The position numbers were made by a program, and so were the translations under genes. This document shows, piece after piece, positions 1-64,000 of a stretch of 64,000 bases of DNA. This stretch comes from Cellulosilyticum sp. Lineage in GTDB: Bacteria; Bacillota; Clostridia; Lachnospirales; Cellulosilyticaceae. Location of the stretch: NCBI GenBank assembly GCA_017941635.1, contig JAGAVZ010000135.1:1-64000 (forward strand). Direction: 5' to 3'. The number at the start of each line of letters is the position of its first letter. Position 1 is the stretch's first letter. The notes under the pieces were generated by a model. That model was not told where the DNA came from and did no database searches. It was given only the letters and a program-made list of their open reading frames with translations.

Positions 1-103
1 CTACTCAATCAAATAAACTCTTTAGCAAATAGCATAAAAGCTTTCATACTAAAATTTTTATATCTCATCATAAAATAAATCACACTAAAAGGAGTTCAAT
101 CAA

Positions 104-523
104 ATGAAAAAAATTTTATTATTACTGGCAGATGGCTTTGATGCCCTTGCAATCCCCGGTGGATTTGAGGAAGCAGGGTTTTATAAAGATGCCTATAGTG
201 AAGAATTTTTAAATCTTATTCGTGAATTTGATGCAGCTGGCAAACTTATTGCTTCTGTTTGTGTCGGTGCATTGCCTATTGCCAAAAGCGGCGTTCTCCA
301 AGGTCGAAATGCTACAACATACAATCTAGGCGATGGCTTACGTCAAAGGCAACTTGCCAATTTCGGCGTGCATGTACTTAAAGACCAACCGATTGTCGTG
401 GATGGTAATATTATCACTTCATATAATCCTTCTACTGCTTTTGACGTTGCTTTTACCTTATTAGAAATGCTCACCACCAAAGAAAACTGTGTACATATTC
501 AAAAATTAATGGGATTTGTATAA
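104..523 (+). pseudogene. DJ-1/PfpI family protein with an internal deletion
   Basis: The start has an AAAGGAG site 8-9 bases upstream. The first 12 residues (MKKILLLLADGF) match the first beta strand of DJ-1/PfpI proteins. They run straight into DALAIPGGFEEAGFY, which normally lies about 55 residues later. The nucleophile elbow with its cysteine (SVCVGA, about residues 51-56) and the C-terminal half are intact. The protein is 139 residues against about 190 for the family. The missing piece includes the conserved glutamate that supports the cysteine, so glyoxalase or chaperone activity is doubtful. The frame is kept across the junction, so a shortened protein may still be made. I treat it as a decayed gene; that reading is inferred from family structure. 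Confidence 0.75.
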
Positions 524-580
524 TGTTAGTTTCAAATCAAAATAAGTAAAAGCTTTCTATTCCAAAACCATTGAACTTAA

Positions 581-614
581 AAAGAGGCATTCCAATAAAT
601 AGGAATACCTCTTT
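581..614. terminator. bidirectional terminator
   Basis: Thirteen-base arms at 581-593 and 602-614 with one mismatch, which becomes a G-U pair in the minus transcript. It overlaps the stop codon of the minus-strand gene and lies between two convergent genes. Confidence 0.7.
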
Positions 615-993
615 ACATGATTGGACAATGTCCACGGTCTGTTTGTCCACCAAATACGTCTATACGTCTTTTTTTATTTAAGTAATTTAAAACTCTCATC
701 TTAAAGCGTCCTAATTCTTCATACTTATAAAAATGAGCTAAATCCGTTGCTAAAAATAAAGCATCTGTTACTAAGTATCTTAAATCCTTATGGTTAGCTT
801 CTTGCTCTGTTTCTATTTCTAAGGCACCAGATTGCTCCATCATTGCCTCAAATTGATTTCTTGTACTTTCTAATTTTAGTAGAATTTCTTCTTGAGTATA
901 GCCGGCAAAATCTTTTTCCACTAATTCCTCTAACCAGCTTACATACTGCTTACTAAGTTCTTTATAGTCTTCATAGATTTCTAATAATGTCAT
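613..993 (-). CDS. hypothetical protein, acidic helical
   Basis: A 126-residue soluble protein with a GGAAGG site before the ATG. It is rich in Glu, Leu and Lys, and residues about 1-95 look mainly helical. A basic patch (NKKRR) precedes a short C-terminal tail with the sequence GHCPIM. There is no signal peptide or membrane segment. I do not recognise a family. It is transcribed alone toward a terminator that overlaps its stop codon. Confidence 0.6.
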   Translation of the reverse strand: MTLLEIYEDYKELSKQYVSWLEELVEKDFAGYTQEEILLKLESTRNQFEAMMEQSGALEIETEQEANHKDLRYLVTDALFLATDLAHFYKYEELGRFKMRVLNYLNKKRRIDVFGGQTDRGHCPIM

Positions 994-1411
994 TTTACTG
1001 TTACCTTCCTTTTTTATATTATCGTTCCATTTTATAGTACATTATCACCTTAATATAGATTTCACATCTATAAATTTTATTGATTCATTGATTTTTGTTA
1101 TGTGAAATCCTCGAGAGAAACCAAATTAAATTGATCAATAACTCAAGTTTATGATTAGTTTTTCTATATACATCACAAATATATAGTTTCATCTTAGGCT
1201 AATGAATTTTTTAATATCTCGACCCTTTTAAAGTCTCCTCTATCTTATCATATCTCGTATAATCATCCTATTCCTTTTATAATAAACAGACGATTTAAAG
1301 AACTTATGTCATTCTTCTTCTAATATTTGCTATATCGACAAATCGCTTCCTATCTCATATATTAAATAAATCCTAATTCATATAGTCCGTATTTTGACCA
1401 AGGAGATATCT
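994..1411. other. AT-rich intergenic region, no gene seen
   Basis: A stretch of about 420 bases between two divergent starts. It is AT-rich with short runs only. I see no convincing RNA structure or coding region, and promoters for both flanks probably lie here. Confidence 0.5.
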
Positions 1412-1680
1412 ATGAACACTAACGAACATTTAGTGATTTCAGCATTTCATAAAACAATGTTAGAAACCGACTCTATCTATCAAAAATTCCAGAAGTTCAG
1501 CGGCCTTTCTGATGCCGAGTTTTGGAGCTTTGTTGCAATCAGGCTAGACCACTGTAAACACCAACACGAAATTTGTAGCAGTATGCTTTACTTACCATTT
1601 GTCATAAACTGAATCAATTTTTAGATATTGAAACTGAAAAAATGACAACACCCCCATTACATCTTTCAAAATATTTATAG
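1412..1680 (+). pseudogene. MarR-type regulator, N-terminal remnant
   Basis: The likely start is the ATG at 1412, with AAGGAG seven bases upstream; an in-frame TTG at 1394 lies before that site and is unlikely. Residues after the start (FHKTMLETDS, LSDAEFWSFVAIR, HQHEICSSML) match the N-terminal helices of MarR proteins found beside MATE pumps. The recognition helix (SRQTINSALK type) is absent and the frame stops at 1612. A second short open stretch in another frame runs on to 1680. It sits upstream of a decayed MATE gene, its probable former target. Confidence 0.6.
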
Positions 1681-1877
1681 GTTGGTTCATTCATCTCAAA
1701 ATATTGAGTGCGCTCGGTTACATACCTGGGTGCTTTTATTTTGCACATAACTAGCAATCTACAACTCATAAACTATTGAAATTCAAAGACTTCTTTATGT
1801 AGCCAAAGGTTAATACTCAAGCATTGCTATATCATTTTTTGCCTTGATAACTTTGCTACAAGCATATTATTGTGTCC

Positions 1878-1972
1878 TTCAATCATCTTATATGGACATG
1901 CTATTATATTATTCAATCATCTTATATGGGTATACTATTTCTCTATTTAATCATTTTATATACGCATCATTT
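1878..1972 (+). repeat. 2.8 copies of a 34-bp direct repeat
   Basis: Units start at 1878, 1912 and 1946. Each begins TTCAATCATCTTATATGG or a close variant, and the third is partial and diverged. The array lies directly upstream of the ribosome binding site of the MATE remnant. The unit length is not a multiple of three, so it is not coding. Confidence 0.7.
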
Positions 1973-1999
1973 AAAATTTATTTCAAGGAGGACTTTATC

Positions 2000-2466
2000 A
2001 TGAATATACAACTGTCAGATCATTTTACCTATAATAAATTAATTCGATTCGTCATACCTTCAATTGTTATGATGATTTTCACTTCTATTTATAGTGTAGT
2101 AGACGGATTATTCTAATGCTTGCTGCCTATATAGGTTCTAATCCACTTTCAAAAATCTTTGTAGGCTATGACCAAGAGCTTTTTGAAATGACAGCAAGAG
2201 GTTTCAGATTCTATTCCGTTTCATTCCTACTTTGTGGCTTTAGTATTTTTGGTTCTTCCTTCATTACAGCTCTTAATAACGGAATTGTATCTGCTGCAAT
2301 CTCCTTCCTTAGAACTGTTGTATTCCAAGTAGCTGCCGTACTGATTCTACCAATCTTTTGGGGAATTGACGGTATCTGGTCCGCCATTTCTGTAGCAGAA
2401 TTTTTAGCCTTAATCGTAACAATTGTTTTACTTGTGAAATTTAGAAAGAAATATAACTATGCCTAA
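2000..2466 (+). pseudogene. MATE efflux pump with a large central deletion
   Basis: A strong AAGGAGG site precedes the ATG at 2000. The first 39 codons (ending TSIYSVVDGLF) are the N-terminus of a MATE multidrug/Na+ antiporter and run into a stop at 2114-2116. The following frame, 2116-2466, encodes the last part of a MATE protein: LSKIFVGYDQE, the final membrane helices and a basic tail. About 300 residues of the usual 450 are missing, so it cannot form the twelve-helix pump. An intact MATE gene lies elsewhere at 28145-29515. Confidence 0.8.
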
Positions 2467-2503
2467 AAAAAATCAGGAGTAACGAGTTTACTCCTGATTT
2501 TCT
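2467..2503. terminator. terminator after MATE remnant
   Basis: A perfect 14-base stem (2469-2482 with 2488-2501), a five-base loop and T-rich flanks on both strands. Confidence 0.8.
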
Positions 2504-2661
2504 GCTTTATCTTAGCATAGCCAAAATCATGATTAACATATGGCATATATGCTCAATATCCCATGGTTAAGATACTCCTTTGCAAACTACATGTATGATT
2601 CGTCCTCTAAATAGACTATACTAATAATAAATATCTCAAGGAGTTAAAACTATCCATTACT

Positions 2662-2955
2662 ATGAAAAAAGATATTCATCACATACATGATAAAACTTAT
2701 AGAAGTTTCTTCGAAAATATCTTAATCAATGTAAATGACTATAGCAAAAAAGATTTAGTTACTATTCAAAATACTATATCTGCTATATTTTTACTCGATC
2801 AAAAAGTTGATTCTAAAGAATTTGTAGATAGAGCTGCTCTCGTTGCAACTCAGTTCAGTTTGCTTTCTAAAGAGCATAAACTAAAAATAAAGGATTGGTT
2901 AGACCACATTATAAAAGAACCAATTAGACAAGTCGTTATTGATTTAATAGAATAA
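2662..2955 (+). pseudogene. Rpn/PD-(D/E)XK transposase-like protein, core deleted
   Basis: The first 17 residues (HIHDKTYRSFF) are the typical N-terminus of Rpn family recombination-promoting nuclease/putative transposase proteins. They join directly to a segment that normally follows the nuclease fold (KDLVTIQNTISAIFLLDQ and the helices after it). The PD-(D/E)XK core is therefore absent and the product is 97 residues against about 300. The only AAGGAG site is about 18 bases from the ATG, poor spacing for translation. It is the fourth gene in a row with this kind of lesion. Confidence 0.6.
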
Positions 2956-2973
2956 AATACTTTAGCTATTCCT

Positions 2974-5190
2974 CTACACTAACCAGTGACTCACTTCTCC
3001 AGTATGGCATAATGCAAGTCTATGAAGTGCTCTTGTACAAGCAATATAAAGTAATTGTTTATCTTCCTCTTCATAGTAATTTTCTTCATTTGCTTCGTAT
3101 ACGATAACTGCATCGTACTCTAATCCTTTTGCCATATAGATTGGCATAATAAGAGCTCCTTTGTGGAATTCCTCTGATTGAGTATTGAGCTTATGAAGCT
3201 CTACTTTATTGGCTAATTTGCTATACACATGGTTTACATCCTTTTGAGATTTACAGATAATCGCAATGGTTTCATAACCATTTTCTTTGTATTCATTAAC
3301 TTTATCTGTTACCCACTCTAACATTTGCCCTTCATTTTCTTGCTGAGCAATAATTGGCATTTCTTCATGTCTTTCGTAAGCAATAACAGCGTTGCTATTT
3401 TCTCTTAGCTTACGTACAAATTGGCTGATTTCATATGATGAACGATAACTCTTATCAAGGCTAAGTTTTAATGCTTTTTTGGGATTTAAGCATTTCATTA
3501 CTTCTTCGTATAAGCTTTCATCTTCATTCTTTTCAATCGTTTGACCAATATCTCCAAGAATGGTGTATTGCACGCCTCTAAAGATTTCGCCAAGCACCTT
3601 GTATTGTAATGGATAGTAATCTTGTGCCTCATCCACTAATACTTGTTTCATTTGAGGATATAAATGCTCATCTTCAAGTTTTAGTTTAAGGTAAAGCATT
3701 GCCATACCATCCTCATAGTTTACGAAGTCTGGTCTTAATGTTTTGGCTGTGTGTGCTCTCATACTCTCTACATTGTTTGGAAGTTTTAAATCCTTCGCTA
3801 ACTTGTTAAAGAGTTTTTCATCCTTAAAGAGTTTCATATATAAACCAAAGATATCAATTCTTGAGAAACTGCGAATGGTATCTGCTGTTTGTTGTCTGTA
3901 TTCGTTTAGCTTTTGGTCGATATCTTCATCTGCAAAGTAAGTGCCTTTTCCTTTAAGCTCTTTGAAAAGTTCTTTACGTTTTTCTTTTTCACATTCTCTA
4001 ATCTTTTGCTCTAAACCATGAGCAATACGTTTGAGTCTACGACCTGCTGCCATTTTAATCGCATTATCTAAGAAACTTTTACGAAGTTCTTCCTTATTAG
4101 CAATTAATTGCCCCGCATAATAAACGTCTTTAAACTCAATAATTTCCTTCTCAAAGGCTTCTACTAAACGGTCTAACATCTCCACAAAAGCTAAAGAACC
4201 TTTGAAACGGATTGTACTTCTAATTTTATTTCTATGCTTATTAGTAATCATAAACTCTAACTGACTATTTCTTGAGCGAAGTTTATGTCTGCCTTTAAAG
4301 TAAGCATCAAAGAACTCTTCCATTGTGCTATATTGTACGTTGTTTTCTCCAAGCTCAGGAAGAACTGTTGAAACATACTCACCAAATAAATGGTTAGGAG
4401 AGATAATCATGATATTATCACTTGTTAAGCCCTCACTCATGCGCTCATATAAAAGGAAAGCAATACGATGCATCGCAATCGATGTCTTACCACTACCTGC
4501 TACCCCTTGAACCATCAAAAGGTCATTTCCTTTATCACGAATAATTAAATCCTGCTCTTTTTGGATGGTCTCAACGATATTTTTCATATAGCTAGACGCA
4601 TTGTTTCCTAATGCTTGTTGAAGCAAATCATCCGTAATCGCTACTGAAGAATCAAAGAAATATTCAAGCTCACCCTTGCTGATTTCATACTGTCTTTTAA
4701 GAGACATTTGCCCTCTGATTTCACCACAAGGCGCCTCATAACTTGCCTCACCAATCTCATTTCTATAATACATACTCGCAATCGGTGCACGCCAGTCATA
4801 CACATAAACCTGATAGCTACCATCTTTCATGACATTTTGGTAACCAATATAGATTTGCTCTTCGTCGTATTCTTCTTCCTCCGTAAAATCAATACGTGCA
4901 AAATAAGGCTTGTTTAAAATACGTTTGTACTGTTCAAGCTTTCCTAACTTATGCTCATACTGAGCAGTTTCCATACGCTCCATTGTATGATATTGGCTGA
5001 TTTCAATATTTCTATCATAATCGTCTACCGTTGAAATACCACCTGCAAACATTTCTTTTCTAAGTGCTACAAGCTCTCTTTTTTGTTTGTCTACTAGCTC
5101 ACCGCTTGACTGAATCTCTTCTTCTAAGAAAGAAATGACTTCATTTAAATACTGCTTTTCTTGCTCTAAGATTGTGTTCTCTCCACTCAT
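2974..5190 (-). CDS. helD: HelD-like RNA polymerase-associated helicase
   Basis: A 738-residue UvrD/Rep-type SF1 ATPase. The N-terminal coiled coil (residues about 5-95) is followed by the HelD signature YVYDWRAPI (about 129-137), Walker A GVAGSGKT (229-236), a long helical insertion, Walker B VLVDEAQD (near 515-525), and the C-terminal helicase motifs GLEYDAVIVYE and ACTRALHRL. HelD proteins bind stalled or post-termination RNA polymerase and release it from DNA and RNA; that role is family knowledge. The start is set by GGAGGT six bases before the ATG. It is monocistronic. Confidence 0.9.
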   Translation of the reverse strand: MSGENTILEQEKQYLNEVISFLEEEIQSSGELVDKQKRELVALRKEMFAGGISTVDDYDRNIEISQYHTMERMETAQYEHKLGKLEQYKRILNKPYFARIDFTEEEEYDEEQIYIGYQNVMKDGSYQVYVYDWRAPIASMYYRNEIGEASYEAPCGEIRGQMSLKRQYEISKGELEYFFDSSVAITDDLLQQALGNNASSYMKNIVETIQKEQDLIIRDKGNDLLMVQGVAGSGKTSIAMHRIAFLLYERMSEGLTSDNIMIISPNHLFGEYVSTVLPELGENNVQYSTMEEFFDAYFKGRHKLRSRNSQLEFMITNKHRNKIRSTIRFKGSLAFVEMLDRLVEAFEKEIIEFKDVYYAGQLIANKEELRKSFLDNAIKMAAGRRLKRIAHGLEQKIRECEKEKRKELFKELKGKGTYFADEDIDQKLNEYRQQTADTIRSFSRIDIFGLYMKLFKDEKLFNKLAKDLKLPNNVESMRAHTAKTLRPDFVNYEDGMAMLYLKLKLEDEHLYPQMKQVLVDEAQDYYPLQYKVLGEIFRGVQYTILGDIGQTIEKNEDESLYEEVMKCLNPKKALKLSLDKSYRSSYEISQFVRKLRENSNAVIAYERHEEMPIIAQQENEGQMLEWVTDKVNEYKENGYETIAIICKSQKDVNHVYSKLANKVELHKLNTQSEEFHKGALIMPIYMAKGLEYDAVIVYEANEENYYEEEDKQLLYIACTRALHRLALCHTGEVSHWLV

Positions 5191-5573
5191 TTGCTACCTC
5201 CAATTTTATCCCTTTTGTTTCATCTATTTTCTTATATTTATTAGGCTTTGTAAGTTCTTATACCTTAATGTTGCCTTGTTTTTACTCTTGTTTGACACCT
5301 ATAACCTATAAGTATATGACTCTCTTTAGTTACTTATATAGATGATATAAGCCCCTTACATTCTTTATTTTCATTAATGAAAATTTCTTATCTACTTATT
5401 TATAAATCTATTATTTATATTCTATTCCTACATATTAAACTAAAACTTTAATACTATATCAATCAATAAAGAGACTTGCACCATCATACCATGCCACTTG
5501 GCAAATTGACTAGTCTTTTCATCTGGGAAGTTATTGGATGAATTATATATTTAGGTCATCTTTTGTAGAGCAA
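5191..5573. other. AT-rich divergent intergenic region
   Basis: Very AT-rich, with many TTATA-type steps. It must hold the helD promoter and the upstream part of the ATPase-nuclease promoter. I see no gene or structured RNA. Confidence 0.4.
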
Positions 5574-5615
5574 AGGTACCTATTAGGTATGAAAAGGTAT
5601 AAAAAGGTGTATAAT
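5574..5615 (+). promoter_or_regulatory. helically phased AGGTAT repeats and -10 box
   Basis: AGGTAY-type hexamers start at 5574, 5585, 5595 and 5605, spaced 11, 10 and 10 bases, and a related AGGTCA lies at 5553. The last one abuts a perfect TATAAT at 5610-5615. No good -35 box exists at the proper distance. This layout suggests a regulator binding the same face of the helix over several turns, controlling the ATPase-nuclease pair. The binding protein is unknown. Confidence 0.55.
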
Positions 5616-5650
5616 ACTATTAGTATTACAGATGAAAGAAGGTGAATATA

Positions 5651-6877
5651 GTGCCAAGCTTAAAATTTAGTGAGGTTTTCAAACCTGGCACCTATCCAGA
5701 ACATACATACGTTGAACGTACTAGCAAAGACTCTATGTTTTCATATGAACAAAGATTAAATATGGCTTTAGGTCTAGATGGTTTTTTAGTGTGCATTACT
5801 GGTCCATCTAAAACCGGAAAAACTGTTCTTTGTGAAAAGGTTATAGGGCTAGATAATATCGTAAGTCTAAATGGAAATGACTTCGAGAAATCAGGTGACT
5901 TTTGGGGTGCTATTGCACTTAAAGCAGGGATTCCTTTGTCAGGAACACAAGGCACTACCAATACAGTCAATCTGCCTGCTGAATCTATCATGCAGTCTGC
6001 AACTCAAAATTATGTTGTAAATAAAGATGCGGTTGTAAAATACTTCGTAGACAATGAAAAAGTACTCGTATTAGATGATTTTCACTATGCTTCTGATGAT
6101 ATGCAGTATGAGGCAGCATGTCAGCTAAAAGATGTCATTCGTAGAAACTTTAAAGCAGTTGTTATTTCTTTACCTCACCGTTCAGATGATCCATTAAGAC
6201 AAAATCCTGATTTAAATGGAAGAATTCAGTTTATTGAACTTCAGCCTTGGACAGATGAGGAATTAATTCAAATTCCACAAAAAGGATTCCAGAAATTAAA
6301 TGTTGTAGCTAGCCCAGAAATTCTTTCTCAAATGACTTTAGAAAGTGCAGCTTCTCCTCAGCTTATGCAATATATCTGCTTTAATCTAAGCTTAGCTGCA
6401 AATCAAAAATCGATTAATACCGTTACTCATGAACTACTACAACTTAGTTGCCGAATCACAACCGTCAATTTAGATTGTAAAGCCATTGTAGACTATATCA
6501 AATTCGGACCACCTAGTAGAGGTCAAAAAAGAGTTAAATATCAATTAACTAATGGTAAAAGCGTTGATATCTATGAATTACTTCTCTATATCATTGCTGA
6601 AAATCCACCTTATACCAAATTACCACTAGAAGAAATCAAAAAAAGATCAGATGCTCTTATTGTCGGCATAAGCGAAGCACCACATATTAGAAAAGAAAGT
6701 TCTCTGAGTAAGCCAAACTCTACAAAATTAAAAGATGCACTTGGTAAAACTCAAGAACGCTTAAAACAAGAAAAAGCATTCTACAATGTAATCGAATGTA
6801 AAGATAATGCTTTATACGTTCTAGAATCTCTATTTTTATTCTATTTAAGATGGAGTAATTGGAAAGAGAGGGATTAA
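5651..6877 (+). CDS. P-loop ATPase of a putative two-gene defence system
   Basis: About 408 residues. The best start is the GTG at 5651, with AGAAGGTG six bases upstream; an in-frame GTG at 5642 overlaps that site. Walker A GPSKTGKT is near residues 51-58 and Walker B VLVLDDFH near 138-145. A beta strand ending SLPHRSDD resembles sensor 1 of AAA/STAND ATPases. A helical region follows, then a C-terminal half of unknown fold. It is soluble. The downstream nuclease starts four bases after the stop, so the two are co-translated. The arrangement resembles NTPase-plus-nuclease defence modules, with the ATPase as sensor or switch; this is inference. I do not recognise a named system. Confidence 0.7.
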   Translation: MPSLKFSEVFKPGTYPEHTYVERTSKDSMFSYEQRLNMALGLDGFLVCITGPSKTGKTVLCEKVIGLDNIVSLNGNDFEKSGDFWGAIALKAGIPLSGTQGTTNTVNLPAESIMQSATQNYVVNKDAVVKYFVDNEKVLVLDDFHYASDDMQYEAACQLKDVIRRNFKAVVISLPHRSDDPLRQNPDLNGRIQFIELQPWTDEELIQIPQKGFQKLNVVASPEILSQMTLESAASPQLMQYICFNLSLAANQKSINTVTHELLQLSCRITTVNLDCKAIVDYIKFGPPSRGQKRVKYQLTNGKSVDIYELLLYIIAENPPYTKLPLEEIKKRSDALIVGISEAPHIRKESSLSKPNSTKLKDALGKTQERLKQEKAFYNVIECKDNALYVLESLFLFYLRWSNWKERD

Positions 6878-6881
6878 AATA

Positions 6882-7646
6882 GTGTCCGACTTCACTTTGC
6901 TTATTACAGCTGCTAACCAAATCAAAGAATTAGCTGCATCAGATTCTCAATTAGCAATAGAAAAGTTTTTAGAATGGAAAGAGCAAGTCAAATTGGAAAC
7001 TGATACACTCTCAATTTATCCAAGGATTTGTGCTGCTCTAATGATTCAAGGTAATACTTTTTCACAACAGCCTGATATTATCTCGGTTATTTCTTCTATT
7101 GACAAAGTGCTTCTTTTATTAAATCGTATTTCTACTTTAGAGACAGCAGCAAACGAACTAACTGAGCAATCTGCTTTCATTGTTGTAAGACGTATTCTCA
7201 GAAACTTTCATAAGCATCTGGAAGAGATGTATCAAAAGAGTGTTCACGGAAAAGGTACCCTTAAACAAACCGATTTAGATAAAATAACGCTAGGTAATGA
7301 ATATGATGTACAAAGAATGCTCTTTTCATTGCTTAAACCAATATTTCCTACTGCTCGGGTTGAAGTATTTGGTGATGGCGGATATACAGGTACGCGATAT
7401 GATATTTTTATTAGTGAATATAACCTTGTTATTGAAGTAAAATGTACCAGAACAAGTATGACAGAAAAGCATTTAACCGAAGAAATCGGCTCTGATATAT
7501 GTCATTATGTAGATCATCACCTTATGTTCTTTATCTTTGATAAACAAAAAATTATAAGCAACCCTGATGCTTTTGAAGCTAGATATACTAAATCTTTTGA
7601 TGGAAAAGATGTAGAAACATATGTTGTACAACCTATCATAATTTAA
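6882..7646 (+). CDS. DpnII/MboI-type PD-(D/E)XK nuclease
   Basis: 254 residues with a GTG start and GAGAGGGA upstream. Residues 1-125 are helical and unrecognised. Residues 138-225 match the DpnII-MboI restriction-nuclease fold: GNEYDVQRML, GYTGTRYDIF with D174, then VIEVKCTR with E185 and K187, and a DICHYV helix. The PD-(D/E)XK residues are all present, so DNA cleavage is plausible. No methyltransferase is nearby, so it is not a classic restriction-modification pair. Coupling to the ATPase suggests the nuclease is the effector and the ATPase its trigger. Confidence 0.72.
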   Translation: MSDFTLLITAANQIKELAASDSQLAIEKFLEWKEQVKLETDTLSIYPRICAALMIQGNTFSQQPDIISVISSIDKVLLLLNRISTLETAANELTEQSAFIVVRRILRNFHKHLEEMYQKSVHGKGTLKQTDLDKITLGNEYDVQRMLFSLLKPIFPTARVEVFGDGGYTGTRYDIFISEYNLVIEVKCTRTSMTEKHLTEEIGSDICHYVDHHLMFFIFDKQKIISNPDAFEARYTKSFDGKDVETYVVQPIII

Positions 7647-7652
7647 CAATCT

Positions 7653-7693
7653 AAAACTGCAGCCATTGAAAATTCATGGCTGCAGTTTTTTTC
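7653..7693 (+). terminator. terminator of the ATPase-nuclease operon
   Basis: A perfect 14-base stem (7653-7666 with 7676-7689) followed by a T run. Confidence 0.9.
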
Positions 7694-8091
7694 TTATGAG
7701 ATTATCTCAAAGTCTATAAAAGGTATTATTAGCATAGATATATTTCCACCAATTTTTTAATAACTCTTGTTTAAATCAAAATCCACAAAATGTATGCTTT
7801 TGCGGCTTAGTTATGAATATAAGATATGAAACTCCCTGCTTCCATCTTTTATGTACTATATAACTTATAATCATAACTCATAAGTTTTGATACTTTGTTC
7901 ACAGAAAGTATATTTTATATTCCTAACTCATCTACCTATATTTGGCGATGCCCCTTTCAGGTGTGCTATTTAAAATCGGTACTTTTATAGACCATAAATA
8001 TTTATTAATTATTTACGACATCTTTTGACACTGAATTTATACAAAATGCATTATGATGATATTACTTTTATCACACGAAAGGATGTTGTAT
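7694..8091. other. AT-rich intergenic region
   Basis: About 400 bases with no gene seen. A short inverted repeat (AACTTAT at 7862-7868, ATAAGTT at 7880-7886) is the only structure noted. The promoter of the HEPN gene must lie here. Confidence 0.4.
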
Positions 8092-9270
8092 ATGCTTACA
8101 CCTACATTGAAAGGAAAGAAGAACGAAAAATATCTTGATCGATTAATATCTGCTAAAGAATTTCTCAACAAAGCAAAGTCTCATATGAATACTAATAATA
8201 ATTCAGATTTAGCATTGGCTGTCCTATGTATAAATCTAACCCTTGAATATATTGTAAAAGTTTTAGCTCAATGTTGTGAAGTTGACTTTGGACCAGAAGA
8301 TTCACTCAAATATATATATGGCCGTATATGTAAACAGGACAAATACAAGATCACTCCCCCATTACCTCGCTATGATAGATTTGAAACCTTAAGAATTAAG
8401 CGAAATGAAATCCAGCATAATCAAGTTATCCCTTGTACCGAAGTTGATGAGTGGTATGAAAAAGTTGAATCTTTCTTTAAGACTATTTCAACTACACTTG
8501 ATATTTGTTATGAGACTTTAGATATTAGCGAGCTAATAAAAACTCCTATCTGTTTAAAATTAATCAAAGAGGCAGATGAAATAAAAAATTCTAATACCGA
8601 AAAAGCCATTTCCTTACTTAGAGACTCTTTTGATAATGCAAAATACATATTCTTAAATAAAATAGCATTTCAAGATCAGCAATTATTAGATCTAGATGAC
8701 CTTGAAATATTTTGTACGCAACCCTATACTGCCAAAATAGCTCACAGAGCTTTAGAGCATACACTCTTACAATCCCTAGGTATTAATCTCCTAGACTTCA
8801 ATATATATCTTGACACAATTCAATATGTTCATTATAACTTAAACACAGAAGCCTCTATTCCCGTAAAAGAAACTCAATATAATATATATGACTATGTAAA
8901 AGTACGCAGTTTTGTCGTTAATTCCATTCTCAATATGGAAAATAAGATTGAAGTGAATACTTCTTTATCTCATCAACAATATCCTATTAAACGTATTGCT
9001 GTACACTATACTGGTTGTATTAACAGAAAGCTTATTTATTGGTTTGATGTAACACAAGAAGGATTTGAATTATTTAAAAACTTAACTAGTAACAGTCCTA
9101 TACCACCTCAAATAGTTGATGAATTAGATGAGGTAAAAATCAACTCAGATCAAACGCTCTATTTATATAACATCATTACGCGTGTTTTAACTAACAATCC
9201 TCCTTTATATCGCGTTACTTTATCTGTTACTGAACCAGTTAAAATTTGCAAGCCTGCAGAAAATAATTAA
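8092..9270 (+). CDS. HEPN-domain protein, possible RNase effector
   Basis: 392 residues from the ATG at 8092, which has GAAAGGATG upstream; earlier in-frame ATGs at 8053 and 8056 lack a site. Residues about 10-150 form a helical HEPN-like domain. It carries RNEIQH at 104-109, the R-x4-H motif of HEPN ribonucleases, after a conserved-looking LEYIVKVLA helix. The remaining 240 residues are unrecognised and may be a sensor domain. There is no signal peptide or membrane segment. It lies alone between the ATPase-nuclease pair and an IS3 element. A role in abortive defence is likely from motif and context but is not shown. Confidence 0.6.
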   Translation: MLTPTLKGKKNEKYLDRLISAKEFLNKAKSHMNTNNNSDLALAVLCINLTLEYIVKVLAQCCEVDFGPEDSLKYIYGRICKQDKYKITPPLPRYDRFETLRIKRNEIQHNQVIPCTEVDEWYEKVESFFKTISTTLDICYETLDISELIKTPICLKLIKEADEIKNSNTEKAISLLRDSFDNAKYIFLNKIAFQDQQLLDLDDLEIFCTQPYTAKIAHRALEHTLLQSLGINLLDFNIYLDTIQYVHYNLNTEASIPVKETQYNIYDYVKVRSFVVNSILNMENKIEVNTSLSHQQYPIKRIAVHYTGCINRKLIYWFDVTQEGFELFKNLTSNSPIPPQIVDELDEVKINSDQTLYLYNIITRVLTNNPPLYRVTLSVTEPVKICKPAENN

Positions 9271-9309
9271 ATTCATCAAAACAAAGGCACAGATAATCTA
9301 ATTTTGAAG
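9268..9309. repeat. left arm of outer imperfect inverted repeat around the IS
   Basis: Contains TAAATTCAT, AAGGCACAGATAA and CTAA. These reappear inverted and in the same order at 11020-11065. The core is AAGGCACAGATAA at about 9284-9296. Confidence 0.6.
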
Positions 9310-9351
9310 TGCTCCCTGTCAAGTAGACAGGTAAAATAATAAAAAACTTTT

Positions 9352-9385
9352 AACTCCAATCCTAATAATCGGGTTGGAGTTTTTT
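9352..9385 (+). terminator. inward-reading terminator at the IS edge
   Basis: Eleven-base arms (9352-9362 and 9371-9381, one U-G pair) followed by T6. It would stop transcription entering the element from the HEPN gene, a common IS protection device. Confidence 0.7.
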
Positions 9386-10304
9386 ATGCTGTTTTACCTT
9401 GCAAATACATCCTGTATTCAAGTGGGGCCATACAGTTAAGACGCTTTTGATATCTTGAGGTATTATAATAATCTATATAATCAATAACCGCTTGTTCCAG
9501 TTCTTTGTAAGTATTAAACTCTTTTAAATGATACATTTCTGATTTCAGCATTCCCCAGAATGCTTCCATTGGACCATTATCTATACATCGTGATACTCTG
9601 GACATACTTTGTGTCATTCCTGCCTCATCAAGTTTTTTCTTAAAGCTTTTTGATGTATACTGAAATCCTCTATCACTATGAAAAATAGGTTTAGCATGTG
9701 GATATTTTTTACGAGCCAAGTCAAATGTTTCAAATACAAGTGCATTATTATTGGAGTGACCAAATACAAAAGAAACAATACTTTTATCTGCAAGATCTAG
9801 AATAGCACTTAGATATGCTTTTTTGCCAGTTCCATATTTCATCTCAGTTACATCTGTAAGCCATTTTTCACCAAAGTTATTTGTTGTAAATTCTCGATTA
9901 AGTATGTTATCAGCTGTAATTTGTGGAGTGGATTTTATATAGTTTTTCTTCTTCTTTCTGCAAACAGACTTAAGATTTAATAGTTTCATAAGTCTATAAA
10001 TACGTTTTTGATTGACATGAAAGTTATTCTCTCTATTTAGTTTTATTGTCATCTGTCTATAGCCAAGAATGCCGCCTCTTGCTTCATAGGCACTTCTAAT
10101 TAAGGGCAGAAGGTCTTTGTTAAACTTTTCATTTTTACTGTTTTCTCTCTTTAACCATTTATAATAAGAAGAGCGTGCAATACCTGCAATCTCACATAAT
10201 TCTGAAATACTACATTTTGTTTGTGTAAATACTTCTTTTATAGTTATATAGATGGCTTCGTTTTGAACTTGACTTAAAATCGCCTCCTTTCTATTTCGTC
10301 TAAC
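9384..10304 (-). CDS. IS3 transposase OrfB, DDE integrase core
   Basis: The frame stays open in -1 register upstream of the first ATG (10052) back to the slip site, adding an N-terminal piece with SISELCEIAGIARSSYYKWL and GGILGYRQ, typical of IS3 OrfB. The RNase H fold carries D in WLTDVTEM, D in HSDRGFQY and E in PMEAFWGMLKSE, so the DDE triad is complete. It is made as an OrfAB fusion by frameshifting. It looks intact and potentially active. Confidence 0.9.
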   Translation of the reverse strand, partial: VRRNRKEAILSQVQNEAIYITIKEVFTQTKCSISELCEIAGIARSSYYKWLKRENSKNEKFNKDLLPLIRSAYEARGGILGYRQMTIKLNRENNFHVNQKRIYRLMKLLNLKSVCRKKKKNYIKSTPQITADNILNREFTTNNFGEKWLTDVTEMKYGTGKKAYLSAILDLADKSIVSFVFGHSNNNALVFETFDLARKKYPHAKPIFHSDRGFQYTSKSFKKKLDEAGMTQSMSRVSRCIDNGPMEAFWGMLKSEMYHLKEFNTYKELEQAVIDYIDYYNTSRYQKRLNCMAPLEYRMYLQGKTA

Positions 10305-10957
10305 TTTTTTAAAAATACTAGTTCTAATTCTTGTTTACGATTTTGTACCCTTAAGATTTTATTCTCAGCACGTAATTTCTCCAATTCAGTCATTTCAGTG
10401 GTTGCTTTATTTTTACCTCGTTTATCAAGTAAGCCTTCTATTCCTTTAGTCTGATATTTTTTCATCCAAGAATATACTTGTTGATACGATACCTTATATT
10501 TAGCAGCCGTTTCATTATAATTATTTTGATGCTCAATGCAGTATTGAATAATCTCTATTCGTTCACCATAAGTTGTTTTTCTACCTTTAGTCATGAGAGG
10601 TGCTCCTTGTGTTCTAGAAATGTTTAATTCTTCATGACTATTATACTTTATAATCCACCTACGAAGTTGAGTAGATGATCGAATACTATATTTTTGACAA
10701 ATCTCACGTAATGAACCTACTTTGTTTAAATAATCCTTAACAGCAGCTAATTTAATATCTTTCGTATATATAGTATTTCTAGAACTTTTAGTAATTCCAT
10801 CTATACCACTAACTTGATAATTTCTTAGCCAGTCATGGATTGTAACATCACTACAACCTAATAAGGTGGCAGTATGCAATATAGAGTCCTCACCGCTTAA
10901 AATTCTATTAATTGCCCAGAGTTTTTGTTCAGGTGAAAATTTAACTTTTCTTTCCAT
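10274..10957 (-). CDS. IS3 transposase OrfA with two helix-turn-helix domains
   Basis: 227 residues. Two HTH units are visible, residues about 5-60 (WAINRILSGE, SDVTIHDWLRNY) and about 125-180 (YNETAAKYKVSYQQVYSWMKKY). A leucine-rich helix for oligomerisation follows (LEKLRAENKILRVQ). It is longer than many OrfA proteins because of the duplicated HTH. The end overlaps orfB. Confidence 0.88.
   Translation of the reverse strand: MERKVKFSPEQKLWAINRILSGEDSILHTATLLGCSDVTIHDWLRNYQVSGIDGITKSSRNTIYTKDIKLAAVKDYLNKVGSLREICQKYSIRSSTQLRRWIIKYNSHEELNISRTQGAPLMTKGRKTTYGERIEIIQYCIEHQNNYNETAAKYKVSYQQVYSWMKKYQTKGIEGLLDKRGKNKATTEMTELEKLRAENKILRVQNRKQELELVFLKKLDEIERRRF
10304..10310 (-). promoter_or_regulatory. 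A6G -1 frameshift site
   Basis: On the minus strand orfA reads TTA AAA AAG, so the heptamer A AAA AAG is in the correct register for a -1 slip. The shifted frame continues directly into orfB. Confidence 0.8.
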
Positions 10958-11019
10958 AAATAATGCTCCTCCTTAAAGTAACAGTTTTATTGTTTAAACT
11001 GTCTACTCTAAGGGGAGCA

Positions 11020-11065
11020 TATCAATCTTTAGTTATCTGTGCCTTGTTTATTGATTATGAATTTA
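11020..11065. repeat. right arm of outer imperfect inverted repeat around the IS
   Basis: Contains TTAG, TTATCTGTGCCTT and ATGAATTTA, the inverted counterparts of the left arm at 9268-9309. If the IS is removed the two arms make a long hairpin, possibly the old terminator of the HEPN gene. Confidence 0.55.
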
Positions 11066-11168
11066 TCCCCTATCTCTCGTCACTTCATTCTACTCCATTT
11101 CACACCTTATCTTTAATAAATTTTCAGAACTTTATTGACTTTTTATTCTTACTATTATATTATTTTGT

Positions 11169-11181
11169 AAACTATTAGTTT
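11169..11181. promoter_or_regulatory. palindrome upstream of TetR gene
   Basis: AAACTA-T-TAGTTT is a perfect 13-base palindrome about 40 bases before the tetR-like start. A CATTAGTT half site follows. It is a plausible TetR operator, inferred from position. Confidence 0.4.
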
Positions 11182-11219
11182 AGTTTTTAAATCATTAGTT
11201 CACACTTGGAGGACTCACT

Positions 11220-11873
11220 ATGGCAGAATCAAAAAAAGCAGCCCTTATGCAATTTCATCGTCAACATATTTTAGAAGCTGCTGAGCGTCTTTTCTTAGAA
11301 AAAGGCTTTGCAAAAACTACTGTGGACGATATTGCTAAGGCTGCCGAGTACAGCAAAGCAACACTTTATGTTTATTTTAAAAGTAAGGATGAAATGATTA
11401 ATTATCTCACCCTTGAAAGTATGAAAATACTTTATAATCGTATTCATGAGGCACTTGTAACCCAAACCGATTTCTTTGCACGCTATAAGGCAATCTGCTA
11501 TGAATTAGTGGCTTATCAAGAGTCCGCACCACTCTATTTTGATATTATCTCTAGCGATATTAATGTCGATATTGAAAACCCTGACACCTCATCTATCTTC
11601 AAGGAAATTTATGAGGTAGGTGAACAGGTTGACTTAGAAATCGGTGAATTTATCAAAGCAGGCATCGTGGCTGGTTACATAAAAGAAGACCTCCCAATTT
11701 TACCAACCATCTTTTGGTTCTGGGGAAGTCTCATTGGTATTATTCGTATTGCTTCTCAAAAACACATCTATATTATGAAATCCATATCACTCACCAAACA
11801 AGCTTTTCTAGATTATAGTTTTAAAACGCTTTTACAATCCATATTAAAAGAAGGTGTCCCAAATGCCTACTAA
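11220..11873 (+). CDS. TetR family regulator
   Basis: 217 residues with TGGAGG upstream. The HTH is at residues about 15-60 ([42 protein letters not shown]). The ligand domain that follows is divergent. Its end overlaps the start of the flavodoxin-like gene, so it probably controls this redox operon and itself. Confidence 0.88.
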
Positions 11874-12447
11874 GAAAATGCTAGCTATTCTTGCTTCTCC
11901 AAGAAAAAAGGAAAATCTCGCTAAAATGCTAGACCATGCTATGGCTACCGCTAAGAAAAAAGGCTCTGAAGTTCATTTTGTTTCACTCTATGACAAAAAT
12001 ATTGCTTATTGCAAGGGTTGTATGAAGTGTAAACAAACTGGCTCTTGCTGTATTCAAGATGATATTAAACCGATTGAAGATTTACTTAAAGCTTGCGATA
12101 TTGTTGTAATGGCAGCCCCTACTTACTTTGCCAACATCCCTGCCCCTGCCAAAAATCTTTTTGACCGACTCGTTGCCGTTATTATGAATGATAATGAAAG
12201 CATGATTCCCAAACCTCTACTTTCTAAAAAACAAAGTTATCTTCTCTTGACCTCTTGTACGACGCCATTTCCTTTTGACCGATTGGCTGGCCAAAGTACA
12301 GGTGCCCTCCATGCTATGAAGGAATTCTTTAAGACCTCTGGTATGCGTCATCTTGGAAATGTCACCTTCGCTGGTACAAAAGGAAAAAGTGAAGTACCTG
12401 TTTCTATTCTCAATAAAATAGAACGAAAAATTCCTAGTCTCAACTAA
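11863..12447 (+). CDS. NADPH-dependent FMN reductase/flavodoxin-like protein
   Basis: About 194 residues from the ATG at 11863; AGAAGGTG lies upstream, inside the tetR end. It has a Rossmann-like flavodoxin fold with an FMN-phosphate loop ([12 protein letters not shown]), [13 protein letters not shown] as in iron-sulfur flavoproteins and NAD(P)H:FMN reductases, and the [20 protein letters not shown] segment. It starts 11 bases before the tetR stop. The Cys cluster suggests redox sensing or Fe-S binding. Confidence 0.8.
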
Positions 12448-12583
12448 TTACTTAAAAAACCTTCATTATAAAATCTACATTCTTGATTCTAAATCCTTTA
12501 TTCATCTAAGCTCTACACTCATTTTTATCTCATAGAATTTTATATAAATCTATTTTTATTTTATAAAAGGAAGGAGCAAAACT

Positions 12584-13375
12584 ATGATTGGTATTTATTT
12601 TAGTGGTACAGGTAACTCAAAACATTGTATTGAAACCTTTTTGCAAGCTTATTCTACTCAGTTTAAAATGCCACCTCTTCAAAGTTTTTCAATCGAAAGC
12701 ATTTTAGCTGATGAAAATCAACTACTTAACCAACTTGCAAGGCATGATGAAATCGCCCTTTGCTACCCTATTCAATATAGTAATCTTCCTAAGATTGTTC
12801 GAGATTTTATAGTGGGTCACGCTGAACTTTGGGAAGGGAAAAGAATCTTTATCATAGCTACTATGGCTTTATTTAGTGGAGATGGAGCAGGTCTTGCTGC
12901 ACGCCTGCTCAAAAAATACGGTGCCCATATTATTGGCGGTCTTCATTTAAAAATGCCTGATTGTATAGGTGATGAAAAAGTCTTAAAGCGTCCATTAGAT
13001 ATCAATAAAAAGCTTGTAGCTGATGCCAAAAACAAGATTAATGAAACTGTTTTAGCCCTTCAAAAAGGTAATCCACCTCAAGAAGGACTCGGTCTTATGT
13101 ATCATCTTGTTGGTCTATTTGGTCAAAGGCTCTATTTTTACAATAAAACAAGGCACTATACTGATAAACTCAAAATAGACGCCTCTAAATGTATTGGATG
13201 TGGCAAATGTGCCACTCTCTGTCCTATGAACAATATTACACTTCAAAACAAAATTGCTTTTTCCTCTGATCAATGTACTATGTGCTATCGTTGTGTTAGC
13301 AATTGTCCTAAAGAAGCTATTACGCTACTAGGAAAGCAAGTCTTCGAGCAAAGCAAGATTGAAAAGTATTTATAA
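12584..13375 (+). CDS. EFR1-type flavodoxin-ferredoxin fusion
   Basis: 263 residues with AAGGAGG-like AGGAAGGAG upstream. Residues 1-150 are flavodoxin-like (YFSGTGNSKHC phosphate loop). Residues about 195-250 hold two 4Fe-4S motifs, CIGCGKCATLCP and CTMCYRCVSNCP. The family is called EFR1 ferredoxin, and its electron partners are unknown. It follows the FMN reductase after 136 bases and may share its regulator. Confidence 0.85.
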   Translation: MIGIYFSGTGNSKHCIETFLQAYSTQFKMPPLQSFSIESILADENQLLNQLARHDEIALCYPIQYSNLPKIVRDFIVGHAELWEGKRIFIIATMALFSGDGAGLAARLLKKYGAHIIGGLHLKMPDCIGDEKVLKRPLDINKKLVADAKNKINETVLALQKGNPPQEGLGLMYHLVGLFGQRLYFYNKTRHYTDKLKIDASKCIGCGKCATLCPMNNITLQNKIAFSSDQCTMCYRCVSNCPKEAITLLGKQVFEQSKIEKYL

Positions 13376-13394
13376 AATCAAAGTACTTAAATCA

Positions 13395-13420
13395 AGCCAC
13401 CTTATAGGTGGTATTTTTTT
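13395..13420 (+). terminator. terminator after EFR1 gene
   Basis: A six-base stem CCACCT/AGGTGG (13397-13402, 13406-13411), a three-base loop and a T7 run. Confidence 0.7.
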
Positions 13421-13488
13421 ATATATAAGATTATTTTATCTTCTATTATCTATCTTTTTCTCTTATACAAGTATTTTAAACTATTCTT

Positions 13489-14379
13489 TTATCTTATAAA
13501 TGTATCTAAGGCATCATTAATAACTTCTTGATTGCCAACCATCAAATGCCCACCTGTTTCTAGTGAAATAAATGTACAATCAGGAATACGCTCTGCCCAA
13601 GGAATTGCACCTTCATAGTTTGCTAATTTATCATCCTTGGAATGAATGCACAACACTGGAACCTGCAATTTACTCAAATCATATTCCTCTGGATGATTAA
13701 ACATGACTGTATTGGTAATCTTAGCATCAATCACTATCCCTTCATGTTTTTCTTTAAAGGGCATTATCATTTCTATCGTATCTTGATTCATTCCCATTAT
13801 CGGTTCAAATAACGGACTAAACAACCACATTGGAAAATCATAACACAAAGATTCTGGAGGCCCCATATAAGTGATTTCTTTTTCTGGTTTTTCTAATGCA
13901 GGATAACCTGAACAATATAGAATTAATCCCTTTGTTCTTTCTGGGTGCATTAAAGCAAATTTAATAGCCGATGTACCACCAGCAGAAGTAGCTAAGACAT
14001 ACGTCTTTTCTATATTTAACGCATCTAGCAATTCTACAAACGCCTCCACTTGTTTCTCTATACTCGGATTGTCCGGTGCATCACTTCCTGGATAACCAAA
14101 TCGAGAAGGTGCAATCACACGATACCGATTCACCTTGTCAGCTAATGTATCATAAGCCTGATCATATCCCCCACAAATCCCATGACAGCTTAAAATAGGT
14201 GCACCTTGCCCTTCATCTATATAAGTCAATTTTCCGAAAGAAGTTTCGATAGTACTCGCCTTAGCTTTATAAACAGCAAATCTTTCATTTGCCTTTTTTA
14301 CGGCATTAGAATACCTAACAGCAACTACACCCATTAAGCAAATTCCCACAATACCCAATATAAGCTTTTTCCTACTCAT
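13489..14379 (-). CDS. membrane-anchored alpha/beta hydrolase
   Basis: 296 residues. An N-terminal hydrophobic helix (residues 5-22) looks like an uncleaved anchor. The alpha/beta hydrolase fold follows, with oxyanion loop SCHGICGG, nucleophile elbow ATSAGG (Ser), acid HSKDD and histidine GGHLM. The substrate cannot be predicted. It is transcribed alone. Confidence 0.82.
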   Translation of the reverse strand: MSRKKLILGIVGICLMGVVAVRYSNAVKKANERFAVYKAKASTIETSFGKLTYIDEGQGAPILSCHGICGGYDQAYDTLADKVNRYRVIAPSRFGYPGSDAPDNPSIEKQVEAFVELLDALNIEKTYVLATSAGGTSAIKFALMHPERTKGLILYCSGYPALEKPEKEITYMGPPESLCYDFPMWLFSPLFEPIMGMNQDTIEMIMPFKEKHEGIVIDAKITNTVMFNHPEEYDLSKLQVPVLCIHSKDDKLANYEGAIPWAERIPDCTFISLETGGHLMVGNQEVINDALDTFIR

Positions 14380-14410
14380 ATGTGTTCTACCCTTTTCCCC
14401 TTATATTTTG

Positions 14411-14560
14411 TTACATCCCAAATATGATTTTCATTAAATCTTTATCCCATCCTATTTTCGTCACTTCTTTACTAAATTCCCTTTTACGCATTTCCTGAAA
14501 TATCTTTATACATTCTTCAGTAGCACTTTTTAGTAAACCTTTTATATTGTTTGGCTTTTC
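14411..14560 (-). pseudogene. 49-codon fragment of unknown gene
   Basis: A frame without a good start, preceded by an in-frame stop. It encodes a Lys/Glu-rich C-terminal-like piece with EECIKIFQEMRKREF and ends DLMKIIFGM. The composition looks coding, but no family is recognised. It is probably the tail of a deleted gene in the gap between the hydrolase and the TetR gene. Confidence 0.3.
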
Positions 14561-14677
14561 TTATGCATCTTCATTCTACTATGCTTATATCATCTTCCTT
14601 TAAAACTTTTATATCTCTTAATAATCTAATGTTCCTCTTAATAATCATCTGATCGTTATATTTTTTTATTTCTCTAC

Positions 14678-15295
14678 TTACTTAGCTTTCTGATAGCCCT
14701 TGCCAAAAGCCTTTACATGGCTAAATAGCATCTGCTTAATAGCCTCTTCTTGCTCTGGAAAACTATCATATTGCTGAAACAAGAAATAAATCGGTCCATA
14801 AAACTGTAATGCAATAATTTCCTCATCCTCTTTCCTAAACAATCCGCCTTCTACCAATTGCTGAAAAACATACCCTTGTCTATGTAAAACACCCATTAAA
14901 AAAGTATCACTGTATAACTTAGAAAGCTGATTATTTTGCATTTGCTCTCTCATTAAAAGCTTACGATATTTAGAAATCAGCTCATCCTTGGTATATAACT
15001 CAAATAGCTTCCAAGCCATCCTGCCTAGTGCTTCTTCTGATAATTCCTCATAACCTTGAGCGACATCTTCTCTTACTGCTTCTGGCACTTGATACTGCAC
15101 ATAGGCACTGTGAATTCTCTCTTGCATCTTAGTCACAATACTGTCCAATATAGTCTGTTTATTGGCGTAATGCTTATAAAGCGCACTCTCTCGTACACCA
15201 ACCTCTTTAGCAATATCTCTAACTGACACGCCCGCAAATCCCTTTTGCGAAAACAACTCTAACGCAACATGCCATATCTTTTCTTTTGTTGTCAT
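14678..15295 (-). CDS. TetR family regulator
   Basis: 205 residues with GGGGGAG upstream. The HTH is at residues 5-50 (ALELFSQKGFAGVSVRDIAKEVG, ESALYKHYANKQTILD). The ligand domain is unassigned. Its promoter has a palindrome filling the spacer, consistent with autorepression. It may also control the neighbouring azlCD genes, but nothing shows that directly. Confidence 0.88.
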   Translation of the reverse strand: MTTKEKIWHVALELFSQKGFAGVSVRDIAKEVGVRESALYKHYANKQTILDSIVTKMQERIHSAYVQYQVPEAVREDVAQGYEELSEEALGRMAWKLFELYTKDELISKYRKLLMREQMQNNQLSKLYSDTFLMGVLHRQGYVFQQLVEGGLFRKEDEEIIALQFYGPIYFLFQQYDSFPEQEEAIKQMLFSHVKAFGKGYQKAK

Positions 15296-15306
15296 ATGCT
15301 CCCCCT

Positions 15307-15357
15307 TTAGTGAACAAGTGTTAACCTTAGTTTAGTGAACAGTCATTCACTTGTCAA
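15307..15357 (-). promoter_or_regulatory. tetR promoter with operator in the spacer
   Basis: On the minus strand, TTGACA (15357-15352), exactly 17 bases, then TAAACT (15334-15329). The spacer contains AGTGAA...TTCACT arms (15334-15339 and 15346-15351). A further AGTGAACA half site lies at 15309-15316. Confidence 0.65.
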
Positions 15358-15438
15358 TCATTTATAGAAATTTTCAGATTTTATTTTTATAACTTTTCCC
15401 ATCAAAAAAGGCTACTCCTTCTGAAAATCACATCCCTA

Positions 15439-15789
15439 CTAAATCACAAACACATTTTGCACTAATATCATATACACAATCGTTCCTCCTGCAATACTGA
15501 GTAATGTGCTTTCCTTCCATTTATGTAATACAATAATCGTTAAAATTGCAATCGCTGTTGGTATACAGGTTGCCGTTCCTTCAAAAATCCCTGTAAAACT
15601 TATATCTCTAATGCAATAAATCACCAAAAGTCCAATCATTGCAAAAGGCAGTGTATTGCCTAAATAACTGACATATTTAGGGATAGGTCTACCATCAGGA
15701 AAAAGAATAAACGGTAGACTCCTTGTTAAAAATGTTCCTAGCGCAATGACTAAGATGATGATTGTTGTTTCTCTTGCAGATAAGTACAT
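15439..15789 (-). CDS. azlD: AzlD branched-chain amino acid export subunit
   Basis: 116 residues with four hydrophobic helices and the family N-terminus LVIALGTFLTRSLPFILF. AzlD partners AzlC to export branched-chain amino acids (family knowledge). It overlaps the end of azlC by about 40 bases, which implies translational coupling. Confidence 0.88.
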   Translation of the reverse strand: MYLSARETTIIILVIALGTFLTRSLPFILFPDGRPIPKYVSYLGNTLPFAMIGLLVIYCIRDISFTGIFEGTATCIPTAIAILTIIVLHKWKESTLLSIAGGTIVYMILVQNVFVI

Positions 15790-16484
15790 ACATTCTTCTC
15801 CCCTTCCAAACGATTTCTTCCTATACTAAGAACAACTAATAGCATAATCATAGCTGGTATGATAAATTTTTCCGGTCCAAAAATCAAAATGCTTACAATC
15901 GAACATGCCATTCCAATGACTGCCGGCATACGATTTCTTTTCTCCTTCCATCCATTTAAAAAGATAACCACAAACAGTGCTGTTAAAGCAAAATCAATCC
16001 CTTCTGTATCAAAGGTAATCAAATCCCCTATCAATCCGCCAAGTAAGCTACTAAGCGCCCATACGGCATAATTAATGAATGAAACACAAAAGTAAAACCA
16101 GCCTTTATCCACGCTCTCAGGTGGTGTGAAACTACAATTAATTGAAAAGGTTTCATCACATAGCCAGTAAATAAGAAAGACTTTTAGCTTTCCTGTTCCT
16201 TTATATTTACTAAGCATCGATATGCCATAAAACAAGTGCCTTGCATTAACCATAAGCGCCATCAAAAAGGCTTGCATTGGATTAAAGCTAACACACAATA
16301 AACCAATTGCCACAAACTGCATACTGCCACAAAAGCCTATTAAACTCATTAAAAATGACCAAATTGCACTATATCCATTGGCACTCATCAATACCCCATA
16401 CGCAATTCCTAAAAATAAAAAACCTACGATTACAGGCACCGTATGTGGGACTGCTGCTCTCAAGGCCTTTATCTGCTTTTCCAT
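15750..16484 (-). CDS. azlC: AzlC branched-chain amino acid exporter
   Basis: 244 residues with AGGAGG upstream. Several membrane helices and the AzlC hallmarks GFLFLGIAYGVLM, GSMQFVAIGLL and NARHLFYGISML are present. It is the large subunit of the AzlCD exporter. It is divergent from the MocR-like gene, the usual layout for a regulator-exporter pair. Confidence 0.9.
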   Translation of the reverse strand: MEKQIKALRAAVPHTVPVIVGFLFLGIAYGVLMSANGYSAIWSFLMSLIGFCGSMQFVAIGLLCVSFNPMQAFLMALMVNARHLFYGISMLSKYKGTGKLKVFLIYWLCDETFSINCSFTPPESVDKGWFYFCVSFINYAVWALSSLLGGLIGDLITFDTEGIDFALTALFVVIFLNGWKEKRNRMPAVIGMACSIVSILIFGPEKFIIPAMIMLLVVLSIGRNRLEGEKNVCTYLQEKQQSSS

Positions 16485-16540
16485 AGATTAATCCCTCCTA
16501 TACTCCATTTATAAATCAATTAACCATCTAATATTATAAG

Positions 16541-16647
16541 TCCGTTTAATCCCATCATATTTTACTCAACCAAGCAATTAATTGATTTTTTAGAATTATA
16601 ACACTACAATATTAACCATACAATAAACGGATTATATGCCATACAAT
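16541..16647. promoter_or_regulatory. azlC-mocR intergenic operators
   Basis: Two patterns are visible. An 8-base inverted repeat has TCCGTTTA at 16541-16548 and TAAACGGA at 16624-16631. A direct repeat CCATACAAT lies at 16616-16624 and 16639-16647, 23 bases apart. MocR proteins such as GabR bind direct repeats of this kind, so the second is the better candidate. Confidence 0.5.
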
Positions 16648-16670
16648 TTTGTGATAAAGGAGGATATTGT

Positions 16671-17861
16671 ATGCCTGTCAATTCTTTTGATGACTATCCA
16701 ATGAATTGGAAACCAAGCTTGGCTGATATGAAACCACCACTTTATAAGGCACTCGCTCAAAAATTAGAGGAAGATATCAAAAGTGGTCATCTGCGTCCTG
16801 GTGATTTATTGCCACCACAACGTGAACTAGCAGATTTTCTAGACTTGAATTTGAGTACCATCACCAAAGCTTTCAAACTCTGCTCACAAAAAGGATTAAT
16901 TACTTCTAGTATTGGAAAAGGAACCTTTGTAGCCGCTGATGCTCAGGTAGATTCTACTTTGCTTGCCCCCTCGAAGGCGGTCGGTTTAATTGAAATGGGT
17001 GCCATTCACCCTGCTTATGAATTTAATAGTGCCATTCAATCGCTTATAGTATCACTTTTGGCTTCTTCAGTTTCCCAAGTAGGTACAAATAATCAAGACT
17101 CACAATCTTTAGCACCTCACTTTCAATATGCAAAACTTCTAGAATATAACATTCCAACAGGTACACCTTCGCAAAAGCATATAGGTGCGCTATGGCTCCA
17201 AAAAGCTGGACTTCATGTAAGTGAAGAACAAATCCTCTTAGCCAATGGTGGTCAAAATGCCTTATTCACCATCTTTGCCTCACTTTTTCAAGCTGGTGAC
17301 CGGATTGGTGCTGACCCATTAGTTTTTGCTGGTGCTAAAACGGCTGCCAAGATGTTAGGTATTCAGCTTATTGCCATTCCTTCTATAAATGATGAAATGT
17401 CTGCCGAACTTCTAGAGCAATATTGTAAAACTGAAGGATTAAAGGGCATCTACACTACGAGCCTTATGGTCTCTCCACTTAATGCTGAAATAGCCTGTGC
17501 ACTCATTCAGTCACCGCTTTGTCAAGAAATATTATCCCAAAGAAGACTCATGACCATAGAAAGAAACAAATGGGTTAATTCCATATTGGATGGCTATAAT
17601 GTACTAGGTGACTTAAACTGTAACTTTAGGTTACTTCTACTCCCTGAAAGTTGGAGTGGACGTTCCTTTGAACTCTGTGCCAAAAATGCTGGCGTTCAAG
17701 TTTACTGTGGTGAACGCTTTGCCATTGGAACAGGTAATGTCACTCCTTGCGTTAGACTTTCTATTACTACACCTCGTAGTATTGAGGAGTTAAAACGTGG
17801 CTTGTACATACTAAAAGAAATCTTAGATACTAATATTCAAGAGGATTTTACTTTGCTCTAA
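16671..17861 (+). pseudogene. MocR/GabR-like regulator lacking the PLP lysine region
   Basis: 396 residues with AAGGAGG upstream. The N-terminal GntR winged helix (residues about 20-85) is complete: YKALAQKLEEDIKSG, LPPQRELADFL, LNLSTITKAFKL. The aminotransferase-like domain begins normally (TGTPSQKHIGALWL, ANGGQNALFTIFASL) and reaches GIYTT near residue 265. It then jumps to SPLNAEIACALI, which in intact proteins lies about 75-85 residues later. The missing part carries the Asp and the Schiff-base Lys. The frame is kept, so the protein may still bind DNA but should not hold PLP. Confidence 0.75.
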
Positions 17862-17967
17862 TTTAAATCAACTTACTAGCAACATTTGCAACTCATGTGA
17901 AGAAACAACGCTCCCCAATCTGCTATCATACAATCAGAAAGGAGACGGATCATATGTATGAATGAAA

Positions 17968-18360
17968 TTATGCAGTACAAAAAATTATAATTCTATTCAA
18001 TATAAAAGAGAGCCCTCCTGCGGCTCTCTTTACTTTCTTTGAAATCATGCGTGGGTTATCATGGTTCTCCATAAATAATGCCTGCCAACAACTATTCCCA
18101 AGGGTTCTAATAGACTTTAGCCAGAATTTTTTAAGATAGTTCAAATCATATGGGTAATCGTCATAGCGTTTATGCCCTGTGGTTTCCAGATGGTCAAAGG
18201 AAAAGACCATATCCAATTCTTTTCGCTCAGATGAAGTAAGTTGTTTGGTCATGTCTATTAGAGTCCTTAAAGCTTCTAGAATAAATCTGATAAACCACCT
18301 TTTCCCCATTTGCAAGAGGAGCTTATTTACAACATCATGGCCTATTGGATTAGCATACAC
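17968..18360 (-). pseudogene. GH13 alpha-glucosidase fragment
   Basis: Pieces of a family 13 oligo-1,6-glucosidase are recognisable: ANPIGHDVVNKLLLQMGK, then KELDMVFSFDHLE, YDLNYLKKFW and LFMENHDNPRMISK. The N-terminal barrel with the catalytic Asp, the glutamate region and the C-terminal domain are missing. The frame ends by reading into a terminator hairpin, so everything after the HDNPR motif is gone. At least two deletions are needed to explain it. Confidence 0.7.
18005..18031. terminator. bidirectional terminator fused to GH13 remnant
   Basis: A ten-base perfect stem (18005-18014 with 18022-18031) and T-rich flanks. It lies within the reading frame of the GH13 remnant. Confidence 0.75.
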
Positions 18361-18446
18361 TTCCTTTAGCTTGCTCTCTAAGATTAATGGCCTTAATCTA
18401 CTTATCTATATAATCTCCTCACAATTTTTCTAAATCCTATAAAAAA

Positions 18447-19592
18447 CTACTTTTCATATAACTGAAGGAGCCTACAAATATTTTCTACTGCCACAATCAT
18501 ATTCACCTTGCTACTCACCAATGCTTTTTCTAACGGTATCGCTTCAGGCGTGATGCTAAAAGCTGCTGAAATCCCTAACTTATACAGCTCATCTATCGGT
18601 GTAACTACCCTTCCAGCCAATGCAATCACTGGAATTTGATTTGCCTTAGCTACTTTTGCAACACCAGTTAAGGTTTTTCCATATTGTGTTTGTCTATCGA
18701 TACTACCTTCACCTGTAAAAATAAAGTTTGCCCCTACTACTTTTTTCTCTAAACCTGAATACTTCACTACCAAATCCACACCTGGCATCAATTTCCCATT
18801 ACAAAAGCCAACTAGACCTGCTCCTAAACCACCCGCTGCTCCTGCACCTTTAATTTTGTCAATCTCTATGCCTAATTCCCTTTTAACTAACTTGGCAAAA
18901 TGACTAAGCGCCTCATCAAGCTGTTTGATTTCCTCCTTATCAGCGCCTTTTTGTTTCGCAAAGATATAACTTGCACCTGTAGGGCCTGTTAAAGGATTGG
19001 TTACATCACAAGCGACTTCTATCCCTATCATTTTTAAACGCGAATCAAAGTTTGTTAAATCAATAGTCTCTATTCTTCCTACCTCTGCTCCACCAAAGCC
19101 GACTTCTCTTCCATTTTTATCTTTAAAACTAGCACCTAAAGCTTGCAGCATCCCTACACCTACATCATTCGTTGCACTCCCACCAATGGCAATAACAAGC
19201 TGTTTCACACCTTGATCCAATGCTGCTTTAATCAATTCCCCAACACCATAAGTTGTCGTATATAATGGATTACGTTTATCTATAGGCACAATCTCCAATC
19301 CTGCAGCCTTTGCCATTTCTATAACTGCTGTCTTGCCATCACCCAAAATGGCATATGATGCCTCAATCATTTCACCTAATGGCCCTGTCACATACCGCGT
19401 CATCTTCTTGCCACCTGTGGCATCTACCAAGGCTTCTAATGTTCCTTCCCCACCATCCGCCATTGGCACTCTCACACAAACTGCATCTGTAAAAACTCGC
19501 TTAATTCCCTTCTCCATCGCATCACAAACTTCCTTGGCACTCATACTTTCCTTAAAAGAATCTGGCGCCAATACAAATTTTAATGGTTGCAT
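18447..19592 (-). CDS. glxK: glycerate kinase
   Basis: 381 residues with GGGAGGGG upstream. It is a GckA/GlxK-type glycerate kinase: APDSFKESMSAKEVCDAMEKG at the start, PMADGGEGTLEAL, AIGGSATNDVGVGMLQALGA, and GAGAAGGLGAGL. It phosphorylates D-glycerate with ATP, to 2- or 3-phosphoglycerate depending on subtype. The length is normal. It is monocistronic, with no glyoxylate-pathway neighbours. Confidence 0.92.
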   Translation of the reverse strand: MQPLKFVLAPDSFKESMSAKEVCDAMEKGIKRVFTDAVCVRVPMADGGEGTLEALVDATGGKKMTRYVTGPLGEMIEASYAILGDGKTAVIEMAKAAGLEIVPIDKRNPLYTTTYGVGELIKAALDQGVKQLVIAIGGSATNDVGVGMLQALGASFKDKNGREVGFGGAEVGRIETIDLTNFDSRLKMIGIEVACDVTNPLTGPTGASYIFAKQKGADKEEIKQLDEALSHFAKLVKRELGIEIDKIKGAGAAGGLGAGLVGFCNGKLMPGVDLVVKYSGLEKKVVGANFIFTGEGSIDRQTQYGKTLTGVAKVAKANQIPVIALAGRVVTPIDELYKLGISAAFSITPEAIPLEKALVSSKVNMIVAVENICRLLQLYEK

Positions 19593-19787
19593 CTTATATC
19601 CCCTCCCTTAAATCCAACATCCTTAATTGTACTATATCATGTAGCCCTTGATTGTCAATGTATTAGCCTATTATCGAAAGATAGAATTTCTAACCATATA
19701 CCCCTAGTATTTTGTTAATTTTATCACTTATCATCTTGGCATATATTTGCTATAATGATGTAAAATTTACAGAAATTAGGTGATAGC

Positions 19788-20465
19788 GTGTTTCATACTC
19801 GAAATCTATTGCAACTTCTACACAAAACCAGCCTAATCGTTTTACTAGCCCTTTCCATTATTATGTTATTTCATATCTTCATTATGACTCTTGGGACAAG
19901 TCTTATGTTTTGGCATACTGATTCTACCCCCTTTAACGTGGCACTCATCACATTTTTATATTATGTTATTCCAGTAATTGCACTACTTTCATTCAATCTA
20001 ATTATTGGCCAACTGATTCATATATACGACTCCATCTCACGTACACCAAAATCTAAATGCAACAAATGTAGCGACATCCCTACTGATGAGGTTAAAAAAT
20101 TCAATTTCATTTCTGAGGATAAGCTCAAACATTCTAAATCTAGAGCCGTCTCTAAGGAGGACTCTAAAAAATCCAAATCCAAATCCGGAACCGTCCCTAA
20201 GGAGGACTCTAAAAAATCCAAGTCCAAATCCGGAACCGTCCCTAAGGAGGACTCTAAAAAATCCAAGTCCAAATCTAGAACCGTCCCTAAGGAGGACTCT
20301 AAAAAATCCAAGTCCAAATCCGGAACCGTCCCTAAGGAGGACTCTAAAAAATCCAAGTCCAAATCCGGAACCGTCCCTAAGGAGGACTCTAAAAAATCCA
20401 AGTCCAAATCCGGAACCGTCTCTAAAGGAAGTACAAAAGTTGCCTTTAAACGAAAACAAGCGTAA
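19788..20465 (+). CDS. two-helix membrane protein with a Lys/Ser repeat tail
   Basis: 225 residues with a GTG start and AGGTGA upstream. Two hydrophobic helices span about residues 14-42 and 50-82. A short Cys-containing stretch (CNKCSD) is followed by six 15-residue repeats of the type KEDSKKSKSKSGTVP and a basic end. The tail is strongly positive and probably disordered; it may touch nucleic acid, teichoic acid or phospholipid. No family is recognised. The repeat DNA is nearly identical between units, so it is a young or homogenised minisatellite and its copy number is probably variable. Confidence 0.65.
   Translation: MFHTRNLLQLLHKTSLIVLLALSIIMLFHIFIMTLGTSLMFWHTDSTPFNVALITFLYYVIPVIALLSFNLIIGQLIHIYDSISRTPKSKCNKCSDIPTDEVKKFNFISEDKLKHSKSRAVSKEDSKKSKSKSGTVPKEDSKKSKSKSGTVPKEDSKKSKSKSRTVPKEDSKKSKSKSGTVPKEDSKKSKSKSGTVPKEDSKKSKSKSGTVSKGSTKVAFKRKQA
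20154..20423 (+). repeat. 45-bp coding minisatellite, six units
   Basis: Units start at 20154, 20199, 20244, 20289, 20334 and 20379. They are almost identical, and a partial diverged unit lies just before. Each carries AAGGAGG, a perfect anti-16S match. The length of 45 keeps the frame and also leaves several other frames open on both strands. Confidence 0.95.
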
Positions 20466-20510
20466 AAAGAAGAGCCAATCGTGCAAAATTACACGATTGG
20501 CTCTTCTTTT
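20465..20510. terminator. bidirectional terminator
   Basis: A perfect 19-base stem (20465-20483 with 20492-20510). It serves the repeat-protein gene on plus and the cold-shock gene on minus. Confidence 0.92.
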
Positions 20511-20525
20511 GATTATTATTTCAAA

Positions 20526-20723
20526 CTAAGCTTTAACTACGTTTTCAGCTTGTGGTCCACGGTTACCTTCAACGATATCGAAAGTTACTGCTTGACCTTC
20601 TTCTAAAGTTTTGAAACCTTCACCTTGGATAGCTGAGAAGTGTACGAATACATCGTCACCGTCTTCTCTAGAGATGAAACCAAAACCTTTTTCTGCGTTA
20701 AACCATTTAACTGTACCTGTCAT
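20526..20723 (-). CDS. cold-shock protein
   Basis: 65 residues with AAGGAGG upstream. A complete [18 protein letters not shown] (RNP1), [10 protein letters not shown] (RNP2), and the usual acidic end. It binds single-stranded RNA or DNA as a chaperone. Confidence 0.95.
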
Positions 20724-20775
20724 GTTAGGTACCTCCTTAGATTAAAAAATATAAACCGATATGTAAAAACAAAAA

Positions 20776-20828
20776 TTCACACATCACCAGAAATCATATG
20801 TATTATATAAACTCTGGTAATGTGTGAA
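20776..20828 (-). promoter_or_regulatory. 16-bp dyad around the csp -10 region
   Basis: Arms 20776-20791 and 20813-20828 differ at one position. The 21-base loop holds TATAAT on the minus strand. It may be an operator or, if transcription starts upstream, a 5' UTR hairpin that responds to temperature. Confidence 0.5.
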
Positions 20829-20933
20829 ATTTATAAACATATATCAAATCTATTAAAATTCATTATACTCTATACCCATATTTCTGTCAATCGAGTTATT
20901 ATTTTCCTGACATTATTACTATTCTTTCTCTTA

Positions 20934-21392
20934 TCAATTATCTATTGCTTTGATATACTCTATTTCTTCTTCATCTTTATAGTTTGTATCAATCTTATAG
21001 CCAAACTTCTCATATAAATGTTGATTTCCTATGCTAAAAACAGGTGTAGAAAGTCGCCATTCTCTAATATTAGGATAAGCTGCTTCTACTTGCCTTAGTG
21101 TTTCATATCCATAACCTTTATTTTGATATTCTGGTTCAATTACAAAATCCTCAAATCGCATTTTTTCTTCACCTTGTGGGATTAAAAAGAATGCCCCAAT
21201 AATCTTTTCTTCCAACATAATTTTATAGGCTATAAAACGATTAATAATATCTTTCTCTGATGCCACCTCATTATATCCTCTAGGCCCACCATCTCTACCA
21301 AGATACATATTAATTTCCTTATTATATGCCCTTGTCTTAATCTCAGTAATATGTTCTGCATCCTCATATAAAGCTCTTCGAATCGTAATCAT
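20934..21392 (-). CDS. GNAT family N-acetyltransferase
   Basis: 152 residues with GAGAGGGG upstream. A GNAT fold with ITIRRALYEDAEHITEI, the strand FEDFVIEPEYQNKGYGYETL (acetyl-CoA loop) and the late LYEKFGYK motif. The substrate is unknown. Confidence 0.85.
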   Translation of the reverse strand: MITIRRALYEDAEHITEIKTRAYNKEINMYLGRDGGPRGYNEVASEKDIINRFIAYKIMLEEKIIGAFFLIPQGEEKMRFEDFVIEPEYQNKGYGYETLRQVEAAYPNIREWRLSTPVFSIGNQHLYEKFGYKIDTNYKDEEEIEYIKAIDN

Positions 21393-21572
21393 CCCTTATC
21401 CCCTCTCTACTTTCCTCGTGACTATTTGGTGAGTCTATACTCTAAATAAACATCCTCATATGCCTTTGCAACAATCCCTTTATTGATAAAAAAATCTTAC
21501 CACCATAATATAAATCTTATATAAATCTTATCTATTCCCATATACACCTAGCCTAGATTTCTTTCATTATTT

Positions 21573-22946
21573 CTAACATTGAACCGTCCTATATGCTATC
21601 TCTTTAATCGTATTTTGTCTTTCTACAGGCATTTGATTTAAGTAAGACTTTAACTGCATAAACCATTCCCTATCCATTTCCATTTCCATCACATCATTCT
21701 TATCGATTCTTATCGTATTTAATAACAATGCAATCTCCAGGTCCCCTAAGCTCTCATATACTTTTTGATATTCTTCTTCAAAGATACAGTCAGCCTCTAA
21801 AATATCTCTTAAGTCCTCAATATGATTGACCTTTTTTCTAATCCATGTGATTTTATCCTCTACTTTCTCGCAATCACGAATCATCTCAGATAGTTTTTTA
21901 AACGCCTCATCCTCCAACTTTTCTCCTGCTGTATATAAGATACTATCATGCGCTTCTTGCTTCTGTGCAATAAAAATAGTATCTAACATTTCTTCCTCAA
22001 GTGCTACTTCAATACGTGGCACATATTTTCTAATGGTCTGTGCTGTATAACTTTGCATCTTATTACTAGTTAAACCTAGCTGGCTAAGTACTTCCATCCC
22101 TCTATCCATTAGTTTACTTTCAAGTAACGGTGTTGGTAAAATTTCTAATATCTTTTCAAGCTCTTGTATTTCCAATGTTTCTAAGGATAAACTATTTAAA
22201 TCCTTATCCAAAATAAGACGACCTATCGCATTCATTAAAACCAGTTCAAAGATATTCATCAGTAAATCTCTATAACCTTTATGATATCCCTCAAGTACTG
22301 CTTCAATCTCTTCCCCTTTAAACTTAAGACATAAACTATGCTCTAACAATGATTTTTCTATATAATCCGCCATGTAATCAATACCCAACTTCTCCATTTT
22401 GTCATTGCTCAGTGGATAGTCAATATCTCCTGGACATTCTTGACTTTCAAATTCAGGAGCATATTCTTTAAAAAATGGCTCAAGCCCTTTTCTATACGTA
22501 TCGTTATATGCTATATTATCCGTCTTTAATAAAGAAGCCTTTAATTCCTCATATTCCACTTTTAGTCGTTCAAAACGCTCTTTAATTAAACTTTGACCTT
22601 CTTCAAATAATTCATTTAGCGATTTCTGCCTCAATAATGTAATACTATCATCTAAATCCTCTAATACCTGAAATCTAAACCCCAATGTAAAGTACATGGA
22701 CTCTAATAGCTTCTTTGCATTAGTTTCTGTAATGGAACTGCTTCTTCCTCTATTGAAACCTTCTATTTGCTTAGTCCAAATCTGTATCATCTCCATCTGA
22801 ATCCGCTGCATATCCTCTTCCTGCAAATAGCCTTTTTCCATGACCTCGCTTAGTACATTTTCAAAAAAGTGTCCTTCATGCTTTCCGTCTATACAAATCT
22901 GTTTTTCTTTCGTTAATTCCATTTTCCCTTTTATTGGTTGAAGCAT
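21573..22946 (-). CDS. DUF6179-like protein
   Basis: 457 residues with GGAGGAG upstream. It is an acidic, fully helical, soluble protein with LEIQELEKILEILPTPLL and repeated Glu-rich helices. I match it from memory to the DUF6179 family, which occurs beside DUF6323; the match is moderate. The function is unknown. It follows the partner gene by 61 bases on the same strand. Confidence 0.6.
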   Translation of the reverse strand: MLQPIKGKMELTKEKQICIDGKHEGHFFENVLSEVMEKGYLQEEDMQRIQMEMIQIWTKQIEGFNRGRSSSITETNAKKLLESMYFTLGFRFQVLEDLDDSITLLRQKSLNELFEEGQSLIKERFERLKVEYEELKASLLKTDNIAYNDTYRKGLEPFFKEYAPEFESQECPGDIDYPLSNDKMEKLGIDYMADYIEKSLLEHSLCLKFKGEEIEAVLEGYHKGYRDLLMNIFELVLMNAIGRLILDKDLNSLSLETLEIQELEKILEILPTPLLESKLMDRGMEVLSQLGLTSNKMQSYTAQTIRKYVPRIEVALEEEMLDTIFIAQKQEAHDSILYTAGEKLEDEAFKKLSEMIRDCEKVEDKITWIRKKVNHIEDLRDILEADCIFEEEYQKVYESLGDLEIALLLNTIRIDKNDVMEMEMDREWFMQLKSYLNQMPVERQNTIKEIAYRTVQC

Positions 22947-23007
22947 AACCCTATCTCCTCCTTTATTTAATAAAAGTATTGCCCTATTAGATACTGAATT
23001 TTACATA

Positions 23008-23511
23008 TTACTCATCATAATTTTCTTTATATAGACCTTCCTCTTCACCAGTTATATCTCCTTCTCCAAAACGTACATTATGAGCTATGCGCTCCATCTC
23101 TCTCCCCTGCAAAAGTTCTATGCTTCCATAACAACGCTGATCAAATAATTCCTTCATCATCTCAATGAGTTCATCATCACTCACTTCATCCAATGTCTCA
23201 TTTTTAAAATAATAAAAAGTATCTATCAGCTCACTTATGGTGCTAACATAGTTATACTGTGAAATATACGGCGAATCTTTAAAATGCTCGATGAGCTTAT
23301 TAATTGTTCCTCCACCTATTTCTATCCTATGCGTTGCCTTTAATGCATCTCTTCTTGCATCGATTAGTAAAATAGCTTCTTCCTTAGATAATGTTAGTTG
23401 ATACTGAAGTGTTTCCTCATTGCACTTTAATACTTCTAAAACAGCCTGCTCTTTCATAATACGCTCTGTCATAAATCCATTTTTAGATACAAAAGGTAAA
23501 CAAGTATACAT
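23008..23511 (-). CDS. DUF6323-like protein
   Basis: 167 residues with GGAGGT upstream. It is acidic and helical, with LTLSKEEAILLIDARRDALK and NYVSTISELIDTFYYFK. It is the first gene of a two-gene unit with the DUF6179-like gene. The role is unknown. Confidence 0.6.
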   Translation of the reverse strand: MYTCLPFVSKNGFMTERIMKEQAVLEVLKCNEETLQYQLTLSKEEAILLIDARRDALKATHRIEIGGGTINKLIEHFKDSPYISQYNYVSTISELIDTFYYFKNETLDEVSDDELIEMMKELFDQRCYGSIELLQGREMERIAHNVRFGEGDITGEEEGLYKENYDE

Positions 23512-23659
23512 TCCATCAACCTCCTTTATTTTTCAAAAACCCATTGACTTTTTATTAAAAATATGTTATTATTAAAATGATATATATTTTTAATAATAAT
23601 TTAGTTTATCACTTGAACCTTATAAGTTCAAGTCTATATCCTTAAATTCATTTATAAAA

Positions 23660-23706
23660 ATCACGAAAAAGGTAGCCTCATCACGAAGCTACCTTTTCTT
23701 TTTTGT
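23660..23706. terminator. terminator downstream of EamA gene
   Basis: A stem AAAAGGTAGC/GCTACCTTTT with an 11-base loop and T runs on both strands, lying between the EamA stop and the DUF6323 promoter. Confidence 0.7.
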
Positions 23707-23797
23707 TTTTGATTCTATTTATTAAAATTCATTTCTCTTTAAGTTATGCTTATTCAAGTCCATTTCTCTTTTAATATAACTCAATATCACACTTGCT

Positions 23798-24676
23798 CTA
23801 GTGAACTTTCTTCTCTTTATGCCCAATTTTTCCTGTATTATATAAAAACATGTAGATTGCCATTCCACAGATTAAAACATAACCAAGTACACTATATTGA
23901 TCTGGAACTTGATTAAATAAGAAAAATCCTAAAATAGCTGAGAATATCACTTGTGAGTAATCATACACAGAAATTTCTTTGGCTGGTGCATAACAGTATG
24001 CTGCTGTCACTGCAAATTGCCCAACTGCTGCTGATACCCCTGCTAATAATAAGTAGACAAGCTGCACGATTGTCATTGGTTGATAGTTAAATAACACATA
24101 TGGTAAAACTACAAGACACGAAAATGCTGAGAAGAAAAATACAATAAATGGTCCCTTTTCTCCTCGTTGCCCCAATCGTCTTACCGTCGTATAAGCTGCA
24201 CCTGCACCCATACCACCAATTAATCCAATGATTGCTGGGAATGCCTCCATGCTTGCACTTGGTTTAATAATAAATAGACAACCCACAAATGCGCCTACTA
24301 GAGAAAAAATCTGTACAAGATTTACTTTTTCTCTTAAAAAGATATAACTAAACACAATGGCAAAGAATGGTGACATCTTATTAAGCATGGTTGCATCTGA
24401 TAACAGCAAATGGTCTACCGCATAGAAATTACATAGAATCCCTATTGTTCCACAAGTTGACCTTACAATTAATAATCCTAAATTTTTCTTGTTACCTGAA
24501 AAGCTTACTCTATTTTTAACCATAATCACAGAGGCACAAATAAGTGCTACTAAATTTCTAAAAAAGCTTTTTTGGATAGATGGAACATCACCTGCTAATC
24601 TTACAAATGTACTCATCATCGCAAACCCAAAGGCTGCAAGTAAAATATAAATAATCCCTTTGTACTTATCTCTCAT
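23798..24676 (-). CDS. EamA/DMT family transporter
   Basis: 292 residues with ten hydrophobic helices in two EamA repeats (GIIYILLAAFGFAMMST... and AIIGLIGGMGAGAAYTTVRRL). It is a drug/metabolite transporter of unknown substrate. A Lys/His-rich C-tail is present. Confidence 0.88.
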   Translation of the reverse strand: MRDKYKGIIYILLAAFGFAMMSTFVRLAGDVPSIQKSFFRNLVALICASVIMVKNRVSFSGNKKNLGLLIVRSTCGTIGILCNFYAVDHLLLSDATMLNKMSPFFAIVFSYIFLREKVNLVQIFSLVGAFVGCLFIIKPSASMEAFPAIIGLIGGMGAGAAYTTVRRLGQRGEKGPFIVFFFSAFSCLVVLPYVLFNYQPMTIVQLVYLLLAGVSAAVGQFAVTAAYCYAPAKEISVYDYSQVIFSAILGFFLFNQVPDQYSVLGYVLICGMAIYMFLYNTGKIGHKEKKVH

Positions 24677-24788
24677 TTTTATCCCTCTAATGTACTATAT
24701 TTAATTAAATTCTAGCTTACTATACACCTAACTTAGCTATACCACAATATATTTTTAGCATAATCTTGTTTTTTATTTATCTCCTTGA

Positions 24789-26177
24789 TTACACTGCATC
24801 ATGGTAGCAAACTATCGGCATACCTTTCTCAATCTGGCCAAAAATTGTCTTTGCCATAGAAAGTGGTGTATTAATGCAGCCATGTGAACCATTATACATA
24901 TAAATACTTCCACCAAAAGACCCACGCCATGTGGCATCATGAATACCAATTCCACCATTAAAAGGCATCCAATAACTTACTGGACAAGCATAACCCGGCC
25001 CTCTTAAAACAGCATTAGCTTGTTTGTAATCTAGTTTGTAAGTACCTGCTGGTGTGGCATAACTATTGCTACCTGTACCAGATACAATACTACCCTCTGT
25101 CATCAACTTACCATCCATATAAAACCATAGATATTGTCTTGATAAATTAATTTCTACATAACTATTACCTATATCATTTTGATTTCTACAATACCCCTCT
25201 TGTGCATAGACAGGTGTTCTTGTTATATGTTGATTACCTTTTTTTAATAGTTCAACGAGTGCCTGTGTTTCTCCTGCTCTATCAATCTTCCAGCCATAAT
25301 CTCCACCAGATACCGATACAGTTGTTCCTACACTCGTATTAAAACTTCTACTACCTGACAATGTATCATATTGCTCTGCTAATGCAGTCACATATTTTCC
25401 CACAGCTTCTTCATTTAACGTTACATTATTGTTATAATCAATTTCAATCCACTGATCGATTGTTTCTCCTGTTAAAACTTCTTGTCTATCTCCAAAATCA
25501 TATGTAATGACAGAACCCACATATTTATTTAAGGCTTCTTTTCTTGCTTTTAATCCCTCATCTTCTGTTGTAACCTCTGCAAGCTTATAACATTCATGCT
25601 CTTCAAGAGAAAGATTCTCTTCTTGCATTTCAATTGCTTCTTTAATGGCACTGGTTAAATTAGCCTTTAATATAGTGCTTCCAGGATCTCCTTCAATAAT
25701 TTCATACTTTCCATTAACAAGTTCTAACCCTGCATTTTCTGGCTCCACATTATTCTCTTTAACAAGGCATTCTAGTGCATTGATTTTTTCTTCTAGTAAG
25801 GTTTCATCATATTTATTTTCAACTTCCACATCATATTCAGAACGTTTCCATAGCCCTTGCAACCACCAATATGGATACTGTTCTTTCTTTATATTCTTTA
25901 CCTGATTTTCAGTTTCATAATAAAATTCAATATCGCTCCCCAATATTTTTTCTTCTTTATTCCCTCTCTCTTCAAGCGTCAATTCATAATCTTCTCCTGG
26001 CTCCTCAAGTAATGCTTTAACCTTAGAAACTTTCCATCCCCCTACATCAATCCCATTAATATGTGTACCATAGCATAAGTGATTCATAAAGTATAGAATA
26101 AACCCTTCATTAACCACTAATGCAATATGTATTACTGCAATAAATCCTAATAAAACACCCTTTAAAATCTTTTTCAT
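24789..26177 (-). CDS. L,D-transpeptidase with peptidoglycan-binding region
   Basis: 462 residues with GAGGAGA upstream. A single N-terminal membrane helix (about 7-30) anchors it outside. Residues about 35-300 look like PG_binding_4 repeats (GTHINGIDVGGWKVSK...). The C-terminal YkuD domain has HDATWRGSFGG and the catalytic SHGCIN motif near 431-436. It forms 3-3 cross-links in peptidoglycan or attaches proteins (family knowledge). Confidence 0.93.
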   Translation of the reverse strand: MKKILKGVLLGFIAVIHIALVVNEGFILYFMNHLCYGTHINGIDVGGWKVSKVKALLEEPGEDYELTLEERGNKEEKILGSDIEFYYETENQVKNIKKEQYPYWWLQGLWKRSEYDVEVENKYDETLLEEKINALECLVKENNVEPENAGLELVNGKYEIIEGDPGSTILKANLTSAIKEAIEMQEENLSLEEHECYKLAEVTTEDEGLKARKEALNKYVGSVITYDFGDRQEVLTGETIDQWIEIDYNNNVTLNEEAVGKYVTALAEQYDTLSGSRSFNTSVGTTVSVSGGDYGWKIDRAGETQALVELLKKGNQHITRTPVYAQEGYCRNQNDIGNSYVEINLSRQYLWFYMDGKLMTEGSIVSGTGSNSYATPAGTYKLDYKQANAVLRGPGYACPVSYWMPFNGGIGIHDATWRGSFGGSIYMYNGSHGCINTPLSMAKTIFGQIEKGMPIVCYHDAV

Positions 26178-26276
26178 AGTTTATCTCCTCATATTGCTTT
26201 TTTCATACTTATCCTATGAAGTACAAATTGAGTGTATGACTGACTTGTACATACTTTTATAATTTTCAAATTATTC

Positions 26277-26327
26277 TTGACACTAAATGTAAAGCAAACT
26301 ATACTTTAATTGTAAAGTTAACTATAC
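26277..26327 (+). promoter_or_regulatory. promoter with two tandem operators
   Basis: TTGACA (26277-26282), 17 bases, then TATACT (26300-26305). TGTAAAGNNAACTATAC occurs twice, at 26288-26304 and 26311-26327. The second copy with its next base is a near-perfect palindrome around GTTAAC. This fits autorepression by the small HTH protein it precedes. Confidence 0.75.
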
Positions 26328-26351
26328 ATTTTTTATTAAAGGAGTCCTAAA

Positions 26352-26561
26352 GTGAAGAATCGTATCCACGAACTACGCAAAGAACTTAAAGTCACACAAA
26401 GTGAATTAGCAGACGCTGTAGATGTAACTAGGCAAACTATTATTTCACTAGAGAACGGCAAATATAATGCCTCATTGATACTAGCTCATAAGATTGCTCA
26501 ATTTTTTAATTTAACGATTGAAGATATATTTATATTTGATCTTGAGGAGGAAAATTTATGA
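26352..26561 (+). CDS. small XRE-family HTH regulator
   Basis: 69 residues with a GTG start and AAAGGAG upstream. A full HTH (RIHELRKELKVTQSELADAVDVTRQTIISLENGKYNAS) and the typical YozG-like end LTIEDIFIFD. It overlaps the membrane-protein gene by four bases (ATGA). Likely the repressor of its own operon. Confidence 0.9.
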   Translation: MKNRIHELRKELKVTQSELADAVDVTRQTIISLENGKYNASLILAHKIAQFFNLTIEDIFIFDLEEENL

Positions 26562-27037
26562 TGTGTTTATTCCAAACAAACAAAAATACTAGTATTGAAA
26601 ACTTTAAAAAAATACTTTATAGCCGCATTAAACTATTTTGTGTTTTGGGTGCTTTAGGTATTTTCACACTCACAGTAGGTATTGTCTCCGTAGTAACTGA
26701 TTTATTTACTATTGAAGAATACGCAAGTGGTCTGTTAACCGGTTCTGGCTCTGCACTTATTGCCTGTAGCGCTGTTTTCATTATCTATACATATAAAGTC
26801 ATTAAGAATGAAGACAGACTTAAAGAAGAACGCTTAAAATATCAGGATGAACGAAATATCCTTATTGCTAACCAATCTATTAAAGTAGCTACAGTTGCAC
26901 TTTTAGCGGCTCTTTATGTCAGCATGATTCTCGTTTTAATCATTAATCATGAGATGCTTTATTACATCTTAGTACCTATCTTCGTTTTTTTAATAGCTTA
27001 CTTAGTAGCTACTGCTTACTTCAATAAACATTATTAG
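26558..27037 (+). CDS. membrane protein paired with small HTH regulator
   Basis: 159 residues with four hydrophobic helices (about 25-50, 62-82, 105-125, 130-150) and a charged middle loop with EERLKYQDERN. This HTH-plus-membrane pairing is common in Firmicutes; the EERL..DER loop recurs in such proteins. The function is unknown. Confidence 0.72.
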   Translation: MMCLFQTNKNTSIENFKKILYSRIKLFCVLGALGIFTLTVGIVSVVTDLFTIEEYASGLLTGSGSALIACSAVFIIYTYKVIKNEDRLKEERLKYQDERNILIANQSIKVATVALLAALYVSMILVLIINHEMLYYILVPIFVFLIAYLVATAYFNKHY

Positions 27038-27075
27038 ACCAAAAGAATCTATTTACATTTCTTAAACAAAAATAT

Positions 27076-27148
27076 AAAGCTAGATACCTAAGTGTTTTGA
27101 ATGCATTCATCCTGGATGCTATTCATCCTACCTAGTATCTAGCTTTTT
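27076..27148 (+). terminator. terminator with long loop
   Basis: A 12-base stem (27076-27087 with 27135-27146) and trailing T's. The 47-base loop holds two copies of ATTCATCCT and a small internal stem. Confidence 0.7.
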
Positions 27149-27167
27149 ATCTCTTAGTTGTATTTAT

Positions 27168-27260
27168 ATGTGCCTATACTTATTCATCCATATTTGCATT
27201 TTATATGCCTATATTTATCAATTTGTATTTATGCTCATATACGCCTATATTTTATCCTTG
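27168..27260. repeat. degenerate 34-35 bp tandem repeat
   Basis: Two and a half units built on GCCTATATTTATC and TATTTATGC elements, at about 27168, 27202 and 27238. It lies between convergent genes and runs into the end of the next gene. Confidence 0.5.
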
Positions 27261-27785
27261 AATAGGCATCTTGCAGTAATCACACATCTTAGCCATACCT
27301 TTTGGCACCTTATTAATGGCTGTGCAGTGTTTACACGTTACCACTTCTATGTCCACTGATATAAATGTTTGTCCTGTAACGATGCCATTTTCTTTATCGC
27401 AAACCACGACACAATTTGTTTTGTTATTAATATGCGCATTTCTAAAGTATCCTCTATCAAGAATATCCGTTAATTCTTCTTTTACTACTTCTGAATTCAC
27501 TCCTATTCTTGAAGCAATACTTGCCAAATCACCTGTTGGTTCATTAGCTAGAACCTGTGCATATTTTCTTACATTTTTGATTCTCTCTAATTTCAAATGA
27601 GTACGCCAGAGTCCCCATATACCTACTCCTATAAAACCAACGATACAAAAGAGCACATAATCTAATCCTTCTTCTGGTCCAGCACTTAATCCAGCTATTC
27701 CTGAAAATAACCAAACTGCCGCAATAATGCGCCATTTATTAATGAGCTTACGCTCTGTCTCTAATCTAGTTTCTAAACGATTCAT
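27252..27785 (-). CDS. membrane protein with winged-helix-like and zinc-ribbon parts
   Basis: 177 residues. Two hydrophobic helices at about 18-60. A helical segment (DLASIASRIGVNSEVVKEELTDILDRGYF) looks like a winged helix. The C-terminus has CKHCTA...CDYCKMP, a four-cysteine zinc ribbon. No named family is recalled. Confidence 0.6.
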   Translation of the reverse strand: MNRLETRLETERKLINKWRIIAAVWLFSGIAGLSAGPEEGLDYVLFCIVGFIGVGIWGLWRTHLKLERIKNVRKYAQVLANEPTGDLASIASRIGVNSEVVKEELTDILDRGYFRNAHINNKTNCVVVCDKENGIVTGQTFISVDIEVVTCKHCTAINKVPKGMAKMCDYCKMPIQG

Positions 27786-27895
27786 GTTGTCCTACTTTCT
27801 ACTCTTACGTTTACTTTTGACATCTCTAAGTTTTATGAATTCTCGATAAAGTCTACTTAGATTCTACCATATCTTTACCTATTTAGTCTTCACAT

Positions 27896-27936
27896 AAAAA
27901 ATCCGCAGCACTTAGCTAAATGAAGTATCTGCGGAT
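27896..27936 (-). terminator. terminator of MATE gene
   Basis: Stem ATCCGCAG/CTGCGGAT (27901-27908, 27929-27936), T6 on the minus strand. Confidence 0.7.
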
Positions 27937-28144
27937 GAACTCTTATTTCTAAAGTCTTTATCCAATATCCTAAAACTTATATAGCCTCTTCAAGCATACC
28001 CTTAGTTTGGTATACTATTCAAGTATTATATAATAGTATATTTTCCCACTCATTCTATCTTTTCTTTTCAGACTTTGACAAACAGCCACATCTATTATAA
28101 AACTTCTAGTCTATTTCCATGTTATCTGAAGTAATATAATCAAT

Positions 28145-29515
28145 CTATGCTAGCTGAATATTATTTTTCTGCCATACTTTTAGATGATAAAGAATGAATA
28201 ATACAAGTGATGATAATGCGTTACTAATCACTACACAGTACCAAATACTTGCCACACCCATATCTAAGACGCTTTGGCAAATAAAAAGTGTTATAAATCT
28301 AAATACCCATAATCTAGATGCATCTATTGCCATGGTTATCATAGTATGACCTGTTCCATGTAAAAGTCCCATCGTGGTATTGTAAATACCATTTGTCCAG
28401 CAATAAATTGCTAGAACAACTAAGTATTCTATACCTAATTGAATAACTTCTTCATCTGATGAAAAAATACTTACAATAGGTCTTGCAATGGCTGGTCTTG
28501 ATAAAATCACACCACCGATAGCTAAGAATACAACTATCATATTTCTAGCCATACGATAACCTTTATCCGCTCTTTCCACTTGTCCTGCACCCATATTTTG
28601 ACCTACGATTGTAGCTGTTGCTGAGCCCATTGCATTAGACGCTGTACTAATCAAACCATTTACACGATTTCCAATACCATATGCTGCTACTGCTGTAGAA
28701 CCATACGCTAGTACACTCTTACTCATAAGCACAAATCCAAATTGCATTGTACTATTTCCAATGGCTGTTGGAAGACCAATTCTTATAATTTCTTTCAGTT
28801 TATTACGCTCAAATTTAAAGCCTTTCATATTTAAATGAACTGAATGTGCTTTTCTTGTAAGTGACCAAAAGGCAACCATCGCACATGGTACTTTTGCTGT
28901 TAAAGTAGCTAATGCTGCCCCCGCTACTCCCCAATCCAATACAACCATAAAGATTGGGTCTAAAATCATATTAAACACAACACCACAAGCATTTAATATG
29001 AGTGGTTTTACTGTATCACCCTGTGCTTGATTCACAGCTGTAAATAAGTTAATCATAAATAAAAATGGCATATCCAAAATAACAATTTGTAAATAAATAC
29101 GCCCATATGTAAAAACATTTCCTTCTGCACCTAACGCATGTACCATCGCTGGTGTTAATAAACAACATATCACACCACATACTATGGAGAAAATCATAGA
29201 ACATGCAAATAATTGATTGGTCATTGCCTTTGCATTTTTATAATCCCTGGCACCAACATATTGAGAGATTAATATCGCCCCCGCTGAAGTGATGCCCATG
29301 CCAAAGTTCATAACAATACTTTGAATCGGTGATACTAACGTAATCGCCGCCATATGCTCTGTTCCAATTTTCCCTAACCAATAAGTATCAGTTAAATTGT
29401 ACATCGTCTGAATCAAACTATTAAAAATTACAGGTATTGCTAATGTTAATATTGCGGTTAACATATTTCCTGACAAAATCTGTTCTCGATTATACTTTCT
29501 TGCCACTTTCTCCAC
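28145..29515 (-). CDS. MATE family efflux transporter
   Basis: 456 residues with twelve membrane helices. Typical segments TLAIPVIFNSLIQTMYNLTDTYWLGKIG and QAQGDTVKPLI. It exports drugs or cationic compounds by Na+ or H+ exchange (family knowledge). The start is uncertain: GTG at 29515, or GTG at 29506 with GGTGGAG just upstream. Confidence 0.9.
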   Translation of the reverse strand: MEKVARKYNREQILSGNMLTAILTLAIPVIFNSLIQTMYNLTDTYWLGKIGTEHMAAITLVSPIQSIVMNFGMGITSAGAILISQYVGARDYKNAKAMTNQLFACSMIFSIVCGVICCLLTPAMVHALGAEGNVFTYGRIYLQIVILDMPFLFMINLFTAVNQAQGDTVKPLILNACGVVFNMILDPIFMVVLDWGVAGAALATLTAKVPCAMVAFWSLTRKAHSVHLNMKGFKFERNKLKEIIRIGLPTAIGNSTMQFGFVLMSKSVLAYGSTAVAAYGIGNRVNGLISTASNAMGSATATIVGQNMGAGQVERADKGYRMARNMIVVFLAIGGVILSRPAIARPIVSIFSSDEEVIQLGIEYLVVLAIYCWTNGIYNTTMGLLHGTGHTMITMAIDASRLWVFRFITLFICQSVLDMGVASIWYCVVISNALSSLVLFILYHLKVWQKNNIQLA

Positions 29516-29837
29516 CTTATTTCTATGTATTTGCGTCTTTTTTCATGATGTTATATTTTCTAGCCTTCCCAAAATATCGCTAATACTATTTTAACACAAC
29601 TACTATTTTTTGTTTGTGTATTATTGTTACCTTTATGTAATTTTAACAATTATTGTACTATTTTTTATACAATTCATTTCTCTAATTGCTAAAATATGCA
29701 CGCATGGAAAAGTCCATTTTTCTTCATATTAATATATATAATCCTTATTTAATTAAACTTAATATTTGATTTATATCATATTATTATGTATTTCTAAAGT
29801 TTGCATATATCATTTTTCTATTTTACAAATTATATCT
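29516..29837. other. AT-rich divergent intergenic region
   Basis: About 320 bases, over 75 percent AT by eye. I see no gene. It leads into the repeat array upstream of ftsH. Confidence 0.4.
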
Positions 29838-30000
29838 ATAGATTATCTCCCTATTTAATAGATTATGTTTATATATCACCTTTTATTTTATAGAATATTC
29901 TTAGATATCATCCTTCTATTTTACAGATAATGCTTAGATATTATCTTTTAATCTTATAGAGTATGCTTATACATTATCTTCCATCTTATATGATAATCTA
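29838..30000 (+). repeat. degenerate 32-33 bp tandem repeat array
   Basis: Units at 29858, 29890, 29923 and 29956, with partial units on each side. The shared pattern is ATAGATTATGCTTATATATTATCTTTT-like. Copies differ at many sites. It ends 68 bases before the ftsH start, so it may overlap promoter elements. Confidence 0.75.
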
Positions 30001-30068
30001 TATTAAAACTTTATATGCAAATGCTAATATAACACATATCCAATTTGTCATTTAAGGAGGCGAGTTTA

Positions 30069-31901
30069 TTGCAGGAACACAAACGACCAAAGAAATCTTT
30101 AATTTATTACTATAGTATTGTTTTAATTGTTATTGTTATCTTAAACACCTTTGTATTTCCTTTGGTTTTAGATAAACATGTTGAAGAAGTGGATTACAAC
30201 ACCTTCCTCAATTCTATTCAAGCAGGCGAGGTAGATGAAGTTGCTCTCGCAGATAATCAAATTACCTTTACTCTGAAGGACACAGATGGAAATGAAAATA
30301 ACAACGAAATAAAAGTTTATAAAACAGGCATTTGGCCAGATCAAGATTTAGTTAACAGATTACATGACGCAGGTGTTACCTTTACAGCAGAAATTCCTGT
30401 ACAAACTTCACCTATTTTAGAATTTATATTAAGCTTCGTTCTTCCAATCGGTATTTTCTTCTTACTTGGTCAAGTCATGATGAAAGCCATGGGCAAACGT
30501 ATGGGCGGCGGTAACGCTATGATGTTTGGTAAATCTGATGCTAAGATTTATGTCAAAGCCCAAACAGGCAAACGCTTTAAAGATGTTGCTGGACAAGATG
30601 AAGCTAAAGAAGCACTTCAAGAGATTGTAAACTTCTTACATGATCCTAAAAAGTACTCAGAAATCGGTGCTAAGATGCCAAAAGGAGCCTTACTTGTAGG
30701 CCCTCCAGGAACAGGTAAAACTCTACTTGCACAAGCTGTAGCAGGTGAAGCCAACGTACCATTCTTCTCTATCTCTGGTTCTGAATTCGTTCAAATGTTT
30801 GTAGGGATGGGGGCTGCTAAAGTACGTGACCTCTTCAAACAAGCTAATGAAAAAGCCCCTTGTATTGTTTTCATTGATGAGATTGATACAATCGGTAAAA
30901 AACGTGATGGTGGCTTTGGTGGTGGTAATGACGAACGTGAACAAACACTTAATCAGCTCCTCACAGAAATGGATGGATTCGATGGTTGTAAAGGCGTTGT
31001 GATCCTAGCTGCAACTAACCGTCCTGATTCATTAGACAAAGCTCTACTTAGACCAGGTCGTTTCGATAGACGTATCCCTGTGGAACTTCCTGACCTAAAG
31101 GGACGTGAAGCCATCCTTAAAGTTCATGCCAAAAGTGTTAAAATTGATAGTGATGTCGACTTTAATGCCATTGCTAGAGCCACGGCAGGTGCTTCTGGTG
31201 CTGAGCTTGCCAACATCATCAACGAAGGTGCGCTCCGTGCTGTACGTATGGGACGTGGCATCGTCACACAAGAAGACCTTGAAGAAAGTGTTGAAGTCAT
31301 CATTGCAGGTTACCAAAGAAAAGGTTCTGCTATTACGAAAAAAGATAAAGAAATCATTGCTTACCATGAAATTGGACACGCTCTTGTGGCTGCTAAACAA
31401 TCACATTCAGCTCCAGTTCATAAAATCACCATTATTCCTCGTACTTCAGGTGCATTAGGTTACACCATGCAGATTGATGAGAACGAACGTGTGCTTATGA
31501 GCAAAGATGAAATTCTAGACAAAATTGCAACCTTCACAGGTGGTCGTGCTGCTGAGGAACTTATCTTTAACTCAATCACTAGCGGTGCTGCTAATGATAT
31601 TGAACAAGCTACCAAGATGGCTCGTGCCATGATTACACGCTATGGTATGAGTAAAAACTTCGATATGGTGGCACTAGAAACTGTATCCAACCAATACCTT
31701 GGCGGAGATGCCTCTCTTGCTTGTTCACCAGAAACAGCTACACGCATCGACCAAGAGGTTGTTACCATCGTACGTGAGGCACATGAAAAAGCAATTGAAA
31801 TTCTTAGAGAAAACTATGATAAGCTCCATGAATTAGCCGCTTACCTCTTAGAAAAGGAAACCATTACAGGCGAAGAATTTATGAATATCCTTAACTCATA
31901 A
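30069..31901 (+). CDS. ftsH: FtsH-like AAA membrane zinc protease
   Basis: About 610 residues. The start is the TTG at 30069, eight bases after AAGGAGGCG; an earlier in-frame TTG at 30045 lies before that site. Two membrane helices flank an external domain (residues about 10-125). The AAA module has Walker A GPPGTGKT, Walker [10 protein letters not shown], a [11 protein letters not shown] arginine-finger region, and the SRH-like [19 protein letters not shown]. The protease has HEIGH. It degrades misfolded membrane proteins. The pore motif is FVGMG. Confidence 0.93.
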
Positions 31902-31943
31902 TTTTATTAGCCTATAATTAAATAACTGTACCAAGGACACAAT

Positions 31944-31987
31944 AAAAGTCGGTGAGATATTCCCTCGGAAATATCTCACCGACTTTT
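31944..31987. terminator. bidirectional terminator ftsH/kinase
   Basis: A perfect 18-base stem (31944-31961 with 31970-31987) and an eight-base loop. It separates two convergent operons. Confidence 0.92.
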
Positions 31988-31989
31988 AA

Positions 31990-34503
31990 CTATAACTCTA
32001 CCACCTTATGAGATGTTGCTAAATATTGATTAATTGCATCTATTCCCATTTCATACTCAAGATGTTCCACACATTCTGTTAGATATGCTAAAAACTCTTC
32101 AATCTGTTGTGGGAAACGATACTGCTCAAACTCCTTCAAAACAGCCTCCACACTATCTATATCATAGTTTTCAAACCCACTATATAGTCTTTTAATTTTT
32201 TTCAAATCCAAGACTTCCCGCATCGTTTTTTCTTCTTGCATTTCATTTTCTTTTAAGTTATTAAAGACCTTCTCTATATCATTTAAAATCTGTTCCAATT
32301 GCTCTTTAAAATTAAAGAATTTATCTTGTATGAATGTTATATCTTCCAGCTGTGCTGCACTTTCCAAACGCCTTGCATAGGTAGCAATTTTGGTTATTCC
32401 TAAGTTTTCACTGCTCCCTTTAATAGAATGTACCACTGTTTTAAAGAAATTTAGATCTATATCATTTTTTTCAAGTAACTCTGTCATCAAACGACTTGTT
32501 TCTTTGCAATAGGTTTTTAGAATTTCAATATATAAATCCTCATTATACTCTACATGTTTCATTCCCTTTTCAATTTCAATTCCCTTGATTTTTCTAAGGC
32601 CTATCATTTTTTCTGATATACCACGTGCACTGTTATATTTTTTCCCTTTAGGTGCTATTGCTTTAAACTCTTCTTTTTGTTTAATCAGTGCATCAGGTAA
32701 AAACTCTAATAAAATATCTTCTAGTCTTTGTAATTCAATAGGTTTAGATAAGTATGCTTTAAACCCTTCTTGTAAAAACATTTCCTTCACACCCGAAATA
32801 GCATTGGCTGTAAAGGCAATAATCGGAATCTCTGTATTATATTTATCTTTCTCTTTTCTAATAATACGAACTGTTTCAATCCCATCTAATTTCGGCATCA
32901 TATGGTCCATAAACACAATATCGTAATATTGATGTGCCAAAAGCTCCAATGCCTCTTCTCCACTTGTTGCTGTGTCTACCTGCAAATGATGAAGTTGAAG
33001 TAAACCTTTAGCTACTCTTAAATTAACTAAGTTATCATCTACAACCAAAACTCTTGCTTCAGGTGCAATAAATTTATACTTTTTATTTTCTTCATTGTCC
33101 TCTTTATAAGACATCATTCTTACTGGTGTTTGATTGAGGATTTTTTGATAGAGTATTACTGTGAATGTTGTGCCCACACCATATTCACTTTCTACAGAAA
33201 TAACGCCTCCCATCATTTCTAAAAGCTTATGGCAAATCGATAAGCCCAAACCTGTTCCCTCTAACGTATGATTCTTTTGGATATCCACACGTTCAAAGGT
33301 ATTAAAGATATTGGCTAAATCCTCTTGTTTAATCCCAATTCCTGTATCTTTTACTTTAATAAGAAGTCTAGCTGCATTTTCATGCTCTTTCCAATCTATA
33401 CTTAGTGTAATACAGCCTTCATCGGTATATTTTTCTGCATTACTTAAAAGATTAGTCAAAATTTGTCTAATACGTACCGAATCACCATATAATTCACATG
33501 GCAATGTATCACTAATTTCCACTTTTAATTCTATCGGTCTATCTTCCAAACGGTATTGTACCAGATTCACGACATCATTAATGATTGAAGAAAACTGATA
33601 GGATGTTTCTACAATCTCCATTTTTCCAGAATCTATTTTTGAAATATCTAAAATATCATTGATAATAGAAAGCAATGAACGTGTGGCACTTTCAATCCCT
33701 TCTATTTTTTCTCTAACACTTCTACTAATGTCATCACGACTAATAAGCGTTGCAATACCTAATATGGCATTCATCGGCGTTCTAATTTCATGAGACATAT
33801 TAGCCAGAAACTCACTTTTTGCCCTATTCGTACTTTCCGCTTCTTTCTTCGCTTCTTCTGCTTCCTGTTTTGCTGCTTTAATGGTATTCACAGCTTGCTC
33901 AAGCATTATTCTTTGCTCTTCGTTTTCTTTTTGCTTTTTCTTATAAATCCACATCTGATAATAAAAAGCACTTCCAACCGATAGCCCAATGATAATAATC
34001 GCCGTTACAATTTGTATATATTTATTAAACCTTAATACTTGCAGATAGCCTGGTAACATAAAATAATAACTAATGCTGTAAGTCACTATACACCCTAAGA
34101 TGTTCACAATTACAAACCTATACAAATTCTTACCTTCTAATAGTAAAAAAGGCAAAACGATTACAATAATATAATAATAATTAATAGCAGAATCAATTGT
34201 ATTCGTTATCAAAATCAAAGATGGAAACGCAATAAAGGCAAATAGTATGCAAAATAAATTAGAGCATATTTTATACTGCTTTGTACAATTGGCATAAACA
34301 AAAATCCCAATAATACTTGTCAACATAAATACACCGAAAATCAAGAATATTATATCGCTTTTCGTTATGATACAAATCCCTAAATTAAATAGTGCAATAA
34401 AAGTTGCTATTACACTACTTATATTTAAAATTTTAACCTTATTATCTTCTTTATTTTTAATGTATTGATTAATAAATTTTCTTGTATATTCTAATATCAT
34501 CAT
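31990..34503 (-). CDS. hybrid sensor histidine kinase with HPt
   Basis: 837 residues. Six hydrophobic helices (about 28-185), a short coiled coil, HisKA with the phospho-His at 238 (FLANMSHEIRTPMNA), HATPase with GTGLGLSICHKL, a receiver with DDNLVN and phospho-Asp in FMDHMMP, and an HPt domain with VVHSIKGSSENLG. This is a full phosphorelay in one protein. No periplasmic sensor domain is seen, so the membrane helices themselves may sense. It is downstream of the HD-GYP regulator by 16 bases. Confidence 0.93.
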   Translation of the reverse strand: MMILEYTRKFINQYIKNKEDNKVKILNISSVIATFIALFNLGICIITKSDIIFLIFGVFMLTSIIGIFVYANCTKQYKICSNLFCILFAFIAFPSLILITNTIDSAINYYYIIVIVLPFLLLEGKNLYRFVIVNILGCIVTYSISYYFMLPGYLQVLRFNKYIQIVTAIIIIGLSVGSAFYYQMWIYKKKQKENEEQRIMLEQAVNTIKAAKQEAEEAKKEAESTNRAKSEFLANMSHEIRTPMNAILGIATLISRDDISRSVREKIEGIESATRSLLSIINDILDISKIDSGKMEIVETSYQFSSIINDVVNLVQYRLEDRPIELKVEISDTLPCELYGDSVRIRQILTNLLSNAEKYTDEGCITLSIDWKEHENAARLLIKVKDTGIGIKQEDLANIFNTFERVDIQKNHTLEGTGLGLSICHKLLEMMGGVISVESEYGVGTTFTVILYQKILNQTPVRMMSYKEDNEENKKYKFIAPEARVLVVDDNLVNLRVAKGLLQLHHLQVDTATSGEEALELLAHQYYDIVFMDHMMPKLDGIETVRIIRKEKDKYNTEIPIIAFTANAISGVKEMFLQEGFKAYLSKPIELQRLEDILLEFLPDALIKQKEEFKAIAPKGKKYNSARGISEKMIGLRKIKGIEIEKGMKHVEYNEDLYIEILKTYCKETSRLMTELLEKNDIDLNFFKTVVHSIKGSSENLGITKIATYARRLESAAQLEDITFIQDKFFNFKEQLEQILNDIEKVFNNLKENEMQEEKTMREVLDLKKIKRLYSGFENYDIDSVEAVLKEFEQYRFPQQIEEFLAYLTECVEHLEYEMGIDAINQYLATSHKVVEL

Positions 34504-34519
34504 CCTAATATAATCCTAG

Positions 34520-35542
34520 CTACTTTGTTCTTAAAGCAATCTGATGGAATTCCTCCTTTACCTCTTCAAATACTTCAACAATTATAGGATCAAATTGTGT
34601 TCCTTTCCCCTCCATAATAATTTTACATGCCTCTTCATGTGACATCGCTTTACGATATACTCTCTCTTCAATAAGGGCATCGTACACATCTGCAATTGCC
34701 ATAATACGGCCACTCAGCGGAATCCCATGACCTTTTAAGCCATAAGGATAACCTGTACCATCAAATTTTTCATGATGACTCAATGCTACCTCTTTAGCTA
34801 ATCCTAGATATTTATAAACAGGTGTTTTTTTAATCATTTTATCTAAAACACGTGCACCAATCGTTGTATGTTCTTTCATTTGTTCAAACTCTTCATTGGT
34901 CAAACGTCCTGGTTTTAATAAAATCAAATCACTGATACCAATTTTACCAATATCATGCAGTGCCGCTGAACAAACCAATTCTTCTATGTACGCTTCATTA
35001 AGTATTTCTGGATAAGCCCCTCTTTTCATCAACTCTCTAGATAAAACCTCTACATACTGCTTTGTACGTTCTACATGCCCTCCAGTCTCATTATCCCTAC
35101 ACTCAATAAGCTGTGAGAAATTACTAATAATACTATCTTGCAAAGATTTAACCACCTGCTCCAAATAGTTCTGCTGTCCCGAAAGCTGCAAATGTATATC
35201 AATCCGATGCAACATGCTACTCTTAGCAAAAGGTTTTGTAATAAAGTCCACTGCTCCATATTCAAAGCCTTGTGATTCAATCTCTCTACTGGCTGTTGCC
35301 GTTAAAAAAATAACAGGAATCTTAGCTGTCTTCGGCTCAGACTTTAATCGTCTAATCGTTTCAAAACCATCCATCTCTGGCATCTGTATATCTAATAAAA
35401 TTAAATCAGGTCTATGTTTCTCACAAAACGCTAAGGCCTGCTTACCTGATTTAGTTAAACTAATTTTATAATGATCTTGTAAAAGACTTTGAGCTAGCTT
35501 TAAATTTGAAATGTTGTCATCAACTAATAATATATGTTTCAT
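34520..35542 (-). CDS. response regulator with HD-GYP domain
   Basis: 340 residues. Receiver at 1-120 with DDNISN and phospho-Asp in LLDIQMPEMDG. HD-GYP at about 140-330 with LHDIGKIGI, HHEKFDGTGYP and the associated metal ligands. HD-GYP proteins hydrolyse cyclic di-GMP (family knowledge). The start has a weak ribosome site. It is first in an operon with the hybrid kinase, so the kinase probably feeds this receiver. Confidence 0.93.
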   Translation of the reverse strand: MKHILLVDDNISNLKLAQSLLQDHYKISLTKSGKQALAFCEKHRPDLILLDIQMPEMDGFETIRRLKSEPKTAKIPVIFLTATASREIESQGFEYGAVDFITKPFAKSSMLHRIDIHLQLSGQQNYLEQVVKSLQDSIISNFSQLIECRDNETGGHVERTKQYVEVLSRELMKRGAYPEILNEAYIEELVCSAALHDIGKIGISDLILLKPGRLTNEEFEQMKEHTTIGARVLDKMIKKTPVYKYLGLAKEVALSHHEKFDGTGYPYGLKGHGIPLSGRIMAIADVYDALIEERVYRKAMSHEEACKIIMEGKGTQFDPIIVEVFEEVKEEFHQIALRTK

Positions 35543-35909
35543 ATGTTGTCTCTACCCTCATTCTTAGATTTCTATATTTATTTCTACACTGTGTTTAGTT
35601 TTTCATCATACTTTATTAAGCTTTATGGTTAATTCTTTATTAGCCTTCTTGTGCTTTTCATTAATCACTTTGTTTAAGTCAGATAATCTCTTTAACATAT
35701 TACTTCAAGTATACTTTTACCAAAATTTTCTTTCAATTCTAGCTTATATTTCTTACACTTTTATGTCTTTGAAGGCAACTTTATTAATATTATAATATTT
35801 TTAATGCTAATTCATTTAAATCAGATAGAAATATTGTTTATTCTTATAAATAATATTTCTATCCTACTCATATGAATCAGATTATATATTTTAGAGAGGT
35901 GTACATATC
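35543..35909. other. AT-rich divergent intergenic region
   Basis: About 370 AT-rich bases between divergent genes. I see no gene. A near palindrome built on AAATATTGTTTATTCTTATAAATAATATTT lies near 35830-35860 and could be an operator or hairpin. Confidence 0.4.
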
Positions 35910-37127
35910 ATGAAAAAAAGCATTTTGGTTTTGCTCTTTTTACTACTCTTCATCCCTAGTTACGCATACGCAGAAATTAATTCTACAGTAACTGTAGGAA
36001 AATTAGAAAAAAGCAACTTACAGCTTGTTTTCGATGAGGCTGTTATCAATGCTTATAAACTTTATGACACAAATTACATCTTAGTATCTGACCTAAAAAA
36101 ACTGGGATGCTCAGTCAATTATTCTCCAGCAGATCGATCTGTTACCATTTCTGCTCCAACTTATGGACAAGCAACCCCTACATTTGATGATAGTTTACTT
36201 TCTCAACCAGTATACTTATACGCTGGACGAGTTACCTTAGAAAATTTTGAAACCCAAGCATTATCGTGCAATAATAAAACATTAATTCCATTATCTTCAC
36301 TAAATACTATTGGGTCTATTACTGTTACAGATAACATATGTTATTTCTCACCAAGTGACCCTGTACCTGTAGTTACTACACAGACCACTATTTCCAACTT
36401 AAGCGAATACAATTTAGATGTATCTGTATTAGATATTTATTGGACCAATAAACCCGTTTTAATCACATCAACTTATACACTTACACCTTTTGATTATCAA
36501 GAAAGACCAATGGCTGTTACAGATGAAAAGGCATTCTATATTGCAAGTATCGTCCAATCTGCCAACGGTGAAGAATATACCTACTCAGCTAATAGCCAAA
36601 TGGGGCAAATCAACTCACAACTCATGACAAAATACATGCGCTATGCTAATCGTACCTTCCGCGACGACTACGGCGACTCTATAGATAGAGAAAAAGTAAT
36701 CCAAGTAGAAGATTTTATCAATACACAAAACCTAAGCAGTCCTACTAAATACCTTGTATGGACCAATATCAGCGAACAACGTACATATATTTTCGAAGGA
36801 ACCATGAATAACTGGTCACTCCTTAAGACTTTTATCTGTTCAACAGGTAGAGATTATACCCCTACACCAAAAGGAAAATTCGCTCTAACCTATAAAGTAC
36901 CTAGTTTCGGCCAAAACAAAGGCTACTGCTGCAAATACGCATTCGGATTTATCGGAACCACTTACCTATATCACTCTATCATCTTTGATAAAACAGGTTC
37001 ATACCTTCTAGAAAATAAAGGGGTACTAGGTAAAAAAGCATCTCAAGGTTGTATCCGGTTCTCAGCAGATAATGCAAAATGGTTCTACGATCACTTAGAA
37101 TCTAAGACAACCGTATTTATTAATTAG
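35910..37127 (+). CDS. secreted L,D-transpeptidase
   Basis: 405 residues with GAGAGGTG upstream. A cleavable signal peptide (about 1-22, AYA-E). Residues about 30-150 resemble the copper amine oxidase N-terminal (stalk) domain. The YkuD domain at about 270-405 has HSIIFDKTG and catalytic SQGCIRFS. The catalytic Cys and His are present. The second such enzyme in the window. Confidence 0.88.
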   Translation: MKKSILVLLFLLLFIPSYAYAEINSTVTVGKLEKSNLQLVFDEAVINAYKLYDTNYILVSDLKKLGCSVNYSPADRSVTISAPTYGQATPTFDDSLLSQPVYLYAGRVTLENFETQALSCNNKTLIPLSSLNTIGSITVTDNICYFSPSDPVPVVTTQTTISNLSEYNLDVSVLDIYWTNKPVLITSTYTLTPFDYQERPMAVTDEKAFYIASIVQSANGEEYTYSANSQMGQINSQLMTKYMRYANRTFRDDYGDSIDREKVIQVEDFINTQNLSSPTKYLVWTNISEQRTYIFEGTMNNWSLLKTFICSTGRDYTPTPKGKFALTYKVPSFGQNKGYCCKYAFGFIGTTYLYHSIIFDKTGSYLLENKGVLGKKASQGCIRFSADNAKWFYDHLESKTTVFIN

Positions 37128-37170
37128 TCTCAAATACAACCAACTTATTTCAAACTTTATGGTACATCAT

Positions 37171-37207
37171 AAAAAGAGGAAATGCTTTTATAGCATTTCC
37201 TCTTTTT
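37171..37207. terminator. bidirectional terminator
   Basis: A perfect 15-base stem (37171-37185 with 37193-37207), a seven-base loop and T5. It lies between convergent genes. Confidence 0.92.
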
Positions 37208-37262
37208 GAATCTATTTTTTACATTCTTTAGTTTAAAATCTATCAACTTGCCCTTTTTCCTA

Positions 37263-37895
37263 CTATTCTTTGAGCGTAGCTGTAATAATCAGCCTATGTG
37301 TTCCTGTATAGACAGGATGACATGTAATGAGTGTAAGTAACCTTTTTGTTTCATCTTGTTCTAATACAGATAGATCACTTGGTTCCACAATCTTGATTTC
37401 TTCAGCTATGTAAGTATAACTCTCTCCCAAAAACTCTACTTCAACTTCATCTCCTACTTCAACTTCATCTAAACGGTTAAACATGGAGCCAAAAGTATAG
37501 TTTCTATGTCCTGCTATGGCACAATTCCCATATCTTCCTGGTTGTGCAGTATTCGGAAGGTGTCCTGCCCCCAGTCCTAATTCATGATTATTAGAGCCTT
37601 CTAGCAGAATTAAATCTACATCAATCTTCTCTATTTTTATTTTCCCAATGACTTGACCTTGATTAAGATTTATCTCTACCATGTTTTGTGTTTCATTCAA
37701 TGGCTCAACTTTCTCTTTGGCACGCGATTTTTCAATTGTTTGAGATTGTATAATGGGTGAAGAATTAGGTTGAATAACTTCTATATAGTCTTTGTATAAT
37801 TGTTCTTGTTTATGTTTTGTATAAAACCCGCCAATGATAGGTATTAAAATCAAAAGTAAACCTACTATCATCAATAATTTACTAATTACCTTCAC
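37263..37895 (-). CDS. class D-like sortase
   Basis: About 210 residues. The GTG at 37895 has AGAGGGGA upstream; a longer frame to 37946 has no site. One N-terminal helix anchors it. The catalytic triad is visible: His in AIAGHRNY, Cys in LITCHP, Arg in THRLIITA. Sortases join LPXTG-type proteins to peptidoglycan or pilins. No substrate gene is adjacent. Confidence 0.9.
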   Translation of the reverse strand: MKVISKLLMIVGLLLILIPIIGGFYTKHKQEQLYKDYIEVIQPNSSPIIQSQTIEKSRAKEKVEPLNETQNMVEINLNQGQVIGKIKIEKIDVDLILLEGSNNHELGLGAGHLPNTAQPGRYGNCAIAGHRNYTFGSMFNRLDEVEVGDEVEVEFLGESYTYIAEEIKIVEPSDLSVLEQDETKRLLTLITCHPVYTGTHRLIITATLKE

Positions 37896-37975
37896 ACAAT
37901 CCCCTCTTCCTTTTTTCTGATAATTCAATCTTATCACCATAACCAAGTCCTGTAAATATTAGATGGCATAACAAA

Positions 37976-38072
37976 AAGAGGTCAACTGTTGAATCCATTA
38001 ATCATTTACAGCCATCTATACGATTTATATAGACTATGCTTTAATAATTAATCCATTCTGAGTTAACCTCTT
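37976..38072 (-). terminator. long imperfect hairpin after the dynamin operon
   Basis: Arms AAGAGGT..AACT..GAAT..ATTAAT pair with 38047-38072 over about 26 bases with some mismatches; the loop is about 45 bases. It is the likely end of the dynamin operon. Confidence 0.5.
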
Positions 38073-38086
38073 ATATACCTTACTGC

Positions 38087-38932
38087 TTATTTGAAGTTAA
38101 ACATTGAGCTGATTTGCTTGCTAAGTTGTGCTAGCTCTTTTTCGCAGTCTGGTGAAGTATATCTTAACTGATTAAATAACTCACTGCGATTGCTTAATCT
38201 TTGGATGGTTTTTGTAAATGCCTTATCTACCTTTTGCTCTTCATCTGCTCTATGAACTAAAACTTTAACATCTCCTTCTGACCCTCGATAGAAAAGAATT
38301 TTGTAGTGTTCATATAATGCTGTACGTTCTTTTAGAATTTCTAGGTGCTTTACTTCTAGAATTTCTTCTTGCTTTTGATTTGGATAATAGAGCATCTTTG
38401 GACTGATTGCTTTTAGCTCTTCTGGTCTTACTTCAATAACTACATTCGGTAAGAGATAAAAGCATTTCTCTTGTTGTACGACTTGGACAATGCTTTTTGC
38501 TTGTTCGATAGATTTCATATGAGTATCTATTTTTTTATCTGCATTCATCAGTCCTTTGTAGCACCAAGATACTTCTTGTTTTTTGTGTTGTAGGCTTTTG
38601 ATTGACTCTGCTGCTTTATATTCTTCTTTTGTAAAGCTAAGCTTGTTGCCTTCTTCTTTAACAATATCCATTTTAATGAGTTTATCTATTAAATCATTAA
38701 CGATATGATCGTCTAAATCGAGTACATCTATAATGCCATATCGGTCTGTGATGCCCTGTCTAATACATGTGCACATATAGCTTTCTAAAGTTCCAATCGG
38801 TGCGTTGCATGTGTATTCCATCATTAAATCCATTTTAACGAGAGGGAGATATGCATCTAATCCATTCACAAACTGATATCCTTCATAATAGTTACTATAA
38901 TCCTGCTCTATGAATTTTTCATTGGTTGCCAT
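38087..38932 (-). CDS. winged-helix-like protein of the dynamin operon
   Basis: 281 residues with AGGGAGGA upstream. Residues about 45-110 look like a winged helix (MCTCIRQGITDRYGIIDVLDLDDHIVNDLIDKLIKMDIVKEE). The rest mixes a coiled segment with a beta-rich part (YLLPNVVIEVRPEE, HYKILFYRGSEGDVKVLV). No membrane segment or catalytic motif. Last gene of the five-gene unit, 14 bases after the previous stop. A DNA- or protein-binding adaptor is possible. I do not recognise a family. Confidence 0.65.
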   Translation of the reverse strand: MATNEKFIEQDYSNYYEGYQFVNGLDAYLPLVKMDLMMEYTCNAPIGTLESYMCTCIRQGITDRYGIIDVLDLDDHIVNDLIDKLIKMDIVKEEGNKLSFTKEEYKAAESIKSLQHKKQEVSWCYKGLMNADKKIDTHMKSIEQAKSIVQVVQQEKCFYLLPNVVIEVRPEELKAISPKMLYYPNQKQEEILEVKHLEILKERTALYEHYKILFYRGSEGDVKVLVHRADEEQKVDKAFTKTIQRLSNRSELFNQLRYTSPDCEKELAQLSKQISSMFNFK

Positions 38933-38946
38933 ACGCGTCCTCCCTC

Positions 38947-41460
38947 TTATTGAATCTCTGACAATGCTTTTTTATGCGTTCTTAAGCATCTGTCGTATAG
39001 TTTTGCAAATAATGATGTTGGTTCTTTGGCTGCATCTCCCACTAGAACAGCTTTCTTTCCTCTTACTAAAGAAATAAGGAATTCTAAATTTGGCATATCC
39101 TGTGCTTCATGGATAATGACATATTCAAAATCATCTCTTAATAATCCTGTACGCTTATGCTCTACTAAAGCATGGTGAGTCGCACCAATGACATTGATTT
39201 GAGCTGCAAGATATGAAGTTAGCATGTCTTCATTTTCTTCTAAACTAGAACGCCAATCTTCTTTTAGCTTGGCAATCGCATCATAGAATGCAACTTTTTC
39301 TTTGTAGATTTCTAATTTGAAGGTTCTTTGCTCCACCGCAGCTTCTAACTTTTCTAAGCTCATTACACTTTCATGGCTTAATGGTGCTTGTAGGATTTGT
39401 TTAACCCCTTCTTCTTCCTCTTCAATAAGTTCAAGAAAATCTTTAAACATTTTTTCTTGTAACTTACTTTCAAGTAAGCTCATGATTTCTTCTTGTTTCT
39501 TGAGAACTTCAAGCATCTTCTCTTGGTTTTCTTCTTGTAATTTGATAAGCTGGTTGTTCTTTTCAACAATTACTTCAAGTTCAAGATATTCTTCTACACC
39601 TTCTAGATAAGTTGTATAGGTGCTTCCATCTTCAAATAAGCTTTCCACCCTTTGCATACATTTAAATACCTCAATTACATCCGCCTTTGTCATATCTTCT
39701 CTATGACAAGCTGTCATTAGACCTATGCTATAGTCTCTCATATAGCCTTCAACTTGTTCTTTAAGTTTATAAACTTTTTCTTTAAGTTCATCTAAATAAC
39801 GTGTACTGATAATACCTGTGGCAGTTTCTTCACCTTTTTGGCGGAAATCAGCCAGCTTTTCTTCTAATGCTTTGATATTCTCTTGTACACTTATATCTTC
39901 TACAATGCTGTCATTTGGGTCAATTTGTTTTAAGGCTGCTGTATTTAGATATTGACGTCTTGCTTCTAATAACTCTGTTTCAAGAACTTTGCACTGTTGC
40001 TCATAAGCATTTCTTTCTTGAATCTGTTTTTTATAGGCTTGAAGTTTTTCTTCAAACACTTGAACCTCTTTGCTATATTCTAATACAAGTGCCTTATTTT
40101 CTTCATAACCAATCGTTTCTCTATATGTTTTTGTCCAGAGCATTTCATTATATAGGTCATCACAAGTGCTGAGTTGCTCTTTTAGTCTGCCATAGGTTTC
40201 AAGCTCTTTATCTGATATAGATGCATACCTTTCCAGCGCATCTACATACGATGCCCCTTGATTGCCTAAAGCAAGTGATTCTTCTTGAAGTTTTACTTTA
40301 TCTTCTTCAACCTCTGCTAAAAGATTAAGGATATGATTTATAAGCTGAATCGTTTTTTCTGCATACGCATAGGTATCACACTCTGCTCTCATTTGGTCAA
40401 GTTCTTTTTTATGACGGTTATGCTTAGACGCTTCCTCTGTCAGCTTGTGTAAACTAGAATTCCTTAAGTGACTTACTTTATATTCTAAAGTATATGGACT
40501 GATTTCACCTTCTTCAGAAGACTGAATTTGAGTCACTTCAACCACACAGTTACAGTTATGAGTTTCTGTATTATGACTATCTAGATTACTATTTTCTGCA
40601 TCATATCCATTCACATTACAATGACCTTCATGGCAATATTCCTCAATGTCTTGTAACAACTCTTTTACTTGTTTTGAATCCGGTGCCACTATAAGTGTTC
40701 TTTGATTTTGTGCGCTTACTTGTTGCACTACTTCTCTCATTAAAGGTTTTGCATCGGTATCACCTTGTGTATCAATAAAGTATAGATTTTCTGTAGATAA
40801 TACTTGGTTAACAATATATTTTTGCTCTTCACTTAATAGCTCGTACCCACTTGTGAAGTGTTCAGGATTAACTTCCTTTAAATCAAACGGCTTGAGCTTT
40901 TCCACTGTTGGCATAAAGTCTTGCATACTGCTATTAGCTGCTTTGCCTTCATATAAATATCTTAAAGCTTCTTCTTGACCCACTTGATCAATGACCGCTT
41001 GTACTATTTCTTCATCCTTATGACCATCTGTCATAAAGCTATGCCATAATTTTACGTAATTTGCAAAGTCTCTTTTCTCTTTTTCTGACTGCATAAAACG
41101 TTCCACATCATGGTGCTCTTTTCCATTGATATACTGGAATTTGTAAACTGGAACAAAAGTAATTTTTTCTTCTAACAATTTTCCTTCTTCAATTGCCTTA
41201 TGATACATCAAAACATCTGTATCTTCTGCTCTGACAACTTTTAAATAACCCTTACTTTCACCAACACATTCTAATGTAATGGTGGCACTATATAAATAAA
41301 CCTTTAATCCCTGCTCTTTATCGAAACTTTCGCTATATAGTGTTCCTCTCCCTATCGGATTAAATTGACTTGTTAAATATCTAGACCATTCATTTGCCCC
41401 TTGTTCAACCATTTTCCCATGAATAAACTTCATAGGTGCATCTAATACTAATATATCCAT
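38947..41460 (-). CDS. coiled-coil protein with degenerate SF1 helicase halves
   Basis: 837 residues. Residues 1-200 are an unrecognised N-domain. At 209-262 the order LSEEQKYIVNQVL, YFIDTQGDTDAK, RTLIVAPDSKQV mimics motifs Q, I and Ia of SF1 helicases, but the P-loop lacks its second Gly and the Ser/Thr. About 330-740 is a long coiled coil with Glu/Gln-rich heptads. Then VIIHEAQD (781-788) stands where DExQ is expected, with His in place of the catalytic Asp, and AVLVGDAAKEP follows as motif III. The protein stops about 25 residues later with no second RecA domain. It should not hydrolyse ATP. A scaffold role is likely. Confidence 0.7.
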   Translation of the reverse strand: MDILVLDAPMKFIHGKMVEQGANEWSRYLTSQFNPIGRGTLYSESFDKEQGLKVYLYSATITLECVGESKGYLKVVRAEDTDVLMYHKAIEEGKLLEEKITFVPVYKFQYINGKEHHDVERFMQSEKEKRDFANYVKLWHSFMTDGHKDEEIVQAVIDQVGQEEALRYLYEGKAANSSMQDFMPTVEKLKPFDLKEVNPEHFTSGYELLSEEQKYIVNQVLSTENLYFIDTQGDTDAKPLMREVVQQVSAQNQRTLIVAPDSKQVKELLQDIEEYCHEGHCNVNGYDAENSNLDSHNTETHNCNCVVEVTQIQSSEEGEISPYTLEYKVSHLRNSSLHKLTEEASKHNRHKKELDQMRAECDTYAYAEKTIQLINHILNLLAEVEEDKVKLQEESLALGNQGASYVDALERYASISDKELETYGRLKEQLSTCDDLYNEMLWTKTYRETIGYEENKALVLEYSKEVQVFEEKLQAYKKQIQERNAYEQQCKVLETELLEARRQYLNTAALKQIDPNDSIVEDISVQENIKALEEKLADFRQKGEETATGIISTRYLDELKEKVYKLKEQVEGYMRDYSIGLMTACHREDMTKADVIEVFKCMQRVESLFEDGSTYTTYLEGVEEYLELEVIVEKNNQLIKLQEENQEKMLEVLKKQEEIMSLLESKLQEKMFKDFLELIEEEEEGVKQILQAPLSHESVMSLEKLEAAVEQRTFKLEIYKEKVAFYDAIAKLKEDWRSSLEENEDMLTSYLAAQINVIGATHHALVEHKRTGLLRDDFEYVIIHEAQDMPNLEFLISLVRGKKAVLVGDAAKEPTSLFAKLYDRCLRTHKKALSEIQ

Positions 41461-41466
41461 ATCTTT

Positions 41467-43308
41467 CTACCCCAACAAATCATCAATATTAAAATCTTTG
41501 TAATCTATTATTTCTTCAATAGCTTGAGTTTTCTCTAATGTTTCTGCAAGCTCTTTTTCCAACATCTTATATGGCTCTAAGCCTTCTTCTAGTTGTTTTA
41601 CTAACCCCTCTAATTCTATAGGTGTTTTCATTGCGCTTTGATTCATAAATTGATTTAAAAGCTGCTCTTCTACTTGTCCACTTAATGTTTCAAAGTGATT
41701 GTTTGTCACTAATTCGCAGCCCATTAAAATCTCTCTGATTCCTTTAACTTTTTCGCTGATTTCACCTTGGTAAGCCTCCACTTCACGCTTACTACTGTGT
41801 TTATCATATACTTTTCTTAAATAACCTACTGCAAGCCCACCTGCCAGAACCACAGGGAATACACTAAGCGCAGCACTTACCACACTCACACTTGCTGCTG
41901 CTGGTCCTAAGAATGCAATATATCCTGTTAAAGCAGAGCCAATCTTTACACTATCCCATAAACTATCTTTAATGACTGTGTTATCTTTTAAAGTTTCCAT
42001 TTGCTCAATGTCTTCAACATGTTTTTCTTCGTTAAATAACATCGTACTGTTATAAAGTTTTTCTTGTTCAATATGGAGATTTTCTGCAAATCTTCTAAGC
42101 TCCTCAAGGCAAGAGTCATCTAATTGTTTCACTCTTTTCTCCCAAGACGCTTCTAATTGCTGACAAAGATCTTGAATTCGCTCTTGTATTGTTTCATTAA
42201 TATGCTCTTCGCAGAGATACTCTGTCTCTAATTGACCTAGCTGCTCTAAGCTTATTTTCTTTTGGTTCATCTCACGCATTTCATCTGCTAAGAAACCATA
42301 TTTAATCCATGAAACAAACTTTTCTTGAATTTCTTCACTAATTTCTTTGTGAATATCATGAATAGAGCCTTCATAATCTCTAATCATTTTTTGAACCTGA
42401 TTACTAATTTGAATCATCTCATCGTGATAGCCTATTTCTCTTTCAATAAGCGCCAGTAAGCTTTGTGTAATCACTTCTTTTTTCTTATTTTCAATGTCTT
42501 CACCGATTTCTTCTTGGATTGCATTTAAAAGTCTTGCCACGCCATTATTTGGTGTTATTTCACCACGTTCCACAGCTTCTAACTCTTGGTAAGCTGATAA
42601 TGGAATGTATGTGCTAATCTCTGGCATATCTCTTTCGGCACTTGCCATAATTTCCTCTTGGCTTGCGCATACCTCATCAATGCGATTTAAAACACCAATC
42701 ATTTCCTTTCCTTGGCCTTTGATGTCAAATATATAATCTCGCACATTTTGCTGACCAATATAATTGCTGTTAAATACCCAAATCACAATATCCGCCCATG
42801 GAATATAGCGTTTTGTAATCTCTTCATTTGAATCCGTTACTGTACCAAGTCCTGGTGTATCGATTAAGTCAAATTGCTTTAAAATCGGTAGATTAAGCCC
42901 AATCTCAATATTTGTACATTCCTTGATAAAAGCAGCTTCACCACTTTTTTCTTCTAGCATTTCCACTAATTTATCCACATCTTGTAATTTAAAACGTCCA
43001 TTCTTTGTAATTACACTGCACTCTTCTTCTTCACTATAGTAAAAATGATAGATTGCAGAAGTTGCTTCTAAAACGCTTGTTCTAGATAATCTTTTACCTA
43101 AAATGCTATTAATTAATGTGGATTTACCCGCTTTAACTTCACCCATTAAAACCACTTTAATCGGTAAATTTAGAGAACCTCTGATAATATCTAGGCATCC
43201 TTTATTTTCTTCAAATAATGGCTGAAACTGTGCAAATAGTGTGCTTTCCTCACTACGCCCAGGTGCTTCCTCCATGATTTCGTGTAACTTATCTATATAT
43301 TGTTCCAT
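41467..43308 (-). CDS. dynamin-like GTPase with membrane-inserting hairpin
   Basis: 613 residues. G1 GEVKAGKST (56-64), G3 DTPG (150-153), G4 NRID (208-211): a complete dynamin-type GTPase. Helical stalk regions flank a hydrophobic double segment at about 455-498, placed like the paddle or membrane hairpin of bacterial dynamin-like proteins. It starts six bases after the upstream dynamin. Bacterial dynamins often act as unequal pairs, and this one has the membrane part. Function inferred: GTP-driven membrane binding or fusion. Confidence 0.88.
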   Translation of the reverse strand: MEQYIDKLHEIMEEAPGRSEESTLFAQFQPLFEENKGCLDIIRGSLNLPIKVVLMGEVKAGKSTLINSILGKRLSRTSVLEATSAIYHFYYSEEEECSVITKNGRFKLQDVDKLVEMLEEKSGEAAFIKECTNIEIGLNLPILKQFDLIDTPGLGTVTDSNEEITKRYIPWADIVIWVFNSNYIGQQNVRDYIFDIKGQGKEMIGVLNRIDEVCASQEEIMASAERDMPEISTYIPLSAYQELEAVERGEITPNNGVARLLNAIQEEIGEDIENKKKEVITQSLLALIEREIGYHDEMIQISNQVQKMIRDYEGSIHDIHKEISEEIQEKFVSWIKYGFLADEMREMNQKKISLEQLGQLETEYLCEEHINETIQERIQDLCQQLEASWEKRVKQLDDSCLEELRRFAENLHIEQEKLYNSTMLFNEEKHVEDIEQMETLKDNTVIKDSLWDSVKIGSALTGYIAFLGPAAASVSVVSAALSVFPVVLAGGLAVGYLRKVYDKHSSKREVEAYQGEISEKVKGIREILMGCELVTNNHFETLSGQVEEQLLNQFMNQSAMKTPIELEGLVKQLEEGLEPYKMLEKELAETLEKTQAIEEIIDYKDFNIDDLLG

Positions 43309-43314
43309 TCTTCA

Positions 43315-45249
43315 TCACCCATTCCCTTTAATGTAATCCATTATCGTACTTTCTCTCGTTGGCTGTGATAATATCTTATCTATTGTTTTTAAAGCATAAA
43401 GTTGATTGATGCGTACCTTATCATTTCCATAAATTCCGTCAAACTGATTTTGTCTAATCTCAAGAATCTGCTTTTGCTCCTGTAATAAACTTGTTTGTAA
43501 TTCTTCTGTTAAATGATGTGTCATTGTTTCTACTAATTGCGTTAGCCCTTCAAAGAGCTTTTCCTTACACTCTTCGATATATGGCTTGTCTACCATTTTC
43601 TTTACAGCACTAATACTACTAACTAGTTTTCTAAGCGGATGATTTTCTACCTTCTCTAAGCCTAAGTTCATTTCAACTAGGCTAAAATATTTCTCTATAC
43701 TAAATGTATCCACCCAATCTTGCATTGGATACGTTGTAACTTTTCTGAGTTCCAGCTTATCCACATACTCTAACTGAATACGCTCTACTTGTTTTAAAAT
43801 TACTTGAAGTAATTCTTTAACTTCTCCTTCAATAGCTGCCACATTAAAAATCTCTTCATTCATAACAGCCTCTTTATCTCTATCTATTTCAAACAATGCC
43901 TCTGTGAATTTTTCAATATGAGATGAAACCATATGTTCATAGCTTAAAATCATATCTTCAAGTTGAACTTTACTTTCTTCTTGAAGTTTTTTAAAAGCCT
44001 CTGAAATCGCTTTATTTCGTGCAATATGCTCTTTAAGTTTCTCTTCAAGCTCTTGAATATAATAGCTGAGTAAAACTTGAAACTTCATTTCTTCTCGCTG
44101 AATTTCACTTAAAAGCTTCTCTGTTTTGACTTGGTTTGCCCCTTTCAAGAAATGGATATTGATATAATCTTCCAAGGCGATATAACCACTTTGTTTAAGT
44201 AGCATTTCATCACCTTCAAGTCTTGCTTTAAGTGCAGTCGCTGCTGAAAATGGTAAGATACTATTAAATTCTTCACCATATATCTCATAAGCCTGCTCTA
44301 AGATGCGTGCTTTCTCTTCTTCACTGCGTATACAATCACTTCTATTAAGAAGTGCTAGCATTTCTTTACGCTGACAAGCCTTTGTCTTGCCAAATAACTC
44401 TTCTTCTATTTCTCTGATATGCGTTTTGGTTGAATTCATAGCAATCTTATTCATATCCATAACCCATATAATCCCATCGGCCTCATCATAATACTTCTTG
44501 ATAGACTCTTGAAGTGCACTCGCCACTCGATTTTGTCTAAGACCTGGTGTATCTACCACTTGAAAGTTTGCAAGCACCTCATTAGTCTCTACTGGCCATT
44601 TCGCCTCTATAATATCTGAAGTGTACAAATCCTCTCTCCAAAGACGCTCTTTGTAATCTTCTAGCTTGTCTGCTACTTCTCTAAAAGGAATATGCTGTGC
44701 TTTACAGATTTTTTGAATTGCTTCTGTTTTTTCTTTTATATTCGATTGAATCTTATGTATGGAATCATTACGTTTTATTTCTTCTTCCTCAATAAGTTTC
44801 TTTGCATCTTCACTAGACAAAGTGCTTACCTTATTTCCCTTTTTATCATAGGTTACAAGCTGCACCCCTTTTGATATTTCATCATGAAAAACATCAATCT
44901 TCCATGTCATTGGGTCAAACTTCATCTTTGCTACTTCTTTACCTAGCAATGTATTAACAACTGTTGATTTCCCAGCATTTCCATCCCCAATTACAAAGAT
45001 AGAAAACTTATCCTCTAACTTATTTGCTAGTGTTCTTAGTCTTCTAATCCCTTGGCTAACTTCCTCCACACATTGTAGTTCTCTTTCTGACTGGTTATCA
45101 GATGTAACGAGCGGAACAATAGCCGCTTCAATGCGGTTAATCTTTTCTTCCAACCTACCCTTTATATAAAAACGCTCTCTATTAATTTTTTCTGCTTCTA
45201 ATTTTTCATAAAAAGTTACCAGTTTACTTGCTATCTCGTGAATCGCCAT
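43315..45249 (-). CDS. dynamin-like GTPase, soluble partner
   Basis: 644 residues. G1 GDGNAGKST (88-96), G3 VVDTPGLRQN (D233), G4 NRSD (302-305). Long helical regions after about 385 form the probable stalk. No hydrophobic hairpin is found, so it differs from the neighbouring GTPase. It starts two bases after the end of the tail-anchored coiled-coil gene. It probably forms a hetero-oligomer with the second GTPase. Confidence 0.88.
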   Translation of the reverse strand: MAIHEIASKLVTFYEKLEAEKINRERFYIKGRLEEKINRIEAAIVPLVTSDNQSERELQCVEEVSQGIRRLRTLANKLEDKFSIFVIGDGNAGKSTVVNTLLGKEVAKMKFDPMTWKIDVFHDEISKGVQLVTYDKKGNKVSTLSSEDAKKLIEEEEIKRNDSIHKIQSNIKEKTEAIQKICKAQHIPFREVADKLEDYKERLWREDLYTSDIIEAKWPVETNEVLANFQVVDTPGLRQNRVASALQESIKKYYDEADGIIWVMDMNKIAMNSTKTHIREIEEELFGKTKACQRKEMLALLNRSDCIRSEEEKARILEQAYEIYGEEFNSILPFSAATALKARLEGDEMLLKQSGYIALEDYINIHFLKGANQVKTEKLLSEIQREEMKFQVLLSYYIQELEEKLKEHIARNKAISEAFKKLQEESKVQLEDMILSYEHMVSSHIEKFTEALFEIDRDKEAVMNEEIFNVAAIEGEVKELLQVILKQVERIQLEYVDKLELRKVTTYPMQDWVDTFSIEKYFSLVEMNLGLEKVENHPLRKLVSSISAVKKMVDKPYIEECKEKLFEGLTQLVETMTHHLTEELQTSLLQEQKQILEIRQNQFDGIYGNDKVRINQLYALKTIDKILSQPTRESTIMDYIKGNG

Positions 45250-45251
45250 AA

Positions 45252-45824
45252 TTAATTACCTCTGGCAATAATAAAAATAAGTAAACCGACAACTGCTGCC
45301 ATTAAACCAAAATTCACATAGAATAATTTTTGAATCTTATCATTAAGTGCTTTTTGATTTGTTGCAACCGTTTCTTGAAGTGTTCTATAACTTTCCCCCA
45401 TCACACTACTGCTCTCTTTGAATAATCGATCGATATTCTCCATATGTGCATCCACTTGCTCACTCATAGTAGACACTTCAGTACGTAGCTTTTCATTAGT
45501 GATATATAGTTCCTGCGTGCTTTGATTCACTATATTTTTAATACGCTCTTCACTTTCTTTAATCTCTGATGCTTGTTTTTCACACACATCATAAACTAAA
45601 GCTTTAATTTCTTCTTCTGATATATAATCTAAACCTTGAAGTTTATGTTTAACTCTTTCAACTTCAGCACTAATCTCTTCAAGAGCATCTGCAATCTCTG
45701 CCTTATAGCTTCTTGTTACAACATCCTTTGCAACCTCTTTCATCTGTGCTTCTTTAAGCACCTCTAAAGAAATTGCTTCTATTAACCCTTTAAATTCGTC
45801 TAATAAATTGTTCTCTGCTGCCAA
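45252..45824 (-). CDS. tail-anchored coiled-coil protein, first gene of the dynamin operon
   Basis: About 190 residues. I choose the TTG at 45824: AAGGAG lies nine bases upstream, and the promoter's predicted start of transcription lies inside the upstream ATG (45860) reading frame. The protein is helical and acidic with coiled coil from about 40 to 165. A single C-terminal membrane helix (FGLMAAVVGLLIFIIA) ends in RGN, so the body faces the cytoplasm. It could recruit the dynamins to the membrane. Confidence 0.72.
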   Translation of the reverse strand: MAAENNLLDEFKGLIEAISLEVLKEAQMKEVAKDVVTRSYKAEIADALEEISAEVERVKHKLQGLDYISEEEIKALVYDVCEKQASEIKESEERIKNIVNQSTQELYITNEKLRTEVSTMSEQVDAHMENIDRLFKESSSVMGESYRTLQETVATNQKALNDKIQKLFYVNFGLMAAVVGLLIFIIARGN

Positions 45825-45862
45825 TGTTTTGTGCTCCTTATTGTAAAAATTGGTATACATTC

Positions 45863-45891
45863 ATTATACGTTTCCCCCTAGTACTTTTCCA
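45863..45891 (-). promoter_or_regulatory. promoter of the dynamin operon
   Basis: On the minus strand TGGAAA (45891-45886), 17 bases, then TATAAT (45868-45863). Transcription would begin about 45856, which is after the ATG at 45860 and before the AAGGAG-TTG start. Confidence 0.55.
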
Positions 45892-45968
45892 TAATAATTT
45901 TATACAATGCCTTGTATTACCTAACTCAAAAGAAAATACATTCTAAATAAATATCAAATAGTTATTTT

Positions 45969-46011
45969 AAATAGAAATAGGACCCCCACCTTGGAAGTCC
46001 TATTTCTATTT
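45969..46011. terminator. terminator separating GNAT and dynamin operon
   Basis: A perfect 15-base stem (45969-45983 with 45997-46011). It blocks read-through from the genes upstream into the dynamin operon. Confidence 0.8.
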
Positions 46012-46116
46012 ATCAACAGATTTGTCTAACAGAGCCTATATTTATATCCTACAGCTTCCCATTTTTTTGTAGTAGGATTATATCCAAAATAACTTCTCTT
46101 TTCTCCTATTCTCTTT

Positions 46117-46566
46117 CTATATCTTTTCTCTTGTTCTAAATTTCATTAGAAATTCTATCTCATCCGTCTCTTCATTGTATCCCTTGCTCACTATTTCAAA
46201 TCCCTGTCTTTGATAAAAGGCAATGGCATCTTTATTTTTCTCATACACACTAAGTGAAAGTTCATCAAAACGCTCTTTAGCTTGTTCAACTAATGCACGT
46301 CCCATGCCTTGTCCTTGATTATCTTTCTTTATAAACAAGCCTTCAATGTAGCCCTTTCTTATACCAATGAAACCTTTAATATCATCATCCTGTTCAACTA
46401 CAAATATATTGATCCCTAACTCCTTTGCAGCAAGCATGATATCCTTAACCATTTCATAATTACCTTCCCAATAAGTTTTAGTAATAAAATCATGTGCCTC
46501 TATATTGGCCTGCAACCAAATCTGCATCACCTGTTCCAAATCATTTATATTATAATTTCTAACCAT
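46117..46566 (-). CDS. GNAT family N-acetyltransferase
   Basis: 149 residues with GGAAGAGG upstream. A GNAT fold with YIEGLFIKKDNQGQGMGRALVEQAK (acetyl-CoA loop QGQGMG) and NKDAIAFYQRQGFE, like YjaB/RimI-type small acetyltransferases. The substrate is unknown. Confidence 0.87.
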   Translation of the reverse strand: MVRNYNINDLEQVMQIWLQANIEAHDFITKTYWEGNYEMVKDIMLAAKELGINIFVVEQDDDIKGFIGIRKGYIEGLFIKKDNQGQGMGRALVEQAKERFDELSLSVYEKNKDAIAFYQRQGFEIVSKGYNEETDEIEFLMKFRTREKI

Positions 46567-46618
46567 AATCCTCTTCCCTTACTATATCTTTTATCTCATC
46601 TTATTTTAGATATCCTGC

Positions 46619-47248
46619 CTATAACTTTATAAAATTTAGAATCTCTGCTCTCTCAAGTTCCTTTATATGTACTTCGCCCTTGCTGAGCTGATATTTACTA
46701 TGACATTTTTCAAAATTAATTCCCTCTATCATTTCACCTTGACTAAGTTCATAGCCATAGTCTTTTACTTCATGGATTAATTGTGCATAGGTATATTTCT
46801 TTTTGTTTCCTTCATCATCTCTAAAATTCGATAAATGAAATGGCAAGATAGAAAGCACACCATTTCTCTTTAGCACCCTATATGCCTCTTCCAATAATTT
46901 TTTCTTATGACTGCCATCGCCACCATGTAAAAGATTATAGTATAGTACCACATCCAAAGACTCATCTTCAAACTCTAGTGTGTAGTCCTTATTCCCCTTT
47001 TGAACCACCACGTTTTGTATTTGCTCTACTTCAAGTTTTTCTTTAAGTTCCTTTAAACAAGCTGCTTTAACATCCACAGCATAAACTTTTCCCAACTCAT
47101 TGAGCCCTCTAGCTAATGCCACACTATAATGTCCATAGCCACAGCCATAATCTAAAACCTGTGCATCCTTTCTAAAACGCATTTTATCAAATAGTATTTT
47201 TCCTTCTGTTTTCTCCCAAGTAACTAATTCGTCATATATAGAACCCAT
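46619..47248 (-). CDS. class I SAM-dependent methyltransferase
   Basis: About 209 residues from the ATG at 47248, with AAGGTTGGAG upstream; the TTG at 47260 lies inside that site. Motif I VLDYGCGYGHYS, motif II VYAVDVKAACL, and VVLYYNLLHG are present. The substrate is unknown. It may be cotranscribed with the GNAT gene 52 bases downstream. Confidence 0.85.
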   Translation of the reverse strand: MGSIYDELVTWEKTEGKILFDKMRFRKDAQVLDYGCGYGHYSVALARGLNELGKVYAVDVKAACLKELKEKLEVEQIQNVVVQKGNKDYTLEFEDESLDVVLYYNLLHGGDGSHKKKLLEEAYRVLKRNGVLSILPFHLSNFRDDEGNKKKYTYAQLIHEVKDYGYELSQGEMIEGINFEKCHSKYQLSKGEVHIKELERAEILNFIKL

Positions 47249-47330
47249 ACAATACTCCAACCTTCCCCTAGTTTATAAAATATCTTGTCTATAAAATTTC
47301 TCTTTATTATATACTTCAAATTCTAAATTT

Positions 47331-47408
47331 TCAAACCGCAATCTTTTCTCGTTGTGCTAGCTCGTGTAGGTAATTAATCAATCCATTCTCCTTATAAAAC
47401 TGCTTCAT
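47331..47408 (-). CDS. possible 25-residue small protein or gene remnant
   Basis: The ATG at 47408 is 11 bases after AAGGAG, and the frame is open for 25 codons (MKQFYKENGLINYLHELAQR...). An in-frame GTG at 47429 extends it. Composition looks coding, but the length makes chance possible. Confidence 0.25.
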   Translation of the reverse strand: MKQFYKENGLINYLHELAQREKIAV

Positions 47409-47645
47409 TTTCTCATCTGCTCCTTTCACCTGTTTCTCTCATATATAGACTCTGTTTCTTTTATAAAGTTATGGTTTTAAAATATTTTTTATCTATCCAC
47501 AATATAGGCTTAATGCCTTTCAACTTTTCCCCAACATACACATTTTATCTTAGGATAACTTACTTCATATTTTATCCCCCTTTAGAATAGTTATAATAGA
47601 AGACTTCTCACCCATCAAACTTTTTAAGATAAGGAGGATTCCAAA

Positions 47646-48446
47646 ATGGTATTTACATCCGAACTTGGTATGCTTTTCTTAGTTGCAGCACTATTATGCA
47701 GTTGTGGTTTTTATAAGTTCCTTTATTTTTTCTCAATAGGCTATGGCTTAGCGATTGCAGGCGAAGGGATTTTTCTACTCTTTTACTTCAAACATTCTTC
47801 TTTATTTACCATTCTTGCTTGTCTTATTTTGATTTTCTTTGGTTTACGCCTAGCAAGCTATTTATTGATTCGAGAAGCAAAAAATAAGGTTTACCGAAAG
47901 GTTCTATCTCAAATTTCTTTAGATAATGAATCCATGAATCTTCTTACTAAAACCTTTATCTGGATTCCTTGCATCATTTTATATGTTACTCAAGTATCTC
48001 CTATCTTTTTTGGATTGTATAACAAAACTCAAGCTACGCTTACATCTTATATCGGTTTAGTACTTATGGCTTGTGGCGTCGCCTTAGAAGCCATCGCAGA
48101 TTTGCAGAAAACCAAGTCAAAAAAGAAAGACCCTCATACTTTTTGTACTACAGGGCTTTATAAATGGGTGCGCTGTCCAAACTATCTTGGCGAAATTGTC
48201 TTATGGACAGGTGTTCTTATTACAGGATTTGATTCTTTAATTAGTATAGGTCAATGGATTATTGCGCTAATCGGATATATAGGCATTCTCTATGTGATGC
48301 TTAGTGGCACAAGACGTTTGGAAATCCGCCAAGATGAGACTTATGGCCAGCTCAAAGCTTATAAAAAATATAAAGCTAAAACGCCTATTTTAATTCCTTT
48401 CCTGCCTCTATATAGTGTGAAATCTTGCAAATGGCTTAAAGCATAG
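47646..48446 (+). CDS. membrane isoprenylcysteine-methyltransferase/DUF1295-like protein
   Basis: 266 residues with AAGGAGG upstream. About seven hydrophobic helices. The C-terminal part has KKDPHTFCTTGLYKWVRCPNYLGE and the late RRLEIRQDETYGQLKAY, the SAM-binding pattern of the ICMT/steroid-reductase group. A lipid or quinone-like substrate is likely but unproven. Confidence 0.8.
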   Translation: MVFTSELGMLFLVAALLCSCGFYKFLYFFSIGYGLAIAGEGIFLLFYFKHSSLFTILACLILIFFGLRLASYLLIREAKNKVYRKVLSQISLDNESMNLLTKTFIWIPCIILYVTQVSPIFFGLYNKTQATLTSYIGLVLMACGVALEAIADLQKTKSKKKDPHTFCTTGLYKWVRCPNYLGEIVLWTGVLITGFDSLISIGQWIIALIGYIGILYVMLSGTRRLEIRQDETYGQLKAYKKYKAKTPILIPFLPLYSVKSCKWLKA

Positions 48447-48489
48447 ATATATTATCAAAAAAGCTGCTATCATTAGACTAGAAATAGCT

Positions 48490-48537
48490 AAAAGGAACGA
48501 TAAAACGCAAAATTTAATCCGTTTTATCGCTCCTTTT
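48490..48537 (+). terminator. terminator
   Basis: An 18-base stem with one mismatch (48490-48507, 48520-48537) and T4. Confidence 0.8.
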
Positions 48538-48629
48538 CATTATTATAAAATTTACTTATTCAATTCTATAAGTGATTTATGCTTTTTGTCACAGCTTATT
48601 TTTTACTTGAAAGCTTTACAAATAGCCCT

Positions 48630-49106
48630 CTACAATTCTCTACCAAACTGAATTTGATTTTGTTGCGAATTATATCCTTTATCATGATTGATAAGTTGAG
48701 CATTTATTTTATTGATTTGTTCATATAAAGCATCTCTTATCTTTTCAGCTAATTGAATACTATACTCTGCTTCTTCTCGATCTCTAACTTCTGTATAGTT
48801 ATCTCCTGGATATCTTGCATCAAAATACCAATCACCCAAATACTTACACTCTATAGGGTTAAGTATCTTTTCTCCTACAAACTCATTGATTAATAAAGCC
48901 ATTTTTCTTAGATTATGAGTCACTAAATCCTTATCGTGTTTTCCACCTTCATTCATAAAGTCATTGATGAATCCCTTCATGAATTTTTCAGCACTCTGTT
49001 GTGCCTGAACAACGACCATATTATATTGTCCCATTTGATCACCTATATTCATACTGGACTTTGCCCATAATAAGTCATTCTCAGCTATATCTCTATATGT
49101 TTTCAT
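48630..49106 (-). CDS. HEPN domain protein of a HEPN/MNT pair
   Basis: About 158 residues from the ATG at 49106, with AAAGGAGGTG upstream; a longer frame to 49172 has no site. The fold is helical (DIAENDLLWAKSSM, QAQQSAEKFMKGFI, WYFDARYPGDNY), typical of the TM0613-type HEPN family. The RNase motif R-x4-6-H is not found, unlike the HEPN protein at 8092. It overlaps the MNT gene by 14 bases. The pair resembles type VII toxin-antitoxin HepT/MntA modules, but a toxic activity is doubtful here. Confidence 0.8.
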   Translation of the reverse strand: MKTYRDIAENDLLWAKSSMNIGDQMGQYNMVVVQAQQSAEKFMKGFINDFMNEGGKHDKDLVTHNLRKMALLINEFVGEKILNPIECKYLGDWYFDARYPGDNYTEVRDREEAEYSIQLAEKIRDALYEQINKINAQLINHDKGYNSQQNQIQFGREL

Positions 49107-49503
49107 GTTGTACACCTCCTTTATGATAAATTTGTATACCTCCACCAATTTCTCTATATAAACGTTGCTCATAATAATTTTCTATATATGTTTTTTCTTC
49201 AATTACTACTACATTTGTTTCAACATGGAATCTAGTATCGTCATTTAAAGTCATTCTTAAATCTACTATTTCATACTTATCTAATACTTCACTTGTAATA
49301 ACACATAAATCAATATCACTTTGAAGTGTTGCTATACCTTTACTACAGGAGCCAAACAAAATAATATAATTGATTTTATCAAAATATGTTGTATCCCCTA
49401 GGTAGTTTAAATCACTTATAAGTTTCAGAATATGAATCTTTGGCATATGTAATTTTTCTTCTAGCTTTCTTTCTAATTCCTCTTTGTTAAAGCTCCATTT
49501 CAT
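49093..49503 (-). CDS. minimal nucleotidyltransferase (MNT)
   Basis: About 136 residues. The ATG at 49503 is six bases after AAAGGGGTG; an earlier ATG at 49512 is too close. The nucleotidyltransferase motif GS-x10-DxD is complete (LFGSCSKGIATLQSDIDLCV). MNT antitoxins AMPylate HEPN partners (family knowledge). Confidence 0.83.
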   Translation of the reverse strand: MKWSFNKEELERKLEEKLHMPKIHILKLISDLNYLGDTTYFDKINYIILFGSCSKGIATLQSDIDLCVITSEVLDKYEIVDLRMTLNDDTRFHVETNVVVIEEKTYIENYYEQRLYREIGGGIQIYHKGGVQHENI

Positions 49504-49634
49504 AGCATTCACCCCTTTATTTTTATTATTTACATATCAATCTATTTTAATACCATTATTAATTTTTATTGTATAGATGTTAGTTATTATACTTTCTTCT
49601 ACCACCATTGTAAACTTCACTTCACATGGTTAAA

Positions 49635-49663
49635 AGGGATTATTGCGAAATGCAATAATCCCT
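49635..49663 (-). terminator. terminator of methyltransferase gene
   Basis: A perfect 12-base stem (49635-49646 with 49652-49663), a five-base loop and T4 on the minus strand. Confidence 0.8.
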
Positions 49664-49690
49664 CATACTATCACTTTTCTTTATCCATAT

Positions 49691-50488
49691 CTATCTTTCT
49701 GCCACCAAAATATAAGATAATGGATATCCTTTTCCACTTATTACTTTAAACTCACCAGTAACATCATAATCGTACTCTTCTAGCAGTTTAATCTTTAACC
49801 CACTCTGAATGATTCCATTTATAATATCAGACATCTTATGCGCAAAGCTGGTAAATGGCTTAGATTTTATCGTATCTCCTACCATATAACCTATTCCCCA
49901 ATCATCCACAAAAGGTTCCTCTTTAAAGTATGACCAAGCAATTTTCATCTTATTTCCTGGGTCATATGCTTCCTCACCATTAACTGCTAACATATTGGTA
50001 CATGGATGCCCTTCTTGTATAAACAGATGTCCATCTTTTTTTAGACATTTAGAGACTTTCTCAAAGAATTCTCCTAAATCTTCAAACCAACATAGCGTAC
50101 CTATTAGTACAAAAATAGCATCAAACTGCTCACCATACTTTTCTTCTATATCAAGTATATTGCAATTCACAAATTCACATGGTATCTTACATTCCTTAGC
50201 ATGGCTTTTTGCCTGATTAATGATATTTTCTGCAATATCAAATCCTACGCCACTTTGTGCCCCCGTTCCTTTTATGATAGACAAAAGTTCTCGCCCATTA
50301 TTGCAACAGAACTGCCCAATATGTTTTCCTTCTAGATTATATTCACTCATTATTTTTTTCAAATCCTTATGTATAAATGGAAATACTTCATTTTGTAGTC
50401 TATCACAATCCTTACTTCCAAATCCTATTTTACTTGCTTCAAAAGATTCTTCCCATGCTTCTTTATTATTTTGAATATACGCTTTCAC
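49691..50488 (-). CDS. class I SAM-dependent methyltransferase
   Basis: About 265 residues from the GTG at 50488, with GGGAGAG upstream; a longer frame starts at the ATG 50503. Motif I is varied (GKHIGQFCCNNGRELLSI), then GVGFDIAENIIN, FDAIFVLIGTL and HLFIQEGHPCTNML. Small-molecule methyltransferase of unknown substrate. Confidence 0.8.
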   Translation of the reverse strand: MKAYIQNNKEAWEESFEASKIGFGSKDCDRLQNEVFPFIHKDLKKIMSEYNLEGKHIGQFCCNNGRELLSIIKGTGAQSGVGFDIAENIINQAKSHAKECKIPCEFVNCNILDIEEKYGEQFDAIFVLIGTLCWFEDLGEFFEKVSKCLKKDGHLFIQEGHPCTNMLAVNGEEAYDPGNKMKIAWSYFKEEPFVDDWGIGYMVGDTIKSKPFTSFAHKMSDIINGIIQSGLKIKLLEEYDYDVTGEFKVISGKGYPLSYILVAER

Positions 50489-50515
50489 CTTACTCTCTCC
50501 CATCTATATGCCTAT

Positions 50516-50625
50516 TTACAGATTAATTACTTATCATCTGTATATCTTACAGACCAACTGCTTATCATCTATAGATCTATTTATAGACGAATTGCTTATT
50601 CTGGTCTCTATCTATAAGATAATGC
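50516..50625. repeat. degenerate 31-34 bp tandem repeat
   Basis: Units at 50516, 50547 and 50581 with the pattern TTACAGANNAATTGCTTATCATCT, plus a partial unit. It resembles the array before ftsH. It lies in a divergent promoter region. Confidence 0.6.
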
Positions 50626-50761
50626 ACCTTCATAATTTCTACTAGTGTACTAAATTTTTTAATCAACTTATTGCCAGTAACTCACTTTGTACAAAACATC
50701 TTTTAAGTGGTATAATCTAATCATCAATAGAAAACTAATACTTAATATAAGGACATAAAAT

Positions 50762-51157
50762 ATGAAATCATTTCTTGCAAATTTCAAATCAAAAAGTTTT
50801 TGGCTTAAAGTCGTATTAGCTATACTTCTTGTTTGTCTCTTTTTCATGATGATGCCAGGATATAGTTTTGTGTATGATTCACTTATAAGCTGTTTAATCT
50901 TCCTTGCATTTTCAATTGGATTAGATCTTGTCATTCTTTCAGGTTTTCATCAAATTCTTAATAAGCTTTATGCAAAATATCCTAATGTAACTTCTAAACA
51001 ATGGAAAATCATTTATTTTATCGTAGCCATTACTGCATATGCACTCTCTATGAGTATTGTGGATTTTGTCATGAGTGGTGTAGCCCTTTCAATGACTGCT
51101 ATTTTAATCTTTTCAATTATTCTAAGCCTAGATAAGGTTAAAAGATTACAGTTATAA
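50762..51157 (+). CDS. small membrane protein
   Basis: 131 residues with a weak AAGGA site. Four hydrophobic helices (about 15-33, 40-60, 83-102, 105-125) and a short charged loop. No known family. Alone on its transcript. Confidence 0.6.
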   Translation: MKSFLANFKSKSFWLKVVLAILLVCLFFMMMPGYSFVYDSLISCLIFLAFSIGLDLVILSGFHQILNKLYAKYPNVTSKQWKIIYFIVAITAYALSMSIVDFVMSGVALSMTAILIFSIILSLDKVKRLQL

Positions 51158-51194
51158 ATCATTAATAAAAAGCAATATTTAAAATACTAACCCT

Positions 51195-51233
51195 AAGCTG
51201 CTATGAGATTCAAAATCTCTAGTAGCTTTTTAT
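51195..51233 (+). terminator. terminator
   Basis: A stem of about 13 pairs (51195-51209, 51215-51228) followed by T5. Confidence 0.7.
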
Positions 51234-51242
51234 TTGCCTAAA

Positions 51243-51281
51243 AATAAAAAAATCCCAAGCATATCAAAGTATACTCGGGAT
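51243..51281 (-). terminator. terminator of metY-like gene
   Basis: A stem ATCCC..AGNATA (51252-51263 with 51270-51281, two mismatches) and T7 on the minus strand. Confidence 0.7.
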
Positions 51282-51472
51282 GGGATTATACTACTTTTCT
51301 CATAAACTTTCTTTTTATTTACATGTAAATCAATACTCATAACAAATTCTTTATCTTCTATTGTCATCTATTTCAATTCCATACATTTTTTCTCGTTACA
51401 CTTATATCCTATTTTGAATGACATATGAGTATAAATCCTTGATTTCATGTTTGAATAATATATTTTAACAAA

Positions 51473-52735
51473 CTATAGCTGTGCTAAGCTTTGTTCAATG
51501 TCTTCAATAATATCTTCTACATTTTCAAGACCACAAGAGAAACGCATCATTCCAGGATTGATGCCTGCTGCCACAAGTTGTTCGTCTGTTAATTGACGGT
51601 GTGTTTCACTTGCTGGATGAAGGACGCATGTACGAATATCTGCTACGTGTACCTCGTTTGAAGCAAGTTTTAAGCCATCCATAAATCGAATCGCTTTTTC
51701 TTTTCCACCTTTAACGATGATAGAGATTACACCACTACAACCTTTAAGATATTTTTGTGCAAGGTCATAGTATTTATCTCCTTCTAGTCCTGGGTACATA
51801 ACGGCTTCAATTTTATCTGATGCTGCAAAGTATTTGGCTACTTTGAGTGCATTTTCGCAATATCTTTCCATTCTAAGTGGTAATGTTTCAAGACCTAAGT
51901 TTAATAAGAAGGCTGAGTTTGCTGCTGGATAGCACCCAAAGTCTCTCATAAGCTGCATTCTTGCTTTCACAATATAAGCTGCTTTTCCATAATTTTTGGT
52001 ATAGCTAATACCATGATAAGATTCATCTGGCTCCACAAGCTCTGGGAATTTGCCATTTGTCCAATCAAAGTTACCGCTATCTACAATGACACCACCGCCT
52101 TGAACTGCATGACCATCCATATATTTAGTCGTTGAGTGTGTCACAATATCTGCTCCAAACTCAAATGGTTTACAAAGAATTGGTGTTGCAAATGTACTAT
52201 CTACAATAAGTGGTACGCCATGTTTATGTGCTACGCGCGCAAATTTCTCAATATCTAATACACACATTGCTGGGTTGGCAATGACTTCACCAAATACAGC
52301 CTTTGTGTTTTCTTTAAATGCTGCGCTAATTGTTTCTTCATCTGCATCTTGGTCTACAAAGATACACTCAATGCCTTGTTTTTCAAGAGTTACTGCAAAA
52401 AGATTGATTGTCCCGCCATAGATTTGACTTGTACTTACAATACTATCTCCTGCTTTACAGATATTTAAAATTGCAAGTAAATTAGCTGCTTGCCCTGAAG
52501 TGGTACACATTGCCCCAACACCACCTTCAAGCGCATTAATCTTTTCTTCTACTGCCATTACTGTAGGGTTCGCAAAACGAGAATAAATCACAGCTTGTGT
52601 TGGCTCGTCAAAAATATCTCCTACTACTTTTGTTGAATCAAAGACATATGTTGTACTTTGATAAATTGGCATTACTCTTGGTTCTCCGTTTTTAGGTGTA
52701 TAGCCTGCATGTAAGCATTTAGTTTCGTCTCTCAT
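51473..52735 (-). CDS. metY: O-acetylhomoserine sulfhydrylase-like PLP enzyme
   Basis: About 420 residues from the ATG at 52735, with GGGAGGAAA upstream; the frame to 52777 has no site. Cys/Met PLP enzyme with SRFANPTVMAVEEKINALEGG, TSGQAANLLAI, the PLP lysine in HSTTKYMDGH, and FSCGLENVEDIIEDIEQSL. It makes homocysteine from O-acetylhomoserine and sulfide, or is a close gamma-lyase; subtype inferred. No S-box or T-box leader is seen. Confidence 0.85.
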   Translation of the reverse strand: MRDETKCLHAGYTPKNGEPRVMPIYQSTTYVFDSTKVVGDIFDEPTQAVIYSRFANPTVMAVEEKINALEGGVGAMCTTSGQAANLLAILNICKAGDSIVSTSQIYGGTINLFAVTLEKQGIECIFVDQDADEETISAAFKENTKAVFGEVIANPAMCVLDIEKFARVAHKHGVPLIVDSTFATPILCKPFEFGADIVTHSTTKYMDGHAVQGGGVIVDSGNFDWTNGKFPELVEPDESYHGISYTKNYGKAAYIVKARMQLMRDFGCYPAANSAFLLNLGLETLPLRMERYCENALKVAKYFAASDKIEAVMYPGLEGDKYYDLAQKYLKGCSGVISIIVKGGKEKAIRFMDGLKLASNEVHVADIRTCVLHPASETHRQLTDEQLVAAGINPGMMRFSCGLENVEDIIEDIEQSLAQL

Positions 52736-52800
52736 CACTATTTCCTCCCGTAACTTTATCTGTCTCCATACTATCACAAAAATTTCTTAGTACTGTAACT

Positions 52801-52848
52801 AAAAAAAACTATAGTCTGTTATAGATTTTTTCTATAACAAACTATAGT
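52801..52848 (-). terminator. terminator before metY, downstream of 52877 gene
   Basis: A 17-base stem with one mismatch (52808-52824 with 52832-52848), a seven-base loop, and T8 on the minus strand. Each arm contains ACTATAGT, so it might also act as an operator. Confidence 0.7.
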
Positions 52849-52876
52849 CTTTACAGTTTATTAAACTTTTTTTATT

Positions 52877-53587
52877 TTATCCCTGTTCGTCGTAAATACT
52901 TTCTCCATAGCTTACATCTTGAAATTGTTCAAATACCTTTACTGCTTGTCTTGTTATTGTATCTTCTTGCACAACCTGTACATCTTTTGGTTTCTCATCT
53001 TTCTTACCAAGCTTCTTACTTTTGTATTTTTGCCATACCTTATTGATTCGTTTAACTAATCGCTTGTATTTTTGCTTATCTTGCTTTATCTTGCCTTCCC
53101 CTTTCATCCCACTCATATGCCCCACACTATCTAAGGTCATTATATAAGCATCTTCAGCTTCCTCTTTTGTCTTGCAATGCTTCAAGCGTTCTTCAAAAGT
53201 TTTTTCAACCATCTGTTCACTTTTAATTTCATAGTATAATTTAGGATTCTTTGATCTTAGATATGCCATATCTTTTTCGCTAAGATCTTCACCAGCATCT
53301 GCTTTCCTTAGAATCTCCGAATATCGTTCCTCTGAGTCTTCTCCCCATAACTCTTCCTGCATTCGTTTAACTGCTTCTTCAAGCATTTGCTTTCGTGTAT
53401 CTTCCCTAGATTTAGGTGTATCTAAATTTACTGTGTTCTCTTTTTCAGTAGATTGTGCTTGTTCTTCTTTCCTTGTATCCTGTAATTTGATACTTTTGCC
53501 ATTAACATTAATCTTCCCTTTTATAGCACCTTTGATGTTCTGCCCTTGTTTCCAAGGCATCTCGTTTGAACTCCAACGAATATTCAT
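52877..53587 (-). CDS. hypothetical charged helical protein
   Basis: About 236 residues from the ATG at 53587, with GGGGAGG upstream; an earlier ATG at 53647 has none. Lys/Glu-rich and mostly helical, with an N-terminal disordered-looking part (about 25-75) and a run of Lys near 190-205. It has no membrane segments. No family is recognised. Confidence 0.6.
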   Translation of the reverse strand: MNIRWSSNEMPWKQGQNIKGAIKGKINVNGKSIKLQDTRKEEQAQSTEKENTVNLDTPKSREDTRKQMLEEAVKRMQEELWGEDSEERYSEILRKADAGEDLSEKDMAYLRSKNPKLYYEIKSEQMVEKTFEERLKHCKTKEEAEDAYIMTLDSVGHMSGMKGEGKIKQDKQKYKRLVKRINKVWQKYKSKKLGKKDEKPKDVQVVQEDTITRQAVKVFEQFQDVSYGESIYDEQG

Positions 53588-53661
53588 GAGCCTACATACC
53601 TCCCCTATATAGTCATGTTTCAATATATATCGTTTTTTGCTTGGCATTCTTTAATCCATAC

Positions 53662-53735
53662 CCAAAAGGCATTGCCTAAAAGGTATTACCCAAAAGGCAT
53701 TACAAAAAGGGCATTGCAAAATGCAATTACCCTTT
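53662..53735. repeat. 14-bp tandem repeat merging into terminator
   Basis: AAAAGG-containing units at 53664, 53678, 53692 and 53705 (period 13-14). The last forms an imperfect hairpin with 53722-53735 that could end the glycosyltransferase gene. Confidence 0.6.
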
Positions 53736-53784
53736 AAAAGAAATTTATCGTAGTTTCAAAAAAACAGTATTATATTGATACATT

Positions 53785-54972
53785 TTACCCAATAAGAGAT
53801 GTATGCCTATGCTCATTTTCTTCGGTCTGCTGTACAACTCTCATATAAATATCTTCTACTCTATCCCCAAACAACTCACTACTAAAGCACTCTACACTAG
53901 AAATTGTGTTTTCTTTAATCTTATGGTAGAGTTCTTTATCCTCTAATAATTTATTCACTTTCTCTACCATTTCTCCCACACTAGTAAACATATATCCATT
54001 AAAATCATTTTCTAATACACCATATAAGCACTCATCTTGTTTACATACAATTGGTACACCATTAGCCAATGCTTCAATATAAGTCAATCCTTGTGTTTCA
54101 CTATTAGAAGCACTTACAAATACCTCACCTAATTGATAGTATTTATAAATTTCTTTAGCATTAATCATACCTGTAAATCTAATGTGCTCTGCGATACCTA
54201 ATTCCTCGACACGTTTTTCTAGTGCTTCTTTATGTGGTCCATCTCCTACAATCACCAGCGTAATATCTTGTCTTTTTTCTAAGTAGAGTTTGATAGCCTT
54301 TAAAAGTTCATCCACATTTTTCTCAATTCCTAACCGTCCAACTGTTACAAGCACTCGGTGAGATAAATCGATGTCTAAACTTTTCTTAAGATTAATCTTT
54401 TCCTCTGGTGTAATATGTTTTCTAAAACTATCAAGCTCAATCCCATTCGGAACAACTTGTATGTCTTCTTTAATGCCATACCCTTCTAAAATACGTTTTG
54501 TTTTCTCAGTCGGCACAATAACGCCATCTACATGATTCAATAAAGTTTTAGACAAGCCAATGACTAATCTCTGTCCAATCGCCTCATGTTTGGTGAAGTA
54601 CCCTGTATAGTCTTGATAAAGTGTATGATAGGTATGCACTACTGGTATATCTAACTTTTTTGCAATTCTTCTTGCAAATAAAAAGGTACAAAATTCTGTT
54701 TGACTATGAATCACATCTGGCTTCCACTCCAGTATCTCACGGATATAATGATCTCTAAATTTTACTGTTACACGGGCATTAGGGTAAATATTCACCCCAA
54801 AAGAACTAATGTAATAAACATCTCCTTCCACATGAGAAGGGCCTCCATGAGCTAATGTGAGTATCTTGACATCGTGACCATGTTCTTTGAGTTGTTTGTA
54901 TAGATTTAATGTAGAAGTTACTACCCCATTTACAACGGGTGTAAACGCATCTGTAGTAATTAAAATCTTCAT
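53785..54972 (-). CDS. GT4 family glycosyltransferase
   Basis: 395 residues with AGGAGGT upstream. Two Rossmann domains: MKILITTDAFTPVVNGV...LNLYKQLKEHGHDV at the start, HSQTEFCTF, VVHTYHTLYQDYTGYF, VPNGIEL, VTVGRLGIEKN, and VSASNSETQGLTYIEALANG (the E-x7-E motif). Such enzymes add glucose to diacylglycerol or to lipoteichoic acid anchors. Substrate inferred. Confidence 0.9.
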   Translation of the reverse strand: MKILITTDAFTPVVNGVVTSTLNLYKQLKEHGHDVKILTLAHGGPSHVEGDVYYISSFGVNIYPNARVTVKFRDHYIREILEWKPDVIHSQTEFCTFLFARRIAKKLDIPVVHTYHTLYQDYTGYFTKHEAIGQRLVIGLSKTLLNHVDGVIVPTEKTKRILEGYGIKEDIQVVPNGIELDSFRKHITPEEKINLKKSLDIDLSHRVLVTVGRLGIEKNVDELLKAIKLYLEKRQDITLVIVGDGPHKEALEKRVEELGIAEHIRFTGMINAKEIYKYYQLGEVFVSASNSETQGLTYIEALANGVPIVCKQDECLYGVLENDFNGYMFTSVGEMVEKVNKLLEDKELYHKIKENTISSVECFSSELFGDRVEDIYMRVVQQTEENEHRHTSLIG

Positions 54973-55265
54973 ACTCTACCTCCTAATTCTTATTACAGTA
55001 GTCCTATTACTATTATAGACAAATTTTCTGAATCTATTAACACATTCACAATATCTTTATAAGTTTTTTAGTTATTTTACCTTATATCTACACGGTATTA
55101 ATGTTTATTCACGTTTTACCCATCATTCTTTAAATGTTTATTCGTGTTTTTTAATGTTTTTGCTTGACTTTTCAGAATTATAGGATTATATTCATTACAT
55201 AAAGAGGATGTAGGTCGACATACATAAACTCTTTCTATACATCAGAACAAAGGGGAGATTGATTT

Positions 55266-56063
55266 ATGTTTATTGAAGAACGTCATCAAGCTATTTTAAA
55301 GATTGTTAATGAATCAGGAAGAATTTCTATTGGAGATATCCAAGAAAAATTTAGTATTTCAGTAGACTCTGCTAGAAGAGACCTTCGTATATTAGAAGAA
55401 AAAGGACTTCTAAAACGTACTCATGGTGGTGCTATTCCACTTGCTCAGGTAGGAGATATTCCACCTAGAATAAGGGATATTCAAAATATCAGTCGTGGTG
55501 AAAGCTATGACCTTATCGCTAAACAAGCAGCTACTTTAGTGAAGGAAAATGATATTGTCTATTTAACCAGTGGTTCTTTAGGCTTTCTTATGCTTAAATA
55601 TTTACCAAGAGATTTTCACTACACACTTGTAGTCAATTCTGCAACACTTGCAGATCAACTTAAATACTGGGATAATATCAGCGTTTATATCACAGGCGGT
55701 AAAATGCGTCAAAATGCAACCACAGCTATGGTTGATAGTATGGCTATTAAATTTATTCAAAATATGAATTTTGATGTTGCCTTTATGACAGGTGCTGGAC
55801 TTGATGCTCAATTTGGCTTCTCTAATAGTACGCCTGAAACTGCTGCCTTCCAAGAAGCTGTTATTATGAATTCACGAAAAAACGTGTTACTTCTTCCTTC
55901 TAGCAAAGTTGGATATAAAGCTTTTATTAAAGTATGTGATACTAGCAAATTTAATATGCTTATTACAGACTGGGATGCTTCAGAAGAACATCTCTCTCAA
56001 ATCGAAGAAACAGGTGTCCAAGTCGTTGTTGTTACTAATCCAAATCCAAATGATACAGAATAA
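55266..56063 (+). CDS. DeoR family regulator
   Basis: 265 residues with AAAGGGGAG upstream. The HTH is at 5-55 (RHQAILKIVNESGRISIGDIQEKF, SVDSARRDLRILEEKGLLKRTHGGA). A sugar-phosphate-sensing domain follows. It is alone, so no target operon is adjacent. Confidence 0.9.
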   Translation: MFIEERHQAILKIVNESGRISIGDIQEKFSISVDSARRDLRILEEKGLLKRTHGGAIPLAQVGDIPPRIRDIQNISRGESYDLIAKQAATLVKENDIVYLTSGSLGFLMLKYLPRDFHYTLVVNSATLADQLKYWDNISVYITGGKMRQNATTAMVDSMAIKFIQNMNFDVAFMTGAGLDAQFGFSNSTPETAAFQEAVIMNSRKNVLLLPSSKVGYKAFIKVCDTSKFNMLITDWDASEEHLSQIEETGVQVVVVTNPNPNDTE

Positions 56064-56087
56064 AACCTAAATAACGCCAAACATATT

Positions 56088-56135
56088 AAAAAGCAACTAG
56101 GATATCTTTACTTCGCTTGATCCTAGTTGCTTTTC
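56088..56135 (+). terminator. terminator of deoR-like gene
   Basis: A perfect 15-base stem (56089-56103 with 56120-56134) and a 16-base loop. Confidence 0.85.
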
Positions 56136-56189
56136 TATGTAACATTTTATTTTCTAGCCTAATCCATTAGTTTACTTTTTATATGTCAT

Positions 56190-56468
56190 TTATATAAATC
56201 TTTGAATTGTTTCCATTCTTTCATCACGTTTTAACACTGACAATCTATGTGTTTTTCCATTCTTAAGCCTCACATCAATACCTGTAGGAATAAATAAACT
56301 TACATTGCATTTCTTAATTTCTGCAATATCCTTCATCTCAATATCAAATTCTGTTGCAAAACCTACTCGTACATGAATACGTTGATTAGTGATAAAGATT
56401 TTTCCCCTTTTTTGAGAATACATGAAAAGTACTTTTTCCCAATAATCTCCTTTAATCTCGTCTTGCAC
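56190..56468 (-). CDS. GRAM/PH-like domain protein
   Basis: 92 residues with a GTG start and AGGAG upstream. A small beta-rich fold with GKIFITNQRIHVRVGFATEFDIEMKDIAEIKK, like GRAM/PH-type domains. The frame stays open upstream to an ATA codon at about 56507 that sits at good distance from GGAGGAG and adds LELRPGEIV, typical of the family N-terminus. An ATA start is possible but unproven. Confidence 0.65.
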   Translation of the reverse strand: MQDEIKGDYWEKVLFMYSQKRGKIFITNQRIHVRVGFATEFDIEMKDIAEIKKCNVSLFIPTGIDVRLKNGKTHRLSVLKRDERMETIQRFI

Positions 56469-56617
56469 AATCTCTCCTGGTCTAAGTTCTAAATCTGTTG
56501 CTATTTTATCTCCTCCATATAATCTTATTTTTTATAATATATCCTCATTCATGGCGATACAAATACTGTATAATATTGTTAATATTTTAATTATTTTTAG
56601 TTTTATTATGCAACAAA

Positions 56618-56662
56618 AAACCTAGAAAGTTAGTATCAACTAAACCTTCTAGGTTTTATTTT
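56618..56662 (-). terminator. terminator of chemoreceptor gene
   Basis: A stem of AAAACCTAGAA and matching arm with a short bulge, flanked by T-rich sequence. Confidence 0.6.
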
Positions 56663-56810
56663 CCGTCCCTTTATTTATAGGTAATAATGTTCTACCTACA
56701 AGACCACTTATAAAATAAGTACTAATTCTTGTGAAGTAAAATACTTCGTATTTCATTTTACTTTACATATGCCCACTTTTGCAACATCCTTTATGTGCAT
56801 ATAGAGGAAA

Positions 56811-58301
56811 TTAATGCATCTCGAAGTATTTATCCATGTCTCCAATCATATCATTAATAGATTGTGTATTAGCATTTAGAACCCCTAATTGTTTCACATT
56901 TTCTTCAAAGATTGCTAAGGTTTCATTTGCATTTGTCATAGTTTTTGTTGCAATCCCATAAACATTAACTACGCTCTCGTAGAGTTGTTCACTATCTCCT
57001 ACAGCATCTTTGACTTGATTTGAAACCCTTTTAACTTCTTCTTGTACAATATCATTACTTTCTTTAATGGTATTAAAGATTCTACTTGTATGATTTACAA
57101 GTTCTTGTTGCTGTACTGTTTCACCAAGTAATTCATTAACTTTAGTTGCTGAAACATTTGTTTCATACTCTACTTCTTTAATAATGGTGTCAATATGACT
57201 CGCATTATTTTTACTTTGCTCTGCTAGCTTTTTGATTTCATCTGCAACAACAGCAAATCCTCTTCCTGCTTCACCAGCTCTAGCTGCTTCAATTGAAGCA
57301 TTAAGTGCTAAAAGGTTTGTTTGCTCTGCAATATCTGAAATTACATTAGTAATCGTTACAATATTACTTGATTTGGCTGTAAGTTCTTTCATAGAACGGC
57401 TTACTTCATTATTCTTATCTGTAATCATTTGGCTCTTATTAAGTAAATTCTCCACAATAACTAAGCCATCTGTAATAGCTGCTGTTACTTCATCTGAACA
57501 ATTCGTTACTTTTTGAGTTGCAGCTGATACTTCTTGCATTTTTTGCTTAATCCCATCGATTAAGATAGTTTCTTTTTCTATCTCTTTTGAAGTATCTGTT
57601 GCCCCTGTTGCCATATCCTTAACTGATGTTGTAGCTTCCTCAGTTGTTGCTGTAAATTCTTCTACAGTCGTATTAAGTTCTTCTGTATTTCTTTTTACAC
57701 TTTCAGAAATAGCTGCAAGTTCATCAATCATCATTTGTAGCTTTTTATTATTTTCTGCTGTTTCTTTACTTAGTTCTTCAGCCTTCTTATCCATCGCAAT
57801 CATTTCCTTAGCCACAATGTAAACAACATATAATCCTACAATTAAAGTAATTGCAATTACTGTTAATTCATCTCGTCTTCCACTATGTAGTTGTGAGAGA
57901 AAAAATGTTGTCATGATACTTAATATAGTTACAATTTGTATCACGATTACTTTTTTATTTTTATATATTAACATAAATACTATAATAGGAAACATCATTG
58001 CATATGCCGATTGTTTAGCTGTTGTACACATGACACACAGATACATGAGGTCGAACCCCACCAATAAAGTAATCGGTACCTTATGATCTTCACTTTTTTT
58101 CTTATACAGGATAAGCGCTATTGTTATGCCAATAATACCTATTACATTAATACCTACGGCGTTTACTACATCTGTTCTACCTTTTAGACATTCAAATGTT
58201 GACGCCCCACAAATACTTAAGTAAAGCATAGCAAATATCTTTAGTGCCATGCTATTAAGTTTAGTATAGTTCTCATCATATTGTTGATTTATCTTTTTCA
58301 C
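56811..58301 (-). CDS. methyl-accepting chemotaxis protein
   Basis: 496 residues with a GTG start and GGGGGAAAA upstream. Six hydrophobic helices (about 20-170) replace the usual periplasmic domain. The signalling domain has the hairpin tip [32 protein letters not shown]. It relays signals to CheA/CheW. The N-terminal start region is tandemly duplicated (see repeat). Confidence 0.93.
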
Positions 58302-58350
58302 TTATTTTCCCCCCATTGTTGATTTATCTTTTTCACTTATTTTCCCCCTA
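58281..58350 (-). repeat. 35-bp tandem duplication over the MCP start
   Basis: Two units (58281-58315 and 58316-58350) with two differences. On the minus strand each carries the Shine-Dalgarno, GTG start and first codons. Confidence 0.93.
58298..58336 (-). CDS. 12-codon leader ORF upstream of the MCP
   Basis: The upstream repeat copy starts with GTG at 58336 and encodes [12 protein letters not shown]. Its TGA stop (58300-58298) overlaps the GTG start of the chemoreceptor, so the two are probably coupled. Its own site is GGGGGAAAA. Confidence 0.5.
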
Positions 58351-58566
58351 TTGTTGTCATAACCTTCTATATAGTATAGAAGAAAGCGTTTAAGAAATTC
58401 CATAAAAATTATCCAATGTTATGTGATTTTCAACAATATATCCATAAAAGTTTTATATTTAAAGCTTTTTCATATCTAATTTTATTTTTTATATCTTATA
58501 TTTGCCCCCAAGTTTAATATTACCTCATTATCATTTTACAATTAAAGTACCTTAACCTTAGACAAA

Positions 58567-58606
58567 CTAAAAGCGTCCTGTAGTTTCATCCACAAGACGC
58601 TTTGAT
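58567..58606. terminator. terminator after flavoprotein gene
   Basis: Stem AAAGCGTC/GACGCTTT with extra pairs in TGT/ACA and a short loop; T-rich flanks. Confidence 0.7.
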
Positions 58607-58676
58607 TTTACTTAGTTTATCCCCATTTTTTCAATTTTTCCATAGGATAAACTCATATCTATTCTTTTATCTTAAA

Positions 58677-60011
58677 TTATTTCGCTACATTTCCTGCTAC
58701 ATTTAATGCATCCCATGTACGTGCAAATGGTGGTGCATAGCATAAATCTAACATACCTAATTGTTTTGTTGTCATTTTAGCATAGATTGCTGCTGCTAAT
58801 GTGTTTGTACGAAGTACTGCATCTTTTTTACCAACAATTTGTCCACCTAAAATAACCTTAGTATTTGCATCGTAAATTAATTTGATGTAAATATCAGATT
58901 GTCCTGGTAAATAGTTTGTATGGTTTTTCTCTGTAATGAATGTTGTTTTATATTCAATACCCATTTCTGCTACTTCATCTTCTGAAAGACCCGTACGTCC
59001 AGCTTCCATGTGCAGTGCTTTTAAGCAGCTTGATGCTAAAGTTCCTTCGAATTTCTCATGAGCACCACCTAAGTTTTCTCCAACTGTACGTCCTAATTTG
59101 TTTGCACTTGTTGCAAGAGGAATATAAGCTGGCTCTTCTTTTAATAAGTGTGGTACTGTTGCACAGTCACCTGCTGCATAGATATCTTCTACAGATGTTC
59201 TACCTTCGTCATCAACGATGATTGCACCGTTTGGTAACATATCAAATCCTACATTTTTTAAGAATCCTGTATTTGGTCTTACACCAATTGCAAGTACAAC
59301 TAAATCTACATCAAATGCACCATCAGCTGTTACAATTTGCTCTACTTTATCTGTTCCATTGAAACCAGTAACCATTGTGTTAAGACGTAAGTCAACACCC
59401 GCTGCTTTGATTTCTGTTTCTAAAATATCTGTGATTTCTTTATCAAAAGAACCTTTAAGAACGCGGTCTCCTGATTGGAACACTGTAACTTCTTTACCTA
59501 ATTTTTTAGCTGCTTCTGCAACTTCTAAACCGATAAATCCAGCACCAATAATACCTACCTTTTGGATAGACTCATCTTGCATTTTTGCTCTTAAGATGTG
59601 ACCATCATTCATATCTCTCAGTGTGTAGATATTTTCTAAGTGAATGTTATTGATTGGTGGAACGACTGGACTTGCACCTGTTGCAATCATAAGTTTGTCA
59701 TAAGCTTCTGTGAAAACTTCACCTGTTTGTAAGTTTTTAACTTCAACAGTTTTTTCCTCAGCGTTTACACTAAGTACTTCGTGCTCCACATATACTTCAA
59801 TACCTGATTCAATCGCTTGTTGTGGTGTTCTTGCAAATAGATTTTCAGCTCTATCAAAGAACCCACCTACAAAGTAAGGTAACCCACATCCACCAAATGA
59901 AATGTGTGGTGTTTTTTCATAAACAATAACTTGTGCTTCTTTCTGACTACGTTTTAGCTTGGCTGCAGCACTCATACCAGCTGCAATACCCCCGATGATA
60001 ATTACTTTCAT
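58677..60011 (-). CDS. CoA-disulfide reductase / NADH oxidase-like flavoprotein
   Basis: 444 residues. FAD-binding GGIAAGMSAAAKLKR at the start, redox Cys42 in SFGGCGLPYFVGG, NAD-binding GIIGAGFIGLEVAEAAKKLG, then IYAAGDCATV, and a dimer domain. The family includes CoA-disulfide reductase, NADH oxidase and persulfide reductase; the subtype cannot be told apart here. It sits beside a cystine-type transporter, which favours a thiol role. Confidence 0.9.
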   Translation of the reverse strand: MKVIIIGGIAAGMSAAAKLKRSQKEAQVIVYEKTPHISFGGCGLPYFVGGFFDRAENLFARTPQQAIESGIEVYVEHEVLSVNAEEKTVEVKNLQTGEVFTEAYDKLMIATGASPVVPPINNIHLENIYTLRDMNDGHILRAKMQDESIQKVGIIGAGFIGLEVAEAAKKLGKEVTVFQSGDRVLKGSFDKEITDILETEIKAAGVDLRLNTMVTGFNGTDKVEQIVTADGAFDVDLVVLAIGVRPNTGFLKNVGFDMLPNGAIIVDDEGRTSVEDIYAAGDCATVPHLLKEEPAYIPLATSANKLGRTVGENLGGAHEKFEGTLASSCLKALHMEAGRTGLSEDEVAEMGIEYKTTFITEKNHTNYLPGQSDIYIKLIYDANTKVILGGQIVGKKDAVLRTNTLAAAIYAKMTTKQLGMLDLCYAPPFARTWDALNVAGNVAK

Positions 60012-60205
60012 ACTGATGTCCTATCCTTTTTGTGTCATTTAATTTACTGTGTGATTTAATGTATGTCTTAACTCTTTGTAAAGCATCTATAGTTAAAGGC
60101 CTAAACTTTTCATTTAAGCCCATTTAACTCTAAAAAACAAACTTTTACTTCTTAAACTTAATCTTTAATCTACTAACTTTAAATCTTTGGGTCTAAATAT
60201 TATTT

Positions 60206-61597
60206 CTAAGCATCTTGTTTAGCATATTCATTGCTTGAAGATAACCCCTTAATCTTTAGAGACTTATCCACCACTAAGGCACTTAACATTGTTCCATTTA
60301 CATTGAGCATAGTTCTACCCATATCTAAAATTGGGTCAATGGCAATAATTGCACCTAGAAGAGGGAAGTATTCTCCCATGCCCATTCCTGAAATAACAAC
60401 AGAAATTGCAAGTGTTGCTGAACCTGGAAGTCCTGCAATACCAAATGAACTAATGGCAATAACAATTGCTAACATAACAAAAAAGCTGATATCCATTTCC
60501 ATACCTGTCATCTGCGCTAACATAATCGTTACTAAACTTGGGTAAAGACCTGCACAACCATTCATTCCCATATTAGAGCCTAAACTTCCTACAAAGCTTG
60601 CTACCCCTTCATCTACACCAAATTTCTGATGAAGTGTTTCAATCGTCACAGGTAATGTTCCCAAACTCGAACGAGATGTAAATGCTAATACCAATGGTTC
60701 AACTGCATTTTTGATGTATGTTTTAGGTCCAATGCCATTAAACATGGCAATTATTAAATGCACAATAAACATCAAGAAAATCCCTAAATAAATTGCAAAA
60801 ATGAATTTTGCTACTGTACCTAATACGTCCATCCCTCTTGATGTAATTGTATTTGCAAATAATGCAATGACTGCGTATGGCATGAATTTAATGATTGTCA
60901 TTGCCACACTTAAAATAATTTTATAGAATGCCTCAACCCATTTTACAAATGGATCAATCACATCACTATGTTTTTTGCTAAGACGTCTAATAGCAACACC
61001 AATAAACGCTGCAAAGATTACAACCGCCACGACTTTTCCTTCAGCCATAGCTTGTACCACATTGGCTGGTAGTAATCCTCTTAATGTATCTACGATGTTT
61101 GTAATTTCTCTAATTTCAGCATTCCCACCTTCAACAACTAATCCTGCTCCAAGGTTTAGGAACTGCCCAATAAAAATACCTAGAACCGCTGCAATGAGCG
61201 TTGTCCCTACTAACATTCCAATCGTTCTTGCAGTCATTTTGCCAAGGTTTTCACCTTGCATATTCATAATAACCTTTACAATTGATAAGAATACTAGTGG
61301 TACAACTAGCATCTTAAGTAGGTCCATAAAGCCATTTCCTACAAGCCCATACCAACTTGATACTTCACTGAGCCACTTGATATCACCAGGTACTGATGGA
61401 AAACCTGCTACCCATTGAATAATAATTCCTAAAGCAAATCCCATTAATGTACCGACAATCATTCGTGAAGAAAACTTCACTTTTTTCTTCTCTAGCTTGT
61501 TAATCACCATGAATAACATAATGATTACAGCAATAAAAAGCCAAGTCTTCACGTTACTCAGTAATAAAAACTCTGATAAAAACGTGCTGTCAGCCAT
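60206..61597 (-). CDS. tcyP: dicarboxylate/cation symporter, TcyP-like
   Basis: 463 residues with AAGGAGA upstream. It has the DAACS fold with eight helices and two hairpins: MDLLKMLVVPLVFLSIVKVIM, GSLGSNMGMNGCAGLYPSLV and AGLPGSATLAISVVISG. It resembles TcyP Na+/cystine symporters more than the glutamate carriers; this is inferred from the N-terminal form. Upstream of the thiol flavoprotein gene by 194 bases. Confidence 0.82.
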   Translation of the reverse strand: MADSTFLSEFLLLSNVKTWLFIAVIIMLFMVINKLEKKKVKFSSRMIVGTLMGFALGIIIQWVAGFPSVPGDIKWLSEVSSWYGLVGNGFMDLLKMLVVPLVFLSIVKVIMNMQGENLGKMTARTIGMLVGTTLIAAVLGIFIGQFLNLGAGLVVEGGNAEIREITNIVDTLRGLLPANVVQAMAEGKVVAVVIFAAFIGVAIRRLSKKHSDVIDPFVKWVEAFYKIILSVAMTIIKFMPYAVIALFANTITSRGMDVLGTVAKFIFAIYLGIFLMFIVHLIIAMFNGIGPKTYIKNAVEPLVLAFTSRSSLGTLPVTIETLHQKFGVDEGVASFVGSLGSNMGMNGCAGLYPSLVTIMLAQMTGMEMDISFFVMLAIVIAISSFGIAGLPGSATLAISVVISGMGMGEYFPLLGAIIAIDPILDMGRTMLNVNGTMLSALVVDKSLKIKGLSSSNEYAKQDA

Positions 61598-61630
61598 ACA
61601 CTTCTCCTTATTTAATTAATCTTTCATATT

Positions 61631-61660
61631 AAATAATCGGCTATATACAACCAATTATTT
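61631..61660. promoter_or_regulatory. inverted repeat upstream of tcyP
   Basis: AAATAATCGG and CCAATTATTT with one mismatch and a ten-base spacer, 34 bases before the start. A possible operator for a sulfur-responsive repressor; inferred only. Confidence 0.4.
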
Positions 61661-62166
61661 ACTTTTTTAGTCAAATTGTCCTATTTTATTAGTAAATCAT
61701 ATAATTTACAAGTTATCAAGAGATTGGCTATTAATTAAGTTTTTAACAAAGTTTAGAGACTCTTCGCAAGCTCTTTTAAATATGTTTTAGTTAGATATTT
61801 TTTACAATCCTAACACGAATAAATCTCTTGATTTTCTAAGTGTTTTAGGATTTTTTGCAGTCTTTGTCTATGCTACTTTTCATATTGATTTGCAGGCATT
61901 CCATAAGTGCTAAACTTCTCTCTAACCTCTACTACACCTTCTTTCTTGAATTATGACACAAAAATTTTTTCCTTTAAATAATTCAAAGTGCTTTTGAATA
62001 AATTACCATGCCTAATTTTTACCTATATGGATATACTATATTTCCTCATATTCTTATATTGTAAATTTTCCTTTTAAATCTTCTTCAATTTTTTATATAA
62101 TACTTGTGTTAAGTTTTCACGTTAACACCCAATTCTACATACACTTAACATTGCAATAATACATAT
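61661..62166. other. long AT-rich intergenic region
   Basis: About 500 bases. One short frame on the minus strand (ends at 61873) reads EVREKFSTYGMPANQYEK and may be the tail of a lost gene. No RNA structure was recognised. Confidence 0.35.
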
Positions 62167-62222
62167 AAAGAAACCCTACTGTGCCTAGTCCATCTCTACA
62201 CTAATGCCAGTAGGGTTTCTTT
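62167..62222 (-). terminator. terminator of trmO
   Basis: A perfect 15-base stem (62167-62181 with 62208-62222). It overlaps the trmO stop codon. Confidence 0.85.
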
Positions 62223-62922
62223 AATTTCTAAGTCGTGATTCTACCTTACATACAATTAGTAACTTTTCTACCACTTGAAATTTCACTTCCAAATCTGCAA
62301 ACTCCATGCCATAAATTCTCTGGGAATCTGCTTGGTACGGCGGTCTTGGATCTTGAGCTAAAACTTGTATCAAAGCTTCTCGTTTCTCTACTGGTACTAA
62401 TGATAACCATTCTTCAGGAAATTCTACTTCTAATTCATATCCTTTATTTTGCTCAGAAAAACCACCCAGCGCTTCTACATGACAATCTACAGCTGGAACA
62501 TAAGGTTTGATATCATAAATGGGTGTACCATCCAATAAGTCTGCTCCCAATACATGTAATACAGGTCCTTCTTGCTTAGAATACTCAATATAATCTATCT
62601 TCACGCACGATAAGCCTAAATTATTTGGCCTAAAAGGTGAGCGAGTTGCAAAAACACCCATTCTGATATTTCCTCCTAATCGAGGTGGTTTTACTGTAGG
62701 TGACCATTCCTTCCCAACTGCCTTAGAAAATTGCCATATGAGCCAAACATGAGAAAAACCATCTATTCCCCTAACTGCATTGGCATCTCTATACTCTGGT
62801 TCAAAAACAATCTTCGCTTTTAATGCACTAGCAATTCCGCTTTGTCGTGGAATCCCAAACTTACTCGGAAAATCACTGCGAATATGTGCAATCGGCCTTA
62901 TTACAAACTCTTTCATATTCAT
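62221..62922 (-). CDS. trmO: tRNA (t6A37-N6)-methyltransferase TrmO
   Basis: 233 residues with AAAGGAGA upstream. TrmO/YaeB fold: IAHIRSDFPSKFGIPRQSG, IDGFSHVWLIWQF, RMGVFATRSPFRPNNLGLSCVKI, and the C-terminal DPRPPYQ. It methylates t6A at position 37 of tRNA-Thr (family knowledge). Confidence 0.93.
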   Translation of the reverse strand: MNMKEFVIRPIAHIRSDFPSKFGIPRQSGIASALKAKIVFEPEYRDANAVRGIDGFSHVWLIWQFSKAVGKEWSPTVKPPRLGGNIRMGVFATRSPFRPNNLGLSCVKIDYIEYSKQEGPVLHVLGADLLDGTPIYDIKPYVPAVDCHVEALGGFSEQNKGYELEVEFPEEWLSLVPVEKREALIQVLAQDPRPPYQADSQRIYGMEFADLEVKFQVVEKLLIVCKVESRLRN

Positions 62923-63075
62923 AATTTCTCCTTTACTCTCTATATTCTTCCTTAATTTCAGTTATCTATATAAAATGTCTCTTAATCCTTAAGAGGTACG
63001 TTCTCTATATTCTATTTGTCTTCCTAGTATGTTCACTATAAATCAGTGAATCACTATCTATGACCTAAATTACAA

Positions 63076-63107
63076 AAGGAGCATCCACCAAACTTGTAAT
63101 GCTCCTT
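63076..63107 (-). terminator. terminator of HARE-HTH gene
   Basis: Stem AAGGAGCAT/ATGCTCCTT with a 14-base loop. Confidence 0.7.
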
Positions 63108-63119
63108 GATTGTCTCTTA

Positions 63120-63578
63120 TTATAACCCCTCAAGCTCCGTTTTTAATCGGTTAATTAGTTCTTCTGATGCCGCATTCAACCCTTTTTTCACAAGCTGAAG
63201 AATAGTATCTTCGATAGAACCTACATTAAAACTCCCTTGATAAAGCTTTACCTTATTCATCATATCCTCTGATAACAAAATTTGTACTGATTCTCTTTCA
63301 TCCACTTCTTCCACTGGCTTTTTTTCATACCATTGTGGTAGGCCAATGCAACGTCCCTCATCTGTTTCTACAAATACTAGTCTTGGTTTATTCCCCTTGT
63401 CCAATCTAATATTACGCTCCAGCACCTGTGACATTGATTGAATAGGGTCTTTTGCCATACTCGGTGCAACGAGTTTTCTTTCTTGTGCTAGTCTTGCTAA
63501 CTCTTTAGATTTAAGAGGCTTTCTCTGTTCTCCTAGAAGTAGCGCTGCCGCTTGCTGTATTGTTACTGTTTTGTCCAT
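63120..63578 (-). CDS. HARE-HTH domain protein
   Basis: 152 residues with AGAGGT upstream. Residues about 1-75 are a HARE-HTH (HB1, ASXL, restriction endonuclease) winged helix: IQQAAALLLGEQRKPLKSKELARLAQERKL, LERNIRLD, PRLVFVE. A helical C-terminus (about 95-152) may dimerise. Such domains usually occur fused to nucleases or chromatin proteins; here it stands alone. Confidence 0.75.
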   Translation of the reverse strand: MDKTVTIQQAAALLLGEQRKPLKSKELARLAQERKLVAPSMAKDPIQSMSQVLERNIRLDKGNKPRLVFVETDEGRCIGLPQWYEKKPVEEVDERESVQILLSEDMMNKVKLYQGSFNVGSIEDTILQLVKKGLNAASEELINRLKTELEGL

Positions 63579-63769
63579 CCTACTACCTCTGACTTGATTA
63601 TTTATAGTGTTTCTGATATTTTATCTGCTTTCTTATTATAAAAGAGTTCTCAAGCCCTTATCAATACTATTCATCCCCTCATAAACCTGACCTAAACACA
63701 ATTTCATCCCTTTTTAATCTTTAGTGATTATTTCAAATCATAACTCCATCACCTTTAATCATTGTGTGA
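63579..63769. other. intergenic, no gene seen
   Basis: About 190 AT-rich bases upstream of the HARE-HTH gene. No gene was seen. Confidence 0.4.
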
Positions 63770-63798
63770 TTACTTTTCATCACTAATAATCACACAAT
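63761..63798 (-). terminator. hairpin over the small ORF end
   Basis: Perfect 12-base arms ATTGTGTGATTA (63761-63772) and TAATCACACAAT (63787-63798). It could be an attenuator or terminator, or a dyad operator. Confidence 0.45.
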
Positions 63799-63844
63799 CA
63801 TCACCAAGGGATTGTGCATTGATGTGCACTTTTTTCTTAGTCAT
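63770..63844 (-). CDS. possible 24-residue small protein
   Basis: The ATG at 63844 has GAGAGGAAA upstream. It encodes MTKKKVHINAQSLGDDCVII plus SDEK. The last codons form one arm of a hairpin with 63761-63769. It may be a leader peptide or the remnant of a larger gene. Confidence 0.3.
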   Translation of the reverse strand: MTKKKVHINAQSLGDDCVIISDEK

Positions 63845-64000
63845 CCTATTTCCTCTCTCCCTGTGATTTTCATAAGATTACAAGGTTGATTTTACTAGCT
63901 CATATTATTTACAATCCTTTGATAATCAATACATCTACCAACAATCATCTATTACGATTCCTTTGATTTTTGGTATCAAAAAAGAGCGAAACACCGCTTA

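Follow-up and report, generated by a model that had tools for sequence, protein, structure and literature searches.

Bacterial pseudogenes commonly arise by deletion. In Salmonella, 346 of 378 pseudogenes carried a single inactivating mutation, and short deletions predominated (141 of the 346), according to the accessible part of that survey (PMC2916853); in the haloarchaeon Haloquadratum walsbyi, the available text of a strain comparison describes repeat-mediated deletions with repeats of 4 to 20 bp (PMC3119063). A literature search for bacterial pseudogenes with deletion and microhomology found no paper. The damaged genes described here resemble the Salmonella cases, as far as these are set out in the accessible part of the source, in appearing to be recent losses without further decay (PMC2916853). 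They differ in extent, since losses exceeding 20% of the gene length affect only a small fraction of the Salmonella pseudogenes in that text, whereas about 28% of the DJ-1 gene and about 65% of the MATE gene are missing here. They also differ from H. walsbyi in how precisely the breakpoints can be placed: the available text gives 98.6% identity between the paired strains where they share sequence, with exact breakpoints (PMC3119063), while our proxy relatives diverge from the window by 17 to 25% at the DNA level and only one junction is statistically clear.

The window, by which we mean the whole stretch of DNA analyzed, corresponds to bases 1 to 64,000 of the 81,978-base contig C282 in a metagenome-type assembly (G000; 3.8 Mb, 296 contigs, 97.45% complete, 5.92% contaminated). 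We compared it with five same-genus genomes, G001 (a single contig of 4,714,237 bases), G002, G004, G005, and G006; contig C53 of G002 is collinear with the window and provides collinear flanks for the MATE transporter and alpha-amylase genes. A preliminary description of this DNA had reported four neighboring genes that keep both ends but have lost their middles. The middles of the DJ-1/PfpI, MATE, and Rpn genes are indeed gone, but the Rpn gene has lost its 3′ end as well, the MarR gene is uncertain, and a fifth damaged gene, for a GH13 alpha-amylase, lies outside the cluster (Table 1). For DJ-1, MATE, Rpn, and the amylase we found both an intact orthologue and a continuous stretch that is missing from the window copy. 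The intact 738-aa gene beside the cluster is one that we take to encode a HelD-like helicase.

Table 1. Positions in the window of the damaged genes, their junctions, and adjoining features
Feature	Position	Strand	Basis
Assembly-graph node, an exact overlap of 141 nt shared with one end of contig C107	1-141		100% identity to C107:1-141
DJ-1/PfpI gene with 168-bp in-frame internal deletion	104-523	+	139 aa versus 196 aa intact
DJ-1 junction, with shared TTTGA (137-141) as part of an imperfect 14-nt repeat found in the intact relative	131-144	+	Alignment with G002
Intact gene inside the cluster, 126 aa, function unassigned	613-993	-	Comparison with G002
MarR-type regulator, 5′ stub	1409-1612	+	Weak matches
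Possible out-of-frame MarR 3′ remnant	1585-1677	+	Weak; one of four comparisons
MATE 5′ piece, 38 codons, stop right at junction (2114-2116)	2000-2116	+	Comparison with G002
MATE 3′ piece, 116 codons, other frame	2116-2466	+	Comparison with G002
Rpn gene, in-frame loss of ~142 codons at 2710-2718 (codons 17-19) and loss of the 3′ end	2662-2955	+	G004 and G005 copies
Intact 738-aa gene beside the cluster	2974-5190	-	88% identity to G002 over whole length
GH13 alpha-amylase relic, at least 2 internal deletions and lost 3′ part	17968-18396	-	Comparison with G002

The DJ-1 gene conforms to its preliminary description as an internal deletion that keeps the frame. Aligned with the intact proteins of two same-genus genomes (196 to 197 aa in G002 and G001), its product lacks about 56 codons (roughly 13 to 69). 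The gene is full length at 79 of the 80 related public-genome loci that we fetched, the last of which (L047) aligned only from residue 52. The intact G002 copy matches Pfam profile PF01965 from position 1 to 164, compared with only positions 60 to 164 (of 165) for the window copy; much of the first half of the domain has been removed, including Glu16, which is present in 79 of 79 scorable orthologues. The absence of this conserved region would be expected to cost the protein its function.

The MATE gene has likewise lost its middle while keeping both ends, as first described: codons 1 to 38 and 325 to 443 of the intact 443-aa G002 protein are retained, and the loss of about 866 bp between them breaks the frame. 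Neither piece matches Pfam PF01554, which the intact homologue does match, and the relic is assigned through homology to the latter. The junction itself (2111 to 2118) creates the motif TAATG, in which the stop codon that ends the 5′ piece shares bases with a start codon for the 3′ piece (116 codons), so that the latter could be translated. All that G004 keeps of its MATE gene is about 33 codons from the 3′ (C-terminal) end.

The Rpn gene was identified by the same kind of comparison, its product having no match to Pfam PF04754 (Transposase_31) while two homologues (L122 and L116) match it. Residues 1 to 19 are identical to the G004 copy, residues 17 to 97 match residues 159 to 239 of the 336-aa G005 copy at 40% identity, and the last ~97 residues of the G005 protein have no counterpart in the window, so that most of the Transposase_31 domain and the C terminus are gone. 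The internal deletion in the preliminary description is thus borne out, though the retention of both ends is not. The G004 copy (L116; positions 1451 to 2240 of G004:C71) lies in the opposite orientation on the other side of the MATE remnant and has its own, different, frame-breaking internal deletion. By homology, the relic at 2662 belongs to the same kind of gene (Transposase_31) as the Rpn nucleases with an intragenic antitoxin described in the accessible text of PMC10327210; unlike the genes presented there, it has been stripped of most of its nuclease domain and of the C-terminal region in which the antitoxin would lie. We considered whether the gene might have been retained for its antitoxin only and rejected this, as the C-terminal part is missing.

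The MarR gene had been described as cut short. The stub is real, but its identity as a MarR-type regulator rests on weak matches: relatives were found in 4 of 391 other genomes of the order (E values of 4e-5 to 4e-4) and in none of 30 near genomes, and the stub has no Pfam MarR hit, while the best related protein, L132, matches Pfam MarR_2 and MarR. When the 30-aa peptide of the possible 3′ remnant was compared with four MarR-type proteins, one alignment was equaled by 7 of 1,000 shuffles and the other three by 854 to 948 of 1,000.

Several other elements lie in this part of the window. An element of ~120 bp at 1050 to 1175, containing an inverted repeat (about 1058 to 1110), is present once in this genome and in several copies in related genomes at 71 to 84% identity; no Rfam family reached its gathering score there. 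At 5642 to 7646 is a two-gene module, an AAA ATPase with a DpnII/MboI-type nuclease, which has partial PADLOC matches to PDC-S59 and Aga_Helical-REase, is absent from the collinear G002 contig, and is possibly a defense insertion. Farther along, the minus strand at 20471 to 20812 matches the Rfam cspA thermoregulator just over threshold (84.1 versus 78 bits), with several similar copies of 20524 to 20752 in this and related genomes, and a tandem repeat of ~45 bases occupies 20050 to 20465 within a plus-strand open reading frame (19788 to 20465).

Comparison with the collinear G002 contig also revealed the amylase relic, ~15 kb from the cluster. The intact G002 enzyme has 643 aa, of which the window retains codons 7 to 52, about 97 to 112, and 353 to 426. 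This gene too has lost its middle, and therefore the pattern is not confined to the four-gene cluster. Judging from the loss of most of each gene, both the MATE transporter and the amylase have presumably lost their function. Across 60 G002 proteins with a counterpart in G000, three genes (four junctions) show internal loss in G000, compared with 0 of 58 in the reverse direction; this is a small sample (327 kb of G000 and 1.28 Mb of G002), in which C282, G002 C53, and a piece of C4 were fetched because they hold cases and the rest was taken mostly by contig number. Because all three genes lie on the case-chosen C282, a genome-wide excess of internal losses in G000 is unsupported.

The preliminary description had suggested deletion between short direct repeats, and the junctions differ in how far they agree. 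At the DJ-1 breakpoints, the intact G002 gene carries GATGGATTTGAAGC and GATGATTTTGATGC, which are identical at 11 of 14 positions with an exact homology of 5 nt at most; only 0.055% of 20,000 random position pairs within the gene were as good (p 0.00055), while the corresponding values with G001 are 8 of 14 and 5.5%. The two sides of the Rpn gene overlap at codons 17 to 19 by FEN/FEY, sharing FE (at the protein level only), and amylase junction 2 matches at 9 of 14 positions (p 0.02, marginal). The MATE junction and amylase junction 1 have no excess homology (4 of 14 each, p 0.79) when examined with a proxy that is 17 to 25% diverged, a distance at which short junction homologies can be lost or gained. 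Taken on the sequences at hand, short-repeat deletion appears well supported for DJ-1 and plausible for Rpn and amylase junction 2, where the evidence is suggestive; the MATE deletion and amylase junction 1 could reflect end joining, or repeats that sequence divergence has since obscured. The deletions may have arisen by slipped-strand replication or by end joining at short homologies, and they may have been tolerated because the genes were dispensable. A dedicated cutter, whether the mobile Rpn nuclease itself or the DpnII/MboI-type module, is a scarcely credible source of the cluster: one nuclease-type gene does lie within it and another adjoins it, but the amylase deletions are 15 kb away, Rpn is itself a victim, and apart from TTYGA, present at two junctions, we saw no target sequence that the junctions have in common.

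What remains of these genes still looks like selected sequence. Measured against G002, pN/pS is 0.07 for the MATE 5′ piece, 0.16 for the MATE 3′ piece, 0.17 for the amylase, and 0.24 for DJ-1, compared with 0.12 to 0.44 in seven intact neighbors. This similarity indicates that the kept pieces were under selection as genes during most of the period after the two species diverged, and therefore that the losses are recent. Recency would also explain why stop codons and small frameshifts have not accumulated: what survives of MATE, DJ-1, and Rpn shows no stop-codon decay within it, the one exception being the shift of frame where the two MATE pieces meet. The preliminary remark that this is not the usual decay is put too strongly, deletion being itself a usual route to bacterial pseudogenes. 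Very probably, then, the damaged genes are pseudogenes that arose recently in a Clostridia-like bacterium; in each, inactivation took one deletion or a small number of them, with ends that fall within the gene. We regard it as highly unlikely that the shortened DJ-1 and Rpn products are instead selected, functional mini-proteins. Both junctions keep the frame, and the kept part of DJ-1 has the low pN/pS just given; however, each deletion had a one-in-three chance of staying in frame, the low pN/pS mostly reflects time before the deletion, DJ-1 is without much of its first domain half including Glu16, Rpn is without most of its domain and its C terminus, and MATE, the amylase, and probably MarR are plainly dead.

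Recent gene loss has also to be weighed against an error of assembly, in which chimeric reads or a collapse joined the halves of intact genes. The DJ-1 junction lies exactly at a graph node at the contig end, and the bin is both fragmented (296 contigs) and contaminated (5.92%), as such an error might have it. The repeats at the junction, however (5 nt exact, 14 nt imperfect), are much shorter than even the lowest k in common use (21, according to the MEGAHIT lists in the accessible part of PMC10914622), and since they fall far below any k, a de Bruijn graph cannot collapse there without junction-spanning reads; we therefore rejected assembly collapse at repeats. Moreover, the contig continues unbroken across the MATE, Rpn, and amylase junctions, and the separate G004 assembly has its own MATE and Rpn deletions. 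An artifact is, in our judgment, quite unlikely, and we retain the reading of these genes as recently inactivated by deletion.

The node at the contig end bears on the state of the DJ-1 deletion in the sampled population. Contig ends that overlap by exactly maxK are the mark of a breakpoint in MEGAHIT assemblies, and the list of k values quoted in the accessible text of PMC10914622 goes up to 141; other pairs of contigs in the same assembly also share exact 141-nt end overlaps (C160/C288, C250/C51, and C190/C166), and a search of the far ends of C107 and C282 found no 141-nt overlap. The sequence shared with C107 covers the DJ-1 promoter region and the first 38 nt of the gene, and C107 carries here the same divergent LysR-type neighbor that adjoins the intact 196-aa DJ-1 gene of G002. 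Because the shared node ends at base 141, the first base past it is 142, at the DJ-1 junction. The codon at 140 to 142 is GAT in the window, derived from the far side of the deletion, compared with GAA or GAG in 79 of 79 scorable orthologues (L047, the 80th, was unscorable). An intact allele with the same upstream sequence would thus leave the window path exactly at base 142, which points to a second path, probably an intact gene, in the sample.

We lean slightly toward a deletion that is still segregating, such that intact and deleted DJ-1 alleles would coexist in the sampled population, with the graph fork preserved at the exact junction base. Our search of the contigs in the bin found no intact DJ-1 copy. 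The contig also runs unbroken past the junction, where an otherwise identical intact strain should rejoin it and break the contig just after; the second path must therefore be a diverged strain or something else. It is possible though unlikely that the fork arose on the upstream side and that the DJ-1 junction lies there by coincidence.

Together, these genes leave the known picture of bacterial gene decay unchanged and provide a clear small example of its early stage, in which the middles of genes are gone while their ends still look selected. If the DJ-1 deletion is indeed segregating, overlaps between contig ends could by themselves reveal live gene loss in metagenomes.

Follow-up and report, generated by a model that had tools for sequence, protein, structure and literature searches.

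A five-gene Cellulosilyticum operon with two dynamin-like GTPases and predicted relatives of Mokosh proteins

What tells a pair of bacterial dynamins when to act? Bacterial dynamins usually come in pairs, of which that of C. jejuni builds a tethering complex (PMC6104087), and LeoABC is another such bacterial dynamin set (PMC4159319). In the window, by which we mean the whole stretch of Cellulosilyticum sp. DNA analysed here (64,000 nucleotides; GCA_017941635.1 JAGAVZ010000135.1:1-64000), a dynamin pair is tied to a disabled relative of a known defence helicase and to that relative's partner, a concrete candidate for the signal in question. We asked what the operon encodes, where else it occurs, and which function best accounts for its composition.

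Operon layout and the dynamin pair

A minus-strand operon at 38087-45824 comprises five ORFs, in the order tail-anchored coiled coil, dynB, dynC, D and E, separated by gaps of 14, 6, 6 and 2 nt (listed by ascending coordinate). ORF positions thus bear out the five-gene order and the gaps of 2 to 14 bases given in a sequence-only reading of this DNA, and its calls of D as a pseudo-helicase and of E as a winged-helix protein hold as well. Cellulosilyticum sp. SIG270 (L009) has all five genes in this order, at the corresponding place in its chromosome. The features of the operon outside D and E are as follows.

45969..46011, minus strand: inverted repeat with 15-bp arms, 5' of the operon (read from the sequence)
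45863..45891, minus strand: probable operon promoter, TGGAAA-17-TATAAT (chance level by scan alone; TATAAT and leader kept in SIG270)
45252..45824, minus strand: gene 1, coiled coil with a tail anchor, 190 aa from a probable TTG start (SIG270 keeps the start, leader and Shine-Dalgarno)
45264..45323, minus strand: C-terminal membrane helix of gene 1, with about 3 residues after the helix (hydropathy)
43315..45249, minus strand: gene 2 (dynB), 644-aa dynamin-like GTPase lacking a membrane hairpin (Dynamin_N 2.2e-16; G1/G3/G4)
41467..43308, minus strand: gene 3 (dynC), 613-aa dynamin-like GTPase that has a hydrophobic hairpin (Dynamin_N 2.9e-21; G1/G3/G4)
41824..41934, minus strand: dynC hydrophobic hairpin, roughly aa 459-495, a predicted paddle-like membrane insertion (hydropathy; strongly conserved in SIG270)
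37976..38072, minus strand: 12-bp inverted repeat, arms 38061-38072 and 37976-37987, loop of about 73 nt (read from the sequence)

We moved the start of gene 1 from ATG 45860, the start of the listed ORF, to TTG 45824, because a TATAAT -10 box lies only 2 nt upstream of the ATG and because the 5' leader, an AAGGAG Shine-Dalgarno and the TTG itself are all conserved in SIG270; the listed ORF is probably too long, and the TTG is probably the true start. Hydropathy confirmed one C-terminal membrane helix in the gene 1 product, as the sequence-only reading had it (2.41 in the window protein and 2.35 in SIG270), and a tail-anchor topology is probable. A promoter belonging to the operon and hairpins on both sides had also been claimed, and these fared less evenly. 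Scanning the region returned promoter-like and terminator-like matches at chance level (36 found versus 36.6 expected, and 3 found versus 3.9 expected, respectively), and it is conservation of the -10 box and leader in SIG270 that argues for the promoter. Inverted repeats are indeed present by inspection on either side, but neither was listed as a terminator by the simple scan. The repeat 5' of the operon may terminate the gene before the operon, and the other, which lies 3' of gene 5 (E) and is followed by a short T run, is a possible terminator of the operon.

Both GTPases carry full G1 (GDGNAGKS and GEVKAGKS), G3 (DTPG in both) and G4 (NRSD and NRID) motifs, as previously claimed, together with Dynamin_N matches above the Pfam cut-off, which from sequence places both in the bacterial dynamin superfamily. 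The hydrophobic hairpin is confined to dynC, with none detected by hydropathy in dynB, again in agreement with the earlier description. Identity to the SIG270 counterparts is 64% for dynB and 74% for dynC. Like Eleos, the operon has neighbouring dynamins of which one part binds the membrane (dynB-dynC, with the hairpin in dynC), and this arrangement is a generic trait of bacterial dynamin pairs.

The pseudo-helicase D and the winged-helix protein E

One paper on the defence system Mokosh reports that it degrades viral transcripts (PMC11291487), although its mechanism is given as unknown in a recent review (PMC12926258). The last two genes of the operon resemble the helicase MkoA and its partner MkoB from type I of this system.

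38947..41460, minus strand: gene 4 (D), MkoA-related pseudo-helicase with a long coiled-coil insertion, 837 aa (PADLOC, hhalign, motifs)
41089..41460, minus strand: first 124 aa of D, where constraint is strongest (89-92% identity between species)
38950..39288, minus strand: RecA1 remnant (motifs II-III region) at the C-terminus of D, ending before QYRM (hhalign, motifs)
38087..38932, minus strand: gene 5 (E), probable MkoB-like protein of 281 aa with a winged helix and no PLD nuclease (PADLOC MkoB)
38630..38791, minus strand: predicted winged helix-turn-helix of E, about aa 48-101 (model; alignment to MkoB)

D matched the PADLOC MkoA profile at 4.2e-12 and a profile of three Mokosh MkoA helicases with an hhalign probability of 97% (E 6.9e-11), and its best match among solved structures was SMUBP-2, an Upf1-like helicase (2.6e-6). 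When a D profile was run against 1424 ORFs from the loci fetched, the top non-self matches were kinase-helicases of Mokosh loci. On plasmids, the sole match to D was a kinase-helicase followed by a PLD protein. These data indicate that D is, on sequence grounds, a homologue of MkoA, the helicase of anti-phage Mokosh type I. The alignment covers the motifs II-III region up to the residues before QYRM, and the D stop falls just before the expected QYRM in all three species, so that the second RecA domain is missing. The shared end point also led us to reject D as a frameshifted full helicase. Walker A (GxxGxGKT), present as GPPGTGKT in six control MkoA proteins, is gone from D in each of the three species, and motif II reads HEAQ, SEAH and HQAH. 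D accordingly does not have the intact Walker A and complete pair of RecA domains that mark the COG1112-type helicase of Mokosh, and Pfam found in it no serine-threonine kinase domain, which was present in all three MkoA proteins scanned with Pfam.

The middle of D is a coiled coil of approximately 400 residues, helical in a low-confidence model (mean pLDDT 43.7, from a two-sequence alignment). Identity between species is 53-54% for the whole protein versus 89-92% for the N-terminal 124 aa, for which we found no relatives in 311 class genomes or on plasmids; these residues are probably the main interaction surface.

E matched PADLOC MkoB at 1.2e-6, with residues 25-274 colinear with MkoB 6-269 and the first 130 residues in nearly gapless alignment to three MkoB proteins, and is 57-60% identical in two other species. 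Three helices followed by two strands are the only fairly confident part of its model (mean pLDDT 38.5, two-sequence alignment). Pfam detected no PLD nuclease domain in E, nor in four of six control MkoB proteins. We examined seven MkoA/MkoB-type loci drawn from Bacillota, Actinomycetota and Cyanobacteriota, and an E-like winged-helix protein stood directly downstream of an intact helicase in every one; PADLOC confirmed MkoA-MkoB in all five of these that were scanned. E likewise occupies the position of a MkoB partner directly downstream of D and resembles the N-terminal part of MkoB, with a sequence signal that by itself is modest. Because generic winged-helix ORFs score about as well as MkoB proteins against the E profile (1424 ORFs), the case for E as MkoB-like rests on length, colinearity and gene position taken together, and on these it is probably homologous to MkoB. 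Mokosh type I pairs were met at L012, L052, L053, L120 and L122 (Lachnospirales and other taxa); the winged-helix part was present in all of their MkoB proteins, several of which had no Pfam PLD.

Distribution, synteny and selection

The sequence-only reading had proposed asking whether the five genes stay together and near defence genes. They do travel together, with all five in SIG270 and D-E in a third species (L010), where the contig begins at D. As to their surroundings, the only defence-type genes close by are a HEPN and MNT nucleotidyltransferase pair (48630-49172 and 49093-49512, minus strand) approximately 3 kb upstream of the operon; the pair is conserved in SIG270, where the HEPN ORF is apparently shortened to 84 aa. 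The same L,D-transpeptidase gene follows the operon in all three species, with a sortase gene between them in the window. Most genes on both flanks in SIG270 have counterparts in the window, and synteny extends over tens of kilobases; from these shared flanking genes we conclude that a subclade has inherited the operon as part of its chromosome.

We did not find the operon in four other Cellulosilyticum genomes, one of which is a single contig. We found no exact empty site: the transpeptidase gene has different neighbours in G005 and sits at a contig end in G006. Further copies were found neither with the E profile in 392 order genomes, nor with the dynB profile (E<=1e-8) in 291 class genomes, nor on the plasmids, phages or viral contigs searched, and in 329 phylum genomes the MkoB-type winged helix occurred in MkoA/MkoB-type loci only. 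Known distribution is limited to one genus and a few Cellulosilyticum species.

Each of the five genes is under purifying selection, with dN/dS between species of 0.11-0.24, values that are rough because synonymous sites are near saturation. Operon genes are 52-74% identical between species, compared to 88% for FtsH, 80% for MATE and 62% for the L,D-transpeptidase, and so diverge faster than FtsH and MATE and about as fast as the transpeptidase.

Other dynamin clusters in order genomes and on plasmids had no D or E counterpart. Related plasmid dynamins sit in clusters of several dynamins, and abortive-infection genes lie close to two of these clusters. A Lachnospirales genome (L081 7606-14359) and a Paenibacillus plasmid (L115 2843-9710, with an abortive-infection gene nearby) share a common multi-dynamin cassette unlike the operon, consisting of a GVTSSGKS dynamin, a 207-241 aa protein ending with a KKWF stretch, a DLPG-type dynamin and a GETSSGKT dynamin. 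In genome G149 (L080 1-13562), three dynamins accompany zinc-ribbon-like proteins. Approximately 3.3 kb downstream lies a helicase-like ORF that carries GPPGTGKS, possibly a further dynamin-helicase neighbourhood; the ORF has no MkoB-like neighbour, and we did not count it as a D-E-like case.

Candidate functions and known systems

Membrane remodelling is the natural reading of two dynamins and a tail anchor, as predicted from the proteins themselves. Our best explanation, to which we give somewhat less than an even chance, is that the whole operon encodes a single dynamin machine, anchored in the membrane and governed by a sensor or scaffold that derives from Mokosh and has no catalytic activity. 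DynB and DynC would act jointly on the cytoplasmic membrane as unequal dynamins, perhaps in a heterotypic complex, with the DynC hairpin inserting in the membrane and DynB staying soluble, and the tail-anchored coiled coil may be their membrane dock. D-E would be a repurposed Mokosh-type sensing unit that kept target or partner recognition and has no ATPase, kinase or nuclease activity, and this switch or scaffold would recruit or release the dynamins on foreign nucleic acid or phage-induced damage; binding of D and E to nucleic acid or to the dynamins is predicted only. The membrane would then be resealed and lysis delayed, as with B. subtilis DynA, which delays phage lysis (PMC8844932), or the membrane would be sacrificed. 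In this view a subclade of Cellulosilyticum linked two dynamins to a sensor that came from Mokosh and was stripped of its own effectors. If true, selection has retained a helicase as a scaffold although its catalytic motifs are gone. We counted vertical inheritance, restriction to one genus, the modest E-MkoB score and the poor structure models against this explanation. Its immune form, in which the dead Mokosh-derived helicase-winged-helix pair detects phage and triggers the docked dynamins to reseal or destroy the membrane, is more doubtful, and we regard it as possible rather than likely; if true, this coupling of a nucleic-acid sensor to dynamins as effector would be a new kind of immune system.

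Phage defence and envelope repair had both been offered in the sequence-only reading. The Mokosh-like D-E and a weak likeness to Eleos speak for the defence idea, but the fixed, inherited site with no defence island counts against it. That fixed site is why envelope repair stays a serious rival: a housekeeping or stress machine acting on cell-wall stress, sporulation or membrane-active compounds, in which D and E would serve as structural adaptors and phage would not be the trigger. The vertically inherited position beside the L,D-transpeptidase and the window's sortase, with no mobile context, fits such a role, as do the membrane surveillance against antibiotics also ascribed to B. subtilis DynA (PMC8844932) and the membrane repair suspected of the C. 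jejuni pair (PMC6104087). However, the operon was not found in four other genomes of the genus (one a single contig), D and E resemble an anti-phage system, and D diverges faster than the flanking FtsH and MATE. We consider such an envelope machine possible but less likely, and favour phage defence over general envelope repair only moderately.

Two further accounts deny D and E a sensing role. E could bind DNA and regulate the operon while D is a structural coiled coil, with the Mokosh likeness reflecting ancient shared domains only; the confident part of E is the kind of winged helix found in bacterial regulators, and generic winged-helix ORFs match its profile about as well as MkoB does. The long colinear match (25-274 versus 6-269, with its first 130 residues nearly gapless) and a D-E adjacency identical to that of MkoA-MkoB make this improbable. 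Alternatively, D and E could be decaying Mokosh remnants beside dynamins that alone are functional, as the lost catalytic motifs of D and the missing kinase and PLD might suggest. Yet the ORFs are intact in three species (53-63% identity, dN/dS 0.11-0.24), the N-terminal 124 aa of D are 89-92% identical, and selection already disfavours decay, so we give this account very little credence.

Setting the operon beside described systems, we found that it shares with Mokosh type I a D that resembles the MkoA helicase, an E that resembles the N-terminal part of MkoB, and a like gene order and adjacency. It differs in that D is without the kinase, Walker A and second RecA domain of MkoA and adds a coiled-coil insertion and an unrelated N-terminal domain, E is without PLD, and the operon adds dynamins and a tail-anchored protein. 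We rejected the operon as a Mokosh member on the kinase, Walker A, second RecA and PLD features. With Eleos, described as a dynamin-like defence system (PMC11811056), it shares two side-by-side dynamins and one membrane-anchored component. DynC matched PADLOC LeoA at 5.6e-20 and LeoBC at 2.5e-18, and DynB matched LeoBC at 3.4e-10; the LeoA subfamily score was 44.5 versus an NCBIfam cut-off of 325 bits. We rejected Eleos membership on this wide shortfall: the predicted proteins resemble LeoA/LeoBC only distantly, the dynamin is not split as LeoB/LeoC, and there are three further genes.

To our knowledge, B. subtilis DynA has no helicase or winged-helix partner. DynA shares unequal dynamin units on a membrane and offers a model for lysis delay (PMC8844932), but is a single fused protein of two dynamin units (PMC6104087). 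Campylobacter Cj-DLP1/Cj-DLP2 are operon-paired dynamins that form a heterotypic tethering complex (PMC6104087); their partner, however, is an HcpA-like beta-lactamase gene, with no D/E counterpart described. The papers found describe no dynamin-Mokosh combination, and none of them treats Cellulosilyticum with a dynamin. The earlier statement that no named system has these five parts thus holds in the databases and papers searched, with the qualification that D and E are kin to Mokosh: each half of the operon, the dynamins and D-E, has a known relative, and it is their combination that is new in those databases and papers.
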